A stretch of DNA of 50,293 nucleotides, taken from positions 1 through 50,293 of IMG/VR virus record IMGVR_UViG_3300047409_000283, one strand, 5' to 3'. Position 1 is the first letter of the stretch. Every line of letters begins with the position of its first letter. Below the pieces are notes generated by a model, which ran no database searches, had not been told where the DNA came from, and saw only the letters and a program-made list of their open reading frames with translations. The translations under genes and the position numbers were made by a program. Source of the stretch: a virus. Shown in pieces: positions 1 to 50,293 of the stretch.

Positions 1-163
1 TTGCTACCTCAGTGACGATCACGCCGACGACGACCGCGAACGGCGATTTGCTGCTGGTCTATGCCGCATCTGGCACAAACAATAGCTTCCAGTTTTACGG
101 CACCTATCCACAACAACTCGTTTCTGGAACCTCTGGCGGTTACGCCTCAGATTCGATGTTCTT
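1..163. repeat. Terminal repeat, left copy (circular-assembly overlap)
   Basis: Bases 1-163 recur at 50131-50293 and differ only at base 37 (C) versus 50167 (T). The reading frame of the gene starting at 49710 runs straight through the overlap, so this is best read as the overlap of a circular or circularly permuted genome, not a physical terminal repeat. The mismatch changes a codon from GCG (Ala) to GTG (Val), which suggests population variation in the sampled phage. Confidence 0.93.
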
Positions 164-1271
164 TGTCAATCTCGGACTCGCTGGGGCACAGTCTTACACT
201 CAGGTTTACAACACGATAGCCTCAGGCGGGCCAGTGGCAAAGTGGGCGGTCCTCGCCTTAGCCTTCAAGCCTTCTGCAATTTCTGTGACTTCCGACGCTC
301 TGCCGCATGGAGCCCAGGGTACGGCGTACAAAGCCTGCTTGTCAGGCGTCGGGGGTGCAGGTGCTTACACTTTTGCGGTTACCGGCCTTCCCGGCTGGGC
401 GTCGCTCAACACATCTACTGGTTGCATCACGGGAACGCCGAATGCGAACGGCACGACTGCCCTGAGCGCGACGGTGACAGACGGCACATTGACAAGCTCT
501 GCGCGATCTCTCAGTTTAGGAATCGGCTCATCATTTGGCACAATCACCCCGGTTCAGAACAACATCAATTCAGGAACATTCAGCAGCAACGTCACCAGCG
601 GCAATGTGATCTTGATGCAAAGCTGGGGGCCGGAGCAGTTTGGCTCTGACGTTTACGTTTGGTCAAGTGCAGGCCAAGGTGCGGTTAGTGATAGCCGAGG
701 GACAATATTTAAGCGCATTTTTCCTATCACCAAAGTACCGGGAACTGGGAACGGGGCGCCCAATGAACTCTATATCGGATGCCTAACTTCTTCTGGCGCT
801 AATACGGTCAGCATTCTTGGCAATACCCCAATAGCAGTTTCAGAATGGAGTGGCGCTCAATCAGTTGTAGATGATGGCACAAATGGAGCTTCGGCGGGAT
901 ATCCGTCAAGCCCGTTCAGTGTGACCACAGCCAACTATACGGCCCAAGTTGCGAACGAAACTCTCATCGCGACAGCCGCAGTCGGGAAATCGCTTCCGGG
1001 GGAAACCGCCGTCGTCAACGCACCGTTTACGACTCTCTATAGTGGAGCGATTGGGGGCACGTCGGAATTGTCTTTGCTTGGCTACGACCAAGTTACGACG
1101 GCAACGACATACACGGCAACAACTACAGTCACCGCAGCAGGCCAGTTCACAGGCAATGCCGTGGCTACCCAACTTGTTGGACTGCGTCAAGAAATCGCCG
1201 GTTTAGGCTGTGCTGGAACTATCCCACCTGTTGCGATTGCAGTACCACGTAAAAAAGGATGGGTATTTTGA
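3..1271 (+). CDS. C-terminal part of secreted-type virion/adsorption protein (continues from 49710)
   Basis: This is the downstream part of a 563-residue protein whose start lies at 49710; joining the ends across the overlap keeps one open frame (421 + 1271 nt). The GTG at base 12 is therefore not a real start. The visible part contains a He_PIG-type putative Ig domain, with the usual LPHGAQGTAY, LPGWASLN and ITGTPN segments at about 285-515 nt, followed by a Ser/Thr/Gly-rich beta-type domain. The complete protein begins with a Sec signal peptide. It sits directly upstream of two more signal-peptide proteins and downstream of a fibre protein, so it is probably part of the host-recognition module. 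The stop overlaps the ATG of the next gene. Specific function is unknown. Confidence 0.85.
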   Translation, partial: ATSVTITPTTTANGDLLLVYAASGTNNSFQFYGTYPQQLVSGTSGGYASDSMFFVNLGLAGAQSYTQVYNTIASGGPVAKWAVLALAFKPSAISVTSDALPHGAQGTAYKACLSGVGGAGAYTFAVTGLPGWASLNTSTGCITGTPNANGTTALSATVTDGTLTSSARSLSLGIGSSFGTITPVQNNINSGTFSSNVTSGNVILMQSWGPEQFGSDVYVWSSAGQGAVSDSRGTIFKRIFPITKVPGTGNGAPNELYIGCLTSSGANTVSILGNTPIAVSEWSGAQSVVDDGTNGASAGYPSSPFSVTTANYTAQVANETLIATAAVGKSLPGETAVVNAPFTTLYSGAIGGTSELSLLGYDQVTTATTYTATTTVTAAGQFTGNAVATQLVGLRQEIAGLGCAGTIPPVAIAVPRKKGWVF

Positions 1272-2980
1272 TGCGACATAACAAACTGCTTATCCTTGTG
1301 TTGCTTTGGGCAACACTAACTACAGCACAGATGACCAGCGTCACTGCAACTGTCGTTGATCCCGCCGCGCAGCCTTACGCTAACGGGGTGTGGACAATTC
1401 AGTTCCATCCTAACGGTTTCGATCCTACGTTTTACAAACTCAACGGTGCGTCGTTTACACAGCAATACGCCGGAAGCTTCGACAACACCGGACTCTTAAC
1501 AGAGTCATTACCGGACAACTCAGTGATTACCCCTTCGGGATCGACGTGGGACTTCACGGTGTGCCCCAACGCATCAATGCCATGTACGACCATTAGCATT
1601 CCCGTGTCTGGCGTAAGCGAGGACGTCAGCACACAGATTAACACCGTGATCGCTGCGATTTCGATTAAACTTGATCCACAGCCCAATGCGCGTCCGTTGA
1701 CACGGGCGTACACCGACGCGGAAATCGCTAATCCCGTTCAGGCGGCGATGTATTACAATGTGACGGACAGTTGTATTCATAAGTACGACGGTACGACGTG
1801 GACTACAATCTGTGGTACCGGGGTTACGCCAGTGTTTACGTGTCCGGGTGCGATCAATGGAAGCGGAGCGTTTTTTACAAGTCCATCGTTGTTGGGTTGT
1901 GACAATTTAGTTTTGACGGATTTCTTGGGGCATCTTACGTCACAGTCGTGGACTGGCGTAGGGCCGCTGAACGGTGAGATGGCATTGACAACCATCGGGA
2001 TTACACCGTTAACAGCATTACCAGCTAATACGCTATCTATTATACCACCGAATGTAATCCCGACTCCGTACCGTACTAACTGGATGCCTGGGCCGTGCAC
2101 TGACGGTCAGGTGATTCAACAGCTTTCTCATGCTGTTGACGGTACCGGAACGATGAATATCTTCTTGAACTGTCTCACTCCCGGTGGTGGGGGAGGTGGC
2201 TCAATTACACTGGATACCAACGGTGTTGCTAACGCATCACAGGTGTTACTGAATCTAATCAACAGCGCGGCGACTAATGGTATCACACTTACAGTGACCA
2301 ACACCAGCGGTGGTATCGTGCAACTGGGTTTCACTGGAACTCTTAACAACTCTGGTCTTACGAATTCATCAGTGACATACAACGGTCAAACGGTCGCGCT
2401 CGGTGCGGCTGGGAACGTTAACGTCGGGGCGGCAACGCACTCGATTGCGCTGAATCAGGGTAATGGTAACGCCGTGACTGGTTTGGCAGCGGGAGCACAT
2501 CAAGTCGTAGTGGGCGTGGCCGGGGCTGACCCTGTTGCGAAAACGATGCCTGACTGTCAGGATACTGCTGGTAATCACTTGAACTTTACACAGTCTACGG
2601 ACACGTTTAACTGTGGTACGTCTGGTTATGTGTTACCGGGTCAGTACACTAAGTTACGCTGTGAAACAGGTTTAGGTGACGGTCTCAACGCGATGACCGC
2701 AGGAACGTATTTACAGTCGTTCTGTTACAACGATTCAGGCGTAACGTGGAATATCACGGGCTTGCGTTGTTTTACTGACAACAATGGTACATCGACGATG
2801 GCTGCAACCAACGGAGCCGGCACCGCGTTGTTGACGGGTGCTGTCACATGTACGACAGCTTTCGCGGCCGGAACCCAAAGCGCGACGACTACCATTGCCA
2901 ACGGTGATTTCATCAAGTTTACTTTTGTAGCTGACGCTACATCCAAGCAAACGACTTGGGTGGTGAGTATGACACAATGA
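1271..2980 (+). CDS. Signal-peptide-bearing fibre-like protein
   Basis: I chose the ATG at 1271, which overlaps the TGA of the preceding gene and follows an AAGGATGG ribosome-binding site; an upstream start at 1259 has no support. The 569-residue product begins MRHNKLLILVLLWATLTTAQ, a textbook Sec signal peptide with likely cleavage after TTA. The body is Thr/Ser/Gly/Asn-rich with a Gly6 hinge near the middle and short beta-repeats rich in NGQTVALGAAGNVNV-type segments, as in phage fibres. Cys pairs in the C-terminal half (CETGLG, CYND, CFTD, CTTAF) could form disulfides after export. A copy of the dispersed GTGTTG dyad lies inside the signal-peptide codons at 1298-1316. Fibre role is inferred from composition and position. 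Confidence 0.82.
   Translation: MRHNKLLILVLLWATLTTAQMTSVTATVVDPAAQPYANGVWTIQFHPNGFDPTFYKLNGASFTQQYAGSFDNTGLLTESLPDNSVITPSGSTWDFTVCPNASMPCTTISIPVSGVSEDVSTQINTVIAAISIKLDPQPNARPLTRAYTDAEIANPVQAAMYYNVTDSCIHKYDGTTWTTICGTGVTPVFTCPGAINGSGAFFTSPSLLGCDNLVLTDFLGHLTSQSWTGVGPLNGEMALTTIGITPLTALPANTLSIIPPNVIPTPYRTNWMPGPCTDGQVIQQLSHAVDGTGTMNIFLNCLTPGGGGGGSITLDTNGVANASQVLLNLINSAATNGITLTVTNTSGGIVQLGFTGTLNNSGLTNSSVTYNGQTVALGAAGNVNVGAATHSIALNQGNGNAVTGLAAGAHQVVVGVAGADPVAKTMPDCQDTAGNHLNFTQSTDTFNCGTSGYVLPGQYTKLRCETGLGDGLNAMTAGTYLQSFCYNDSGVTWNITGLRCFTDNNGTSTMAATNGAGTALLTGAVTCTTAFAAGTQSATTTIANGDFIKFTFVADATSKQTTWVVSMTQ
1298..1316. promoter_or_regulatory. Dispersed dyad copy 1 (GTGTTG-N7-CAACAC)
   Basis: An exact 6-bp dyad with 7-base spacer CTTTGGG and right flank TAAC, placed inside the coding sequence of the fibre-like gene shortly after its start. 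One of seven copies in the genome; the same right flank recurs in the copy at 33355. Its intragenic position fits a protein-binding site such as a stoperator better than an RNA terminator. Confidence 0.7.
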
Positions 2981-5900
2981 GAAAAAATTACGTAACAACG
3001 CTACTGTTGACACTGACGCTTTGCATGATGTGTACAGCACAGACACCAACAATGCATGTCGTTGGTAAGTCAAAGGGTGTAGGACGAGCGAGCTTTAATG
3101 CCAGTCCGAATATCACCGTAACCTCACTTGTTGTAACACCAGTGAACCAACAACAGTTCGTTGGTTTTTCTGTGGGTTACACAGCGACGGTGAATCTATC
3201 AACGGGTGACACTGTTAACGTCACTCGATTTGCTACTTGGGTACCAAGCAATACCAACGTTGCGATTCTTGACACTCAAGTAGGAACGCAGAACATTAAG
3301 TGCATTTCGGCGGGGACTGTTATAGTTAAGGCTATCTATGGTGGATTAACTGATCAAGCATCACTGATGTGTAACTCTACGGTGCCACCGCCGCCGACAA
3401 TTCAGAGTGTCACACTCAGCCCGACGAATCCCAGTATTGCTGTGGGTACGTCACAGTTGTTCAGTGCCATTGGGCATTTCTCGGATGGGTCGAGTCAGGA
3501 CATTACATCGACGGCAACCTGGGCTACGTCTGATGCGACGATAGCTAAGAAGGGAGCTCTCGCAACGCAGCAAGATTTCGATTGCTTGAAGGCGGGAACA
3601 CCTGTTATTTCCGCGACGCAGAGCTCGTTTACTGGAACCACCAATTTGACGTGTGCTGCGGTACTCATCAGTGTTCACGTGACACCATTGACGTCGTCCA
3701 TTCTGGTTGCCAGTACACAGACCTATTTGGCGACGTGCGTTTTCAATGATGGGTCATCCAGTGATTGCACAACTCAAGCAACGTGGACTAGCTCTAATAC
3801 ATCAGTCGCGGTGATGACATTACCCCCCGTGTCACCAGAGCCAGCAACAGGGCTGACCGCTGGAACGGTAACAATCACTGCGACTATCGGAACTCTTTCT
3901 AGTAACACCACGCTAACGGTCAACAATCCCGGTCCGCCACCGCCGACGTTGGTTAGTGTCACGGTCAACCCAGTTAACCAAACCGTAAACGTGGGGAGCA
4001 CGCTGGATTACACCGCGACGTGCAACTATTCAGACGGCTCCACACAGGATTGCACCGCGGGTGCGACGTGGGCGTCAACCAGTCCGTCTGTAGCAACGAT
4101 TACATCGACGGGTGATCCGCGTACTGCGACTTGTTTGATAGCAGGTACGACCAGTTTGCACGCTACGTTTCAGGCTGTGTTGGGTACGACTAATCTGACG
4201 TGTCAAACACCCACACCAACCCTGTCTAGTATCGCTGTAACACCGGCTAATCAGACTGTAACGGTTGGATCGAAGATTAGTTACACGGCGACGTGTACTT
4301 ACTCGGATGGGTCAACGCAGAATTGCACACTGGCGTCACAGGGCACGACAACGGTGTGGACAAGCAACAACACCGGCGTTGCAACGATGGCCTCGCCGGC
4401 GACATCACCGGAGCCGGGTTCGTGTATTGCTGTAGGTGCTGTCACAGTGAAAGCACAAGTCAGTGCTACTTTTGGTACAACCACCCTGACATGTCAGAAT
4501 CCAACACAGCCCAATTTCGGAGTAGATGGTTACTGTCCGCCAACTAATATCCCGACGTGGGGCGTTAGTTATCACGGCGCGCTGTTTCCAACTACGTGTT
4601 ACAACACAGATCCATCTAGTACACCATCGACGGGCGCAGTACATGGGCCGGATTCGACGTTGGCTACAGTTCAAGCCGATCTCAATGCAGCAGCGTGCGG
4701 CGATGTAGTGGAGATCACCGCCGGTGTGACGTTGAGCGGAACTCTGATATGGCCAGCGAAGGTCTGCGACGCGTTGCATTATCTTACACTACGTGTACAT
4801 AACTTCGCGTCGGCGTTCCCGCCTTACGGCACGATACGTGGTGTCAGCCCATGTTATTGGGGTGTGGCGTCGTTACCAGGATATCCAGCGTTCAACTGCG
4901 TGCTGACGACAAATCGTGGGGTGACGATCCAATCAACGGGGACGAATTTCTCAATGCAAATGACCGGCCCCGCGGCGTTTGGTCGTATTGAAGGTATTAA
5001 ATTCACGCGCACGGCGGGTACTGGATTGGTGTCACGGATGATCAAATCCGAGATCCCCAACATGGATCACTTCGTTTTCGATAGTGATTGGTGCGCCAAC
5101 ACCGCGACGGATGAGATGCAGCGGTGTATGTTCTTTGATGGTTACAGCTACATCGCATGGGTGAATTTTCTTGTTACCGACATGCACTGTATCTCAATCT
5201 CAGGCCACTGCACCGCGAATCAAGGTTTCTCTGGTGGGCTGAACGGTTTCTCATCGACACCGGATCACACGTGGAAGATAGTCAATGGCTTCTTCACATC
5301 CGCCGATAATACGACAGTAGGTTGGGGCGGCGGTGGGGCTAACACCGTGCCATCAGACATTGAGATACGTCTAAACTGGGGTAAGAAATTGATGATCTGG
5401 AACCCCGGTTGCACCGTAGCTCTGTGTGGTGTCGCCTACAACGGAGGTGTCGGTGGTAATCCGTTTATCGCGAAGCAGTCGATGGAAACGAAGAACTCTG
5501 ACAAGATGTTCATTGAGGCCAATGTACTTGATGGCTCGTGGGCTGGGTTCTCGCAGGTCGGATCACATATACTGCTGACGCCCAAGAACCAAGCTATCAA
5601 CGGGAATAACATCTGTCCGTTGTGTTCGGTGACTAATAACATTATACGGTTCAACTTCCTGACGACGTCTAACAACTGTTTTCAAGTGGCTAACGTTGGA
5701 TCGGATGCAGGTGGCTACGCCGTTGCCGGAAACAGCTACGCGATTGATAACAATGTTTGTGAGAACACCAACTATCCAGGATGCTATAAGTGCTCAACGA
5801 ATTCGGGCGGAGCACTTGACGGTGGTGATCTGTCAGTTACGAGTCCGTTGTCTCCGGTGGGTTTCATCCTGCATGACGTCTTTGTGAACCACAACGCCTA

Positions 5901-6387
5901 CATTCCAAACGGTTCGGCGTTCAAGATGGGTGGATTGCTTGGTGTATCGGGTGGATTGGCATCCAACTCACGACAAATGTTTAACTTCACTTGGACCAAT
6001 AACATTGGGCCGAAAGAGGGTCTGGCTATAAATAATCCATCAGATGGCTGTTCACAGAAACCAACCACGAATTGTTATTGCGGTAACTCGACGCCGAAGG
6101 CGATTCTCGATGCCTGTTTTGGAACCACTGGTTATACATTCGGTGGTAACGCTTTTGTTGCTAATGGGACTACGTCGTGGCCTGGCTCGAATTGTACTGC
6201 TGAATTATCGCAGTCTAGTATTTACGTGAACTACAACAACGGTACTAACGGCCCGCAGAATGTACTGAACTATCGAGTAAAGACAACCAGTGCATGTCAC
6301 AACGCTGGTAATGATGGACTTGATCCAGGGCCAGATGTGACCACGTTGAACAATCGAATTTTCAGTGGTAAGGTGGCTCAATTTTAA
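2977..6387 (+). CDS. Large secreted-type protein: five BIG2-like Ig repeats plus beta-helix domain
   Basis: The start at ATG 2977 forms an ATGA overlap with the previous stop. The 1136-residue protein opens with a Sec signal peptide (MRKNYVTTLLLTLTLCMMCTAQ). Residues of about 35-510 hold five BIG2-like Ig units, each with the pattern SVxVTPxNQTVxVGS, then YTATCxYSDGSTQDCT, then WTSSNTSVATM. The C-terminal 600 residues have the Asn/Gly/Val-rich rung pattern of a right-handed parallel beta-helix (NNIIRFNF, NNVCENTNY, NHNAYIPNG), as in phage tailspikes and polysaccharide lyases. The most likely role is a receptor-binding or depolymerising spike. The combination with an export signal resembles bacterial surface proteins and suggests capture from a host gene. 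No catalytic residues could be assigned. Confidence 0.85.
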   Translation: MRKNYVTTLLLTLTLCMMCTAQTPTMHVVGKSKGVGRASFNASPNITVTSLVVTPVNQQQFVGFSVGYTATVNLSTGDTVNVTRFATWVPSNTNVAILDTQVGTQNIKCISAGTVIVKAIYGGLTDQASLMCNSTVPPPPTIQSVTLSPTNPSIAVGTSQLFSAIGHFSDGSSQDITSTATWATSDATIAKKGALATQQDFDCLKAGTPVISATQSSFTGTTNLTCAAVLISVHVTPLTSSILVASTQTYLATCVFNDGSSSDCTTQATWTSSNTSVAVMTLPPVSPEPATGLTAGTVTITATIGTLSSNTTLTVNNPGPPPPTLVSVTVNPVNQTVNVGSTLDYTATCNYSDGSTQDCTAGATWASTSPSVATITSTGDPRTATCLIAGTTSLHATFQAVLGTTNLTCQTPTPTLSSIAVTPANQTVTVGSKISYTATCTYSDGSTQNCTLASQGTTTVWTSNNTGVATMASPATSPEPGSCIAVGAVTVKAQVSATFGTTTLTCQNPTQPNFGVDGYCPPTNIPTWGVSYHGALFPTTCYNTDPSSTPSTGAVHGPDSTLATVQADLNAAACGDVVEITAGVTLSGTLIWPAKVCDALHYLTLRVHNFASAFPPYGTIRGVSPCYWGVASLPGYPAFNCVLTTNRGVTIQSTGTNFSMQMTGPAAFGRIEGIKFTRTAGTGLVSRMIKSEIPNMDHFVFDSDWCANTATDEMQRCMFFDGYSYIAWVNFLVTDMHCISISGHCTANQGFSGGLNGFSSTPDHTWKIVNGFFTSADNTTVGWGGGGANTVPSDIEIRLNWGKKLMIWNPGCTVALCGVAYNGGVGGNPFIAKQSMETKNSDKMFIEANVLDGSWAGFSQVGSHILLTPKNQAINGNNICPLCSVTNNIIRFNFLTTSNNCFQVANVGSDAGGYAVAGNSYAIDNNVCENTNYPGCYKCSTNSGGALDGGDLSVTSPLSPVGFILHDVFVNHNAYIPNGSAFKMGGLLGVSGGLASNSRQMFNFTWTNNIGPKEGLAINNPSDGCSQKPTTNCYCGNSTPKAILDACFGTTGYTFGGNAFVANGTTSWPGSNCTAELSQSSIYVNYNNGTNGPQNVLNYRVKTTSACHNAGNDGLDPGPDVTTLNNRIFSGKVAQF

Positions 6388-6406
6388 GACCAATAAGGAG
6401 AGTAAG

Positions 6407-6715
6407 ATGGATGTTTTGCTGCACAGCGAGATCGCGCACTTCGTGGCATATTTCGGATTCATCGCGCTTGTGGGTGGAATGCCTGCTCCTAGTGCCACTA
6501 GCAGTACTGGATACAAGTGGGCTTTCAGTTCTCTTAACCTCTTTGCCGCTAATTTTGCTCGTGCTGCTGGGCCGAAGATTGAGAACTCTCCTAACTTCCA
6601 GGCTGCACTTAACATTCAACAGTCGGTAGCAGGTCAAGCGCCAACTGTAGTTGTACCATCCCCACCGGCTCCTTCGGCAGAGGACAAGTCAAATCTTCCG
6701 AATAAAGGCGACTGA
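6407..6715 (+). CDS. Small membrane protein, holin-like
   Basis: I chose the ATG at 6407 because it has a clear TAAGGAGAG ribosome-binding site; the longer frame from 6365 lies within the previous gene. The 102-residue product has one hydrophobic segment (HFVAYFGFIALVGGM, about residues 11-25), a Ser/Ala-rich middle and a Pro-rich tail ending in charged residues. Size, a single membrane segment and its place between the spike gene and TerL suggest a holin or another small inner-membrane lysis protein. There is no family-specific motif, so a virion-associated membrane peptide is equally possible. Confidence 0.72.
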   Translation: MDVLLHSEIAHFVAYFGFIALVGGMPAPSATSSTGYKWAFSSLNLFAANFARAAGPKIENSPNFQAALNIQQSVAGQAPTVVVPSPPAPSAEDKSNLPNKGD

Positions 6716-6719
6716 TTGT

Positions 6720-6941
6720 ATGGCTATCAGGGATCACTGGGACGCGATGATTGCAGGTGGCGCGGCGGTGTTCGTTGCGATATGGAACAATCGCAAAATT
6801 GAAGCTGTCCGACATGGCGTCAACGGTGCATTGGACAAATTGCTCCGGGCTAACACCATAGCGTCGTATGGTAAGGGTCAACAGCGCGAGCGCGAAGATC
6901 AGGCGAAGCGCGACGAATCACCAAAGAAAGGAGTCGAGTAG
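6720..6941 (+). CDS. Small protein with N-terminal hydrophobic segment and charged tail
   Basis: The ATG at 6720 lies 5 nt after the preceding stop and gives 73 residues. Residues 9-22 (AMIAGGAAVFVAIW) are a short membrane segment; the rest is a highly charged amphipathic helix (KIEAVRHGVNGALDKLLR, then KGQQREREDQAKRDE). This layout resembles i-spanins and small holin partners. It is read immediately before TerL, whose TTG start follows its stop by no gap. Function is not established. Confidence 0.7.
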   Translation: MAIRDHWDAMIAGGAAVFVAIWNNRKIEAVRHGVNGALDKLLRANTIASYGKGQQREREDQAKRDESPKKGVE

Positions 6942-8636
6942 TTGGAAGTCTTTACACCACTGCCGATCGCTGGGTTGCCGCCCGACAAGGCGTTACGTGC
7001 GCTGCGTCTGAACAGTCTTGGATCATTGTTCTATTTCATCAAGATTGGGCTGCGTCGACATCGTCTTACGGAAGGTCTGCATCTGCCGTTCTGTCGCACG
7101 CTGGAACGTGAACACATCAAAGATGTCATTGAGATGCCACGCGATCATTTCAAGTCAACATGTGCTAGCGAAGGTTTACCGATGTGGCGCACACTGCCGC
7201 TATCGCAGCAGGACTTGGATGAGTTTGCTGCGCTAGGGTACTCGAAAGAGTTTATTCGCTGGATACAACGTTCACACAATCCTGATTTACGTAACATCCT
7301 AGTAGCCGAGAATATCACGAACGCAGCGAAGCTGGGTCGACGCATCCGGTGGCACTTCGAAAGCAACGCGTTGTATCGCACGTTGTTTCCTGAGACGCTT
7401 CCTGATTCGTCGTCCACGTGGACTGATTTCTCGCTGCATACGAAGCGTCCGAGCGCCGGGATGGGCGGCGCGCATGGTGAGGGTACGTTTGACTTCATGG
7501 GCGTTGGAAGTGCACTGCAATCACGTCACTACAATGGTATGTGTATTCAAGACGACTTGGTTGGCCGTAAAGCGGTTGAGTCGCAGTCTATTATGGACAA
7601 GACGATTGAATACCATCAACTACTGGCGAACGCGACTGAGTCAGAAGACAACACATATGAGTGTGATGAGCTTGTAGTAGGCAATCGCTGGTCGTATAAC
7701 GACCTGAACTCGCATCTACGTGAGCACGAACCAGACTTTCGTTTTGAGTCCCACTCAGCAATGGGCGGCTGCTGTAACATACATCCAATTGACACACCAA
7801 TCTTTCCGGAGGAGTTCAGCTTTGAAAAGTTGGAGAAACGTCGTCGCCGTCTGGGCAGTTTTAACTATAGTTGTCAGTTTCTTAACAATCCTTCTGCACC
7901 AGAGAACGCCGATTTTAGAGTGGACTGGTTGCAGTATTTTAGTGTGGTGTACGATCCTGCTGGAAACGGTAAGTGGAAGATCGTCCACGAAGTGAAAGAT
8001 GGCATCGTGTTACCGGACATCAATCGGTCGGTGTTGAGCATCGCTATGACCGTTGATCCAAACCATTCGGGTAACGCTGCGATGGGACGGTGTCGTCACG
8101 CGATTGAGGTGCTAGCGCAGAGCGACAAAGGTAACTACTATTTGCTGGAGTCGTGGGCACAGGCCGCGTCGTATGATGCGTTCTACGCGAAGATCTTCGA
8201 GATCGCGACGAAGTGGGGTCTACATCGGATCGGCGTGGAAACGATTGCCGCGCAACGTTACATCAAACATCACCTGGAGTATCTGGCGACGCAGAAGGCG
8301 TTTCGTTTGCAGATTGATGAACTCAAGGGCGAGGTCGAGGCGCCAGACGGAACGCTATCGCGGCGTAAGGAATGGCGTATTCGCAACGTCATAGGCCCGA
8401 TCGCTGAGCGCGGCCAGTTGTTTGTACAACGACGACAGGTGGATTTCATCAATGAGTACCAAACATTTCCGAAAGGAAAGTACGTTGACCAGCTTGACGC
8501 TTTTGCGTATGCTCCGCAATTGGTACGTAAGCCGATAGATGAGGCAACGCATTACGACATGTTACAGGCGTATAACGACCGAATGAAAGAAGTCAGCAAA
8601 CCATACTCGTATGGTTATGGAGGTGCTCGTGCTTAA
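6942..8636 (+). CDS. terL: Terminase large subunit
   Basis: This is the DNA-packaging motor: an ATPase plus nuclease that translocates DNA into the prohead and cuts it. The start is a TTG at 6942 with ribosome-binding site AAAGGAG. The 564-residue length is normal for TerL. The P-loop-like segment EMPRDHFKST is at residues 64-73, and the Walker B-like MCIQDDL at 200-206. The RNase H-like nuclease carries acidic residues at D372 (TVDPNHSG), E433 (GVETIAAQR) and D519 (VDQLDAFAY). It is followed by a lipoprotein gene and the portal gene. The putative small subunit is not adjacent but about 10.5 kb upstream around the circle. Confidence 0.93.
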   Translation: MEVFTPLPIAGLPPDKALRALRLNSLGSLFYFIKIGLRRHRLTEGLHLPFCRTLEREHIKDVIEMPRDHFKSTCASEGLPMWRTLPLSQQDLDEFAALGYSKEFIRWIQRSHNPDLRNILVAENITNAAKLGRRIRWHFESNALYRTLFPETLPDSSSTWTDFSLHTKRPSAGMGGAHGEGTFDFMGVGSALQSRHYNGMCIQDDLVGRKAVESQSIMDKTIEYHQLLANATESEDNTYECDELVVGNRWSYNDLNSHLREHEPDFRFESHSAMGGCCNIHPIDTPIFPEEFSFEKLEKRRRRLGSFNYSCQFLNNPSAPENADFRVDWLQYFSVVYDPAGNGKWKIVHEVKDGIVLPDINRSVLSIAMTVDPNHSGNAAMGRCRHAIEVLAQSDKGNYYLLESWAQAASYDAFYAKIFEIATKWGLHRIGVETIAAQRYIKHHLEYLATQKAFRLQIDELKGEVEAPDGTLSRRKEWRIRNVIGPIAERGQLFVQRRQVDFINEYQTFPKGKYVDQLDAFAYAPQLVRKPIDEATHYDMLQAYNDRMKEVSKPYSYGYGGARA

Positions 8637-9063
8637 ACGTAAGACCACTGCTGCGTTGACCGTTATAGTGATTGCTTTGTCACTGTGCGGTTTTGGATGT
8701 CCACACGGAACACAGAATCTTGCGACAGCATCGGACGCGATTGCACACAGCTTGGTGAACGCGCAAGCTGCTGCTCGGCAAGCTGAAATGCAAGGTGTTA
8801 TCTCAAAGGAGGATGAACAACAGTTTGAGATGTTCGTTGTCAAGGTGGCACAGGCTGGGCTTGCGCTTGACAAAGGCATCCGCGCGAATGAGTCCGCAAC
8901 AACGTTGTCAACGAAAGTCAACTCGTTCCTGGACGCCTTCAATCAACTCAACACCACCGGGTTGTTGTTTGTTAAAGACCCCAACCTGAGGGTAACGATC
9001 TCTACGATCATAACAGGCGCTGAGACTTCTGTAGCCATCATCGCCGCGACTGTGGGGAAATGA
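8629..9063 (+). CDS. Predicted phage lipoprotein
   Basis: A 144-residue protein overlapping the end of terL by a few bases. Possible starts are ATG 8611, ATG 8617, GTG 8623 and GTG 8629; I favour GTG 8629 because GGAGG lies 5 nt upstream and the product then starts MLKRKTT followed by a hydrophobic core. The core ends in CGFGC, a plausible lipobox with Cys as the lipidated residue. The mature part is Ala/Gln/Thr-rich and helical with no recognisable domain. It could be an outer-membrane-anchored lysis (o-spanin-like) or superinfection-exclusion protein; the sequence alone does not decide. Confidence 0.75.
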   Translation: MLKRKTTAALTVIVIALSLCGFGCPHGTQNLATASDAIAHSLVNAQAAARQAEMQGVISKEDEQQFEMFVVKVAQAGLALDKGIRANESATTLSTKVNSFLDAFNQLNTTGLLFVKDPNLRVTISTIITGAETSVAIIAATVGK

Positions 9064-9064
9064 C

Positions 9065-9271
9065 ATGGATCCAAAAACAGTACAACTCATTCTGTTCGCG
9101 GAGCAAATGGCGTCGTTAGCGGCTAAGACCATCATGGATCTACGCACGGTGCTCTCGAACTCAAACACGAAAACCGTCGATGAGATCCTTGACGACGCCG
9201 ATGCAACGTATCAACAAATCATCGCTGATGCGCAGAATCCTCCACCGTCACAACCGCCAACGAAGGGCTAA
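9065..9271 (+). CDS. Small helical protein of unknown function
   Basis: A 68-residue protein starting one base after the previous stop (TGACATG) and ending directly before the portal start. It is largely alpha-helical and acidic in the middle (DEILDDADATYQQIIADAQ) with a Pro-rich C-terminus (PPPSQPPTKG). No motif is recognised. Its place between a lipoprotein and the portal gene suggests a minor structural or lysis-cassette protein. Confidence 0.68.
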   Translation: MDPKTVQLILFAEQMASLAAKTIMDLRTVLSNSNTKTVDEILDDADATYQQIIADAQNPPPSQPPTKG

Positions 9272-11185
9272 ATGGACTTCAAACCAATCCCGTTCAATGC
9301 GTTTGGCGCGAGCGAGATTCGTCTCAAAAACTATCTCCATGACAAAGTTATCTCATTACGTGATGGCTTAGTAAAGCTGCACGGTAACGATGGTGTGGTC
9401 AAATGGAGAAAGATGTACGAGGCGATTCCTGCTGAGGAGACACGTGAGTTCCCGTGGCATAATGCTAGTAACTTAGTTGTGCCGGTGGTTGCAATCCACA
9501 CCGACACATTACTAGCACGGGTGCTCTCTGCGATTCTTAAGACCAAACCGTATTGGGCTGTTCGAATGCTTGGTGACTACGCTAACACAGCACCTCCGGG
9601 TGAGCGTGATGCGTTGGAGGAGTTCCTTCAATACGTCGCGCTGGAACCGGAGGAGCTCGACTTGTACCGTGTTGAGCGGGAATGGTTTGCTGAAATCATT
9701 AAGCTGGGTACTGGCATTCTGAAAGTGCCGTGGTTAAAGACTGTTGAGGATGTCATGGCACCGGCCGGCGACGGTCTCGGTAGGCCGTCATGGGGCAAGA
9801 AAACAGTGTACGACGGCCCGCGCCCGGAGAAGCTTCGCTTTGAGGACTTCAAATATCCGGTGTATGAGCCAACACTGGAAGCGATGGATTTCAAGTATCA
9901 CATTGTCCACCTGCAAAAAGAACAACTCGAAGAGCGTGCGTTTCGACAGGTGTACAAGCAGGCTGCTGTGACGGAAATGCTTAAGTCGCCCGACCGTACA
10001 TCGCCTAGCCTGACTCAGTCACAGAACGAACAGTCTGCTAAAGTAGCAACGATACCTGGGTATGGCTACGCTGAGTGGGATGTGTGTGAGTGTCATTTCA
10101 AGTACCGTGTTGACGACAGTCACATCGCTCGTGTGATTGTGTCGTACCATGAGAAGTCCAGTCAGATTCTGCGGTCGTATTACCATTATTATCCGGGTGA
10201 GATATTCATCGCTGGGCGGCTGTTCTACCGTGATGATATGTTCCCCGGAATGGGATTCGCTGAGACGCTGGGTACGTTCCAAGAAGAGCTATCGCAGATA
10301 CACAACCAGCGCCGTGACAACATGACTATCGCCAACATGAAGGCGTTTCGTGTTGACCCCGATAGCAACTTGAACAAAGGTTACAGGATGTACCCGTCGG
10401 GTATGGTGCCCGGTAAGAAGGATGAGATCGAGCCTCTCGATATGGGTACACCAGTACAAGGTGAGATTGACTCCGAGAATTTGTCGATGAGCTTAGCTGA
10501 CCGTCGTAGTGGCGTAAGCCCGCCGATGCAAGGACAGGGTTCGGGAACGAACACCAAGCGTGGTATCTACACAGCGATGGGTACACTGTCTGTAATGCAG
10601 GAAGGCAACACCCGGACAGACTTGAACATTACTGACATCCGATATGCGCACACGAAAGTGGGTCGGTTACTGTGCAAGTTGTATGCTCAGTTCGGCATCG
10701 GTGACCGCGAGCTGATGTTCGGTGAACGCGGTAAGCAGATTAAAGATGCGCTCAACGCGATGCAATCTGGTAAGGTTGCGTTACCTGTTTACGCTGCGAC
10801 TTCGTCGGTGAACTTGGAGATTGAGAAACAGAACGACATGATGCTGATGAACATCAGCGAACGTTACCATCAAACCATCGCAGCGATGTTGCAAGCTATT
10901 AGCAGTCCGATGACACCGGAGCCAATACGCAAGTACACAGAGAAAGCTGTCATGGCTGCGAACGCGCTGATGCAGTCTGTATTCCGTCATTTCGGCCACG
11001 ATGAGGTCGACCGACTTGCTCCTAAACCGGATGTTGAGCCGGCACCTTCAGCAAGTGCAGGTGCTCCGTCAGGTGGGGGCGCGCCGGGTCAGGCGCCGCC
11101 TGGGGGCGGAACGCAGCCGTCTGGCCCGGTTGATCCTCAATTGTTACAACAGATGTTGGCTGGTGGAGGAGGTAAGCCTCAGTAA
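9272..11185 (+). CDS. Portal protein
   Basis: The portal forms the ring at the special capsid vertex through which DNA enters and leaves. The 637-residue product has the alpha/beta start (RDGLVKLHGNDGVVKW), wing-type segments, and the long stem and crown helices typical of podovirus-like portals, for example LGTFQEELSQIHNQRRDN and the ISERYHQTIAAMLQAI region. The last 50 residues are a disordered Pro/Gly/Ala tail. It follows terL by two small genes and precedes the scaffold-like and capsid genes, the expected position. The assignment rests on length, position and overall pattern rather than a short motif. Confidence 0.85.
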   Translation: MDFKPIPFNAFGASEIRLKNYLHDKVISLRDGLVKLHGNDGVVKWRKMYEAIPAEETREFPWHNASNLVVPVVAIHTDTLLARVLSAILKTKPYWAVRMLGDYANTAPPGERDALEEFLQYVALEPEELDLYRVEREWFAEIIKLGTGILKVPWLKTVEDVMAPAGDGLGRPSWGKKTVYDGPRPEKLRFEDFKYPVYEPTLEAMDFKYHIVHLQKEQLEERAFRQVYKQAAVTEMLKSPDRTSPSLTQSQNEQSAKVATIPGYGYAEWDVCECHFKYRVDDSHIARVIVSYHEKSSQILRSYYHYYPGEIFIAGRLFYRDDMFPGMGFAETLGTFQEELSQIHNQRRDNMTIANMKAFRVDPDSNLNKGYRMYPSGMVPGKKDEIEPLDMGTPVQGEIDSENLSMSLADRRSGVSPPMQGQGSGTNTKRGIYTAMGTLSVMQEGNTRTDLNITDIRYAHTKVGRLLCKLYAQFGIGDRELMFGERGKQIKDALNAMQSGKVALPVYAATSSVNLEIEKQNDMMLMNISERYHQTIAAMLQAISSPMTPEPIRKYTEKAVMAANALMQSVFRHFGHDEVDRLAPKPDVEPAPSASAGAPSGGGAPGQAPPGGGTQPSGPVDPQLLQQMLAGGGGKPQ

Positions 11186-11412
11186 TGTTTGAAACTATTT
11201 ACAGCGAAGCCGAGGTGAATCGGGAGTGGCTCAAGCGCGCTCCGTCGTCGTACAAGCAATGGCTGCGTGAGCTACGTGACTCAGAGATCAAAACGTTGAA
11301 AAACTCCGAGAATATCGTCATGGTGCATCGCGCGCAGGGTCGATTGGATCTAATCGACCGCTTGATCAATCTCGAAAAAGACCTTGAAAAACAACCGAAG
11401 GGAGTACAATAA
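11185..11412 (+). CDS. Small charged helical protein between portal and scaffold
   Basis: A 75-residue protein whose ATG overlaps the portal stop (TAATG) and whose stop overlaps the next ATG in the same way, so the three genes are translationally coupled. It is rich in Glu, Lys, Arg and Leu (WLKRAPSSYKQWLRELRDSE, RLDLIDRLINLEKDLEKQ) and predicted helical. It might be a head-assembly accessory protein; no domain is recognised. Confidence 0.72.
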   Translation: MFETIYSEAEVNREWLKRAPSSYKQWLRELRDSEIKTLKNSENIVMVHRAQGRLDLIDRLINLEKDLEKQPKGVQ

Positions 11413-12137
11413 TGCTGTGGGGAAAGAAAGACGAAGAACTTCCAGAAGCGCTGCGTGGTAAAACACCGGAGCAGATTGCTGATGCTCTGAACAAAGCCGC
11501 TCAGCTTGAGCAGCAGGTCACGGACTTAACGTCTGCAAAGACTACTGCGGAAACAACAGTAACTCAGTTACGCTCTGAGTTTGACACCGTGAAATCCAAG
11601 TTGGATGAAATGGAAGCCAACGCTCAGCCAAAGACGCCGCCGACCGTTAACGAGCCACCGTCGATTTGGACTGATCCTCAGGCGTATGTACAGGATCAGA
11701 CCAAAGACACACAGAACATCGCGTTGATGTCGGGTATGATGTCAGCAAAGATGTACGCTCGTCAGGGACTCGGAGAGCGTGACGCGAAGATCTGGCGCAA
11801 GTACGAGAAGGAAATCGACGGCACGATGAACGGTTTCACACCTCAACAGAAGGTATTACCACAGTCGTGGTTGTTGGCGCTGACACTGGTTAAGGGTCAA
11901 CACGAGCAAGAAATCGCGCAAGCGGAACGCGATGGTAATGACTTCTTCAGTGAAGGCCCGTCACGTGGCGCCGCGCCGCCGCCCCCGACGGAGGACAAAC
12001 TCACGCCAGAGGAAGAGGAAGCCTGTCGTACCTTCCACTGGGATCCAAAAGGTTATCTGGCCCGTAAGAAACAGATGCGGGTTAATCAATCTGAGAAGGG
12101 AGGCTACGCTAGTTTCCCAGTACCACAGCGTAGCTAG
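11412..12137 (+). CDS. Putative capsid scaffolding protein
   Basis: A 241-residue acidic protein with a coiled coil at about residues 25-72 (heptads in LEQQVTDLTSAKTTAE and VTQLRSEFDTVKSKLDEME), a Pro-rich linker, and a charged C-terminus with basic residues (YLARKKQMRVNQ). Scaffolds are typically helical, acidic, lie just before the major capsid gene, and bind capsid protein through a basic C-terminal segment; this protein fits all four. It is coupled by TAATG to the preceding gene. Position and composition are the only evidence. Confidence 0.72.
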   Translation: MLWGKKDEELPEALRGKTPEQIADALNKAAQLEQQVTDLTSAKTTAETTVTQLRSEFDTVKSKLDEMEANAQPKTPPTVNEPPSIWTDPQAYVQDQTKDTQNIALMSGMMSAKMYARQGLGERDAKIWRKYEKEIDGTMNGFTPQQKVLPQSWLLALTLVKGQHEQEIAQAERDGNDFFSEGPSRGAAPPPPTEDKLTPEEEEACRTFHWDPKGYLARKKQMRVNQSEKGGYASFPVPQRS

Positions 12138-12147
12138 GTGAATTCAA

Positions 12148-12741
12148 ATGGCTGAGCAGCAAGAACGTATTCCAACGATGGTTAACCCGATACCAGCTGA
12201 CCCCAATCCAGGACGGATCACCGCGCCGGAGCTCGACGACGCGATCATTGCTCGTCCGCTGGTGTCGCCTGATTTCACCAACCCGGAGCCGAAAGACCCA
12301 AACGTCCAGTTCCGCTGGATTGAATTCAAGGCGCGTGATGGCTTTCGCTTTCAACAGTGTCTCACACAGGGCTTCAAAGTGGCAACGATTCAGGACTTGA
12401 AACATCCTGAGAAATTCGCCGTGTACGCTAAGGAAGCCGGGACGAAGTTCATCAACGGTGATGTCATCTTGATGAAGATCGACAAGGGTCGGTATCTCGG
12501 TGCGTTGAAGCATCGCTATCTGAGAACACAAGCGATGACCGATCCTGCTGTTGCACGTGCTGTTTCACAGGCGTCAGCGGATCAAGAACTCAAATCGATG
12601 TCGAAAGGCAAGATGTCAGCCTTCGCACCGGAGGCCGCCGACTTGAGCAAGACGGGAGTCAACATCAACCAGATACCGGGAGTCGGTGGCACGCCCGGAG
12701 TTGAGAAGGCTACGGGAACCGACATCCGTAGCGGTAAATAA
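12148..12741 (+). CDS. Conserved-looking head-module protein, function unknown
   Basis: A 197-residue protein with an AGGTGA ribosome-binding site upstream. The N-terminal third is Pro/Asp-rich, followed by a compact region (FRWIEFKARDGFRFQQCLTQ, then FAVYAKEAGTKFINGDVILM) that looks like a folded beta domain, and a helical Lys/Ala-rich C-terminus with a Gly/Val-rich end. It lies between scaffold-like and cement-like genes, so it is probably a head protein. I do not recognise the family. Confidence 0.72.
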   Translation: MAEQQERIPTMVNPIPADPNPGRITAPELDDAIIARPLVSPDFTNPEPKDPNVQFRWIEFKARDGFRFQQCLTQGFKVATIQDLKHPEKFAVYAKEAGTKFINGDVILMKIDKGRYLGALKHRYLRTQAMTDPAVARAVSQASADQELKSMSKGKMSAFAPEAADLSKTGVNINQIPGVGGTPGVEKATGTDIRSGK

Positions 12742-12782
12742 CACGTAAGACGCAGTAAATCAATCCGAAGGGAGCATAGCAA

Positions 12783-13328
12783 ATGGCAACGGCCTTGCAG
12801 CAAAGCAGAAACACTGTATCAGGCAATCAGCCCCGTATGCAGCGTTTGATTGAGGATTCCGGACAGACCTTCAAGTCCGGCACTCCTCTTCAAATCCACA
12901 GCACCAACGGGGCATTGAAAGCCTGGGACGGTGTCACCGTAAGTGCCGGGATTGCGGGTGTTAGCAAGGAGTTCGGTGCTAACCTGGCGGTCGCCGGCAC
13001 GGCGCAGCAACAGACGTTTGGCTCAGTTCAAAACGAGTCAGCGGCTGCAAACTACAGCCGACCTTATTTCAACGATGGCAAGACTGGCATCGAGGTCGCC
13101 AATCAAGACACTGTGTTTTACGGTCAAGTTGGGCCAGCACAGACCACTGCTGCATCAGACATCGGGGTGCAGTATGGTATGACCATTGACTCAGATGGCC
13201 ATTGGTACGTGGACAAAACCAAGACCGGCGCCTCGGCAGTTTGCGAGATCGTTGGTTTGGATCAATGGGACACAACCCGTGGTGTGTTGTTTGTGTTCCT
13301 GCCGTCAGCATCACAGATCGTAGCATAA
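12783..13328 (+). CDS. Putative capsid decoration/cement protein
   Basis: A 181-residue protein with ribosome-binding site GAAGGGAG. The segment SGQTFKSGTPLQIHSTNGAL followed by VSAGIAGVSKEFGANLAV has the beta-barrel pattern of small head-stabilisation proteins encoded just before the major capsid gene (as in DUF2190-like proteins). The remainder is beta-rich and ends with a hydrophobic strand (GVLFVFLPSASQIVA). Its role would be to bind at capsid symmetry axes and stabilise the filled head. A minor head fibre is an alternative. Confidence 0.68.
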   Translation: MATALQQSRNTVSGNQPRMQRLIEDSGQTFKSGTPLQIHSTNGALKAWDGVTVSAGIAGVSKEFGANLAVAGTAQQQTFGSVQNESAAANYSRPYFNDGKTGIEVANQDTVFYGQVGPAQTTAASDIGVQYGMTIDSDGHWYVDKTKTGASAVCEIVGLDQWDTTRGVLFVFLPSASQIVA

Positions 13329-13371
13329 CACTGGCCTCGGCTAGTGATCTCTTTAAGGGAGGGTAACTACC

Positions 13372-14322
13372 ATGATGGTTCGAGGCCAATACTTTCAGTT
13401 GATGGCCAGCGGCCTGCATGACCTGTTCGTTCAGTTCCTTGACCTCAAGCAACGGGACGAGGAGTACACGTACTTGGCTAACGTCGAGGAGTCCGACGCG
13501 GCATTCGAAGACGAAGTCGAGTTCGCCGGCCTCGGGCCGATGGTTCCCAAACTGGAAGGTACTGCGGTGCAGTACCAAGACATCATCCAGGGTGGCTCGA
13601 AGCGTTACATCCATACACCGTGGGCGCTCGGCGTCAGAGCAAGCTGGGAGTTGATCAAAGACGACCAGTACAAGCTCATCAACCAAGCACCGAAGTGTCT
13701 AGCGCGCAGCGCGGTGTTCGTGCGTGAAATGCAGTTTTGGAATCTGTTGAACCTTGGTTTCACGACCACGGTAACGCAGGACGGTGTCAGTTTGTTCAAC
13801 ACGCAGCATCCACTGTTGGGTGGTGTGTCAGCAACAAACATTGGGCCGGGCGTAGCCGGTATCATATCGGCTGCAGGCACGTATCCCAATCGGCCGGCGA
13901 CTGACGTTGATCTGTCATTCACCGCGATCCAAAATGCCATCAACGAGTTCGAGCGCATGATTGATGGTCAAGGTCTGCCGATCGTGAGCAGACCGAAGTA
14001 CTTGGTCATCCCACCGGAGCTCAAATGGATCGCACGTGAGATCCTCGGCTCGCCACACAAACCATACACCGCGGATAACGAGATCAACTCGTTGATCAAG
14101 GAAGACTTGATGTACTTTGTCGGACACTATCTGACGGGTGCAACGCCGTGGTTCCTGATTGGTGAGAAAGACCAGCACACACTGAAGTTCATCAACCGCG
14201 AGTCTTTAGAAGAGGATTTCGCTGATGACTTCGACACCCGCTCGATCAAGCAGATCGCGACCATGAGATTCTCAACGGGCGCGACAAACTGGATCGGCAC
14301 TTGGGGCTCCAACGGGCCATAG
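13372..14322 (+). CDS. Major capsid protein (HK97 fold, Mu gpT-like)
   Basis: A 316-residue protein following a strong GGGAGGG ribosome-binding site. Features shared with Mu gpT-type capsid proteins are the N-terminal acidic region, the segment VSLFNTQHPLLGG (about residues 140-152), the helix AIQNAINEFERM with the following GLPIVSRPKYLVIPPEL, and a C-terminal FADDFDTRSIKQIATMRFSTG strand. These are the E-loop, spine-helix and P-domain features of the HK97 fold. Position after the cement-like gene agrees. A copy of the dispersed dyad lies just downstream and may affect expression of genes beyond. Confidence 0.88.
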   Translation: MMVRGQYFQLMASGLHDLFVQFLDLKQRDEEYTYLANVEESDAAFEDEVEFAGLGPMVPKLEGTAVQYQDIIQGGSKRYIHTPWALGVRASWELIKDDQYKLINQAPKCLARSAVFVREMQFWNLLNLGFTTTVTQDGVSLFNTQHPLLGGVSATNIGPGVAGIISAAGTYPNRPATDVDLSFTAIQNAINEFERMIDGQGLPIVSRPKYLVIPPELKWIAREILGSPHKPYTADNEINSLIKEDLMYFVGHYLTGATPWFLIGEKDQHTLKFINRESLEEDFADDFDTRSIKQIATMRFSTGATNWIGTWGSNGP

Positions 14323-14332
14323 GCTGCGCGTA

Positions 14333-14351
14333 GTGTTGCGTAGCACAACAC
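14333..14351. promoter_or_regulatory. Dispersed dyad copy 2 (GTGTTG-N7-CAACAC)
   Basis: An exact copy with spacer CGTAGCA, left flank GTA and right flank AAAG, in the 44-nt gap between the capsid gene and the next gene. It lies immediately upstream of the AGAGGAG ribosome-binding site. There is no T-run after it, so a simple terminator is unlikely. Confidence 0.72.
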
Positions 14352-14366
14352 AAAGAGGAGAGTAGC

Positions 14367-15059
14367 ATGAAGCGATGTCTTGCTTTGGTAACACTGGTGT
14401 TGGCGCTGTGTTTGGGTGTCAGCGCACAGAACACGTTTACTCAGGCTGGTGTGCTGAGTGCGTCGGGTGCGGTGGCAAACGGCGGTGCGTTTGAGAACTC
14501 GGTAGCACAAACGCATATCTTGACGTGGACGGATGTCGCAACTGTATCGGCTTGCACGGTGCAGTTGGAGACGTCTACGGATGACGTGACGTACACCTTG
14601 ATGACCGGCTCTGCCGCTCAGACGTGTACGTCTTCGGGGTTCTACAACTTTTCAGGTGTTGCTGCTAAGTACGTTAGGGTGAATTTCACTGCTCTGACGG
14701 TATCTGGCAGCGGTACAGTGTCGTGGACTTACAGTGCTTTACCCGCTTCGACGAAGTCGTCCGGAACACCTTATGTGTCGTTCTGCGGCGCGACGTCTGG
14801 CGGTACGGCGAACTGTGCCAATGTCAATCCTGGAACAAACGCTCACATCATTGGGGGCTCGGCTACGTTAGCGTCGAACGCTTCGGTGATTACGTTTGCG
14901 CCGGGATTCACTAGCACAGCGACGTTTACGTGTGTCGGTAACGACATCACAACGCGGGCTAACCCAGTGCAGGTGGCGCTGACGTCGGCTACATCGGTGA
15001 CCATCACGAACACCACGGGTGCGTCTGACGTCATCCAATGGGTGTGCGTCGGGTACTAA
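14367..15059 (+). CDS. Signal-peptide protein sharing a domain with the fibre at 47893
   Basis: A 230-residue protein starting MKRCLALVTLVLALCLGVSAQ, a Sec signal peptide with likely cleavage after VSA; ribosome-binding site AGAGGAG. Residues of about 45-130 (HILTWTDVATVSACTVQLE, STDDVTYTLM, YVRVNFTALTVSGSG) match in pattern the N-terminal domain of the 605-residue fibre gene at 47893 (HQLSWTKTGTVSTCTVALD, SSTDGTTW, YIRITATALSGGGSV). The C-terminal half has four more Cys and a beta-sandwich look. It stands alone between the capsid gene and small genes, away from the fibre module. Role is probably surface adhesion or head decoration, by inference. Confidence 0.78.
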   Translation: MKRCLALVTLVLALCLGVSAQNTFTQAGVLSASGAVANGGAFENSVAQTHILTWTDVATVSACTVQLETSTDDVTYTLMTGSAAQTCTSSGFYNFSGVAAKYVRVNFTALTVSGSGTVSWTYSALPASTKSSGTPYVSFCGATSGGTANCANVNPGTNAHIIGGSATLASNASVITFAPGFTSTATFTCVGNDITTRANPVQVALTSATSVTITNTTGASDVIQWVCVGY

Positions 15060-15083
15060 ATAAGCGAGTAAGGAGGTGTTGTA

Positions 15084-15344
15084 ATGCCGATGCAATCACA
15101 TAGCGGATGGACTGGAATACCGTGGCATATGTGTGACTGTCATCAAAAACCATATCCAGTCTCACAACTACGGCGGCAGGATGGACTGATCGTTTGTCAA
15201 GTGGGCTTCGACAACCCACAGCGGACACGCACCGTTGACCGACGACAGTCCATCATTACCGCCCGACTCAGCGACCCGGAGCAGGAGCCCGAGTTGGCTG
15301 ATATACTCAAGAACGAACAGGACAACACAGGAGAATACGCCTAA
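15084..15344 (+). CDS. Small Cys-containing protein, putative metal binder
   Basis: An 86-residue protein with a strong AAGGAGG ribosome-binding site. The N-terminal part has MCDCHQKPYPVSQL followed by LIVCQVGFDNP, giving three Cys and a nearby His that could bind one metal. The rest is charged and probably disordered. It is coupled to the next gene by TAATG. Small proteins of this kind occur in head-to-tail regions of phages, but I do not recognise a named family. Confidence 0.7.
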   Translation: MPMQSHSGWTGIPWHMCDCHQKPYPVSQLRRQDGLIVCQVGFDNPQRTRTVDRRQSIITARLSDPEQEPELADILKNEQDNTGEYA

Positions 15345-15559
15345 TGCCTCTATCATTTGCAACTCCACTTTCAGCGACACTGACTCGTTTTAGAGGGCCG
15401 GTGTTGGTTGGCAGATCGATCACCGCCGCGCAGCAACAGGCGTTGGATGCTATCACATTGACGGCTGGTGATCAACCATTACTGGCTGTCATCGGCAATG
15501 ACACCAATCCGCATATTGTCGTACTAACGTCAGGCAACGCACTAGCGGTGCGTTCGTAA
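15344..15559 (+). CDS. Small hypothetical protein
   Basis: A 71-residue protein joined to both neighbours by TAATG overlaps. It has two predicted beta segments (QPLLAVIGNDTNPHIVVLTS) after a helical AAQQQALDAI stretch. The overlaps place it in one translational unit with the lysin gene downstream. No function is assigned. Confidence 0.68.
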   Translation: MPLSFATPLSATLTRFRGPVLVGRSITAAQQQALDAITLTAGDQPLLAVIGNDTNPHIVVLTSGNALAVRS

Positions 15560-15942
15560 TGTGGCGATACGAACAAGCATCGGGTAAACTGCTTAACTAC
15601 GCCGATGATGTCGTGGGGGTTGGTTACTCTGGCTTCGGCAATGGTAAGAACAACCCAGCAGCGGAATCCACATCGGATGTCGGGCCAATTCCTTGTGGGC
15701 TGTACACGATTGAGCCGCCGCACGACTCGCAGACACACGGCCCTTTTGTTCTCGCGTTGACACCGGACGCGACGAACGAAATGTTTGGACGCAGCGCGTT
15801 TTTGATGCACGGTGACAATGTCCACAAACCAGGGACGGCGTCGTTGGGTTGTGTTATCATGCCGCGCGCGATACGTGAGGAAGTCTGGAAGAGCGACGAC
15901 CACACACTGGAGGTCGTAAATGGCCTTACGGATAGTGATTGA
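15559..15942 (+). CDS. Tlde1/DUF2778-like peptidoglycan-acting enzyme (endolysin candidate)
   Basis: A 127-residue single-domain protein. The ordered motifs VGPIPCGLYTIEPP (about residues 41-54), FVLALTP, FGRSAFLMHGDN (about 76-87) and GTASLGCVIMP (about 93-103) match the Tlde1/DUF2778 fold, an L,D-transpeptidase-like family with a His and a Cys in the active site (MHGDN and SLGC here). Known Tlde1 proteins are L,D-carboxypeptidase or transpeptidase exchange toxins; homologues encoded by phages may act in lysis. No other endolysin is evident in the window, so this is the best candidate. It overlaps the next gene by 23 nt. Confidence 0.82.
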   Translation: MWRYEQASGKLLNYADDVVGVGYSGFGNGKNNPAAESTSDVGPIPCGLYTIEPPHDSQTHGPFVLALTPDATNEMFGRSAFLMHGDNVHKPGTASLGCVIMPRAIREEVWKSDDHTLEVVNGLTDSD

Positions 15943-16303
15943 AACCATACCGCATGATCAGCAACGTTACGATACCGTAGGTGATTGGTATCTCGGTGCG
16001 GATGCGACGTGGCATATTAAAGTCAGCGCAATGGATGACTGGCGACACGAAGCATTGGTTGCCATCCACGAACTCGCTGAAATGGCAATGTGTTTGCAAG
16101 ACGGTGTATCGCAGAGCGTTGTGGATGATTTCGACAAAGCATTCGAAGAACATCGTCCTGCTGGAAGCACCGCCGAGCCAGGTGACTGTGTCGATGCTCC
16201 TTACGCAGTGCAGCATGGTATCGCGTCAGGTATTGAACGTGCTGTAGCAACGGTGTTAGGTGTTGATTGGAACGTGTACAATGACGAAGTCAATGCACTT
16301 TAA
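15920..16303 (+). CDS. HELAE-motif protein, putative metal-dependent protein
   Basis: A 127-residue protein starting inside the end of the lysin gene with its own GGAGG ribosome-binding site. The helix WRHEALVAIHELAEMAMC (about residues 41-58) contains H-E-x-x-E, and a second His follows in PYAVQHGIASGIERAV, a layout seen in small metal-site phage proteins. It lacks the second His of a classical HExxH zincin, so catalysis is uncertain. Being coupled to the Tlde1-like gene, it could act with it on the cell wall or modify a virion protein. Confidence 0.7.
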   Translation: MALRIVIETIPHDQQRYDTVGDWYLGADATWHIKVSAMDDWRHEALVAIHELAEMAMCLQDGVSQSVVDDFDKAFEEHRPAGSTAEPGDCVDAPYAVQHGIASGIERAVATVLGVDWNVYNDEVNAL

Positions 16304-17567
16304 GATCGTCTCGGAGACAGCAGATGGAATCGGATTCGCAGTGCGACTCAAAAACGCCGGTCACAGGGTTTCATGTTGGATACGTTCTACAGACGCGAAA
16401 AGCGTTGGGGATCGGCTCGTTGACAAAAGGGGCGACATTGACGATCTGGTTAGAGACATCTCAGATGGGGATGTGTTTCTCTTCGACGTCTCCGGGAACG
16501 GCCTTATCGCAGACGCTTTGCGTGAACGCGGATGCGCTGTCCTCGGTGGGTCAGGCTTAATGGATCGACTGGAACGCGATCGTGACTTCGGTTATGCCGT
16601 GATGGAGGAGTGCAAAATTGATGTACCTCAAACAGAGAGTTTTAACTCCTTCGCAGATGGCATTGATTTTGTGGAGTCGAATCCGGACGTCAGATGGGTC
16701 TACAAACCCTCGAAGCAGTTGGGTGACCTTTCGCCTAGCCACGTTTCATATGACACGGAGGACATGGTTCAGTTACTCACAAACATCGAGCAGGATGTGG
16801 ATATAAGTGATCCACAGTTTGAGTTGCAAGCCTTTGAAAAAGGTGTGGCGATGTCTACAGAGCTATGGTTTCAGAATGGTGAGTTCATAGCTCCGTTGAC
16901 CAATCACACGTTGGAACGCAAAGAGCTCATGAATGATGACCTAGGGCCGAGCGGAGGTTGTTTGGGGAACATCGTCTGGCTATGCGATGGATGTCCCATT
17001 TGTGATGTCGCGAAACGATTAGTACCGTGGTGCGAACAGCATCGTTATCATGGGATGTTGGATCTCAATGTTATCGTAGCCAAAGATACTGTGTATGGGT
17101 TGGAGTTCACCCCACGGTTTGGTTATGACGCTTCGCCAACATTCTTGATGGAGTTGGTACGGGGTGACCTAGGTGATTTCTTCAGCGATATAGCAAACAG
17201 TCGGCTGCGTGATGTTGACACTATTGATGACGCTTACGCTGGTGCAGTACGCGTCACGATACCGCCGTGGCCGACTGAAAAGTATCACGCTGAGGAAAAC
17301 GTACCGATCCGTGGCCTTGCGGCGAAAGACAAAGATGTGTATCTGTACAACGTGAAAGCCGACAAGGATAACGAGTTGGTCAGCGCCGGCGCGTGGGGTA
17401 TTCTGGCGTTGTTGACACATCGCGCGGGCACGGTGAACGGCGCGTTACGCGGCCCGCTGGAACGTTGTAAGGAACTGAAGATTAAGAACAAACAGTTCCG
17501 GACGGATTTGGCAACACAGTTCAATGCTGATCTAGCGAAGCTGGAGGTAATGAATGCCGTTTACTAA
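16281..17567 (+). CDS. ATP-grasp enzyme, PurD-like
   Basis: The best start is ATG 16281, overlapping the previous gene by 23 nt; a GTG at 16260 and an ATG at 16293 are alternatives. The 428-residue product has the N-terminal Rossmann-like preATP-grasp domain, nucleotide-binding segments WVYKPSKQLGD, and the metal/ATP-site segment DLNVIVAKDTVYGLEFTPRFGYD (about residues 260-282), which aligns by eye with the EFNxRFGDPE region of phosphoribosylamine-glycine ligase. ATP-grasp enzymes join a carboxylate to an amine through an acyl-phosphate. No other purine gene is present, so base, peptide or cell-wall modification is more likely than purine synthesis. Confidence 0.82.
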   Translation: MTKSMHFKIVSETADGIGFAVRLKNAGHRVSCWIRSTDAKSVGDRLVDKRGDIDDLVRDISDGDVFLFDVSGNGLIADALRERGCAVLGGSGLMDRLERDRDFGYAVMEECKIDVPQTESFNSFADGIDFVESNPDVRWVYKPSKQLGDLSPSHVSYDTEDMVQLLTNIEQDVDISDPQFELQAFEKGVAMSTELWFQNGEFIAPLTNHTLERKELMNDDLGPSGGCLGNIVWLCDGCPICDVAKRLVPWCEQHRYHGMLDLNVIVAKDTVYGLEFTPRFGYDASPTFLMELVRGDLGDFFSDIANSRLRDVDTIDDAYAGAVRVTIPPWPTEKYHAEENVPIRGLAAKDKDVYLYNVKADKDNELVSAGAWGILALLTHRAGTVNGALRGPLERCKELKIKNKQFRTDLATQFNADLAKLEVMNAVY

Positions 17568-18261
17568 TCTTTGGGATGATACGTTTCCGCCGGATACACA
17601 GCTTGCCAACCAACTGGGTCTGGACTTGCGTAACTTCCGTCTCGACGCACAACAGCGCATGGCTGCGATCAGTGGACTGGATGCAGCGAAGCCAGCGTTC
17701 GGTGCCGACACACAACCAGCGAACTGGAATGGTATTCTGTTCTTTGCGACGGACACTGGGAAGATCTATCAGTTTGCCAATCCGGTGTGGGTGGATGTCA
17801 CTGGAAGTTTCCAGATCAGTGGTACACGAAAAGTGTATCAAAATGCTACCTTAATCAATCATCTAGGTACTACTACACTTGATACGATTTATAATTTCGC
17901 GTTTACTCCTCTAGGAGCAGGTCAGTCATTGAGGGTCAAGTTTGCTTTTCGTGTTAATGGTCAGTCTGCACCGAGTAGTGAAGTTCAACTGTTTATGAAT
18001 GGTACCGCGTTGAATTTGGCTATTGAAAGTTGGGGGTCTCCACAACTAAATACAACAATTCAGATAGAGGTTTTAGTGTGTGCAAGCACTCCTACAACGG
18101 CAATGATGTTGTTAAAGATGGATTTCCAAACCGGGCCTCCAATTATAGTGGTAAGTTCAGCACCAAACGGTGGAGGTTATCCGAATTTCACAGTGAAATG
18201 TAAGAGTGGTACTAATACTGATGCACAGGGGTTTGGCCCGATTCTAGCAGAGGTCGTCTAA
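17554..18261 (+). CDS. Putative virion protein with AT-richer C-terminal domain
   Basis: A 235-residue protein whose ATG follows GGAGG and lies within the last 14 nt of the ATP-grasp gene. The N-terminal part (DTQPANWNGILFFATDTGKIYQ, here spanning residues of about 52-73) resembles the short beta-module of minor tail or fibre proteins. From about 17830 to 18240 the DNA is visibly AT-richer with different codon preferences than its neighbours, and encodes a beta-sandwich-like domain. That pattern suggests replacement of a receptor-binding or decoration domain. It precedes the stabilisation-protein gene, joined by TAATG. Confidence 0.7.
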   Translation: MPFTNLWDDTFPPDTQLANQLGLDLRNFRLDAQQRMAAISGLDAAKPAFGADTQPANWNGILFFATDTGKIYQFANPVWVDVTGSFQISGTRKVYQNATLINHLGTTTLDTIYNFAFTPLGAGQSLRVKFAFRVNGQSAPSSEVQLFMNGTALNLAIESWGSPQLNTTIQIEVLVCASTPTTAMMLLKMDFQTGPPIIVVSSAPNGGGYPNFTVKCKSGTNTDAQGFGPILAEVV

Positions 18262-19793
18262 TGGCTGGTGTACAACCACAGCAACAGCGACAGGAAGAAC
18301 CGAATGACTTCGTGTTAACGGGGCCGTTCGGCGGCATCCAGAGCGAGGCTCCATTAGAACGCATCGAGCGTTTGGGCTTCGCTGATGCTGAGAACATTAT
18401 CTTCCGTAAGGGGGCGGCGTTCGCGCGACCTAAGTTGTACACGGGACTGGCCTCGCTCACTGGAGGCGGAGCAGTCGTTGGTGTTGCTGACTTCTTTGAC
18501 AAAGTGCAAGCACGACATCAAGTGGTGATGACACCCACGTCGTTGTTTGTGTGGAACCCCGGCACCAGTGCGTTCGACCAAATCACGGGCGTAATGACGG
18601 GTGGCCCCAATCAGTTGTTCACCAGCGCAGTGGTGGACTACAAACTGTGCTTCTGTCAAGGACAAGACAAAGTTCAGGTGTGGGACGGTATTACGGGTAC
18701 GTTTGGCCCGGTGTCAGCGAACGCTGTACCAGCCAAGTATTTGTTTGAATTGGCGTTCCACCTTATCGCGGCCAACACAATTGAGGCGGGGCCGACTGTC
18801 GCGCCACAGCGCGTGCGATGGACTGGCGCAGGTGACCCAACGGATTGGACTTCATTTGACTCAGGTCAGATCGATTTGTTGAACGATCTCGGCCCGATCA
18901 CCGGCGGCGTGAAGCTGTTCCAGTCTGGTTATGTGTTTCAGTATTGGGGTATCACGCAGATGATACCAACTGGTAATGGACTGGCACCGTTTCAGTTCAT
19001 CCCGTTGGGGAGCAAAGCTAAAGGTAATGTAATACCAGCGTCGCTCGCGTCGTTTGGAGAGGACATCTGTTGCTATGTGGGGAAGAACAACGTTTACCAG
19101 TTTGATGGCAACTACTCCACCCCAATCGGAGATCGTCCCATCGACGGGTCGCGTTATCGCAGCGGTGCTCGTAAGCGCATCTTGGCGGACTTGCAGTTCG
19201 CTAACTTCGATGAGGTGTTTGGGTTCCTGAGCACCAGTATCAACGGCCAGGATTATTTTGCGTACTGGCTGTTCATACCATCGCTCAACGAAGCGTGGGT
19301 GTACCACTTCGATGAAGGTAACTGGACACGTGAAACATTTGGTGCAAACACGCCGTCGATCGCTGGTAACTTCTTCAAGAACCAGATACCGCGTATCATG
19401 GATTTGATCGGGACGATTGCACAGCAGCAGTGGTCACCAGCGTCGCTGAACGCTGGGTCGCCGTTCGACGACATGCTAGTGGGACTGACATCAGGTATCC
19501 CAGGTTATATCGACATGACTGGATCATCTGAGCTACCGTGGTCGATCACATCGGGTGCCAATGTGATAGGCGACACACGGCACTGGAAAACAGTTAAAGC
19601 TGTGCGACTCGTTTTGGAAGACGTCGCACCCAACTTTACGTGTTTGCTGAAATTGACGAGTAACACTGGCTACAGTCAGACACAGCAAGTCGGCCCCATC
19701 GGAACCGGAAGTGGACTGCCGTTGATTGTTGTTGTGCCGTTTCAGCCAGCGGTTACTGGTTATCAGATCACGTGGAAATTGTTCTCGGCTTGA
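18261..19793 (+). CDS. Phage stabilisation / tail tubular-type protein (beta-propeller-like)
   Basis: A 510-residue beta-rich protein. Repeating blades such as VVMTPTSLFVWNP, YKLCFCQGQDKVQVWDG, GYVFQYWGITQMIPT, DICCYVGKNNVYQFDG and EAWVYHFDEGNWTRET have the Trp-Asp-Gly/Trp-Asn pattern of P22 gp10-like DNA stabilisation proteins and podovirus tail tubular protein B. Such proteins plug or extend the head-to-tail connector. Its placement near the adaptor gene (21003) and internal proteins supports a short-tail connector. No long-tail genes are seen. Confidence 0.8.
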   Translation: MAGVQPQQQRQEEPNDFVLTGPFGGIQSEAPLERIERLGFADAENIIFRKGAAFARPKLYTGLASLTGGGAVVGVADFFDKVQARHQVVMTPTSLFVWNPGTSAFDQITGVMTGGPNQLFTSAVVDYKLCFCQGQDKVQVWDGITGTFGPVSANAVPAKYLFELAFHLIAANTIEAGPTVAPQRVRWTGAGDPTDWTSFDSGQIDLLNDLGPITGGVKLFQSGYVFQYWGITQMIPTGNGLAPFQFIPLGSKAKGNVIPASLASFGEDICCYVGKNNVYQFDGNYSTPIGDRPIDGSRYRSGARKRILADLQFANFDEVFGFLSTSINGQDYFAYWLFIPSLNEAWVYHFDEGNWTRETFGANTPSIAGNFFKNQIPRIMDLIGTIAQQQWSPASLNAGSPFDDMLVGLTSGIPGYIDMTGSSELPWSITSGANVIGDTRHWKTVKAVRLVLEDVAPNFTCLLKLTSNTGYSQTQQVGPIGTGSGLPLIVVVPFQPAVTGYQITWKLFSA

Positions 19794-19800
19794 GATTAAC

Positions 19801-20628
19801 ATGGAAGATATACTCGACTGGATGTTAATGAGTTATCCGCTGCGGACGCAGAAACACCTCGCTGGGGTGTCACTGTATGGGGCCAGTTGGCTTGATGCTG
19901 ATGGAGTAAAGATCTGGATGATTAAGAACGTGTCGGGTCATCCACCGGATATCTATACCTATGACACTAACTTCGTTCGTTTCTATCTTACAGAGAACGG
20001 CGACGAGCACGCGTTTAACAACGCTAATGCGTACAAGCGACAAATCGTACCATTTCCGTGGGCACCGCGTTTGTATGATCCGACTCTGTCGCCAGTACGA
20101 ATCGACACGCCGGGGCTGAATCAATTAGTCAGAACACTGGCGTGTGAAACTGACGGCGAGCCAATTATCAATCTGGGGCCGGTTACGACCATTACGTCGG
20201 GACCAACGACAATTGCGTTCGGTGGCGATGTTGGTACTCGACTCACTATCATAGTTAGTTACTACTACGGTAGCGGAGCACGAGAACAGTTCTTCTATGT
20301 GAAGGGTCTAGGTCTGGTACAATGGCAGCTTGCACATCTGGTGTCGGGAGCCCCGATCACCGGAGTGTACGTTGTGGATCAAACGTCGTTGATGAACATG
20401 ATTGTCGACGGTGGTTGCCCGACACCGATTTTTCCATGTTACCTGTCAATTCCAGGAGCAGGTTTCACTGGGACGTGGATTGGTGGGGTTCCGGGTGCAG
20501 GTGGTAATGTTCAGAATTACGGTACGATCGTGTCACCGCCTGTCGATCCAGATGCTCCGATGCTGGCTTTGTCAGAAATTAGTTTGATACTTGATGTGGG
20601 TGGTGATGTACGTCCAGGTGACGCGTAA
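19801..20628 (+). CDS. Virion-associated hypothetical protein
   Basis: I chose ATG 19801; the longer frame starting at 19726 lies inside the previous gene. The 275-residue product has an N-terminal alpha/beta part (MEDILDWMLMSYPLRT) and a C-terminal beta-rich part with aromatic residues (SYYYGSGAREQFFYVKGLG). A Gly/Pro-rich stretch near the end looks flexible. It is coupled by TAATG to the next gene. Context suggests a connector or tail protein; I do not recognise the family. Confidence 0.7.
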   Translation: MEDILDWMLMSYPLRTQKHLAGVSLYGASWLDADGVKIWMIKNVSGHPPDIYTYDTNFVRFYLTENGDEHAFNNANAYKRQIVPFPWAPRLYDPTLSPVRIDTPGLNQLVRTLACETDGEPIINLGPVTTITSGPTTIAFGGDVGTRLTIIVSYYYGSGAREQFFYVKGLGLVQWQLAHLVSGAPITGVYVVDQTSLMNMIVDGGCPTPIFPCYLSIPGAGFTGTWIGGVPGAGGNVQNYGTIVSPPVDPDAPMLALSEISLILDVGGDVRPGDA

Positions 20629-20990
20629 TGCCACAGGCTCCAGCTACGCTACAACCGACGACTGAGAAAGAAACTAACACTGCCGGTTGGCGGATGTTGC
20701 GACGGTTGTGGGAACAACTTGCACGTGTTGTCAACGGACTGATCAGTTTCGGTGACGGCTTAAAGAGCGACAACATCGCTGGTGTCTGGAAAGCCGTCAC
20801 GACGCCGGCGGCGAACACTGACTTCACAGTGACACACAATTTACAACATGTCTGTGTTGGGTATTTGGTAATGACAAAGTCAGCAGCCTGCGATGTGTAC
20901 ACGTCACCAACAGCTAACGCTGACCCAACGCACACGATCATCTTACGTGCTACTGTGAATGCTGTCAACTTAACATTGTTCTTGATCTAG
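20628..20990 (+). CDS. Small virion-module protein
   Basis: A 120-residue protein with a helical N-terminal half (GWRMLRRLWEQLARVVNGLI) and a beta-type C-terminal half (FTVTHNLQHVCVGYLVMTKS, then HTIILRATVNAVNLTLFLI). This C-terminal pattern is seen in small phage proteins placed next to tail adaptors. No named family is assigned. It starts on a TAATG overlap and is followed directly by the adaptor gene. Confidence 0.68.
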   Translation: MPQAPATLQPTTEKETNTAGWRMLRRLWEQLARVVNGLISFGDGLKSDNIAGVWKAVTTPAANTDFTVTHNLQHVCVGYLVMTKSAACDVYTSPTANADPTHTIILRATVNAVNLTLFLI

Positions 20991-21002
20991 GGAGTGTGGC
21001 CT

Positions 21003-21746
21003 GTGGTAATGAAAACATCGTTCCTGATTAGTGATCTCGTTAACGAGGTCATCCTGCGTGTTGAGAATCGCATTACGGACACCGAGCGCGCGGCTATCTG
21101 GTTGCGTGACGCGTTGCTTGAGATCAGCGGCAATCCAGACTATCGTGATGACTTCGACCAGTTGGAAGTGCTTGGGCCGTTGTTCAATTTGACGGCTGGT
21201 GTACAGGAATTTCCGTTCAGTGGCTTGGTGCCGCCACAGGCGTTGCCTTTACAGTCGGGATATAACATGTCCACATTGGATATCTTCTTGTGGACTGATT
21301 ATCCGTTGAACACACTACGTCGAAAGCTCAACCCAACTAACTATCAAGACGCTGACAAGTTTCAACAAGCCGTGTCCATTCCGACGGAGTGGTATCGTTT
21401 TGCGGACACAGTGGGATTCAACCCTCGTCCTAATCAACCATATCAAGTGCAAGCTCGCATCATGCAGGAGCATCCCATTGATGATGACAACTTGCCGACA
21501 ACTCAGATCCTGTTGCCTCGTGAATGGAACGAAGTGCTTATCTATGCCGCTGTGATGCGAGCGTATACCGAGCTACTTGAGTACGAGAAGGCACAGCAGA
21601 TTCGAGTGTTCCTGCAAGGTGACCCGAAGTTCCCTGGTAAGTCCGGTCTCGTGGAAGCTATTAAGAAACGTCGCAAGCGTGAAGCATGGCGTCAAGAGCA
21701 GCCGCTTCGTCCTGTAATCAGAGGTTACAGTTGGGGCTCGTCATAA
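21003..21746 (+). CDS. Head-to-tail adaptor (connector) protein
   Basis: Starts considered are GTG 20994, GTG 21003 and ATG 21009; GTG 21003 has GGAG 8 nt upstream and is preferred. The 247-residue product begins with the helical ISDLVNEVILRVENRITDTERAAIWLRDALLEISGN, here cited as residues of about 8-43, and contains LPREWNEVLIYAAVMRAYTE near residue 180. This layout of helical bundle plus small beta insertion matches P22 gp4/T7 gp11-like adaptors that bind the portal ring. It ends with a basic helix and Trp-rich tail. The call rests on pattern and position. Confidence 0.75.
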   Translation: MVMKTSFLISDLVNEVILRVENRITDTERAAIWLRDALLEISGNPDYRDDFDQLEVLGPLFNLTAGVQEFPFSGLVPPQALPLQSGYNMSTLDIFLWTDYPLNTLRRKLNPTNYQDADKFQQAVSIPTEWYRFADTVGFNPRPNQPYQVQARIMQEHPIDDDNLPTTQILLPREWNEVLIYAAVMRAYTELLEYEKAQQIRVFLQGDPKFPGKSGLVEAIKKRRKREAWRQEQPLRPVIRGYSWGSS

Positions 21747-21760
21747 ACTAGGAGGATATT

Positions 21761-22861
21761 ATGGATGCATCACCGATGCCGATTTTTCGACCTGCTGGCG
21801 GTAGCGGCAGTGATATTTTTCGTCCTCCGTCGTCCAATCAGTATTTTCCGATGATGCCGTCGATGTCGAGTCCCAGCTCACCGAACACCGGAATGGGCGG
21901 CGGTGGGATGCCCGGAACGCCGGGCGGTAGCGGTGGAACTGGTTTTGACATGAGCCAATTCAACTGGAGTGGATTCAACCCTGCTGCTCAGTCTGGTAAC
22001 TTCTTTAATAAGGGGTCAGGTGTCGCGAGTGAACCAACGCAGTATCCACATCTGTCACAGAACTGGGCTGAGTACCTGAAGTCTCAAATGGGGCAGGGAA
22101 CACCTGCTAACCCATTGTTACAACAGTTGATGCAATTCTTCAGCGGCGGACAGAGCAATATGCCTGGCGCTAACACGTTGTCAACGATTGCAAATCAAGG
22201 CATCTCAGCATTACCTGAGTGGCAATCGATGATTCAAGCGCAGCAACAAAACATCGGACAGAATCAAGCTAATCTACGTGAGCAGTTCGCTGGGATGGGT
22301 GATCTGGCTGGGTCACCGTTTGGTACGGCGATGTCAAACTTTGCGCAGCAAACCACGTTGGACGAGAACTCGTTGCTCGCGCAGTTACAGCAACAGAACA
22401 TTTTGCAGGGCCAGATTCCAGTTGCCGAGAATTTGATGGGCGGCGCGAATCAGATGGGTATGTTTGGTCAGTCGTTGCTACCGCAGAACAACCCGTTGAA
22501 TCAGTTCATGGAGCAGATGGCGACCACGTATGGGCCGATGTACCAGACTAAGAAAGGAGGCGGTATCTTGGGTGGTTTGATGCCAAGTATTATGGGTGCC
22601 GCTGGTGGTGGAATCGCAGCGGGTGCAGGTGGAGGTGGAGCCAGTGAGATCATCATGGCGATGCTTGCCGGGATGTGCCACGTAGCAGCGTCGTTCTGGG
22701 GCTGGGACGATCCACGTACTAAGAAAGTCCAGTGGTATATGATTACACAAGCTGATCCTAAACTAGCAATGTTCTACCTGCGTAACGGCTGGTGGATTGC
22801 CAAAACGGATCTACGATGGAAATTCAAACCACTATTCGATAGCATCCTGGGGGTGGCGTAA
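21761..22861 (+). CDS. Putative internal virion (ejection) protein
   Basis: A 366-residue protein with a strong AGGAGG ribosome-binding site. The first 100 residues are Gly/Ser/Pro/Met-rich and disordered; residues of about 110-250 are Gln/Asn/Leu-rich helices (IQAQQQNIGQNQANLREQF); residues of about 265-300 are a Gly/Ala-rich hydrophobic stretch that could insert in membranes. The C-terminus (CHVAASFWGWDDPRTKK, then FYLRNGWWIAK) is a compact domain. Podovirus ejection proteins have this mixture of helices and hydrophobic segment and lie after the adaptor genes. It is joined by TAATG to the next gene. Confidence 0.7.
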   Translation: MDASPMPIFRPAGGSGSDIFRPPSSNQYFPMMPSMSSPSSPNTGMGGGGMPGTPGGSGGTGFDMSQFNWSGFNPAAQSGNFFNKGSGVASEPTQYPHLSQNWAEYLKSQMGQGTPANPLLQQLMQFFSGGQSNMPGANTLSTIANQGISALPEWQSMIQAQQQNIGQNQANLREQFAGMGDLAGSPFGTAMSNFAQQTTLDENSLLAQLQQQNILQGQIPVAENLMGGANQMGMFGQSLLPQNNPLNQFMEQMATTYGPMYQTKKGGGILGGLMPSIMGAAGGGIAAGAGGGGASEIIMAMLAGMCHVAASFWGWDDPRTKKVQWYMITQADPKLAMFYLRNGWWIAKTDLRWKFKPLFDSILGVA

Positions 22862-24132
22862 TGGGAATGTCACAATTGTTACCGATGTTGTTGCAGAAAA
22901 TCATGTCGGCCAATAAAGGCCCAATGTCTGAGCAGCCGCCCGGAATGACAACACCGTTCGGGATGCCGGGCGGCGGTGGCGGAAGCACGATGCCGTCGGT
23001 GTCACCTCAAATTCAGCAAATGCAACAGCAGATGCAGAACCAAGCACAGATATTCGGTCAGCAACCTAACGCTACCGCTGCGTCACAACAAGGCCCGTTG
23101 CAGGGGCCACGTAATGTCCGTCCCGGTGAAGTGGGTCAGACTGAATGGTCGACGCGTAGTGGTAAAAACATGGCTATCACTGAAGCGTCAGTGGAGTCGT
23201 TCCGCAATGCGTTTCAAGTCGGTGAACAGAAGAACTGGAATCGCAGTGCAGCACAGGCCGAACAATTGTGGCAGAGCTATCGTTCATTGAATCAAGCACT
23301 GGAGGAAACACAAGATCCCAAGGCAAAGGAAGCCATCAAGAAGCAACTTGACGCTATGATGGAAGATCCAAAAACACAAAAGATCATGAAGAAGGCGCAC
23401 CAAGATCCGACCAGTGCTTACGGTGTCGGTCTACAACGTGCGATGCAACAGTCCAAACAGGAGGCAAAGGAGCAAGCTGCACTCGAGGAGGTTTACAGCA
23501 AGATTCAGTTGCAGCAGCAACAAGCTCAGGCCGAGAAACAACGCGCTGCTCAGGAAGCCTCGACAGCCCACTTGCGTGACGTACAAGCTGCACAGTCGGG
23601 ACAGATCACGCCGAAGGTCGGAGCGGAGCTACAGAACAAAAAAGACATTGTCCAGATGCAGGTAGATCAACAAAAAGACCACTGGGCGAAGTGGGCTCAG
23701 GCTGAATCGGATCGCACCAAAGCCATGATTCAGATGAACAACGCTCGGATTAAAGCGATGAAGGACACTAAAGGTCAGGATAAGGCCATCAAATACTTCC
23801 AGACTCAGGCAACTGAGCTAGGTAAGCAACTCACTGATCTCGACAAACAGCAAAAAGACATTCAAGACAATATCACTAAAGTAGGAACATTTGGCGATTT
23901 GATTGGTCATCAAGGTGATGATCTGCGTGCTCGACTCCCCGCGTTGGCGCAACGACGTCAACAAATACAACAAGCTATTGACCAGTTGAATAACAAAATC
24001 GCTATCACAACGCAAGCTGGTGTCATTCAAATGCCTCCAGCTGACCCAGCACCGGGGGTGTCGCAACCGCCAAGTGGACAGATTACAGTGCCGAACGATA
24101 CGATCATCGTGAAACCTGAGGATATGCAATGA
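22861..24132 (+). CDS. Gln-rich coiled-coil internal virion protein
   Basis: A 423-residue protein. After a Pro/Gly-rich start it contains long coiled-coil helices with very high Gln, Ala and Lys content, at about residues 120-290 ([19 protein letters not shown]) and 300-380 ([35 protein letters not shown]). The end is Pro-rich. Composition and location between two other large late proteins suggest an internal core or ejection protein. It overlaps the next gene by ATGA. Confidence 0.7.
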
Positions 24133-26711
24133 GCACCGCTCCGCAAGGCGTCGTCGTGATCGGGCCGGATCAGAAGAAGTATCAGTTTCCGGCGGGGACG
24201 ACGAAGGAGAAGGCTGTTGCTTATTTCAAGACCAAAGGTATTGGTGCACCTACATCTCCAAATCCTGTGACTCCAGGAAATATCGATTTGTATAATCGAC
24301 CACACGTCAAGAATCCTGATGGATCGACTAGCACTGTTCGATCAATTGGAATTGAAGTAGCTGGTAAACAAGTTGTTATTCCCACCGTGAGTCCAGATGG
24401 AAAAATTCTATCTAATAAAGATGCTATCGCGTTGTATCGTAAGACAGGTCAGCATCTTGGGATTTTCAAGACTCAAAAAGAAGCCGACCTTTTTGCTCAA
24501 AATCTTCACAATGAATACGCCGCGGGTAAATACGATAAAAAACCCGATGCTCCTCCGAACGAGTCAGTACGGGCGAAGTACGAACGAGAACACCCTGTCA
24601 CACTCAAACCTTATTCCGCCCCACCCGCGGAGAATCGCACTCTGAAGCACGCTGGACAGCAGGCTATTGAGGGTCTAAAAGAGGTGGGTCAGAGTGCCGC
24701 TGAACTCGGTAAGGACTTGGCTCACAATCCAAATTGGGTGTTTGGTAATGAGTCGGTCTTCCGACACGCGATAGCTGAGCCTGCGGTTAAAGAGAAACTC
24801 GAGATGGAGGCTGCGCTGAAGCTCCATCAATACGATCGCGCCGGAATACATGGCATCGCGAGTATCTTTCCGTTGGTTGGCCCGTGGGTTGGAGGGATGT
24901 ACGAGCAAGCTGTCACCGGCGATCCGATAGGTGCCGCTGCTAAAGGCGGAGCACAGGCTCTTGCAGTGGAAGCGACTGGTAAGGTTGTGAAGGGTGTTAA
25001 GGAGGCTGTCAAAGATCCCAAATTGATGGCACGTCAGTTGGAGGTCAAAGCATCGCACCCGGAGATCTCAGAGAAGGCACTGGACAAAACAGAGATGGCC
25101 GAGGCCGGTCGTGCGATGGCTGAGAGCAAGGTCATCGCTGGCAAACTGACACTACCGCGTAAACTAGACCAAATTATCAAGACCAAGAGCGGTCAGGTAG
25201 ATCAGATTGTAAAACAAGCCGACGCAGCAGGTAAAACGGCTGATGTCACACCTGCGTTGAACACCGCCGTTGACACAGCGAAACAGCGCGCGGCGGCCCT
25301 CGGTGACCGCAAAGCGTTAGACGCATTGGATCGTTGGAAGCTCCAGCAGTCTGCCGACCTTGATCCCAAGACAAAACAGTGGTCACCACGTAACATGACT
25401 AAGCGGATGCCTAGTCAACTGCTGCATGACTCACGTCTGTTGGAACATGATGCGGGATGGGAGGGTGGTCAGACACCTGAGTCGATCAAGAACGCCGCGA
25501 AGATGTACCGTAAAGCTATCAATGACCATTTGGATTCAACCGCGCCTGGCACCGCTCGGTTACGTAGCGACGTGTCTGCACTGATTAAGAACCGTGAAGG
25601 CGCACTGGAGATGGCCAAGAAAAGCTTCATGGGGTCATCGCCCACGTTTGTGTCGTACTTTAGGTCACCTGGGACGCTTGGCGCTTACGCATTGCTCAAA
25701 GGCTTAGGGTTCAGTTGGATCGGTGCTATCGCACCTGTGGTTGGGCTGAAAACGTTGTGGGACTCTACTCTATCACGTACCGCTCGTGCGGCGATCTTAC
25801 AGCGCGCCGGCGAGATCATTGACGGCACAAAGCCGTCCAGTGCAGCGCAGGGTGGTCAACCAGCTACGCCAACGGCACCGCCAGTTGCACCACAGACACC
25901 GCCCACCCCACCCAGTCCTACCCCAGCGCCAGCGGGAGCACCGCCCACGCAAGCGGGTCAGATGCAATTACCACCGGGTGCTCAACAGGCGTTGCAGACG
26001 TTCCAACAGGCGAAACAGTTAGCTGGGCCGACGGCTCCAATTGAGCAAGTTGTCGTTACAGCACAAAAAATTAAGGCTGTAAAGGCGTTACAAGCCGCCG
26101 TTGGGCCACAAGTGGCTCAAACCACGCCACAGGCCAACGTCGCGCCTAGCGGCCCACCAAACGCCGTTAACCCCTTACAGGGCAACAACTTAGGGGCGGC
26201 TGCCCCTGCGGTGGCCAAAATAGCCGAAGGCGTGAGCGGCGTTGGCCCCAAAGCCAAAGCACTGCTTGACCGTCTGGATGAGCTCACGCAACGTGTCCCC
26301 AAGAGCGGTAAAGATCGTCAGGATATCGCACGTGAAATCGACGACATAAAAAAGGCCGCTGCCACTGAAACCACTGACGCAGATCGTAAAGCGATCACGG
26401 AGCGTGTACAAGCACGTGAGCGTCAACAAAAACATCGTGCCAAAGCGCAGGCTGAGACACCTGGCGCGTCGAGCACCGCGGCCAAGGAACCTATCGCAGC
26501 GGGTGGTAATCCAGAGACTCAGACTATGTTGATTGACGCTGGTCTGAACAAGTTGTCTAAGCTAGGCGAGATCGGACGCAATGCAGCGAAGGCGTCAAAA
26601 CGCGAAGCTATCATGCACAAGTGGTCATTCGCAGAACACGCAGCGCAGATCACGGAGCAGATCGAGTTCCTGTCGTCACATCCGGAATTGACGACGGAAG
26701 ATGTAAAATAA
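24129..26711 (+). CDS. Large internal virion protein with inserted NIDLxNRP domain
   Basis: An 860-residue protein. Residues of about 50-138 form a domain beginning [17 protein letters not shown], continuing [14 protein letters not shown] and ending [17 protein letters not shown]; similar segments occur in virion-associated and lytic proteins of many podoviruses, next to transglycosylase or other large modules. The DNA for this domain (about 24240-24545) is AT-richer than the flanks. The middle contains a small hydrophobic segment near residues 525-560, and the last third is Pro/Ala/Gln-rich plus coiled coil. It is probably ejected with the genome. No enzymatic motif is certain. Confidence 0.75.
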
Positions 26712-26741
26712 CACGAATACAATCCACGTGGAGGTCATAAC

Positions 26742-26972
26742 ATGGGAGCAGGTAGTTTGAACAACGCAGAAGTGAAATCAGTGTGCGATGGACTGGAGTG
26801 CAGTCCCAGCGCGAACAGCAAGCCCGCACCGTCGGGTGGCAAAGCGAAGCTGATCCGTCACGCGGCTTCACCCGCAGCATCGGGGTCGACGGGCGACTTT
26901 ACCATGTCACGTCAGAGTGGAAAGATACCTGGATACAAAACAGGTTTCGCTCGCGGTGCGCGGCAGGAATAG
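26742..26972 (+). CDS. Small protein at end of late arm
   Basis: A 76-residue Ser/Ala/Lys-rich protein with ribosome-binding site GTGGAGGT. It has two Cys (VCDGLECSP) and a basic C-terminus (KIPGYKTGFARGARQE). Its stop codon touches the dispersed dyad at 26972 and it is the last gene before the convergent terminator. It may be a small DNA-binding or virion protein; no family is recognised. Confidence 0.65.
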   Translation: MGAGSLNNAEVKSVCDGLECSPSANSKPAPSGGKAKLIRHAASPAASGSTGDFTMSRQSGKIPGYKTGFARGARQE

Positions 26973-26990
26973 TGTTGTGCAGTGCAACAC
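26972..26990. promoter_or_regulatory. Dispersed dyad copy 3 (GTGTTG-N7-CAACAC)
   Basis: An exact copy with spacer TGCAGTG, left flank ATA and right flank AAAAGGGG. It begins at the last base of the final late-arm stop codon and is followed at once by a separate terminator hairpin. The spacer contains TGCA, so an RNA stem is possible, but the same dyad elsewhere lacks this, favouring protein binding. Confidence 0.7.
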
Positions 26991-27020
26991 AAAAGGGGTG
27001 GCTCACGCCACCCTCTTTTT
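26991..27020. terminator. Bidirectional rho-independent terminator between convergent arms
   Basis: The stem GGGTGGC (26996-27002), loop TCAC and GCCACCC (27007-27013) are followed on the plus strand by TCTTTTT, and on the minus strand by CTTTT (complement of AAAAG at 26991-26995). The plus-arm genes end at 26972 and the minus-arm genes end at 27019, so one hairpin serves both. The minus-strand stop codon lies within the T-run. Confidence 0.85.
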
Positions 27021-27423
27021 ATGCGTAACTGCCGTCCAACGGCAGTGGGGTGTCTTGATCGATTTCTGCGTCTTCCGCAGCGATCTCCGCAACGATTTCT
27101 TCCTGTGCCAGCGCGATCCACGCGGGACGGTTTTTGAACTGCACGGCGATCCCGGACATCATGCCGTACAGAACACGTTTGCCCATCCATTCCTCAGTAC
27201 CGATACCAGTAGCGACCACCCGGCCGGTGGTCGGACGTACTAAGGACTTCTGTGGTGCCAGGATGATTTTCGAGGGTGCCTTCGGTGCGTCTTGTGCGAC
27301 GATCACCCGCCCCGGCGTTGGCTTCAAGAAGCACGCATCCGGAATAGCGTAGGCTTTCTGGTTGTCGCGCTCAACGCGCTCTAGGGTTTCAGCGATACCA
27401 CCGAATTCAGCTTTGTTGGTCAT
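27019..27423 (-). CDS. GroES-like co-chaperonin
   Basis: A 134-residue protein. After an N-terminal extension of about 35 residues the GroES (Cpn10) fold pattern appears in order: TPGRVIVAQ (beta-strand), APSKIILAPQ in place of the mobile loop, TTGRVVATGIG, MGKRVLYGMMSGIAVQF and the C-terminal strand IALAQEEIVAEIA. In GroES these are the PLxDRVLV, GxVxAVGxG, GDxVxFxxYxG and DILAV segments. It would cap a chaperonin, presumably the host GroEL, to fold phage proteins. Standard GroES is about 95 residues, so this one is extended at both ends. It is the last gene of the minus arm and overlaps mazG by 4 nt. Confidence 0.82.
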   Translation of the reverse strand: MTNKAEFGGIAETLERVERDNQKAYAIPDACFLKPTPGRVIVAQDAPKAPSKIILAPQKSLVRPTTGRVVATGIGTEEWMGKRVLYGMMSGIAVQFKNRPAWIALAQEEIVAEIAAEDAEIDQDTPLPLDGSYA

Positions 27424-27743
27424 GCTAACTTGCCTCCATGTCTGTGTCCTCTAGTGAGGTTATATTTGAGTTTCCGTTCTAATTCGTATTCGAGTTCAAT
27501 GTCGTTTAAGACAGCGTAATGTCCGATTCGAATCAGAATGTCAGCAAACTCAGATCCGATACCTTGTGGTTTGCCGTGATCGTCAGTCCACGACACCGGC
27601 TCACCATTACGGTATGCTTCGAGGGCTTCGCTCGCCTCACTGTGAATGAGGGCTATTTGTTCCGGGATTGGAACTTCTTTTTCAGTCCATCCAAGTTCTT
27701 TGGCTTGCATGTAGCAGCGTTGTACTAAGTCTTCGATTGTCAT
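27420..27743 (-). CDS. MazG-like NTP pyrophosphohydrolase
   Basis: The ATG at 27743 is preferred because AAAGGA lies about 10 nt upstream; an in-frame ATG at 27761 is just 18 nt earlier. The 107-residue product has the all-alpha NTP-PPase pattern: EQIALIHSEASEALEAYR (metal-binding ExxE helix) and GIGSEFADILIRIGHYA (ExxD helix). MazG-type enzymes hydrolyse (d)NTPs to monophosphates and pyrophosphate and, in phages, may adjust nucleotide pools or alarmones. It lies beside a deoxyribosyltransferase-like gene, supporting a nucleotide-pool role. Confidence 0.85.
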   Translation of the reverse strand: MTIEDLVQRCYMQAKELGWTEKEVPIPEQIALIHSEASEALEAYRNGEPVSWTDDHGKPQGIGSEFADILIRIGHYAVLNDIELEYELERKLKYNLTRGHRHGGKLA

Positions 27744-27744
27744 G

Positions 27745-28101
27745 TTAACGGGTCCTTTCATTTAATAGTTCATCAATAGAATCAACACGACGACACAGAC
27801 GTGTGAACACGTTCGTGTACGGACCTATGATAACTACAGGAATATGATTCGCCAATGCGATGCCAAGCTCTGTGTACATTCCCCCTCTCGACCCCTGATG
27901 TATTGTAAACAGTATTAACATATCAGAGTCGTGGATGTCCTTCAAGTCCGTTGTTGCACATTCGATAGGACAAGCATCGTCATGTTGTCCTGTGAGCCAA
28001 ATCGCAGGTACTCTGATGTTATGACCTTTCGCCTCTAGAAGCTTTGCTACTTTATTTAGTTCTAATCTTGCGGAATACGAGCCAGCTAAATAGATTGTCA
28101 T
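27745..28101 (-). CDS. Nucleoside 2-deoxyribosyltransferase-like protein
   Basis: A 118-residue protein with the pattern of the family: N-terminal IYLAGSYSAR, then the DLKDIHDSDMLILFT strand, and GGMYTELGIALANHIPVVIIG, where the Glu of YTELG corresponds to the nucleophile region. Related enzymes exchange or hydrolyse bases of deoxynucleosides or deoxynucleotides. It ends 2 nt before mazG starts and overlaps the helicase gene stop, so the three genes are coexpressed. A DUF4406-type relative with other specificity is possible. Confidence 0.78.
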   Translation of the reverse strand: MTIYLAGSYSARLELNKVAKLLEAKGHNIRVPAIWLTGQHDDACPIECATTDLKDIHDSDMLILFTIHQGSRGGMYTELGIALANHIPVVIIGPYTNVFTRLCRRVDSIDELLNERTR

Positions 28102-29333
28102 TGGATTGTACTCACTGTGGATTGTTGTTGAACTTTAACGATACGGTAAATGGTAACACCCGACCTGTTTTCAGTTCGGATGACACGCCCGGCTTCCAGA
28201 GTCGCGAGGATAATATCCAGATTTTGGCTGCTTCCCACGTCGCGCCACATCGCGCCCATTAAATCAGCACGAGTGACGAACGTCAGCTTGGACTTCATCT
28301 CGATGTAACGTAAGACTTTGTCCATCACCGTCGCAAGCTCGCTATCGCCTACGGCACGGAACACCCGTTTGAGGTTCTCGGTGACACCGTTAACCATCGC
28401 GATGGCACTAGCCATGTCAACGAAGTTGATTATCATATTGTCGAAGCGTGCCACTGTCAACACCATTGCCAGCTTCAGTGCGTGGTACGGACGTGACGTT
28501 TCATAGGACGCCGTTGCTTCATCCGCGAACTCGTCTCCTTTGGTGTTGACGTAATAGTCCTCAAACATCTTCTTGGCGTGTGGGTCGAAGCTGAAAGCAC
28601 CTTTAAGCTGACCGATGTGTTTCAGATCGTCGATAAGTGCATCACGTATGGGGTCATTACCGTTCCGTTGCATCGGCCACGGTATGCTTTTGGTCTTTTC
28701 TGAATCGTACACGAAGTTACAGCGTCGCACGAAACCACCGCCTACGGCTTGCGACGGAAACAGGATAGCAACCTGCGACGGTGTACAGCCGCCCAGCAGC
28801 GTTGGACAGGGCTTGGAGATCTTCACGAGTCCCTTACCGCGTGTACCGTACTCGTAGGTGCCGTCTTTGGATTCCCATAGCTCTTTTAGTGGCGACATAG
28901 CGTCGCTGGACAGGATGAGATCTTCCAATTCGGGCGCGCTTATGAAGCATGTGCTGTCCAGTGCAAACGTTACAGTGCCGCTCGGCCCTCCTTGAAACGA
29001 CAGTTGCGCCGCCGCATTACCGCGGTCGGAGATCTTTTCGAGGATGTACTGAATGGTCAACTTGTCACTCACGATGTTGGCGACACCGCCCTCACGTAGT
29101 AATGCCACGGCTGGATTGATAGACCTTCCCTTTCCCAAACCAGTGTGTCCCACAAGGACGGTGTACAGATTGGGAAAGAGGTTGAAATCACCTCGATTCA
29201 CCCAAACATTCCGTTTCAGAGCACCAGCGATGACGGTTGCTGCTGACCAAGTGTGGTAACTGGTGGGACTTTCAGAGGTCTGTTCAATCCACGATAAATA
29301 CTCTGCAATCCAGCCACGTCTGAGAGCGCGCAT
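28098..29333 (-). CDS. DUF3987-like RecA-fold ATPase (replicative helicase candidate)
   Basis: A 411-residue protein starting with the family-typical region YLSWIEQTSESPTSYHTWS and AATVIAGALKRNVWV, then a P-loop VGHTGLGKGRS (residues of about 61-71), FISAPELEDLIL as a Walker B candidate, and a C-terminal winged-helix-like region (VTRADLMGAMWRDVG). DUF3987-type proteins occur in phage and plasmid replication loci as helicase or primase-helicase components. Its first 118 nt overlap the C-terminal codons of the polymerase gene in another frame. No separate primase is recognisable nearby. Confidence 0.8.
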   Translation of the reverse strand: MRALRRGWIAEYLSWIEQTSESPTSYHTWSAATVIAGALKRNVWVNRGDFNLFPNLYTVLVGHTGLGKGRSINPAVALLREGGVANIVSDKLTIQYILEKISDRGNAAAQLSFQGGPSGTVTFALDSTCFISAPELEDLILSSDAMSPLKELWESKDGTYEYGTRGKGLVKISKPCPTLLGGCTPSQVAILFPSQAVGGGFVRRCNFVYDSEKTKSIPWPMQRNGNDPIRDALIDDLKHIGQLKGAFSFDPHAKKMFEDYYVNTKGDEFADEATASYETSRPYHALKLAMVLTVARFDNMIINFVDMASAIAMVNGVTENLKRVFRAVGDSELATVMDKVLRYIEMKSKLTFVTRADLMGAMWRDVGSSQNLDIILATLEAGRVIRTENRSGVTIYRIVKVQQQSTVSTIQ

Positions 29334-30700
29334 TTCACCGTTTTCATTTCGTTGAGGTTGTAGCCGAATTCTACTTCAATAGGTATTTGAAATTCGAGTC
29401 CTTTGGGGAGTCTGATTCTTCGATTGAAAGCTTCTTGTAACCAAGACGTAGCATCGCGAACCCCATCGAATGTATCAGGGACTTCAACTGTGACTGCGTC
29501 GTGGTCGTCGAGGACAACGTGTCCCGGATGGAATCGCTCAAGCCAAAGGATAGCGAACCCTGTATTGGTTCCAACGGTGCCTTGTGGGATTTGGGCATAG
29601 CCCTCCTTCATTATCTTCTTGTTATCACCGTAGTCCCGAAGACCAAAGAACTGACGTGTAAACCCAAATGGTGTCGTGAGACAGCGATTAACCCGGAGTT
29701 GTTCTTGGACATAGTGATGATACACATGTCGAATACCGGGATCTTTCTGATGGAAACGCTCCAAGAGCCAGGCACAGAAAGATTCTTTAACAACATGACC
29801 TTCCTTGGCCATCTCACCCGCGAAGCGGAATGCTTCCATGTCGTAATTACCAGCATGACGTACCTTCTTTCCCATGAAACGTTCTGGGGTGTCTTTACCG
29901 CACTGATCCAGAGGCTTGCCGAAAATGAACGACGCCAGCCGCGCGTGGCGGTCTACGCCTGCAAGCAGCTCATTGAAGCCAGCGCGGTCGCCCGACTGAT
30001 CCGCGATGATACCTTGTACTAACCAATCTTCAGCACTGACTTGATCACATTTAACGAATATCCTTCCCGGACGAGAAACAAGGCACTCTCGATATCGACT
30101 AGCAAGGTCTGTGTGTTTTGGCTGGTTTTGTAAATTCGAGCCAAGTCCGAGGTAATTTTCTCTGCAACTTCTTCGTCCAGTGACTGTGCCTGTGACGAAG
30201 TAAGCTCCATACAACGTATTGCCCTCAAGTTCGACGTCAATGTAAGTTCCAAGGAGCTTATTAAGCTCGCGAACTCTTTGTTGTTCCTTGAGGAAGGGGT
30301 GTCCGGTTTCTGCGTAGAGTTCATTTAATGACTCCTCATCACTGCTTTCAGACCACGTGTTATCAGCACGCTTTTTCTTCGGCGGTGTCATGCCGAGGCT
30401 ACGCAGTACGTCTAGTATCTGCGGGGTGGACGAGAGATTAAGAACCTTAGGGTCAGGCTTCGCTTTAGGAGCACTACGAGCAATGACAGTCTTACCGCCC
30501 ACGTAATTCGATATACGTTGACAAGAGGATCGAAGTTCTTGTTGGACAAAATCACGTAGCGCGTCCAGCTTGGTAGTGTTAACACAAACGCCGCGCTGAT
30601 TGATTTCGTAGAAAGCACGTGCCAAAGGCATCTGATACAATTCATAATACTCCCTCGGAGTGAGTTTACCGGGATCACGGAAGTTAAGCTGCGACGCCAC
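29216..30700 (-). CDS. DNA polymerase I, polymerase domain only (family A)
   Basis: Start GTG 30700 is 10 nt after AGAGGAG; TTG 30709 is the alternative. About 494 residues carry the family A polymerase domain: TGTVTGRRS, LQNQP, motif A VKCDQVSAEDW (catalytic Asp about 219), motif B R-x3-K-x7-Y (R274, K278, Y286) and motif C DDHDAVTVEV, in which HDA replaces the usual HDE. The 3'-5' exonuclease is missing and lies instead on the preceding protein, fused to UDG. The core ends near GYNLNEMKTVK; the last 35 residues overlap the helicase gene. The protein would copy the phage genome. Confidence 0.88.
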   Translation of the reverse strand: MASQLNFRDPGKLTPREYYELYQMPLARAFYEINQRGVCVNTTKLDALRDFVQQELRSSCQRISNYVGGKTVIARSAPKAKPDPKVLNLSSTPQILDVLRSLGMTPPKKKRADNTWSESSDEESLNELYAETGHPFLKEQQRVRELNKLLGTYIDVELEGNTLYGAYFVTGTVTGRRSCRENYLGLGSNLQNQPKHTDLASRYRECLVSRPGRIFVKCDQVSAEDWLVQGIIADQSGDRAGFNELLAGVDRHARLASFIFGKPLDQCGKDTPERFMGKKVRHAGNYDMEAFRFAGEMAKEGHVVKESFCAWLLERFHQKDPGIRHVYHHYVQEQLRVNRCLTTPFGFTRQFFGLRDYGDNKKIMKEGYAQIPQGTVGTNTGFAILWLERFHPGHVVLDDHDAVTVEVPDTFDGVRDATSWLQEAFNRRIRLPKGLEFQIPIEVEFGYNLNEMKTVKCALSDVAGLQSIYRGLNRPLKVPPVTTLGQQQPSSLVL

Positions 30701-31868
30701 GGGCGGCAAACTCCTCTTCTTGACGTTGAAAGACTTCTAGTGTAACACAGACGTCCTTGCAGTTGTACCGTTTCATCTTCTGGCGGTCTTTAACCGACCA
30801 GTCTTTGCCTTCGTCCTTGTAATAGGGCTCTCGGGTATACTGAAAGGTCTGAAAATCAAGTTTATGCGATAATTCTGGCCAAAGCGTATGATGTCGTACA
30901 AGTGTGTCATGAACCAACTGAATATCAGGGCTAAATCCGATATACTGCAACCACGGTAAATCGTGCGTGTAATAATTTTGACCAACTTGCGTTCTTCGTT
31001 GTAAAACCTCATTGATAAGTGACCACACTTGGGTTGTTTTATTCTTTTCGTATTCCGCGAGCCCAATGGACATACCGAAAAGAGGATCGATGCTAAAACC
31101 GACGACGTAGGGTACTCGATTACGTTGCTTAACCTTGTATTTGCCACGGTACACTCCGATGTTTTCGATGTCTATGGAAACCACTGTCTGCGGCGGGGAT
31201 GCCAATATGGATCGGAGATAGTCGATCGCGTCGTCGGCGGGAGGATCGCTGATGAGCTGACGCTGGGGGAGGGGCTGCAACTGATTGGAATGCGTCTTCC
31301 AGTAGTTGTATTCTTCAGCAACACGAGCGAGGCATAGGATGTCGATCTGTCTTTCCTCCCACGCTCGGAAGATGAACGCCGGGTGGTAAGCAGGCAGAAT
31401 GTAATGCTCCCACGGGAGCGTATCACACCGTAGAATTGAACCGCGGTATTTGGAGATCTCAGCATGGCCTGTTCGCTTGGAGATAGTAAATGGACACAGT
31501 AGTCCAAGTGGAGTCGCTCCAAGTGGGACGATGAAGGTGGGACGATAAACATTTAGTTCCTCCCAGAACTGCTCTACAAAGAGTCGAAGGTCAATTCCGA
31601 GCTCTCCAAGACGGTCAATTTTGTTATCGGGAGGCCGGGTCTTATAAGGATTCGTCCACCAGCATCCAGACGGATCGATACCTGACTCAAGTAACATTCG
31701 ATCGAGCTCCCGTCCGCTTGCTCCACAAAAAGGGATACCCTGTTGGTCTTCGTCGGCCCCTGGTGCTTCTCCAACAAAGCAGATTGGAGCTCCGTTAGTT
31801 CCACGAGTGCCCACATAATGCAGTCCTTTCGCCGTGCAAGCGGCTTTTAACTCTTCAGTTTTTGTCAT
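30684..31868 (-). CDS. Uracil-DNA glycosylase fused to PolA-type 3'-5' exonuclease
   Basis: A 394-residue two-domain protein. Residues 1-200 match family 4/5 UDG: FVGEAPGADEDQQG (31-44), PFCGASGRELDRML (46-59), TNPYKTRPP (72-80) and YHPAFIF (161-167). The usual N-terminal CxxC pair of family 4 is absent, although Cys11, 125 and 148 remain, so the Fe-S cluster is uncertain. Residues of about 225-390 have the DnaQ-like exonuclease motifs: SIDIE (D233, E235), NYYTHD (N298 to D303), QLVHDT and YNCKD (Y368, D372). The exonuclease is what the next protein, the polymerase, lacks. The genes overlap by 17-26 nt in different frames. Confidence 0.87.
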   Translation of the reverse strand: MTKTEELKAACTAKGLHYVGTRGTNGAPICFVGEAPGADEDQQGIPFCGASGRELDRMLLESGIDPSGCWWTNPYKTRPPDNKIDRLGELGIDLRLFVEQFWEELNVYRPTFIVPLGATPLGLLCPFTISKRTGHAEISKYRGSILRCDTLPWEHYILPAYHPAFIFRAWEERQIDILCLARVAEEYNYWKTHSNQLQPLPQRQLISDPPADDAIDYLRSILASPPQTVVSIDIENIGVYRGKYKVKQRNRVPYVVGFSIDPLFGMSIGLAEYEKNKTTQVWSLINEVLQRRTQVGQNYYTHDLPWLQYIGFSPDIQLVHDTLVRHHTLWPELSHKLDFQTFQYTREPYYKDEGKDWSVKDRQKMKRYNCKDVCVTLEVFQRQEEEFAARGVAA

Positions 31869-31998
31869 GTTCTTTTATTAGAGTCAAGTCGATCATGTCA
31901 CCGCACTCAGTACATTCCAGTGCATTCTCTGTTAACCAATCTGGAATGGGACGAGTTGGTTTTACCAGTTCACCTTCGTTACAAATTGGACATTTCAC
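31855..31998 (-). CDS. Small zinc-ribbon protein (47 aa)
   Basis: A short gene filling the gap between the methyltransferase fusion and the UDG fusion. The GTG start overlaps the upstream TGA as GTGA, and the stop overlaps the start of the next gene by 14 nt, so it is coupled at both ends. The product begins MKCPICNEGELVKPT and contains LECTECGDMIDL, giving a CxxC-CxxC zinc ribbon. It may bind DNA or act as a subunit of a neighbouring replication protein. Confidence 0.72.
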   Translation of the reverse strand: MKCPICNEGELVKPTRPIPDWLTENALECTECGDMIDLTLIKEHDKN

Positions 31999-33395
31999 AA
32001 GACACCTAACCGCGACCGGATGAGAACGCAATTCGCTGGCTCCAACTCAAACAGAATGGCCTTGCGTTTGGCGCGCAATGCCGCCTCGCCTGTCGTACCG
32101 GCGCCGGCGAACATGTCTAGCACGACGCAGTCAGGTGTGGTCATGTCGAGGATGAACTTCTCCATTATTCCGACTGGTTTCTGCGCGGCGTGGAGTCGTT
32201 CGGGGCCTCGGACTGAGGGTAGCGCCAGTGAATTAGATAAGTTTGGACGTAGAAATCGTGGCACCCCTTTTGACGCAATAAGTGCTGGATCGTAGCTTTT
32301 GGAGTATCGAGCGAATCCGTCTGGCGGCGCAGTACGATCACGTAGCCAAATAAATGGATAAGGGTCAACAGTAAACCCAGCAGTGACAAGAGCAGAATAC
32401 AATACATCGTGATATCCCATGCCATAAAAAAACACTCCAAAGCGATTGTCTTGTAACACACGGTAAGACGCTACCGCGACGTCGGCACAGAGTTCAACAA
32501 TGTTAAGGTCACTATCGCTGAACTGACCGAGACCAGCACCATGAGCAGCGGATGATGAACCCAGGCCGATGTTATAAGGCAAATCAGTGAGAACCAAGTC
32601 AACACTGGAATCAGGAACCGTAGGAATGTTGTTTTGGAAGGCACCTTCATACAACGTCCACCTTTCTGAAACCGGCGGGGTGGGGCCAGCATCACCAGAG
32701 CCACTGGTCGCGCTGCCCACCCCTACTGTCGTCGAGGCACGGTTGGCCGCCGTCTCACCACTGTTATGAGCAGTGGTCACGACAGATTTCTTTGCTTGAA
32801 TTTGCATCGCCGCGACGGTAACGGCTACACCCAGCTTACGTTGGGCGTCCGCGCGGGTTGGCATTGACGCTAACGCTGGGTGCTTCTCGACGAAACCAGC
32901 GAGCTCAATATCACGACTGGTCGTGCTGGGATTCTCTCCTAGCATGGATGCCATCGCACGTAGACTGAATCCACTGTGCGGGCCAGACTTACCAGCACCG
33001 AATCCAGGGCCGTCGCCTAGAAGTTTTTGCATGATCTCAAAGAGACGTTTTTTACCGAGGATCTCCTCGACCCATGTTAGTTCCTTGCGCTTGAGGTTCT
33101 CCTCGATCTCCATCGCCATGAGCCGGACTGGATCGAGTTCATCTTTGAACACGTAGTCCTGACCGTGAACAAGCTGATCTCGTTTCAGCAAAAGCAACGC
33201 AGCATGACGCCGGCCGCCTGCTATGAGCCTGTAGTTACGCGCGATGACAATTGGCTGAATCAACCCGTGCTTCTCAATGCTGTTAGCAAGAGAACGAACA
33301 TCACCTAGATCATGTCTCATGCGATCTGCGACGATCACACTGGTTATTTTAATTGTGTTGCCTAGAGCAACATTAACTTGGACTTCTTCGAGCAC
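31995..33395 (-). CDS. ParB-like domain fused to DNA methyltransferase
   Basis: GTG 33395 is preferred since GGGAGGT lies just upstream; ATG 33407 and a longer frame from 33503 overlap the preceding gene. About 466 residues. The N-terminal ParB/Srx domain shows SLANSIEKHGLIQPIVIA and the YRLIAGGRRHAA box, then a helical HTH-like region and a Ser/Gly/Thr linker. The C-terminal amino-methyltransferase domain has TDLPYN (DPPY-type motif, about residue 270) and DMFAGAGTTGEAAL (SAM site), an N4-cytosine/N6-adenine type order. ParB-methylase fusions are known in phages. It may methylate DNA at sites the ParB part binds; dyad copy 4 lies within its own 5' codons. Confidence 0.86.
   Translation of the reverse strand: MLEEVQVNVALGNTIKITSVIVADRMRHDLGDVRSLANSIEKHGLIQPIVIARNYRLIAGGRRHAALLLLKRDQLVHGQDYVFKDELDPVRLMAMEIEENLKRKELTWVEEILGKKRLFEIMQKLLGDGPGFGAGKSGPHSGFSLRAMASMLGENPSTTSRDIELAGFVEKHPALASMPTRADAQRKLGVAVTVAAMQIQAKKSVVTTAHNSGETAANRASTTVGVGSATSGSGDAGPTPPVSERWTLYEGAFQNNIPTVPDSSVDLVLTDLPYNIGLGSSSAAHGAGLGQFSDSDLNIVELCADVAVASYRVLQDNRFGVFFYGMGYHDVLYSALVTAGFTVDPYPFIWLRDRTAPPDGFARYSKSYDPALIASKGVPRFLRPNLSNSLALPSVRGPERLHAAQKPVGIMEKFILDMTTPDCVVLDMFAGAGTTGEAALRAKRKAILFELEPANCVLIRSRLGVL
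33355..33373. promoter_or_regulatory. Dispersed dyad copy 4 (GTGTTG-N7-CAACAT)
   Basis: A copy with spacer CCTAGAG and one half-site change (CAACAT). The right flank TAACT matches copy 1. It lies inside the early codons of the ParB-methyltransferase gene, which suggests autoregulation if that protein or another phage regulator binds it. Confidence 0.68.
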
Positions 33396-33435
33396 GTGAC
33401 CTCCCATTGCGTGAATAATGACGGTGATTGGGTCG

Positions 33436-33663
33436 TTATTTAACGGGTTGCTCTTGTTGTCGCTCTGTAACAACAGGTTGCAAGTCCGGCAGAGTATCTC
33501 CACGTGGCACCTTGCCTGTACCTAAACAGGTTGGACATGTGTCAGTTGACTCGATCCACTGCTTGCCGTGGACAGAACACTCACCTTTTTCGTTCAACTG
33601 CTCGTGACAGTAGGTATTACACTTACCGCTGTCACCGATGGGAATTTGAACAGTGCATTTCAT
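33436..33663 (-). CDS. Small Cys-rich protein with DnaJ-type zinc half-site
   Basis: A 75-residue protein with AGAGGGG upstream. It has two Cys in CNTYCHEQ, one in ECSVHGKQ and CPTCLGTGKVPRG, the last matching the CxxCxGxG repeat of DnaJ zinc fingers. Four or more zinc ligands are available. The C-terminus is charged and disordered. It precedes the ParB-methyltransferase gene, whose upstream frame overlaps it. Function is unknown. Confidence 0.75.
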   Translation of the reverse strand: MKCTVQIPIGDSGKCNTYCHEQLNEKGECSVHGKQWIESTDTCPTCLGTGKVPRGDTLPDLQPVVTERQQEQPVK

Positions 33664-33686
33664 TTTTGAACCCCTCTATTGACGGC

Positions 33687-33703
33687 CAGGACTCTACGTC
33701 CTG
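33687..33703 (-). other. Short intercistronic hairpin
   Basis: A 6-bp dyad CAGGAC-TCTAC-GTCCTG lies between the 52-residue gene and the zinc protein gene in the minus operon. There is no T-run on either side, so it may stabilise or process the mRNA instead of ending it. Confidence 0.45.
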
Positions 33704-33762
33704 CTTTGACGTAATTACGACTAGCTAGCTACCCGTCGTCATCACGTGGCTCCGCTAGTACG

Positions 33763-33921
33763 TCAGCTTTGGCCGTCACCACAGGATTTCTCTTTTACAG
33801 AATGCCACACGATGTCATACTCGTTACCGAGAGCGTTCTGAAGGAGTTCATGAAGCTCTTCTGCTCTGTATCCTTTGTCATCAGCCCTGTACTCGAAGAC
33901 AACTTCAAATGTCTGTTTCAT
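33763..33921 (-). CDS. Small acidic protein (52 aa)
   Basis: A short gene with ribosome-binding site GAGGG at good spacing. The product MKQTFEVVFEYRADDKGYRA followed by EELHELLQNALGNEYDIVW looks like a small alpha/beta fold, with a strand followed by an acidic helix. It lies downstream of a structured RNA element (33936-34000) and ends before an intercistronic hairpin. Codon use and composition look coding. No family is recognised. Confidence 0.65.
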   Translation of the reverse strand: MKQTFEVVFEYRADDKGYRAEELHELLQNALGNEYDIVWHSVKEKSCGDGQS

Positions 33922-33935
33922 TGGTTAGCCCTCTA

Positions 33936-34000
33936 CGCTCCAGTCATTTTACATCGATGCCCGATGTTGTGCGAAAGCACACGGCGATGTGACTGGAGCG
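33936..34000 (-). ncRNA. Structured RNA element with GNRA-type hairpin (strand uncertain)
   Basis: An 11-bp perfect stem, CGCTCCAGTCA (33936-33946) with TGACTGGAGCG (33990-34000), encloses ACATCG/CGATGT pairs, CCG/CGG pairs and a TGTGC-GAAA-GCACA hairpin (33968-33981). The GAAA loop is present if transcribed from the plus strand, TTTC if from the minus strand; surrounding genes are all minus. It sits between the SSB-like gene and the 52-residue gene and just downstream of another hairpin, AGGGC-TAAC-GCCCT (34004-34017). It could be an mRNA processing or stability element, or a small RNA. Confidence 0.55.
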
Positions 34001-34027
34001 CACAGGGCTAACGCCCTGCGCTTACAG

Positions 34028-34564
34028 CTACGACTGAATCAACGACTCCATGTGATTCACCGTGCACCCCGCCACACGGCACACATAGCGTTTGATGTCC
34101 ACTTGTGTGTCCGTCGGCTTCGCGCCCGGCTTGCGCGACTTCACCTCAGCGAGCTCGATGGTTCCGATTTCGTTGAGCAGTGGGCCGTGATACTGACCCC
34201 AGTTGGTGACCGCAGCTTCGCTGTTGCTCTGCGATGTGTCACCGTCGAAGTAGCCAGGGATGTCGACGTTCTCACCGTTCTCGGTCATCGGCGCGCCGAA
34301 TGCGTGGCAGAAGTCTTGCACACGCGGTAAGAACGACAGGTTCAGTGACTCGAACAACTTCTGTCCGTTCAGCGGCTTACCGCTGGCGTCGCTGCGTGAG
34401 TCGTTGACCACTTTGATCTCAGGGTTGAGATTCACGGATTGGTCTTTTCCTTCTTTCTTTTTGGACAGCTTGGGTTTGAATCCGGTGAAAATCACCTGAA
34501 TCATACCGGCTGGCAAGTTGGGACGTGGTTCCAGTGCACTCTTCGGGAATGTTAGATTTGGCAT
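34028..34564 (-). CDS. Putative single-stranded DNA-binding protein
   Basis: A 178-residue protein. The N-terminal region GMIQVIFTGFKPKLSKKKE and VNLNPEIKVVNDS has the beta pattern of phage OB-fold-like SSB proteins (DUF669-like), followed by FESLNLSFLPRVQDFCHAFG and a VTNWGQYHGPLLNEIGTIELAEV strand region. It lies directly downstream of the Sak4-like recombinase gene, a common pairing of SSB with single-strand annealing protein. The C-terminus lacks the acidic tail of bacterial SSB. Confidence in function is moderate. Confidence 0.68.
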   Translation of the reverse strand: MPNLTFPKSALEPRPNLPAGMIQVIFTGFKPKLSKKKEGKDQSVNLNPEIKVVNDSRSDASGKPLNGQKLFESLNLSFLPRVQDFCHAFGAPMTENGENVDIPGYFDGDTSQSNSEAAVTNWGQYHGPLLNEIGTIELAEVKSRKPGAKPTDTQVDIKRYVCRVAGCTVNHMESLIQS

Positions 34565-34591
34565 TGTTTTGTTCTCTTTTCTGTGTGTGAT

Positions 34592-35527
34592 TTACTTCTT
34601 CTGAAGCGACTTAGCGTCGCGCAGAACTGTTTCGATGTTGGGTACGAGAATTTTGTCGACACCCAACGCGGTTGCGGCCTGAACGAACTTACCGTCTGGA
34701 TCACAAAAAATTTTTGGTATCTTTCCCGACTCGCGCGTCAAACGCCAGACTTCGTTGAAATACACCAACAAAGTGTGGTAACGACGCGGGAACACCTCGA
34801 TCTTCCCGGTGTAAATGGGATTCTCCTGAGTGGAGCGCTCGTCTTGTTCCATCGCTTCGTGGAGGATGCAGATCACGTTCATTGCTTTTGCGACTGGCTC
34901 GTGGTCTACGACTTTAGGATCGGTATGAGCGAGGTGTCCGACACCGTTGTTGCCTTTGGCGTAAGTAACGGACTTGAAACACGTTTTGCAATGCAGCAAA
35001 GCGCGGCCCTGTAAGATGGCTCCCGTAACCATCTCCATTTCACCGCCCCATGCGTGATACGACTTCGCCACACGATAAGTTCGGCCGCCGATTTGGAAGG
35101 CTTTCGTTATACCACCGTCGCCGGTGCCACCAGAGTACAGCACGAAACGACGTGCGCTGTCGCTGATGGTTTGAATGGAATCATACACCAATGTGTCAAC
35201 GCACTTGTCGCCACACGCGGCGAAGCTACCATGTAGATCTTTCAGTAGTGGTGATTTTTCCAACTGGCCCAGAACACCGAGCAGTTCGTTGAATGCAGTG
35301 GGCATTAAGTTGGTGTCGGTTGGGTCGGCGAACGTCAGACCATAGATGTTCTTGGCGTTTGGATGTGAGCGTAGCGCAGCAAGACGCTGATCAAAGTCAA
35401 GGAACAAGATGTTACCCGGTGCTGTCGCAGCGAGGTAGGATTTACCGGCTTTTTTGTCACCAACGAGTAACAGTGCAAGCTCGTCGGTGGGTGATTCGGT
35501 TTGGAGTGTGTGAGGTGTGATTGTCAT
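34592..35527 (-). CDS. Sak4-like RecA-fold ATPase
   Basis: A 311-residue protein with a P-loop VGDKKAGKSYLA (residues 22-33), FLDFDQRL as a following conserved strand, TLVYDSIQTISDS as Walker B region and a late NEVWRLTRESGK strand. It matches the AAA_24/Sak4 group of phage single-strand annealing proteins, which act with a phage SSB in recombination-dependent replication. A Cys-containing insertion (CGDKC and LLHCKTCFKS) is unusual and could bind zinc. It overlaps the upstream C2H2 gene by 4 nt. Confidence 0.8.
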   Translation of the reverse strand: MTITPHTLQTESPTDELALLLVGDKKAGKSYLAATAPGNILFLDFDQRLAALRSHPNAKNIYGLTFADPTDTNLMPTAFNELLGVLGQLEKSPLLKDLHGSFAACGDKCVDTLVYDSIQTISDSARRFVLYSGGTGDGGITKAFQIGGRTYRVAKSYHAWGGEMEMVTGAILQGRALLHCKTCFKSVTYAKGNNGVGHLAHTDPKVVDHEPVAKAMNVICILHEAMEQDERSTQENPIYTGKIEVFPRRYHTLLVYFNEVWRLTRESGKIPKIFCDPDGKFVQAATALGVDKILVPNIETVLRDAKSLQKK

Positions 35528-35766
35528 TGGATGCGCCCCATAAGCATTTGGATGACATCAACCGAGGTACTCATGAGTCGATCCAATCTTCGTTGGAGAT
35601 CATGAATATGCTGTGCTTGTGAATACTCTTGAGGTTGTACTTGATTGAGGATTCCGTAATGTTCTTTCTGTCGATGCTCATCAAGTGATTTCAGAGTGGA
35701 ACATTTCTTACCACAATCGAGACACGTTCTTGACTTCCATGCTTTGTTAATCTTTGGTTTTCTCAT
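35524..35766 (-). CDS. Small C2H2 zinc-finger protein
   Basis: An 80-residue protein with a near-classical finger at residues 14-37: CLDCGKKCSTLKSLDEH followed by RQKEH, that is C-x2-C-x12-H-x4-H. The rest is helical (QAQHIHDLQRRLDRLMST). C2H2 fingers are uncommon in bacteria but are found in Ros/MucR regulators and some phage proteins. It directly precedes the Sak4-like gene, with which it overlaps. It could bind DNA at recombination sites or act as a regulator. Confidence 0.78.
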   Translation of the reverse strand: MRKPKINKAWKSRTCLDCGKKCSTLKSLDEHRQKEHYGILNQVQPQEYSQAQHIHDLQRRLDRLMSTSVDVIQMLMGRIQ

Positions 35767-35779
35767 GGTTTGACTTTCC

Positions 35780-35938
35780 TTATAAGTCCTTATGAGTTGA
35801 TTTTTCTATTTGTGATTCCTGTAAAAAGTTACGTAAGAATGTACACACCGGACACGAACATCCACCTTGACCATCTGGATCAAAACCACCGTGTTCCATT
35901 GAAAACTCAAGATGATCACAAAGCTCGTCAAAAGACAT
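35780..35938 (-). CDS. Small Cys-motif protein (52 aa)
   Basis: A short gene between the Cas4-like nuclease and the C2H2 gene, with ribosome-binding site TAGAGGA. The product MSFDELCDHLEFSMEHGGFD is followed by PDGQGGCSCPVCTFLRN, which gives a CxCxxC cluster plus an upstream Cys and His. It may bind zinc or an Fe-S cluster. Its start overlaps the nuclease stop region closely, implying coupled translation. No family is recognised. Confidence 0.66.
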   Translation of the reverse strand: MSFDELCDHLEFSMEHGGFDPDGQGGCSCPVCTFLRNFLQESQIEKSTHKDL

Positions 35939-35939
35939 G

Positions 35940-36977
35940 TTAGTCCTCTACATCGTACGGTATCCACGGTGCAATCTTAACGAAGTCACTACGCAGTGTC
36001 GCCTCGCGCACGTTGGGTGGCACTGAGCACGCTCGACGGAACATACAGCCATGATAAAACTGGTGGCAAGCCGACTCGCGCGGCGGAAAGTAGTTGCGTT
36101 CAATGCTCTCGCGTAAGCGACGGCATTTCTCCATCACGCTGCGACGCCATTCCTCGATCTCAGCGTCGCTGTAGTTAGGGTACACTGGTAGAAAGCGCGG
36201 GGCGCGGACACCGCTGCGTGGTTTGTCAGTAGGACGGAAACGCGCGCACACCATGATGATGCACTTCGTAGGCGCCTTCGGCCCGATGTGCATCTCAGAT
36301 GACTCTAGGTTTTGTGCCATCATTTGAATCATCTTGCTAACAGCAAAGATGTAACCCGCTGTCTGCGGATGTGGTTTGTATTGCACCGACGCGTTGCTTG
36401 GCACTGCATCTTTCGTCTTGAAGTCCAGTGGCATCACCATGTTCTGAGAACGATCTAGTATGACTAAGTCTGGTTTACCGCCGTAATACACGACGACTTT
36501 GTCGTCTTCACCCAACGGTAGTTCGTCTTTCCAGCCGAATCCTAGCTCCGCGCCGATGATCTGCCACTGCGTGAAGTGCTGCTGGCCGAATGCCTGTAAG
36601 TATTCAAGAGCCATTAAACGACCGCCATCCAAGCCACCAAACTTGTCAAATACTTCTGCGTCGCTGTTTTTGTAGTCCTCCATCTTGTGTTCTAACCACG
36701 CTTCAGTGGCGAATTTGTACATCAGATGATCAGTGGGCAGGACACCGTGCGACATGTCACTGTAGAATAGTTCCATCACGGATGACCACCACGAGCCGAG
36801 GGCGATCTTGATGTTTAACGTTTTACTGCCGTACACAAGACCCGCAGGGTCGCCCATGTGACGGAACTCGAAGTAACGGTCACATGTGTTGTGGTCGTTA
36901 ATGGTGTGATGGTCGACACGAAAGCGGTAGCGACCATCTGGTAAAATCTCGTAGAATTGATGTGGTTGTATTGTCAT
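35940..36977 (-). CDS. Cas4/RecB-like PD-(D/E)xK nuclease with Fe-S-type Cys
   Basis: I chose ATG 36977, which overlaps the stop of the preceding mini-gene; a GTG at 36983 is possible. The 345-residue protein has GGKPDLVILDR and VMPLDFKTKD, the D...(D/E)xK core, with a preceding Glu/Gly-rich helix. Cys near the N-terminus (NTCDRYFEF) and three near the C-terminus (ACHQFYHGCMFRRAC) match the four-Cys layout of Cas4/AddB-type Fe-S nucleases. It probably trims DNA ends in recombination or replication, given its neighbours Sak4 and SSB. No CRISPR array or other cas gene is present. Confidence 0.83.
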   Translation of the reverse strand: MTIQPHQFYEILPDGRYRFRVDHHTINDHNTCDRYFEFRHMGDPAGLVYGSKTLNIKIALGSWWSSVMELFYSDMSHGVLPTDHLMYKFATEAWLEHKMEDYKNSDAEVFDKFGGLDGGRLMALEYLQAFGQQHFTQWQIIGAELGFGWKDELPLGEDDKVVVYYGGKPDLVILDRSQNMVMPLDFKTKDAVPSNASVQYKPHPQTAGYIFAVSKMIQMMAQNLESSEMHIGPKAPTKCIIMVCARFRPTDKPRSGVRAPRFLPVYPNYSDAEIEEWRRSVMEKCRRLRESIERNYFPPRESACHQFYHGCMFRRACSVPPNVREATLRSDFVKIAPWIPYDVED

Positions 36978-37027
36978 AAGCACCCGTTCAGCACGAGCAT
37001 CCCCGCCAGCAGTAAAAGAGATTTCAT
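36974..37027 (-). CDS. Very short lipoprotein-like peptide (17 aa)
   Basis: This frame encodes MKSLLLLAGMLVLNGCL: a positively charged start, a hydrophobic core and an LNGC lipobox with Cys as the next-to-last residue. GGAG lies 7 nt upstream. Its ATG overlaps the stop of the preceding gene (ATGA) and its stop overlaps the nuclease ATG (ATGA), which is the arrangement of a coupled real gene. Alternatives are a leader peptide that only couples translation of the nuclease, or chance. Very small size limits confidence. Confidence 0.42.
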   Translation of the reverse strand: MKSLLLLAGMLVLNGCL

Positions 37028-37293
37028 TTCGGCTCCAGTCTTACATTTGGCACATTCTCGCGCTCTTTTAGTAGGTCGCGGATTTCTCCTAAGCGCACAG
37101 CTATAACCAACAGGGGAACCCATACAATTGACAGCCAAAGGATTAATATTCCAAGGATTCCGTCATTCATCTCGCCTCCCCCAGCGCAGCGGTTTTCATC
37201 GAGACCTCCCGGCCTCACGCTTGCGAATCTCCTCCAGAAGATTTGCATGATGCGTTCAAGCACTCGTCCATTGTTCGTGTTCGGCGTTTCCAT
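37024..37293 (-). CDS. Small membrane protein with a strong internal start
   Basis: The full frame from ATG 37293 (ribosome-binding site GGAGGG) encodes 89 residues, but a second ATG at 37170 has its own GGGGGAGG site and gives a 48-residue product, MNDGILGILILWLSIVWVPL, followed by LVIAVRLGEIRDLLKERE. That short form has one membrane helix and a charged cytoplasmic tail, like small holins or phage inner-membrane proteins. The upstream 41 residues look less protein-like in this frame, and a -1 frame there reads HHANLLEEIRKREAGRSR, so a frameshift is possible. The function of either form is unknown. Confidence 0.62.
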   Translation of the reverse strand: METPNTNNGRVLERIMQIFWRRFASVRPGGLDENRCAGGGEMNDGILGILILWLSIVWVPLLVIAVRLGEIRDLLKERENVPNVRLEPK

Positions 37294-37556
37294 TAAGGCT
37301 TCCCTCCTGCCAGCACGCCGCTAGGGGCATTCACTTCGTCAAGAATGATATTGTCGTACTTTTCGTGCGGGTAATCTTTGAGAAGGGATTCTTTGCAGTC
37401 GGCGGAGCACCAACCTTCATCTGTCAGAATCATGTGCTCACCAGTCAACAGGTAGAGATCATGGAACCACTCACGATCCGGTGCATCTTCCGAAAAATAA
37501 TCGGCAGCACGGGTCAGTAAGTCCATTGCTTTTGTCAGCCTCCCATCGTTATCCAT
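37293..37556 (-). CDS. Small acidic protein, function unknown
   Basis: An 87-residue protein with GGAGGAAACA upstream of ATG. It is acidic and helical at the start (RLTKAMDLLTRAADYFSED) and has a WCSADCKESLL segment with two Cys and an unpaired fold. The stop overlaps the start of the next gene (TAATG). No family is recognised. It belongs to a run of small early genes with tight overlaps. Confidence 0.66.
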   Translation of the reverse strand: MDNDGRLTKAMDLLTRAADYFSEDAPDREWFHDLYLLTGEHMILTDEGWCSADCKESLLKDYPHEKYDNIILDEVNAPSGVLAGGKP

Positions 37557-37580
37557 TGTTTCCTCCTGCCAGCACGCTTT

Positions 37581-37715
37581 TCATCGTAAGTGCTCATAAA
37601 GGTAAGGCTGGCATATCTTACAAATCAGCGGATTCCATCCTTCGCAGAAATGCACGGCTCGCTTTTCGCGGTGCCACAATAAACAAGCCCAAGCCAACCA
37701 GATTTCCCTAAACAT
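37581..37715 (-). CDS. Small Cys/His protein (44 aa)
   Basis: A short gene starting inside the last 8 nt of the preceding gene. The product MFREIWLAWACLLWHREKRA is followed by VHFCEGWNPLICKICQPYLY; Cys, His and a CxxC pair could form a metal site. It is Trp-rich and compact. It fills what would otherwise be a 150-nt gap in a tightly packed operon. No family is recognised, and a chance frame is possible. Confidence 0.55.
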   Translation of the reverse strand: MFREIWLAWACLLWHREKRAVHFCEGWNPLICKICQPYLYEHLR

Positions 37716-38451
37716 GCAACACACCCTTTAGCCCTGTTGTCGTTTCGTACTCAGCTACCATGTCAAGAACCTTTTGAAGGCTAGCCTTACTGCCAGATTT
37801 GCGATGCGCTAGCAGAGCTACAATCAATTTATCCGCCGAGGCAATTACCTTATTGGCATCTATCAGCAACTTCTTTAGTCGTTCTGTTTCTTCTCGCAAC
37901 TGCCGCGTCTCGGACTCGGCCTTACGTAACAGATAATTCTTGCGCTGGAGTTCATCGAAGTTCCCACGCCCATTCTCCAAGTCGGCTAATAGTTGAGCGG
38001 CCTGCTCCTCCAGGGCGGTGCGGATCGCACGTTCAAGCCACTTTCCGTTTCCAAGTTGATTGCAAACGGTGTCCATTCCATGATGGAACGCATCGAGCGC
38101 AGGATTTTCGTGGTGACCGCCGTTATAAGTCGCATGAATATACTCCCGCAACTTTTCAACTTGCTGAGCCACGTCCGGCCCGGTCACGGGAGCCGCCGCT
38201 TCAACTTTCCCATCCCACAATTCGGCCTTGAATTTCTGCGGACATGCCTCGCACTTGTACCAGAACTGACCGCCGACCAGTTGCTTCTTTAACTGTTTAT
38301 GAGCACACGGCACTGTCACGGGAGAGGCGGGGACGGCAGCCACGAGATCGCCTTTCCAACTTCTAAGCCCATGGCCTGTGTATGGAACGCCGCAAATCGT
38401 ACATGATGCTCGGTCAACTCCGTGATAACTATGTCCGAGTTCCTGCGTCAT
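37708..38451 (-). CDS. Zinc-binding coiled-coil protein
   Basis: A 247-residue protein. The N-terminal 75 residues contain SCTICGVPYTGH, CAHKQLKKQL and YKCEACPQKF, giving Cys/His clusters for up to two zinc sites. Residues of about 150-225 form a coiled coil (FDELQRKNYLLRKAESETRQ, LREETERLKKLLIDANKV). It could be a scaffold-like or DNA-associated early protein. No family is recognised. The codon use resembles that of the neighbouring small early genes. Confidence 0.72.
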   Translation of the reverse strand: MTQELGHSYHGVDRASCTICGVPYTGHGLRSWKGDLVAAVPASPVTVPCAHKQLKKQLVGGQFWYKCEACPQKFKAELWDGKVEAAAPVTGPDVAQQVEKLREYIHATYNGGHHENPALDAFHHGMDTVCNQLGNGKWLERAIRTALEEQAAQLLADLENGRGNFDELQRKNYLLRKAESETRQLREETERLKKLLIDANKVIASADKLIVALLAHRKSGSKASLQKVLDMVAEYETTTGLKGVLHV

Positions 38452-38486
38452 TCTTGCCTTCCTTTCAGCCGCGCTGCGCTGACGCG

Positions 38487-39227
38487 CTATGCTTTCGGTG
38501 TTGCTTTCAGTTTCTGTAACGCTTCTAGCATCTTCAGCATCTCCGCGAGGCGCGTCGCCGATGCTGTCTTTGTGACTTGTTTTCCGGTAGCTGGGTCTAA
38601 CGACACAGTACGCACCGGATACTTCGTCTTGTCGGAGCGTAGCCGGCGGCGTTCTTGGTCTTTGCGCTCTTCGAGTTCCAGTTGACCTGACCCCAATCTG
38701 ATGCGACGGTAGTCCAGTGCGCGTTCGGCGTCGTGGACGGCGTGTTTGTAGTCGTCAACAAACGTTTCCAGTTCCGTGCGTGACATCTCGCACAGTGATT
38801 TGGCGGTGGTCTTACCATCGGGTATCCAACGTAGTAAATTGTAACCGTTTGACGGTGTGATTTGACGTCCGGTGTGCGCGATGCCGTCGTCGTCGATTGA
38901 GATATGATCACTGATCTTCATGTCAACGTTCTGCATACACGTCGTACAGTAGTTGGCGTCCAGCACAGACCAACAGAATTGACAAATGAGTTTCTTACAC
39001 GACCGACACCAACGACGTGTATGAGTATCGCTCAGAGCGTGGTCGCACAGCTCAGCGACAAAATTTGGTGGTAGGATGGCGTCGCCGGCGGGTGTCTTAG
39101 TCGCTGCACTTGATTGTTGTGACGGTGGTGCTGGTGGTACTGATGGGATGGATTTGGACTCAGCCTCAGCGATAAGCTGTTCTAACTCAGACGGAGCTTG
39201 CTCCGGTGTTGGGATCTCGTCGGGCAT
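38487..39227 (-). CDS. B-box-like zinc protein
   Basis: A 246-residue protein with AAAGGAG upstream. After a Pro/Glu/Ser-rich N-terminus, residues of about 60-100 contain ELCDHALSDTHTRRWC, RSCKKLICQFCWSVLD and NYCTTCMQ: at least seven Cys and two His spaced like a B-box zinc finger. The C-terminal part is a charged helix (GQLELEERKDQERRRLRSDK) with a long Lys/Leu helix at the end. B-box folds mediate protein contacts. Dyad copy 5 lies just upstream. Confidence 0.74.
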   Translation of the reverse strand: MPDEIPTPEQAPSELEQLIAEAESKSIPSVPPAPPSQQSSAATKTPAGDAILPPNFVAELCDHALSDTHTRRWCRSCKKLICQFCWSVLDANYCTTCMQNVDMKISDHISIDDDGIAHTGRQITPSNGYNLLRWIPDGKTTAKSLCEMSRTELETFVDDYKHAVHDAERALDYRRIRLGSGQLELEERKDQERRRLRSDKTKYPVRTVSLDPATGKQVTKTASATRLAEMLKMLEALQKLKATPKA

Positions 39228-39242
39228 ACGAGAGGTACTCCT

Positions 39243-39446
39243 TTATTTAGTGTTGCTTACAACAACATTACGAGGAAAACCTGGGACGTGAGTGGACGTA
39301 ACAACGATTACTTGTCCGTCTAACCACATCTCGATCAACCGGGCGACTATCTTACTACGTGATCCATGTCGAGGCAACGCCCTACTGAACCTAGTGTGTA
39401 AGGCACGTGACATGCTGTAGGACGAGGTCGCTTGCTTCGTTGCCAT
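39243..39446 (-). CDS. Ribbon-helix-helix-like transcription regulator
   Basis: A 67-residue protein, the usual size for CopG/Arc-type regulators. A basic strand region (MSRALHTRFSRALPRHG) is followed by SRSKIVARLIEMWLDGQ, the S/T-R-S-x-hydrophobic helix pattern of the ribbon-helix-helix fold, and a beta-rich end. It is transcribed from a promoter 7 nt upstream of its ATG (see 39446-39481), so its mRNA is probably leaderless. An 11-bp inverted repeat abuts the -35 box, a likely operator. It is the clearest small regulator in the window and a candidate binder of the dispersed dyads. Confidence 0.75.
   Translation of the reverse strand: MATKQATSSYSMSRALHTRFSRALPRHGSRSKIVARLIEMWLDGQVIVVTSTHVPGFPRNVVVSNTK
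39250..39268. promoter_or_regulatory. Dispersed dyad copy 5 (GTGTTG-N7-CAACAT)
   Basis: A copy with spacer CTTACAA, left flank TTTA and one half-site change. It overlaps the last codons of the ribbon-helix-helix gene and lies about 23 nt before the start of the B-box-like gene. Binding here could block transcription into the downstream early genes. Confidence 0.7.
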
Positions 39447-39452
39447 GTCAAA

Positions 39453-39481
39453 AGTGTAGCAAGCAATTGCTAAGGTTGCAA
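39453..39481 (-). promoter_or_regulatory. Sigma-70-like promoter for leaderless regulator mRNA
   Basis: On the minus strand, TTGCAA (39476-39481), a 17-bp spacer and TACACT (39453-39458) form a -35/-10 pair. The ATG of the regulator starts 7 nt beyond the -10 box, at the expected transcription start, and there is no ribosome-binding site. This is the arrangement of lambda PRM and other leaderless messages. Confidence 0.7.
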
Positions 39482-39482
39482 G

Positions 39483-39517
39483 CCCTGTAAGTGGTTTGTT
39501 TTGTTACACTTACAGGG
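39483..39517. promoter_or_regulatory. Perfect 11-bp inverted repeat, probable operator
   Basis: CCCTGTAAGTG (39483-39493) and CACTTACAGGG (39507-39517) flank a 13-base T-rich spacer. The left arm begins 1 base from the -35 box of the regulator promoter, so a protein bound here would contact or block polymerase. A terminator for the upstream gene is the alternative, but no T-run follows on the minus strand. Confidence 0.65.
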
Positions 39518-39549
39518 TTTTCCACAGACGTACCAAGGTGGTAAACACC

Positions 39550-39822
39550 TCAGAATTGACCGCCGTTCGATGGGTCTTTCGAGGCTGCTTCGATTGGATC
39601 GACGCCAGTAAGAACAGTTGGGTCAAAACGCAGTTCTTCTGGGTTGACATCGGTTACGATGACCCAAACTTTGCTGCCAAGCGGCAATTGGCCACCGACG
39701 TAAATGGTCTCGTCGCTGTACTTGGCTGTCTTGAACGTGACGCTGGACTTGACGTCATAACCACTGACGCTCACGTCCGATTTCATGTTGATGTTTACGA
39801 CGCCTTCGTAGATGTGTCTCAT
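39550..39822 (-). CDS. Small beta-rich protein after FtsK gene
   Basis: The ATG at 39822 has AAAGGAC upstream; the longer frame overlaps the FtsK gene. The 90-residue product is beta-rich (YEGVVNINMKSDVSVSGYDV, KVWVIVTDVNPEEL) and may be a small barrel. Its start overlaps the FtsK stop (ATGA). It is coexpressed with the FtsK motor but has no recognised family. Confidence 0.7.
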   Translation of the reverse strand: MRHIYEGVVNINMKSDVSVSGYDVKSSVTFKTAKYSDETIYVGGQLPLGSKVWVIVTDVNPEELRFDPTVLTGVDPIEAASKDPSNGGQF

Positions 39823-40970
39823 TGTATTGTAGTGTCCTTTCGAGTGGATTGCGACTGAGTCGCTGTGAAAGTCTGCTGTTGTTGCTGTGCAAATGCTATG
39901 CACTGCGTGATGTCGTCGTTCGACGCGTAACACGAGTGCAAGCGTCGGGATGCCGGGTGATTCGGACTGACGTAGTAACAGTCGCCCTTCGATAGCAAGT
40001 GCTCTGCACCTCCGTGGCCTAAGACAGTACGTGAATCCACTTCCGACGGCAACCGGAAGCTCAACCGCGCGGTGAAGTTAGACTTGATCGTACCAGCGAT
40101 GACGTCCACCGAAGGTCGCTGGGTGGCTGCTATGACGTGTATTCCCGCTGCACGTGAGCGCTGTGCGATTAGCTGTAGCCTGCCTTCGGCTAGTTTTGCT
40201 ATGCCTTTGTCAGCGGCTTTACCAACGAAGTCGGCTAGTTCATCTATCACCAGCACGATGTATGGCAGACGCTTGTGTGAGAACAGTTCGTTGTACTGTC
40301 CGACGTTCTGTTGCTTTGCAGCGGCAAGCAGTTTCAAACGACGTTCCGTTTCGGCGTTCAGCGCGTCCATGTACTCGACAGTTTGCAGCGTCATAGTAGT
40401 GCGCGGTCGCCACAGATGTGGGTCGGCGTCAAACACACCGAATTCAACCTGCTTGGTGTCACTGAGTACCAATTGGACTTCGTCTGGTTTCTTCCAGTAC
40501 GCTAACGCGGCGATCAGACTGCGTAGTAAGACAGTCTTACCACCGCCTGTACTCCCAGCGATGAGTAGGTGTGGTAACTCTGTCAAGTCTTCCCTGAATG
40601 TCTTGCCCTGTGAGTCCACGCCCAGTGCCAGTGGCACTTTCATCCGATCCACCCCGGGTTCCGTCCCGATATGATCTCGCCACAACGGAATGGTACGCAC
40701 TGCGTTGGGTATCGAAATGCCAACGACAGCTTCACCGGGGAGTCGTCTGATTGTGACGTCTTCCACTGCAAGTGCCATCGCGATGTCAGCTGCGAGCGCG
40801 GTGATCTGCGCTACGCGTAAGGAGTTCTTCGGTGCGAATCGATACGTTGTGATCAACGGCCCAACGGTGATGGGTTCCACGAACGTCACTTCGTGGCCTA
40901 GTGACGCCAGTTTCAGCGTCACGGCGGCGATGGTCTTGAACTGTTCAGGTGACACGCTAGTGGGAGTCAT
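39819..40970 (-). CDS. FtsK/SpoIIIE-type DNA translocase without membrane domain
   Basis: A 383-residue protein made of the FtsK alpha and beta motor domains. Residues 10-100 resemble FtsK alpha (GPLITTYRFAPKNSLRVAQI, LAADIAMALAVEDVTIR). The motor has HLLIAGSTGGGKTVLLR (P-loop, 134-150), IVLVIDELADF (Walker B, 238-248), RAAGIHVIAATQRPSVDVI and RLSFRLPSEVDSRTVLG. N-terminal membrane helices and the C-terminal gamma (KOPS-reading) domain are absent. Hexameric FtsK motors pump double-stranded DNA; in a phage this could serve genome segregation, concatemer handling or transfer. A ParB-like protein is also encoded, which makes a partition role worth considering. Confidence 0.86.
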   Translation of the reverse strand: MTPTSVSPEQFKTIAAVTLKLASLGHEVTFVEPITVGPLITTYRFAPKNSLRVAQITALAADIAMALAVEDVTIRRLPGEAVVGISIPNAVRTIPLWRDHIGTEPGVDRMKVPLALGVDSQGKTFREDLTELPHLLIAGSTGGGKTVLLRSLIAALAYWKKPDEVQLVLSDTKQVEFGVFDADPHLWRPRTTMTLQTVEYMDALNAETERRLKLLAAAKQQNVGQYNELFSHKRLPYIVLVIDELADFVGKAADKGIAKLAEGRLQLIAQRSRAAGIHVIAATQRPSVDVIAGTIKSNFTARLSFRLPSEVDSRTVLGHGGAEHLLSKGDCYYVSPNHPASRRLHSCYASNDDITQCIAFAQQQQQTFTATQSQSTRKDTTIQ

Positions 40971-40973
40971 ATT

Positions 40974-41399
40974 CTACTCGAAAACAGCTATACTGTTACG
41001 AACGTTTTGTGTGACGTGAATGTGATGTTTCTTGCCTAGCGAAGTTTTCTTCTTAGAACGTCCTCCCGGTGAACCCAATATGTGAACAGGTTTGGACAAT
41101 TGGTACTCTCCGGGTTCGAATCCCGAGCCCCTGTCAAACGACACGATTTCTTTACGGACGCTTTCTGGTAAGCTGAATCTTACCGCTTTGGTGCCTTTGA
41201 TTAGGTAAGCTGTCTGTTTACCGATAATCATGCCGTCGGCATGGAACATTCTTTGACAAGCAACTGCCATTGCACACTCAGTGTGCTTTTTGCGTTTCGA
41301 GTTGCGAACGTCTGTAGACGTAACTTCGACCCTCAATGGATGTTTCCCGTCAATGACCCTAGTCACCTTAGGAAAGTGTTTTATTATCTGTGAATTCAT
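40974..41399 (-). CDS. Hypothetical basic protein
   Basis: A 141-residue basic protein with AAGGAGATAAAA upstream of its ATG. It has an N-terminal alpha/beta region (HPLRVEVTSTDVRNSKRKK, CAMAVACQRMFHADGMIIG) with conserved-looking Cys and a C-terminal basic tail (SPGGRSKKKTSLGKKHHIHV). The pattern suggests nucleic-acid binding. A tRNA-like T-arm in its DNA is coincidental. It lies between VWA and FtsK genes. No family is recognised. Confidence 0.7.
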   Translation of the reverse strand: MNSQIIKHFPKVTRVIDGKHPLRVEVTSTDVRNSKRKKHTECAMAVACQRMFHADGMIIGKQTAYLIKGTKAVRFSLPESVRKEIVSFDRGSGFEPGEYQLSKPVHILGSPGGRSKKKTSLGKKHHIHVTQNVRNSIAVFE

Positions 41400-41423
41400 T
41401 TGCTTTTTATCTCCTTGTTGTTA

Positions 41424-42161
41424 TTATTTGAGTTCCTTTGCGCCCAGTGCAGCGGCGTCCAATCCACCCGACGTCAGTTGACCGTAAAACGCTGGCGTCA
41501 GATACTTAAACGACTTCGTAAAGCTTTGTATATCGGTGAACTTGATGAACATCCCGCCTGTTAGCTCAGCGATACGTTGCAGACAGGCTTCGCCTGACGT
41601 GCTACCTGGCCCGTCGCTGATGTGAACGCAATCCACTGGGATTCCGGCTTCTTTGTACTGCGCTGCGCTGTCGAATGCAGCGTATTCGGAATCCGGTTGG
41701 CCGTCACTGACGAGCACGGCGCGCGTAACTGAATACGTGTTTAAGACGTAGTCCATCGCACGTGCCATCGGCGTCGAGCCGTGTGACTGCAACATCATGA
41801 CGGTGGTAAGCGCCAACGGTTGCACTACCGTCAACGGCAGACGGTTTTGTGATGGGTAGTCGTCCCCAAATGGTTCCAGTGCCAGCGCGGTGTCACCAAA
41901 ATTACAGTTCTGTACAAAGCTGACACACGCGTCGCGTAGTGAAACTATCTTCGCGCCGGCCATCGACCCACTGACGTCCAACATCAACGCCAGCCTGTTG
42001 GGACGCGTCAACGGATCGCTGGCGGCGACCTGTATGGGATTACGCAGTCGAGCGTGCAATCCACCGCCTACTGAGACGGAGTGCTTACGCGTCAAACCTT
42101 GATTTGTTTGACTGGATTGCAGCGAATGGTTGTTTGCTGTTGCTGCTGTCTTGTCGGGCAT
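41424..42161 (-). CDS. von Willebrand factor A (VWA) domain protein
   Basis: ATG 42161 follows AGGAGG and is preferred over a longer frame. The 245-residue product has a complete MIDAS metal site: LDVSGSM (residues 61-67), the Thr of HGSTPMARA (about 130) and VSDGQPD (about 151-157). Around 55 N-terminal residues precede the domain. VWA proteins bind partner proteins through a metal and in bacteria often work with AAA+ ATPases; no MoxR-type ATPase is seen here, but an FtsK motor is close. The start region overlaps the zinc-ribbon gene by 77 nt. Confidence 0.87.
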   Translation of the reverse strand: MPDKTAATANNHSLQSSQTNQGLTRKHSVSVGGGLHARLRNPIQVAASDPLTRPNRLALMLDVSGSMAGAKIVSLRDACVSFVQNCNFGDTALALEPFGDDYPSQNRLPLTVVQPLALTTVMMLQSHGSTPMARAMDYVLNTYSVTRAVLVSDGQPDSEYAAFDSAAQYKEAGIPVDCVHISDGPGSTSGEACLQRIAELTGGMFIKFTDIQSFTKSFKYLTPAFYGQLTSGGLDAAALGAKELK

Positions 42162-42372
42162 CGTTGTCCTCCTGAACACGATGTAGTTGTTTATTGTGTA
42201 AGTGATATGCTTGTCCACACTTGGGACACTCAAACTGAGCGGTCATCTGTGACTCGTGTAGCTCGCCGGGCACGCGTTCCGTCCAGCGTGTACCACACTT
42301 GCAGATGAATGCGATGGTCTGCATCTTACGTGTGTCGCAAAGCACGGTGATCACATTAAGTGGCTTGTCCAT
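42085..42372 (-). CDS. Zinc-ribbon protein
   Basis: A 95-residue protein with CKCGTRWTE and FECPKCGQAYHLHNKQLHR, giving two CxC/CxxC halves of a zinc ribbon. A third Cys-containing segment (LCDTRKMQTI) comes earlier. The last 26 residues overlap the VWA gene start, and its own start overlaps the end of the J-domain gene by 17 nt. It is probably a small adaptor within the VWA/J-domain cluster. Confidence 0.75.
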   Translation of the reverse strand: MDKPLNVITVLCDTRKMQTIAFICKCGTRWTERVPGELHESQMTAQFECPKCGQAYHLHNKQLHRVQEDNDARQDSSNSKQPFAAIQSNKSRFDA

Positions 42373-43072
42373 AGACCTCCTTCTGCAATCTGTCCCACGC
42401 TGCGTTCAGTGCGCTCATCTTGTCCATTGACCCACCCCTGTCTGGATGCAATTGCATCGCAGCGGCGCGGTAGGCTTTCAGCATACACTCCTGCGGGATG
42501 AGTCTAACGAATTCCACGATCACTGTGTCCAGTGGCTTACCGCGTTGCGCCGAAGGCGAGCTCTGTGATGCTGTTTCGGTCTGCTGACGTGTGATTACAG
42601 TCGCGTTAGCGCCGATCAACTTCAGCATCGCTTGTAGCGGCGCGAGCTGACGTTCCACAAACGTCCATATCTTTGACTGTGGGTCGTAAGAGCGGTCGCT
42701 GACTGGTATGCTAGTTTTAATACCGTCGACGAGCTCACGGTTGAACGGTGAGGACATGCGGTATGCGCTAACGCTGGTGTCCCACCAAATGCGGATGTTA
42801 GATTGTGGTGTCATACGCTCCAGTTGCAGCATGTAAACGACGCTCTTACAGCCGCAGTATTCATCATAAGCAGTGTTCTTTACGTCGCCACATTTGGGAC
42901 AGTAATAGTACTCGCCTTTCTCAGCGAAGATAGCATCCATTACACGCCGCTGTGACGGTGAGTTGTTCGGCCACGCTTGATTTGCGTTTGACCACGTCGC
43001 GTTCTGTCCAAAACCTTGTCCAAGACACGTGTGTGTCCTAGTGTCAGCCCAATAGCCGCAAAATGGGCACAT
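42356..43072 (-). CDS. Zinc-ribbon protein with C-terminal J-domain
   Basis: ATG 43072 is used; GTG 43087, 15 nt upstream, is possible. The 238-residue protein begins with MCPFCGYWADTRTHTC and later YYCPKCGDV and YCGCKSVVY, forming two zinc sites. The C-terminal 60 residues match a J-domain: MLKAYRAAAMQLHPDRGGS with the HPD tripeptide (near residue 209) and MSALNAAWDRLQKEVYG. J-domains stimulate Hsp70 (DnaK). The canonical J-domain is at the N-terminus; here it is C-terminal. A phage protein of this type may recruit DnaK to replication or assembly complexes. Confidence 0.83.
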   Translation of the reverse strand: MCPFCGYWADTRTHTCLGQGFGQNATWSNANQAWPNNSPSQRRVMDAIFAEKGEYYYCPKCGDVKNTAYDEYCGCKSVVYMLQLERMTPQSNIRIWWDTSVSAYRMSSPFNRELVDGIKTSIPVSDRSYDPQSKIWTFVERQLAPLQAMLKLIGANATVITRQQTETASQSSPSAQRGKPLDTVIVEFVRLIPQECMLKAYRAAAMQLHPDRGGSMDKMSALNAAWDRLQKEVYGQAT

Positions 43073-43090
43073 TATTATCGTAAACACCTC

Positions 43091-43182
43091 AAACGGTGGC
43101 CGACTTGATTGTGTCGACTACCGTTTCAAGTGCCGCGCCGGAGAGGAGGACGCGTATGACAGCGTTGGTAACTCCGGCGCGG
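43091..43182 (-). other. Two tandem hairpins in the gap before the J-domain gene
   Basis: The 11-bp perfect inverted repeat CCGCGCCGGAG (43133-43143) and CTCCGGCGCGG (43172-43182) encloses 28 bases, and AAACGGT (43091-43097) pairs with ACCGTTT (43120-43126), with an inner CGAC/GTCG. They occupy the 118-nt gap between two minus-strand genes. No T-run follows, so they may be mRNA-stability or translation-control elements. Confidence 0.5.
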
Positions 43183-43205
43183 TGCTACGTAAGGTTGATT
43201 GCTTC

Positions 43206-43703
43206 TTACGCAGCGGTCTGTGCCGCGCCAGCGAACGATGCCAGCACTGCGTTGATCTCGTCGTCGGTGGGCGGTTCTGCACCGGGGTGCAGCTTCGACC
43301 ACAACGCCTTCAGTGAGCGGCGCGATGCACTCAACGGATCTGCCACGCGCTTTTCCTTCGGCTCCTGCACGTCAGCCAACAGATCGTAGTTCCCCTCGAT
43401 CGGCTGCCAGTCGGCATCGGTCATGAGCTCGCGCTTCACGTTGTGCTGTGCCAGCGTCAGCCCATAGTTGTAATACGACAGGGCCACGTCGGTGTTGGGT
43501 GTGACTGAGAGGATCTCATCGATCGACTCAGCTTGCGACAGCACGAAGGTCTGGGCCTTGAGCACTTCCACTTGCGAGCCAACTTTGGCCGCGTCAGCGG
43601 TGATCTCTTGGTACTGTTTCTCGCTCTTGTATTCACGTGTGTCGATCTTTCCATCGGCAGACGTGATACGCAGGTTGTAGAAGGTCTGATTGTCAGTCTT
43701 CAT
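43206..43703 (-). CDS. Hypothetical early protein
   Basis: ATG 43703 follows AGAAAGG; a longer frame to 43754 runs through the dyad and is unlikely. The 165-residue product starts MKTDNQTFYNLRITSADGK and has a helical middle and an Ala-rich C-terminus (DDEINAVLASFAGAAQTAA). It has its own promoter 70 nt upstream with an operator-like repeat and dyad copy 6 in the leader. Such strong control suggests an important early protein. I do not recognise a family. Confidence 0.75.
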   Translation of the reverse strand: MKTDNQTFYNLRITSADGKIDTREYKSEKQYQEITADAAKVGSQVEVLKAQTFVLSQAESIDEILSVTPNTDVALSYYNYGLTLAQHNVKRELMTDADWQPIEGNYDLLADVQEPKEKRVADPLSASRRSLKALWSKLHPGAEPPTDDEINAVLASFAGAAQTAA

Positions 43704-43735
43704 GGTATTCAGCAAACCTTTCTGCTGTGTGTTTA

Positions 43736-43754
43736 GTGTTGCACAGCGCAACAT
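43736..43754. promoter_or_regulatory. Dispersed dyad copy 6 (GTGTTG-N7-CAACAT)
   Basis: A copy with spacer CACAGCG, left flank TTTA and one half-site change. It lies downstream of the promoter at 43774-43803, about +13 to +31 of the expected transcript, and upstream of the gene at 43703. That is a typical road-block operator position. Confidence 0.74.
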
Positions 43755-43773
43755 ATTTTGTAACCCGATTACG

Positions 43774-43814
43774 ACTGTACACCTTTGTACGCACGTGAGT
43801 CAAGTGTGTACAAA
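43774..43814 (-). promoter_or_regulatory. Sigma-70-like promoter with dyad flanking the -35 box
   Basis: On the minus strand, TTGACT (43798-43803), an 18-bp spacer and TACAGT (43774-43779) make a promoter for the gene at 43703. The arms TTTGTACGCAC (43784-43794) and GTGTGTACAAA (43804-43814) form a 10-of-11 inverted repeat that brackets the -35 hexamer, so a repressor site is likely. This sequence is different from the GTGTTG dyad. Confidence 0.72.
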
Positions 43815-43827
43815 AGTTTACAGTGGT

Positions 43828-44127
43828 CTAACGTATTGCAGCGCAAGCACTTTCAGTGCGATCAAAGCTCGGTGCAAGATCCACCACGAATTGCAGGGCG
43901 GTGTTGCACCGCTGGCATGTCAGCACCATGCAGTGATCGACGTTGACGGGGTTGTAACTGTCGTTGAAGTGGAATGGACAGCAGCTTTGTTTCCCTTCCA
44001 CTGTGCGACGGCAGTCATCACATGTGTCTGGTCGCATTGTGCTGTTAGATGACGGTTTCGATGTAATCGTGGTTGCGAAGCAAGCCCCGTCACACTTAGG
44101 ACACGTTATTACGGTTTCTTTTGACAT
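43828..44127 (-). CDS. Cys-rich zinc-binding protein
   Basis: A 99-residue protein with three Cys pairs or clusters: TCPKCDGACF, TCDDCRRTVE, SCCPFHFND and LTCQRCNTAL. Up to three zinc sites are possible. Together with adjacent small zinc proteins it forms the first part of the minus arm. Such proteins may modulate host transcription early in infection, but no family is recognised. Confidence 0.75.
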   Translation of the reverse strand: MSKETVITCPKCDGACFATTITSKPSSNSTMRPDTCDDCRRTVEGKQSCCPFHFNDSYNPVNVDHCMVLTCQRCNTALQFVVDLAPSFDRTESACAAIR

Positions 44128-44309
44128 TTGTCGAACTCCTTTATCTTTTCAGTGAGTAGTAAGTCTAATGCTTCTGCTAGTGGTAGTGATTTGTCTTCGA
44201 GATACTTGTCTCGTCCAAGACGAACACCAATTTCAACAGCGTAAACAAACATCTCGGTCAGATCTCTTTGAGTGTAGATATGGATCTGATTCTTATTTCC
44301 TAGGATCAT
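44109..44309 (-). CDS. Small helical protein
   Basis: A 66-residue protein coupled to the upstream gene by ATGA. It is mostly helical (LTEMFVYAVEIGVRLGRDKY, EALDLLLTEKIKEFDKCQK) with no Cys pairs. It overlaps the next gene by 19 nt. Function is unknown; its position in a leaderless operon suggests early expression. Confidence 0.7.
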   Translation of the reverse strand: MILGNKNQIHIYTQRDLTEMFVYAVEIGVRLGRDKYLEDKSLPLAEALDLLLTEKIKEFDKCQKKP

Positions 44310-44671
44310 TTAATACCTCGATCCTTCATGATCTTTTCCATTGCGAGCTTGTATAGCTCCGGTGCATCATCAAGACTTTCGAACTTCGTTGCTGTCGCTG
44401 CTTTGCGTCCAGCTTTACCGCCAGACGTAAGCAGAATGTTCGGTGCACCGCAGCGCAGTTTCCAATCATCGTCGTTGAACACCGCAGCACAGCGTCGGCA
44501 ACGGTAGACCGTCAGGCGCGCGGTTGTACCATCACTACGTATCACACTGTCTTGCCTAGTGAAACTATAGTTATGATACGACCCACAATGCGGGCAGTGC
44601 ACTCTCCACGCATGTCGACCGCAAGCGCATAGATCATGCTCTAAATCCTTGGTGATGTCAATGTCGGCCAT
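44306..44671 (-). CDS. Zinc-ribbon protein from a leaderless transcript
   Basis: A 121-residue protein with CACGRHAWRVHCPHCG (Cys/His cluster), YRCRRCAAVFND and a later Cys in LRCGAP, so two zinc ribbons. The C-terminal third is basic (GGKAGRKAATATKF) and helical. Its ATG sits 7 nt after a strong -10 box and has no ribosome-binding site, so the mRNA likely starts at the ATG. It may be an early transcription- or nuclease-associated protein. Confidence 0.76.
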   Translation of the reverse strand: MADIDITKDLEHDLCACGRHAWRVHCPHCGSYHNYSFTRQDSVIRSDGTTARLTVYRCRRCAAVFNDDDWKLRCGAPNILLTSGGKAGRKAATATKFESLDDAPELYKLAMEKIMKDRGIK

Positions 44672-44678
44672 GTAGACA

Positions 44679-44707
44679 AGTTTAGCCTAAAATGGCACAA
44701 GTGTCAA
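44679..44707 (-). promoter_or_regulatory. Strong sigma-70-like promoter for leaderless mRNA
   Basis: On the minus strand TTGACA (44702-44707), a 17-bp spacer and TAAACT (44679-44684) match the consensus closely. The ATG of the zinc-ribbon gene begins 7 nt downstream of the -10 box. Together with the promoter at 39453 this gives two promoters with identical ATG placement. Confidence 0.75.
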
Positions 44708-44967
44708 GTCTTATAAGTCCTTTGTTTACAACAACTTACATACCTGTGCGTGCTCCAACCGGAACCACCCCAAGCGCAACGCAAAAGCCGACAAAACGAA
44801 GTCAAAAATGAATTAGACAACTCTCTAGAATATATATCATATATCTCAGAGTCATTTGTCAATCATTTTCGGCCGTTTGGCCGCTTTTGGCCTTGGGCTG
44901 ATTCGTTGGAGCACGAACAACTTGTAAGCAACTGCAAACACAGCACTTACACACAATCCAGCTTGTG
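44708..44967. other. 260-nt gap between early genes, with AT-rich stretch
   Basis: No gene was found here. It holds an AT-rich region (about 44826-44852, TATATAT repeats), a second minus-strand TTGACA (44857-44862) with weak TATGAT or TGATAT 15-17 nt on, three GGCC blocks spaced about 10 nt apart (44872-44896), and GTAAG/CTTAC words. It could hold a second promoter or a replication origin; no DnaA-box cluster was seen. Confidence 0.5.
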
Positions 44968-45219
44968 CTATTTCTCACTCAAAAACGTCAGTGTCTCAAA
45001 ATACGCCTTCCAGAAGTTAGGACGCAGACCCGTGAACCACGCTGGATTCCAGACCGCATCGCGCTCGCGCTTGCTAGGCTCGCGTCGAATGCCTCTTACT
45101 TCGCTGCACGGCATTGCCACAGCGTCGGGCGCCATCGCCTGTCGCTGCATCTTGACGTGTGCGTCGTGTAGTAGACGCTCGACGAAGCGTTGAGCAGCTT
45201 CGCTTTGTGTTTGTTTCAT
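44968..45219 (-). CDS. Small basic protein
   Basis: An 83-residue basic protein starting MKQTQSEAAQRFVERLLHDA, helical, followed by a Pro/Arg-rich middle (EVRGIRREPSKRERDAVWNP) and an aromatic end (FWKAYFETLTFLSEK). GGAGG-type ribosome-binding site is present. It is the second gene of the minus arm. It might bind nucleic acid; no family is recognised. Confidence 0.7.
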   Translation of the reverse strand: MKQTQSEAAQRFVERLLHDAHVKMQRQAMAPDAVAMPCSEVRGIRREPSKRERDAVWNPAWFTGLRPNFWKAYFETLTFLSEK

Positions 45220-45232
45220 GTGTGACCTCCCT

Positions 45233-45251
45233 GCGAGACGTCTAGTCTCGC
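45233..45251 (-). other. 7-bp hairpin between first two minus-arm genes
   Basis: GCGAGAC (45233-45239), loop GTCTA and GTCTCGC (45245-45251) form a stable stem in the 37-nt gap. No T-run follows on the minus strand, so it could adjust relative expression by limiting decay or partly terminating transcription. Confidence 0.5.
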
Positions 45252-45256
45252 GTTGA

Positions 45257-45646
45257 CTACGCCTTGGGTGTCAATCCAAGGTCAGCCAACATGGTCGCAA
45301 CGATCTTCGGATCGATCGCTAGCGCCGGATTCTGTGACAGAATCGTCTTCCAGCTTTCTTTCTTCGTCGACAAGAGCTTCGCTTGCGCCAATTTCATCGC
45401 GGCGTCGCGCGTGCGCTTGATCTCGGCCAACCCGCGCGCTATGACAAACGCAAGTGCGTCGTCATACGTTTGGTGCTTGCCCGATGCCACTTCGTGATCG
45501 ATGCTTTCAGCGTCACGCGGGCTGAGCTCTACAGTACGCTCGCTCGCATCACGACCGAACTCATCCAACACTGGAGGCTTCGGCTGCTCGTTGACCTCGT
45601 TGCTGACCTGTGTGTCTACCACTGCGATAGCATTAGGTGATGTCAT
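45257..45646 (-). CDS. Early protein, possibly RHH-like
   Basis: A 129-residue protein, the first gene of the minus arm, with a strong AGGAGG ribosome-binding site. The N-terminal 35 residues are acidic and disordered, the middle (TYDDALAFVIARGLAEIKRT) resembles the helical part of a ribbon-helix-helix protein, and the C-terminus is helical with PALAIDPKIVATMLADLGL. It is placed directly next to the divergent control region, so a regulator is possible. Family not certain. Confidence 0.68.
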   Translation of the reverse strand: MTSPNAIAVVDTQVSNEVNEQPKPPVLDEFGRDASERTVELSPRDAESIDHEVASGKHQTYDDALAFVIARGLAEIKRTRDAAMKLAQAKLLSTKKESWKTILSQNPALAIDPKIVATMLADLGLTPKA

Positions 45647-46068
45647 AATAGGCGTCCTCCTAGACGCTTCGCAGGTAGGTCATGCATCGTATTGTCGTGC
45701 GACACGTCATGCGCGTCGCTCATCACACGTTGCGATCGTGTTACTGGTTGCGGCACCCAGCCGCGCCGTACACTTATAGTGTCACGCTCGGAACCGCTTG
45801 CGGTCGTAGGCCCCGGCGCGACCCGGCGGCCCCCAAAAATCGTGATCGTGATTGTAGTCGTATTAGCTACTCAAATAATTTTTTCCCTCCTAGAACATTC
45901 TTTCTATCGTAGTGTTGTGCGCTGCAACACTAAACGCTGCGCGCTGACGCCGTTGTCGGCAACACGGTTACGCGCTGTATGTGGCCTACGGTGTATCAAA
46001 TGTATTAAAACAATCGCTTGTAAGTTGTTGTGTACACAGCACTTATGTAGGTTTTAGCAATTAAAAGC
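45647..46068. other. Divergent control region between the two arms
   Basis: About 530 nt without a convincing gene separate the minus-arm start (45646) and the plus-arm start (46180). It holds dyad copy 7 (45912), an ACACT-TAT-AGTGT palindrome (45770-45782), repeated GATCGTGATTG-type words near 45840-45855, an AT-rich stretch and the plus-strand promoter at 46069. A clear minus-strand promoter could not be picked by eye. Origin function is possible but not shown. Confidence 0.6.
45912..45930. promoter_or_regulatory. Dispersed dyad copy 7 (GTGTTG-N7-CAACAC)
   Basis: An exact copy with spacer TGCGCTG and flanks GTA and TAAAC, located in the divergent control region about 140 nt upstream of the plus-arm promoter. 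With TTTA/TAAA flanks it approaches the extended consensus TTTAGTGTTG-N7-CAACACTAAA. Confidence 0.74.
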
Positions 46069-46097
46069 TTGACTCTGGCACCTCCTTATTATATGCT
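46069..46097 (+). promoter_or_regulatory. Sigma-70-like promoter of the plus (late) arm
   Basis: TTGACT (46069-46074), a 17-bp spacer and TATGCT (46092-46097) form a promoter pointing to the plus arm. Transcription would start near 46104, giving an approximately 76-nt structured leader before the first gene. Confidence 0.68.
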
Positions 46098-46160
46098 CGG
46101 AAGCGAGTGTACACGGGCGCGGGGCGCGGCACTGGACGGGCATCCAGATAGGCCGCGCCC
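46096..46160 (+). other. Structured 5' leader of the plus-arm transcript
   Basis: GGGCGCGGC (46122-46130) pairs perfectly with GCCGCGCCC (46152-46160), enclosing CTGGA-CGGGCA-TCCAG (46132-46147). A shorter CTCG-GAAG-CGAG stem lies at the promoter end. Being GC-rich and located between the predicted transcript start and the first ribosome-binding site, it may protect the mRNA 5' end or respond to a factor. Confidence 0.6.
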
Positions 46161-46179
46161 ACTGGCGTCAGAGGCACAA

Positions 46180-46602
46180 ATGCACATTAACGGATTTAAA
46201 ATCAACATTGAGATCGAAGATCTGCATATCAGGATCAAGGATCTCCGAGGACATATCATGGCACAGGTAACTGGAACTTTCACTGTCACCGTCAACCCAG
46301 CAGGCCCACCTCCGAATCCACTGGCGTTGACACCGCCGGGCGGTTCGCTTCCCGCGGAAACTGTTGGCGTTCCTGTCACGGACGCTGTTACGACGATAAG
46401 CGGCGGTCAGGCACCGTACACGTTGGCGATCACCGCGGGCGCGTTGCCCGACGGCGTATCGCTGGCACAGGCACAGAATCCCGACGGAAGTGTGTTGATC
46501 TCCTTGAGTGGCGCGCCAACTGCACCCGGAGCGTTTAGCTTCGACTTGCAGGTGACGGACGCTGGTGGTGCGTCGGCAACAGGGTCATTCGCGAGGGGCT
46601 AA
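46180..46602 (+). CDS. He_PIG Ig-like domain protein (dual start possible)
   Basis: ATG 46180 has GAGG 5 nt upstream (140 residues); ATG 46258 has GAGG 7 nt upstream (114 residues), so both may be used. The product has the putative Ig (He_PIG) pattern: TVGVPVTDAVTTISGGQAPY, LAITAGALPDGVSL, and a final GAFSFDLQVTDAGGASATG. The preceding gene-12-type protein at the circle junction has a related domain. It is the first gene of the plus arm and precedes the putative small terminase. A small decoration protein is likely. Confidence 0.72.
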   Translation: MHINGFKINIEIEDLHIRIKDLRGHIMAQVTGTFTVTVNPAGPPPNPLALTPPGGSLPAETVGVPVTDAVTTISGGQAPYTLAITAGALPDGVSLAQAQNPDGSVLISLSGAPTAPGAFSFDLQVTDAGGASATGSFARG

Positions 46603-46603
46603 C

Positions 46604-47080
46604 TTGAACCGTCAGGTTTGGATCAAAGCCGAGCAAATAGCCCGAATGGTCGTCAAGGGCATCTCCTATACCCGCATCGCGGTTGAAATGGGGATGTCCT
46701 ATGACGGCTTGATACGTATCACACGGCAGCCTGAGTACCTGCGGGTGGAGGAGTCCGTCCGCGCGCAGGTGACAGGTAAAATGGACGCACGTCTGGCAAA
46801 GCGGGCGGAGATGGAAGACCAGCTCGAAGATGCCATTCCCGAGGCCATGAAAGTCCTCCTGGACTCGGTCACCAAAAAACGCGATCTACGTGCGGCACTG
46901 GAACTGATGGATCGCGACCCACAACGTCAATTCGCAAAGGGTAACACCCAACGCGCCGTGCAGCCTTCCCCGTCATTACCACAGGACATTTTGCAAAGCA
47001 CTGTCGCCGCAGCGGACGCCGCGCGCGACCAGATCACCCGTCTACCGGCGGATTCGAAACCAATCTCAGATCTAAATTAG
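46604..47080 (+). CDS. Putative terminase small subunit
   Basis: The start is TTG 46604 with GAGGGG 5 nt upstream. The 158-residue product has an N-terminal HTH (AEQIARMVVKGISYTRIAVE, MGMSYDGLIRIT), a central helical oligomerisation part (ARLAKRAEMEDQLEDAIPEA) and ends with LMDRDPQRQFAKGN, a layout common to TerS proteins that recognise packaging sites. It lies far from terL, with the fibre module between them. A different DNA-binding role is possible. Confidence 0.72.
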   Translation: MNRQVWIKAEQIARMVVKGISYTRIAVEMGMSYDGLIRITRQPEYLRVEESVRAQVTGKMDARLAKRAEMEDQLEDAIPEAMKVLLDSVTKKRDLRAALELMDRDPQRQFAKGNTQRAVQPSPSLPQDILQSTVAAADAARDQITRLPADSKPISDLN

Positions 47081-47091
47081 GAGGTAACACG

Positions 47092-47421
47092 ATGTCAACA
47101 CCCGTTGTACTCGGAAAGCCCATTACACCGACAACACCACCCGGCCAGACGTCCGCACCACCGAAGGCCGTAGCACCGCCAGCGAAACTGGACAAGCCTC
47201 AGTTCGAACCCAACTTGCTTCTGACCAAAGACAATTTGGACGACGCAGTCGGCTACGAACTGGTCGAAAGCTCAACTGGTCTGCCGGCCCGCGGCTATTG
47301 TCGCAAGTGCGGATGGCAGACTCATCAAACCAACGAGGCCGATGCGCGCGCGGCGGTACTCGACCACGCGAAGCGGCATGTCGCCGGCTTCGGTGTTACG
47401 ACACCCGGAAAGAAGGTGTAA
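47092..47421 (+). CDS. Small zinc-finger-like protein
   Basis: A 109-residue protein with a Pro/Thr-rich N-terminal 35 residues and a zinc site GYCRKCGWQTHQT followed by HAKRHVAG: two Cys and two His. A TAGGAGG ribosome-binding site lies 7 nt upstream. It is transcribed with the TerS-like gene. No family name is certain. Confidence 0.7.
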   Translation: MSTPVVLGKPITPTTPPGQTSAPPKAVAPPAKLDKPQFEPNLLLTKDNLDDAVGYELVESSTGLPARGYCRKCGWQTHQTNEADARAAVLDHAKRHVAGFGVTTPGKKV

Positions 47422-47423
47422 CC

Positions 47424-47603
47424 GTGGAACTGTCTACTTGGTTCTGGATCATTTACTTTCTTGGTCTCCTCATCGGTTGGTGGGGATACTACGACGCACA
47501 GCAACCAGTATGGTATCGCCGCGGATTTGGGTTCACCGCAGCTTACCTTCTGATCGGTATCCTGGGCTACCACGTGTTCGGCTCCGCCGTAAAAGGAAAC
47601 TAA
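47424..47603 (+). CDS. Two-helix membrane protein, holin candidate
   Basis: GTG 47424 is used as start because the upstream frame lies in the previous gene. The 59-residue product has two membrane helices (WFWIIYFLGLLIGWWGYY and FTAAYLLIGILGYHVFG) and a short Lys-containing end. This matches class II holin layout. The lysin candidate lies far away at 15559, so the assignment depends only on topology. Confidence 0.66.
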   Translation: MELSTWFWIIYFLGLLIGWWGYYDAQQPVWYRRGFGFTAAYLLIGILGYHVFGSAVKGN

Positions 47604-47604
47604 C

Positions 47605-47883
47605 ATGGCAAACCGTATCGCAGGCCGCCCGTGGGTGCTCGACACAGCAACACCCGGCGTGGCCATTTGGCCCTCGTGGATGAAGATCGCGCACTTCGAG
47701 TACACTGGATACGCCGCGCAGGGCAATCTTGCCATCATCAACGACAAAAATGGTCAGTTAGTTTGGCAAGCCACCGGTGCATTTGACCTCTCTGATCAAG
47801 ACTCGTTCAAGATCGGGTGGGTACAGGGTCTCATCCCGCAACAGATCGATGGCGGCGGTAAGGTTATTGTTTACATCGAATAG
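47605..47883 (+). CDS. Small beta-rich protein
   Basis: A 92-residue protein coupled closely to the previous gene. It begins MANRIAGRPWVLDTATPGVA and contains LAIINDKNGQLVWQATGAFD and GGGKVIVYIE, a small beta-barrel or immunoglobulin-like layout. It stands between the holin candidate and the fibre gene, and is probably virion-associated. No named family is assigned. Confidence 0.7.
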   Translation: MANRIAGRPWVLDTATPGVAIWPSWMKIAHFEYTGYAAQGNLAIINDKNGQLVWQATGAFDLSDQDSFKIGWVQGLIPQQIDGGGKVIVYIE

Positions 47884-47892
47884 GAGTACATC

Positions 47893-49710
47893 ATGAAACG
47901 CTGGCTCGGGAGAGGTCGGTGGTGGATTGTTGTACTCCTTTCGTCGTTGTGCGTCGCACAGGCGTATAACGCTTATCGCACGATTACGATGTCGGCACCC
48001 GCATCTGACATTACCATCCCTGAGAACACCGTAATACAGTACCATCAACTGTCGTGGACTAAGACAGGCACCGTAAGCACCTGTACCGTTGCTTTGGATT
48101 CGTCTACTGACGGCACAACGTGGTCAGCGGGCGGTATCATAACGGGTCAAACCTGTACCAGTAACGGTAACAGTGCTATCACTGCCGGAAGCGCGAATTA
48201 CATCCGTATCACGGCGACCGCGCTAAGCGGTGGTGGCTCTGTGCAGTTCATTTACAAGGGATGGGTTGCTAATCCATCTGGTAGCGTCGCGTTACCTGTA
48301 AGCGTTGCTAACGGTGGGACTGGATCGGCAACAGGGTTCACGTCTGCTGGTGTTATTGCTTTGTTTACAGGATGTTCTGGAACACAGTATTTGGGTGCTG
48401 ATGGAGCGTGCCATACATCGAGTTCTGCTGTCGCAAGTGTGTTCGGACGCATCGGTGCGGTAGTCGCTGCGTCGGCTGATTATTCTGTCGCGCAAGTGAC
48501 GGGTGCCGCTCCATTGGCTTCTCCTACCTTCACAGGCACTCCCGCTGCTCCCACTCCGGCGGCAAGCGACAATTCTACGACCATCCCAACTACAGCATAT
48601 GTAACTACGGCGATTGCGAATGCGGTGGCAGGCGTCAACCCTGCCGTAGCGGTCAGGGTAGCCACTACGGGAGTGTTGCCGAACTCGCCTACGTATAACA
48701 ACGGTGTAGGCGGAATCGGGGCCACGCTGACCACCGCGACCACGAACACAGCACTCGTAGTGGACGGAGTGACGCTGGGATTAAACGACCGAGTTCTAGT
48801 AAAGAACCAAGCCTCTAGTTTTCAGAATGGCGTGTACTTTCTCAGTCAGCTTCAAGGTGTCGCACTAGCATGGATACTGACTCGTGCGCTTGATTTTGAT
48901 ACGCCGTCGGACATGAACAACACGGGAGCCATCCCGGTGATTAGCGGGACAGTGAATACGACGACGCAATGGGTCATTAGTTCTGCGGTGACGACCGTAG
49001 GGACGGACGCGGTGACATTCGCGCAATTCTCCAGCAATCCAGCTAACTTGGTTACGGCGGTGTCTCCGGGCGCGGGCATCGCGCATTTTGCAGGCTCAAC
49101 TCAAGCCGTAACTAGTAGCCCGATTGTAGCGGCGGACATTACCAGCGGCACCATCACCACGACGCAACTTGCAGCCGCCGCAACACCTGCAATGGTGCAG
49201 CTTGAAACTCATACTGCCTCCGGTTCTACTACGGTGGACTTCACAAACGCTGCGCTAGTTGGCTCTACCTATCACGTGTTTAAGTTCGTTTTTACCAACG
49301 TGCTTCCGGCTAGCGCTGGAGTTCTGCAACTCTTGGTAGGCACGGGCGGCGGCCCGACTTACTCGAACACTGGCTATAGCTACGGAGGTAATCTTTTCAA
49401 CTCAGGCGGCACTGGCGCCTTTGGATTAACCAACCAGACCACGATGCAGTTGTCCGGTAACGGCGTACTTGCCACGGCCGCACTCGGCGGCGTATCGGGC
49501 GAATTGATTCTCTATACTCCACAGGCCGGAGCGACCGTGAACGTCAACGTGACTGGCGGGTTTGGCTATTTTGCCTCTGGCACCAATCCCACGTATTCGG
49601 TGGTGGTTGGCAGTTGGACGGCGAGCGCGGCAGTGACGGCTGTTCGCTTCCAGTTCCCATCCATCAACACGACTAGCGGCACGATCACGATGTACGGAAT
49701 CACGCCTTAA
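47893..49710 (+). CDS. Tail-fibre-like protein with signal peptide
   Basis: A 605-residue protein. It starts MKRWLGRGRWWIVVLLSSLCVAQA, a likely Sec signal. Residues of about 45-130 share a domain with the protein at 14367. Then come classic phage-fibre repeats: VSVANGGTGSATGFT, VFGRIGAVVAASADYSVAQV, ASPTFTGTPAAPTPAA and TAYVTTAIANAVAG. The next domain (GLNDRVLVKNQASSFQNGVY, AWILTRALDFDTPSDMNN) occurs in many phage fibres. The C-terminal domain is beta-rich and probably receptor-binding. The stop overlaps the next ATG. Confidence 0.85.
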   Translation: MKRWLGRGRWWIVVLLSSLCVAQAYNAYRTITMSAPASDITIPENTVIQYHQLSWTKTGTVSTCTVALDSSTDGTTWSAGGIITGQTCTSNGNSAITAGSANYIRITATALSGGGSVQFIYKGWVANPSGSVALPVSVANGGTGSATGFTSAGVIALFTGCSGTQYLGADGACHTSSSAVASVFGRIGAVVAASADYSVAQVTGAAPLASPTFTGTPAAPTPAASDNSTTIPTTAYVTTAIANAVAGVNPAVAVRVATTGVLPNSPTYNNGVGGIGATLTTATTNTALVVDGVTLGLNDRVLVKNQASSFQNGVYFLSQLQGVALAWILTRALDFDTPSDMNNTGAIPVISGTVNTTTQWVISSAVTTVGTDAVTFAQFSSNPANLVTAVSPGAGIAHFAGSTQAVTSSPIVAADITSGTITTTQLAAAATPAMVQLETHTASGSTTVDFTNAALVGSTYHVFKFVFTNVLPASAGVLQLLVGTGGGPTYSNTGYSYGGNLFNSGGTGAFGLTNQTTMQLSGNGVLATAALGGVSGELILYTPQAGATVNVNVTGGFGYFASGTNPTYSVVVGSWTASAAVTAVRFQFPSINTTSGTITMYGITP

Positions 49711-50293
49711 TGAGACGCTGGCTAGTTATCGCGTTGCTCTGTCTTCCCTGCTTCGGGCAGTCGAACGCCTTTCGGCCTAGTATCGTCCAGTCGTTCCAGG
49801 CCGAGAACTTCGCCGGAGGCTCACCAACTCCATTCCAAGACAACGTCACCATTAATAACCTGATCGTTGTCGGCTTCCATTGGCAGACCGCACCTTCAAC
49901 CACCGCCTCAATCTCAGACACGTTGAGCACTTCGTTCACCTGCTCAGCACCATTTGTAGCTGATGCTTTCGATCTGACGATTGAGATGTGTTACGGAATC
50001 GCGCCATCATCTGGAGCAGACTCGATAACTGTCTCCGGCCTGACAGGGCACCATGCAAACATGGTGATCTCTGAATTTACCAACGTTTCTGGGACGGTGG
50101 ACGTAACCACCACAGGAAACGGAACACCTTTTGCTACCTCAGTGACGATCACGCCGACGACGACCGTGAACGGCGATTTGCTGCTGGTCTATGCCGCATC
50201 TGGCACAAACAATAGCTTCCAGTTTTACGGCACCTATCCACAACAACTCGTTTCTGGAACCTCTGGCGGTTACGCCTCAGATTCGATGTTCTT
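49710..50293 (+). CDS. N-terminal part of secreted-type virion protein (continues at base 3)
   Basis: The frame starts at ATG 49710, coupled to the fibre gene (TAATG), and runs off the window end; it continues at base 3 because the ends overlap. The N-terminus MRRWLVIALLCLPCFGQSNA is a Sec-type signal peptide, possibly with a Cys that could act as a weak lipobox. The next region (TINNLIVVGFHWQTAPST, HHANMVISEFTNVSG) is beta-rich. The complete protein has 563 residues. It is most likely an adhesion or fibre-associated protein. Confidence 0.85.
   Translation, partial: MRRWLVIALLCLPCFGQSNAFRPSIVQSFQAENFAGGSPTPFQDNVTINNLIVVGFHWQTAPSTTASISDTLSTSFTCSAPFVADAFDLTIEMCYGIAPSSGADSITVSGLTGHHANMVISEFTNVSGTVDVTTTGNGTPFATSVTITPTTTVNGDLLLVYAASGTNNSFQFYGTYPQQLVSGTSGGYASDSMF
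50131..50293. repeat. Terminal repeat, right copy (circular-assembly overlap)
   Basis: Right copy of the 163-base repeat, identical to bases 1-163 except T at 50167 where base 37 is C. It marks the circle closure: genome length is about 50,130 bp. Confidence 0.93.

Follow-up and report, generated by a model that had tools for sequence, protein, structure and literature searches.

A phage UDG-exonuclease-polymerase divided over two overlapping genes, with recurrent breaks among its relatives

Phage DNA polymerases that join a uracil-DNA glycosylase (UDG) domain, a 3'-5' exonuclease and a family-A polymerase domain are already known. This is the architecture of the PHROG_17 polymerases, among them SPO1 gp31, PaBG gp205, described as UDG-exo-pol (PMC7412058), and the enzymes of the 40-50 kb phages MW202489, Mel-JY34 and vir526. 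All of these are one polypeptide, in SPO1 encoded with a group I intron, and PHROG_17 polymerases are a frequent home of such introns (PMC11878797). The solved family-A polymerase of phiLo (9qhs, 1142 aa) likewise has an N-terminal UDG-like domain (residues 16-152). The paper on the YerA41 polymerase does not mention a glycosylase.

Phage replicases in two pieces are known as well. Homing endonucleases can break a phage replicase gene into halves that still work, and the split T4-like 43A/43B proteins copurify with polymerase activity (PMC2988022). In 43A/43B and other 'genes in pieces', a homing endonuclease or another insert is found at the break (PMC2988022). Within family A, the OM43 phages MEP401 and MEP402 carry PolA on two ORFs (PMC10580990).

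The window studied here is the whole 50,293-nucleotide stretch of IMG/VR record IMGVR_UViG_3300047409_000283. Its polymerase locus contains the following features:

28098..29333, minus strand: primase-helicase-like gene (DUF3987/PHROG_14296), next in the replication module, downstream of the polymerase gene
29216..30700, minus strand: polymerase gene, 494 aa, thumb/palm/fingers without an exonuclease domain; probable GTG start at 30700, ORF open from TTG 30709
30684..30700, minus strand: 17-nt overlap of the two genes, with the polymerase in the +1 frame
30711..30716, minus strand: Shine-Dalgarno-like GAGGAG of the polymerase gene, recognised from sequence
30684..31868, minus strand: UDG-exonuclease gene, 394 aa; ATG start at 31868, TAA at 30686-30684; assigned by Pfam, PHROG and NCBIfam profiles and an AlphaFold model (pLDDT 95)
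31299..31868, minus strand: UDG domain, about residues 1-190 (profiles, alignment to 1ui0, fold match)
30687..31265, minus strand: 3'-5' exonuclease domain, residues 202-394 (profile, DEDDy residues, Klenow fold match)
31995..33503, minus strand: ParB-like/DNA methyltransferase gene, upstream of the UDG-exonuclease gene

The first gene (31868-30684, minus strand) encodes a family-4-like UDG domain followed by a DEDDy 3'-5' exonuclease. Residues 26-173 match the Pfam UDG profile (E 2.6e-22), and residues 277-382 match DNA_pol_A_exo1 at 22.6 bits, slightly below the cut-off of 23.6. The chain also matches PHROG_403, 'DNA polymerase exonuclease subunit' (4.8e-07). Its AlphaFold model (pLDDT 95.2, pTM 0.91), built like that of the second chain from alignments of viral-contig relatives, aligns over residues 1-196 with the family-4 UDG TthUDGa (1ui0, Z 23.1) and over residues 203-394 with residues 328-524 of the Klenow fragment exonuclease (Z 19.9). 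The exonuclease residues D233, E235, D303, Y368 and D372 are all there, in the DEDDy pattern (Exo I D-x-E, Exo II D, Exo III Y-x3-D). The second domain thus has a true DnaQ-like fold, which removes a doubt raised in the original prediction.

The product of the second gene is the remaining half of a family-A DNA polymerase and contains no exonuclease. The ORF 30709..29216 on the minus strand matches Pfam DNA_pol_A (E 5.2e-23), and the best fold matches of its model (pLDDT 91.9, pTM 0.90) are Klentaq-, Bst- and Klenow-type polymerases. Numbered from the GTG start, D219 of motif A, R274/K278/Y286 of motif B and H400-D401 of motif C are present, with Ala in place of Glu after the HD of motif C. 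Profile searches, models, fold matches and catalytic residues therefore agree with the domains originally assigned to both genes. The overlap of the genes is also real, although its length of 26 nt, as counted from TTG 30709, needs revision. Judged from the sequence, GTG 30700 is a more likely start than TTG 30709, because it has GAGGAG 10 nt upstream and yields a chain with the N-terminus MASQLNFRDPG, which matches MTHELNFRDPG of the relative L004. This start reduces the overlap to 17 nt. Such an overlap of two genes in different frames is typical of translational coupling and may be so used here.

The two chains together make up one polymerase, as had been proposed. On the PHROG_17 profile, chain 1 covers positions 480-829 and chain 2 positions 833-1241, and since these matches adjoin, nothing is missing between the chains. 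The end of chain 1 coincides with that of the Klenow exonuclease domain (about residue 524), and the cut falls at the exonuclease/polymerase boundary. Domains, domain order and profile positions are identical to those of the PHROG_17 enzymes, including SPO1 gp31, and several of the 40-50 kb PHROG_17 phages share the DUF3987 primase neighbour. The original prediction had presented the joining of UDG and proofreading as special to this phage. This was overstated, because joined UDG-exo-pol is a known phage polymerase, as in PHROG_17, SPO1 gp31 and PaBG gp205. The difference is that those enzymes are one polypeptide, whereas the window encodes two separately started chains; the polymerase part alone is detached by the split.

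Other described systems share part of this picture. The phiLo polymerase matches chain 1 in sequence through its UDG-like domain and is also among the fold matches. However, it is a single chain, is 17% identical in the aligned part and was solved with a modified template. The 43A/43B proteins of Aeromonas phages 25 and 44RR are likewise a replicase made as two co-functioning chains, but they form a family-B polymerase with another break point and no UDG (PMC2988022). In MEP401 and MEP402 the polymerase domain itself is broken, a small ORF separates the two parts, and the text searched mentions no UDG domain (PMC10580990). The isolated Caulobacter podophage Kuura (OQ067476) belongs to the same UDG-PolA family, has a DUF3987-like neighbour and is also split. 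It differs from the window in that the cut lies inside the exonuclease, which leaves Exo III on the polymerase chain, and two small genes stand between the halves.

Both ORFs appear genuine. At the composition of the window, ORFs of such length have a chance probability of about 2e-8 (UDG-exonuclease) and 2e-10 (polymerase). The same two genes occur in L004 (IMG/VR 3300050821_002263), with 68% and 76% identity, respectively, and are broken at the same place. Between the window and L004, dN/dS is about 0.15 for the UDG-exonuclease gene and about 0.13 for the polymerase gene, with dS near saturation; values this low point to purifying selection that maintains both halves. In L004 the halves lie about 480 nt apart, and the gap holds an HNH_3 homing-endonuclease gene (PF13392, 1e-10). 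No such gene is present at the break in the window.

We searched phage genomes and viral contigs for relatives and mapped the domains onto their ORFs, which gave 81 non-redundant complete cases with the window included. The gene was fused in 59 and interrupted in 22 of these, where some interruptions may be introns, as known for SPO1, or sequencing frameshifts in single contigs. The interruptions fall at three positions. Eight cut at the exonuclease/polymerase boundary (the window, L004, L009, L036, L064, L065, L084 and L093), six within the exonuclease, separating Exo II from Exo III (Kuura/L005, L066, L076, L087, L104 and L106), and eight in the polymerase ahead of motif A (L013, L014, which is the SPO1 intron, L021, L055, L062, L071, L077 and L092). 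On a maximum-likelihood tree, about 14 changes between fused and split are required, and 5 for the boundary site taken alone. The window and L004 form one clade with a support of 100. Their nearest kin, L029-L035, are fused, as are most of the closest kin overall, and the linker reads through in these fused forms, as EFEEQPELKRFYSEYEMPLARAF in L034. A single UDG-exo-pol polypeptide is thus the commoner form and, according to the tree, probably the ancestral one. L036 is split at the same place as the window, by the same or by a separate event, with the junction TAA-T-ATG. Forcing a single origin of the split in the window and L036 made the tree 15.6 log units worse (p-AU 0.104).

In viral contigs, a pair search with conserved polymerase seeds retrieved L004 alone; in contigs of bacterial and archaeal genomes it retrieved two distant relatives. 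At the nucleotide level, the replication region of the window had no match among 50,697 phage genomes. A DUF3987/PHROG_14296 counterpart occurs in 72 of the 81 polymerase loci, and a ParB-like/methyltransferase-type gene in 46. Sak4-like and exonuclease genes are also found near the window's polymerase genes.

The gaps between the halves have varied contents. They hold an HNH gene in L004, an NrdR-like zinc ribbon in L009, a dCMP deaminase in L104, a DHH-family protein in L092, and nothing in others. Among close kin only L004 has a homing endonuclease in the gap; the other gaps contain unrelated genes or nothing. A search of the other gaps with Rfam found no group I intron at the gathering threshold, but it was uninformative because it also missed the known SPO1 intron, which gave just a weak partial match (E 0.021). 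Each split polymerase gene begins at a start of its own, in several cases together with a Shine-Dalgarno-like sequence or a stop-start overlap. Furthermore, the polymerase gene of L089 carries an in-frame intein, which together with the published PHROG_17 introns (PMC11878797) indicates that this gene attracts mobile elements.

The best explanation of these sequences and models is that each of the two genes encodes one half of the family-A replicative DNA polymerase of this phage. We consider it likely that the enzyme is an ordinary phage replicase of the UDG type, produced as two chains that reassemble and divided by mobile-element invasion or by short indels. Both chains would be produced by translational coupling and would rejoin through the native interface of exonuclease and polymerase into one proofreading enzyme. 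The split itself would then be a neutral or tolerated 'gene in pieces', left by a homing-endonuclease gene such as that of L004 or by indels in the linker as in L036. In view of the intron, intein and homing-endonuclease precedents and the varied gaps, repeated breakage by mobile elements or small indels is the most economical account. For the window this cause is inferred, since among close kin only L004 has a homing endonuclease in the gap.

What the UDG domain does in this enzyme is a separate question. In fold (Z 20-23) and pocket residues it resembles the family-4 UDGs (TthUDGa 1ui0, TM0511) and UdgX. Unlike these, it lacks the iron-sulphur cysteine set and the UdgX crosslinking loop, and it is not a free enzyme. 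In the alignment to 1ui0, E34, F47, N73 and H162 of the window correspond to E41, F54, N80 and H155 of TthUDGa, which we take to be its uracil-pocket residues. F47 is kept in 77, N73 in 75 and H162 in 78 of the 81 sequences. A count for E34 would be biased, since EAPGADE was the seed that retrieved most of the relatives, and the conservation of motif A is for that reason partly circular. The uracil pocket is therefore probably still there in the window. The domain would bind the template or the nascent strand and has probably kept its recognition of uracil, either to excise it or to serve as a DNA-holding or sensor module. Uracil scanning during proofreading, as originally suggested, is a possible but hypothetical activity.

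A DNA-binding or structural role is also conceivable, because the iron-sulphur cysteines are gone and the motifs have decayed in some relatives. The UDG domain of the window has no CxxC and reads KTRPP instead of KCRPP, and thus the family-4 4Fe-4S cysteines were not found. The three cysteine markers scored occur together in just 7 of the 81 sequences, which a well-supported branch places on the same side of the tree, and the set is missing from the other 74. Alignment to UdgX did not reveal the KRRIH loop with its crosslinking histidine, and the window scored far under the cut-off of the NCBIfam UdgX model. The glycosylase motifs are degenerate in a few members, namely SPO1, L002, L011, L013 and L108; examples of such motifs among named phages include Desulfofustis phage and Vibrio phage ABTNL-3. 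A non-repair role is plausible by analogy with the vaccinia UDG D4, which serves as a processivity factor (PMC10253040). A merely structural or DNA-holding part for the domain, as a degenerate relic with no uracil biology at all, nevertheless seems doubtful to us: the pocket residues are intact in the window and widely conserved, and its fold is very near that of active family-4 enzymes. This reading concerns the UDG domain alone and is compatible with a two-chain replicase.

An alternative explanation for the split is that it was selected as a deliberate two-subunit design, so that a UDG-proofreading subunit could be made in another amount, exchanged or used apart, akin to epsilon and alpha of PolIII and including uracil scanning. 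The cut between domains, the several breaks at this boundary and the conserved UDG pocket would suit such a design. It would also suit the new N-terminus LNFRDPG.L..R.YYELY, which the polymerase chains of the window and L004 have in common and which is absent from fused kin. We regard this design as unlikely, however. Other splits lie inside the exonuclease or polymerase domain, positions that hardly suit independent subunits, the fused form dominates, and the chains are probably made together because both genes sit in one coupled operon. We think it quite unlikely, too, that a recurrent two-subunit replicase has a detachable UDG-proofreading subunit that has lost the iron-sulphur cluster, reads uracil in template or nascent DNA and edits it jointly with the polymerase, its separation being selected and not a scar of mobile elements.

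A full-length UDG-exo-pol protein might in addition arise by programmed +1 frameshifting within the 17-nt overlap. The polymerase frame is indeed open upstream of its start and is the +1 frame in the window, L036 and L064. Yet no slippery site is recognisable by eye, the halves in L004 are about 480 nt apart with the HNH gene between them, and the polymerase genes have their own ribosome-binding sites and starts, which makes frameshifting very improbable.

A sequencing or assembly error is scarcely credible: a lone indel in the linker would look alike in a single contig, as in L036, but L004, an independent and clearly diverged contig, is broken at the same point, where it has an inserted gene, and its polymerase start is homologous; other relatives, including the isolated phage Kuura at another site, are split too. 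A group I intron of the SPO1 type was rejected for the window, since the overlap leaves no room for one. A split-intein polymerase was rejected as well: no intein fragments were found, and chain 1 stops 22 residues after D372, the Asp of Exo III, in a stretch that is a helix in the AlphaFold model.

What looks new is the split, with recurrent breaks at three positions. We found no report of the split UDG-exonuclease arrangement in the open-licence literature, where recurrent splitting of the UDG-exo-pol gene also appears unreported, and the literature searched contains little functional study of the fused phage UDG-polymerases. The natural breaks at three places show where this replicase can be cut and yet serve the phage. 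In the six cases with the cut inside the exonuclease, the active site would be shared between two chains, which must associate if proofreading is kept; an active site built from two chains is thus predicted. Finally, the split form supplies the UDG-exonuclease and polymerase halves separately, which would make the role of a UDG on a replicative polymerase directly testable.

The 3' end of the window's polymerase gene overlaps the start of the primase-helicase-like DUF3987 gene by 118 nt (29216-29333), with the two genes read in different frames. Because a comparable overlap of polymerase and primase genes occurs in the closest split relative, L004 (5434-5569), and because the primase N-terminus (GWIE.YL.WI..TSESP) is conserved, the long overlap looks real. 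The C-terminal tail of the polymerase in this region is predicted with low confidence.

Other genes of the window include:
27420-27761, pyrophosphatase-like gene (PHROG_3301)
27745-28101, nucleoside 2-deoxyribosyltransferase-like protein
39819-40970, FtsK/SpoIIIE-like phage ATPase that contains an FtsK alpha domain (PHROG_1358, 3.1e-73)

The first two adjoin each other, and a protein related to the second lies in the polymerase gap of another relative, L065. In L009, the stretch between the UDG-exonuclease and polymerase genes holds an NrdR-type zinc ribbon reading frame (2992-3134; PF22811, 2.8e-13), which lacks a normal start codon. The broken polymerase gene of Vibrio phage ABTNL-3 contains a 184-aa ORF (5674-6228). 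The UDG-exonuclease-polymerase of L089 (5827-9354) carries an in-frame intein (PF14890) directly upstream of polymerase motif A.

Across the whole family, loss of the iron-sulphur cysteines from the UDG domain matches one large clade, and the UDG pocket residues are still conserved despite this loss.

In Caulobacter phage Kuura (L005) and in L066, L076, L087, L104 and L106, the break in the polymerase falls within the exonuclease. It leaves Exo I and II together and puts Exo III on a separate chain, which predicts an exonuclease active site made of two chains.
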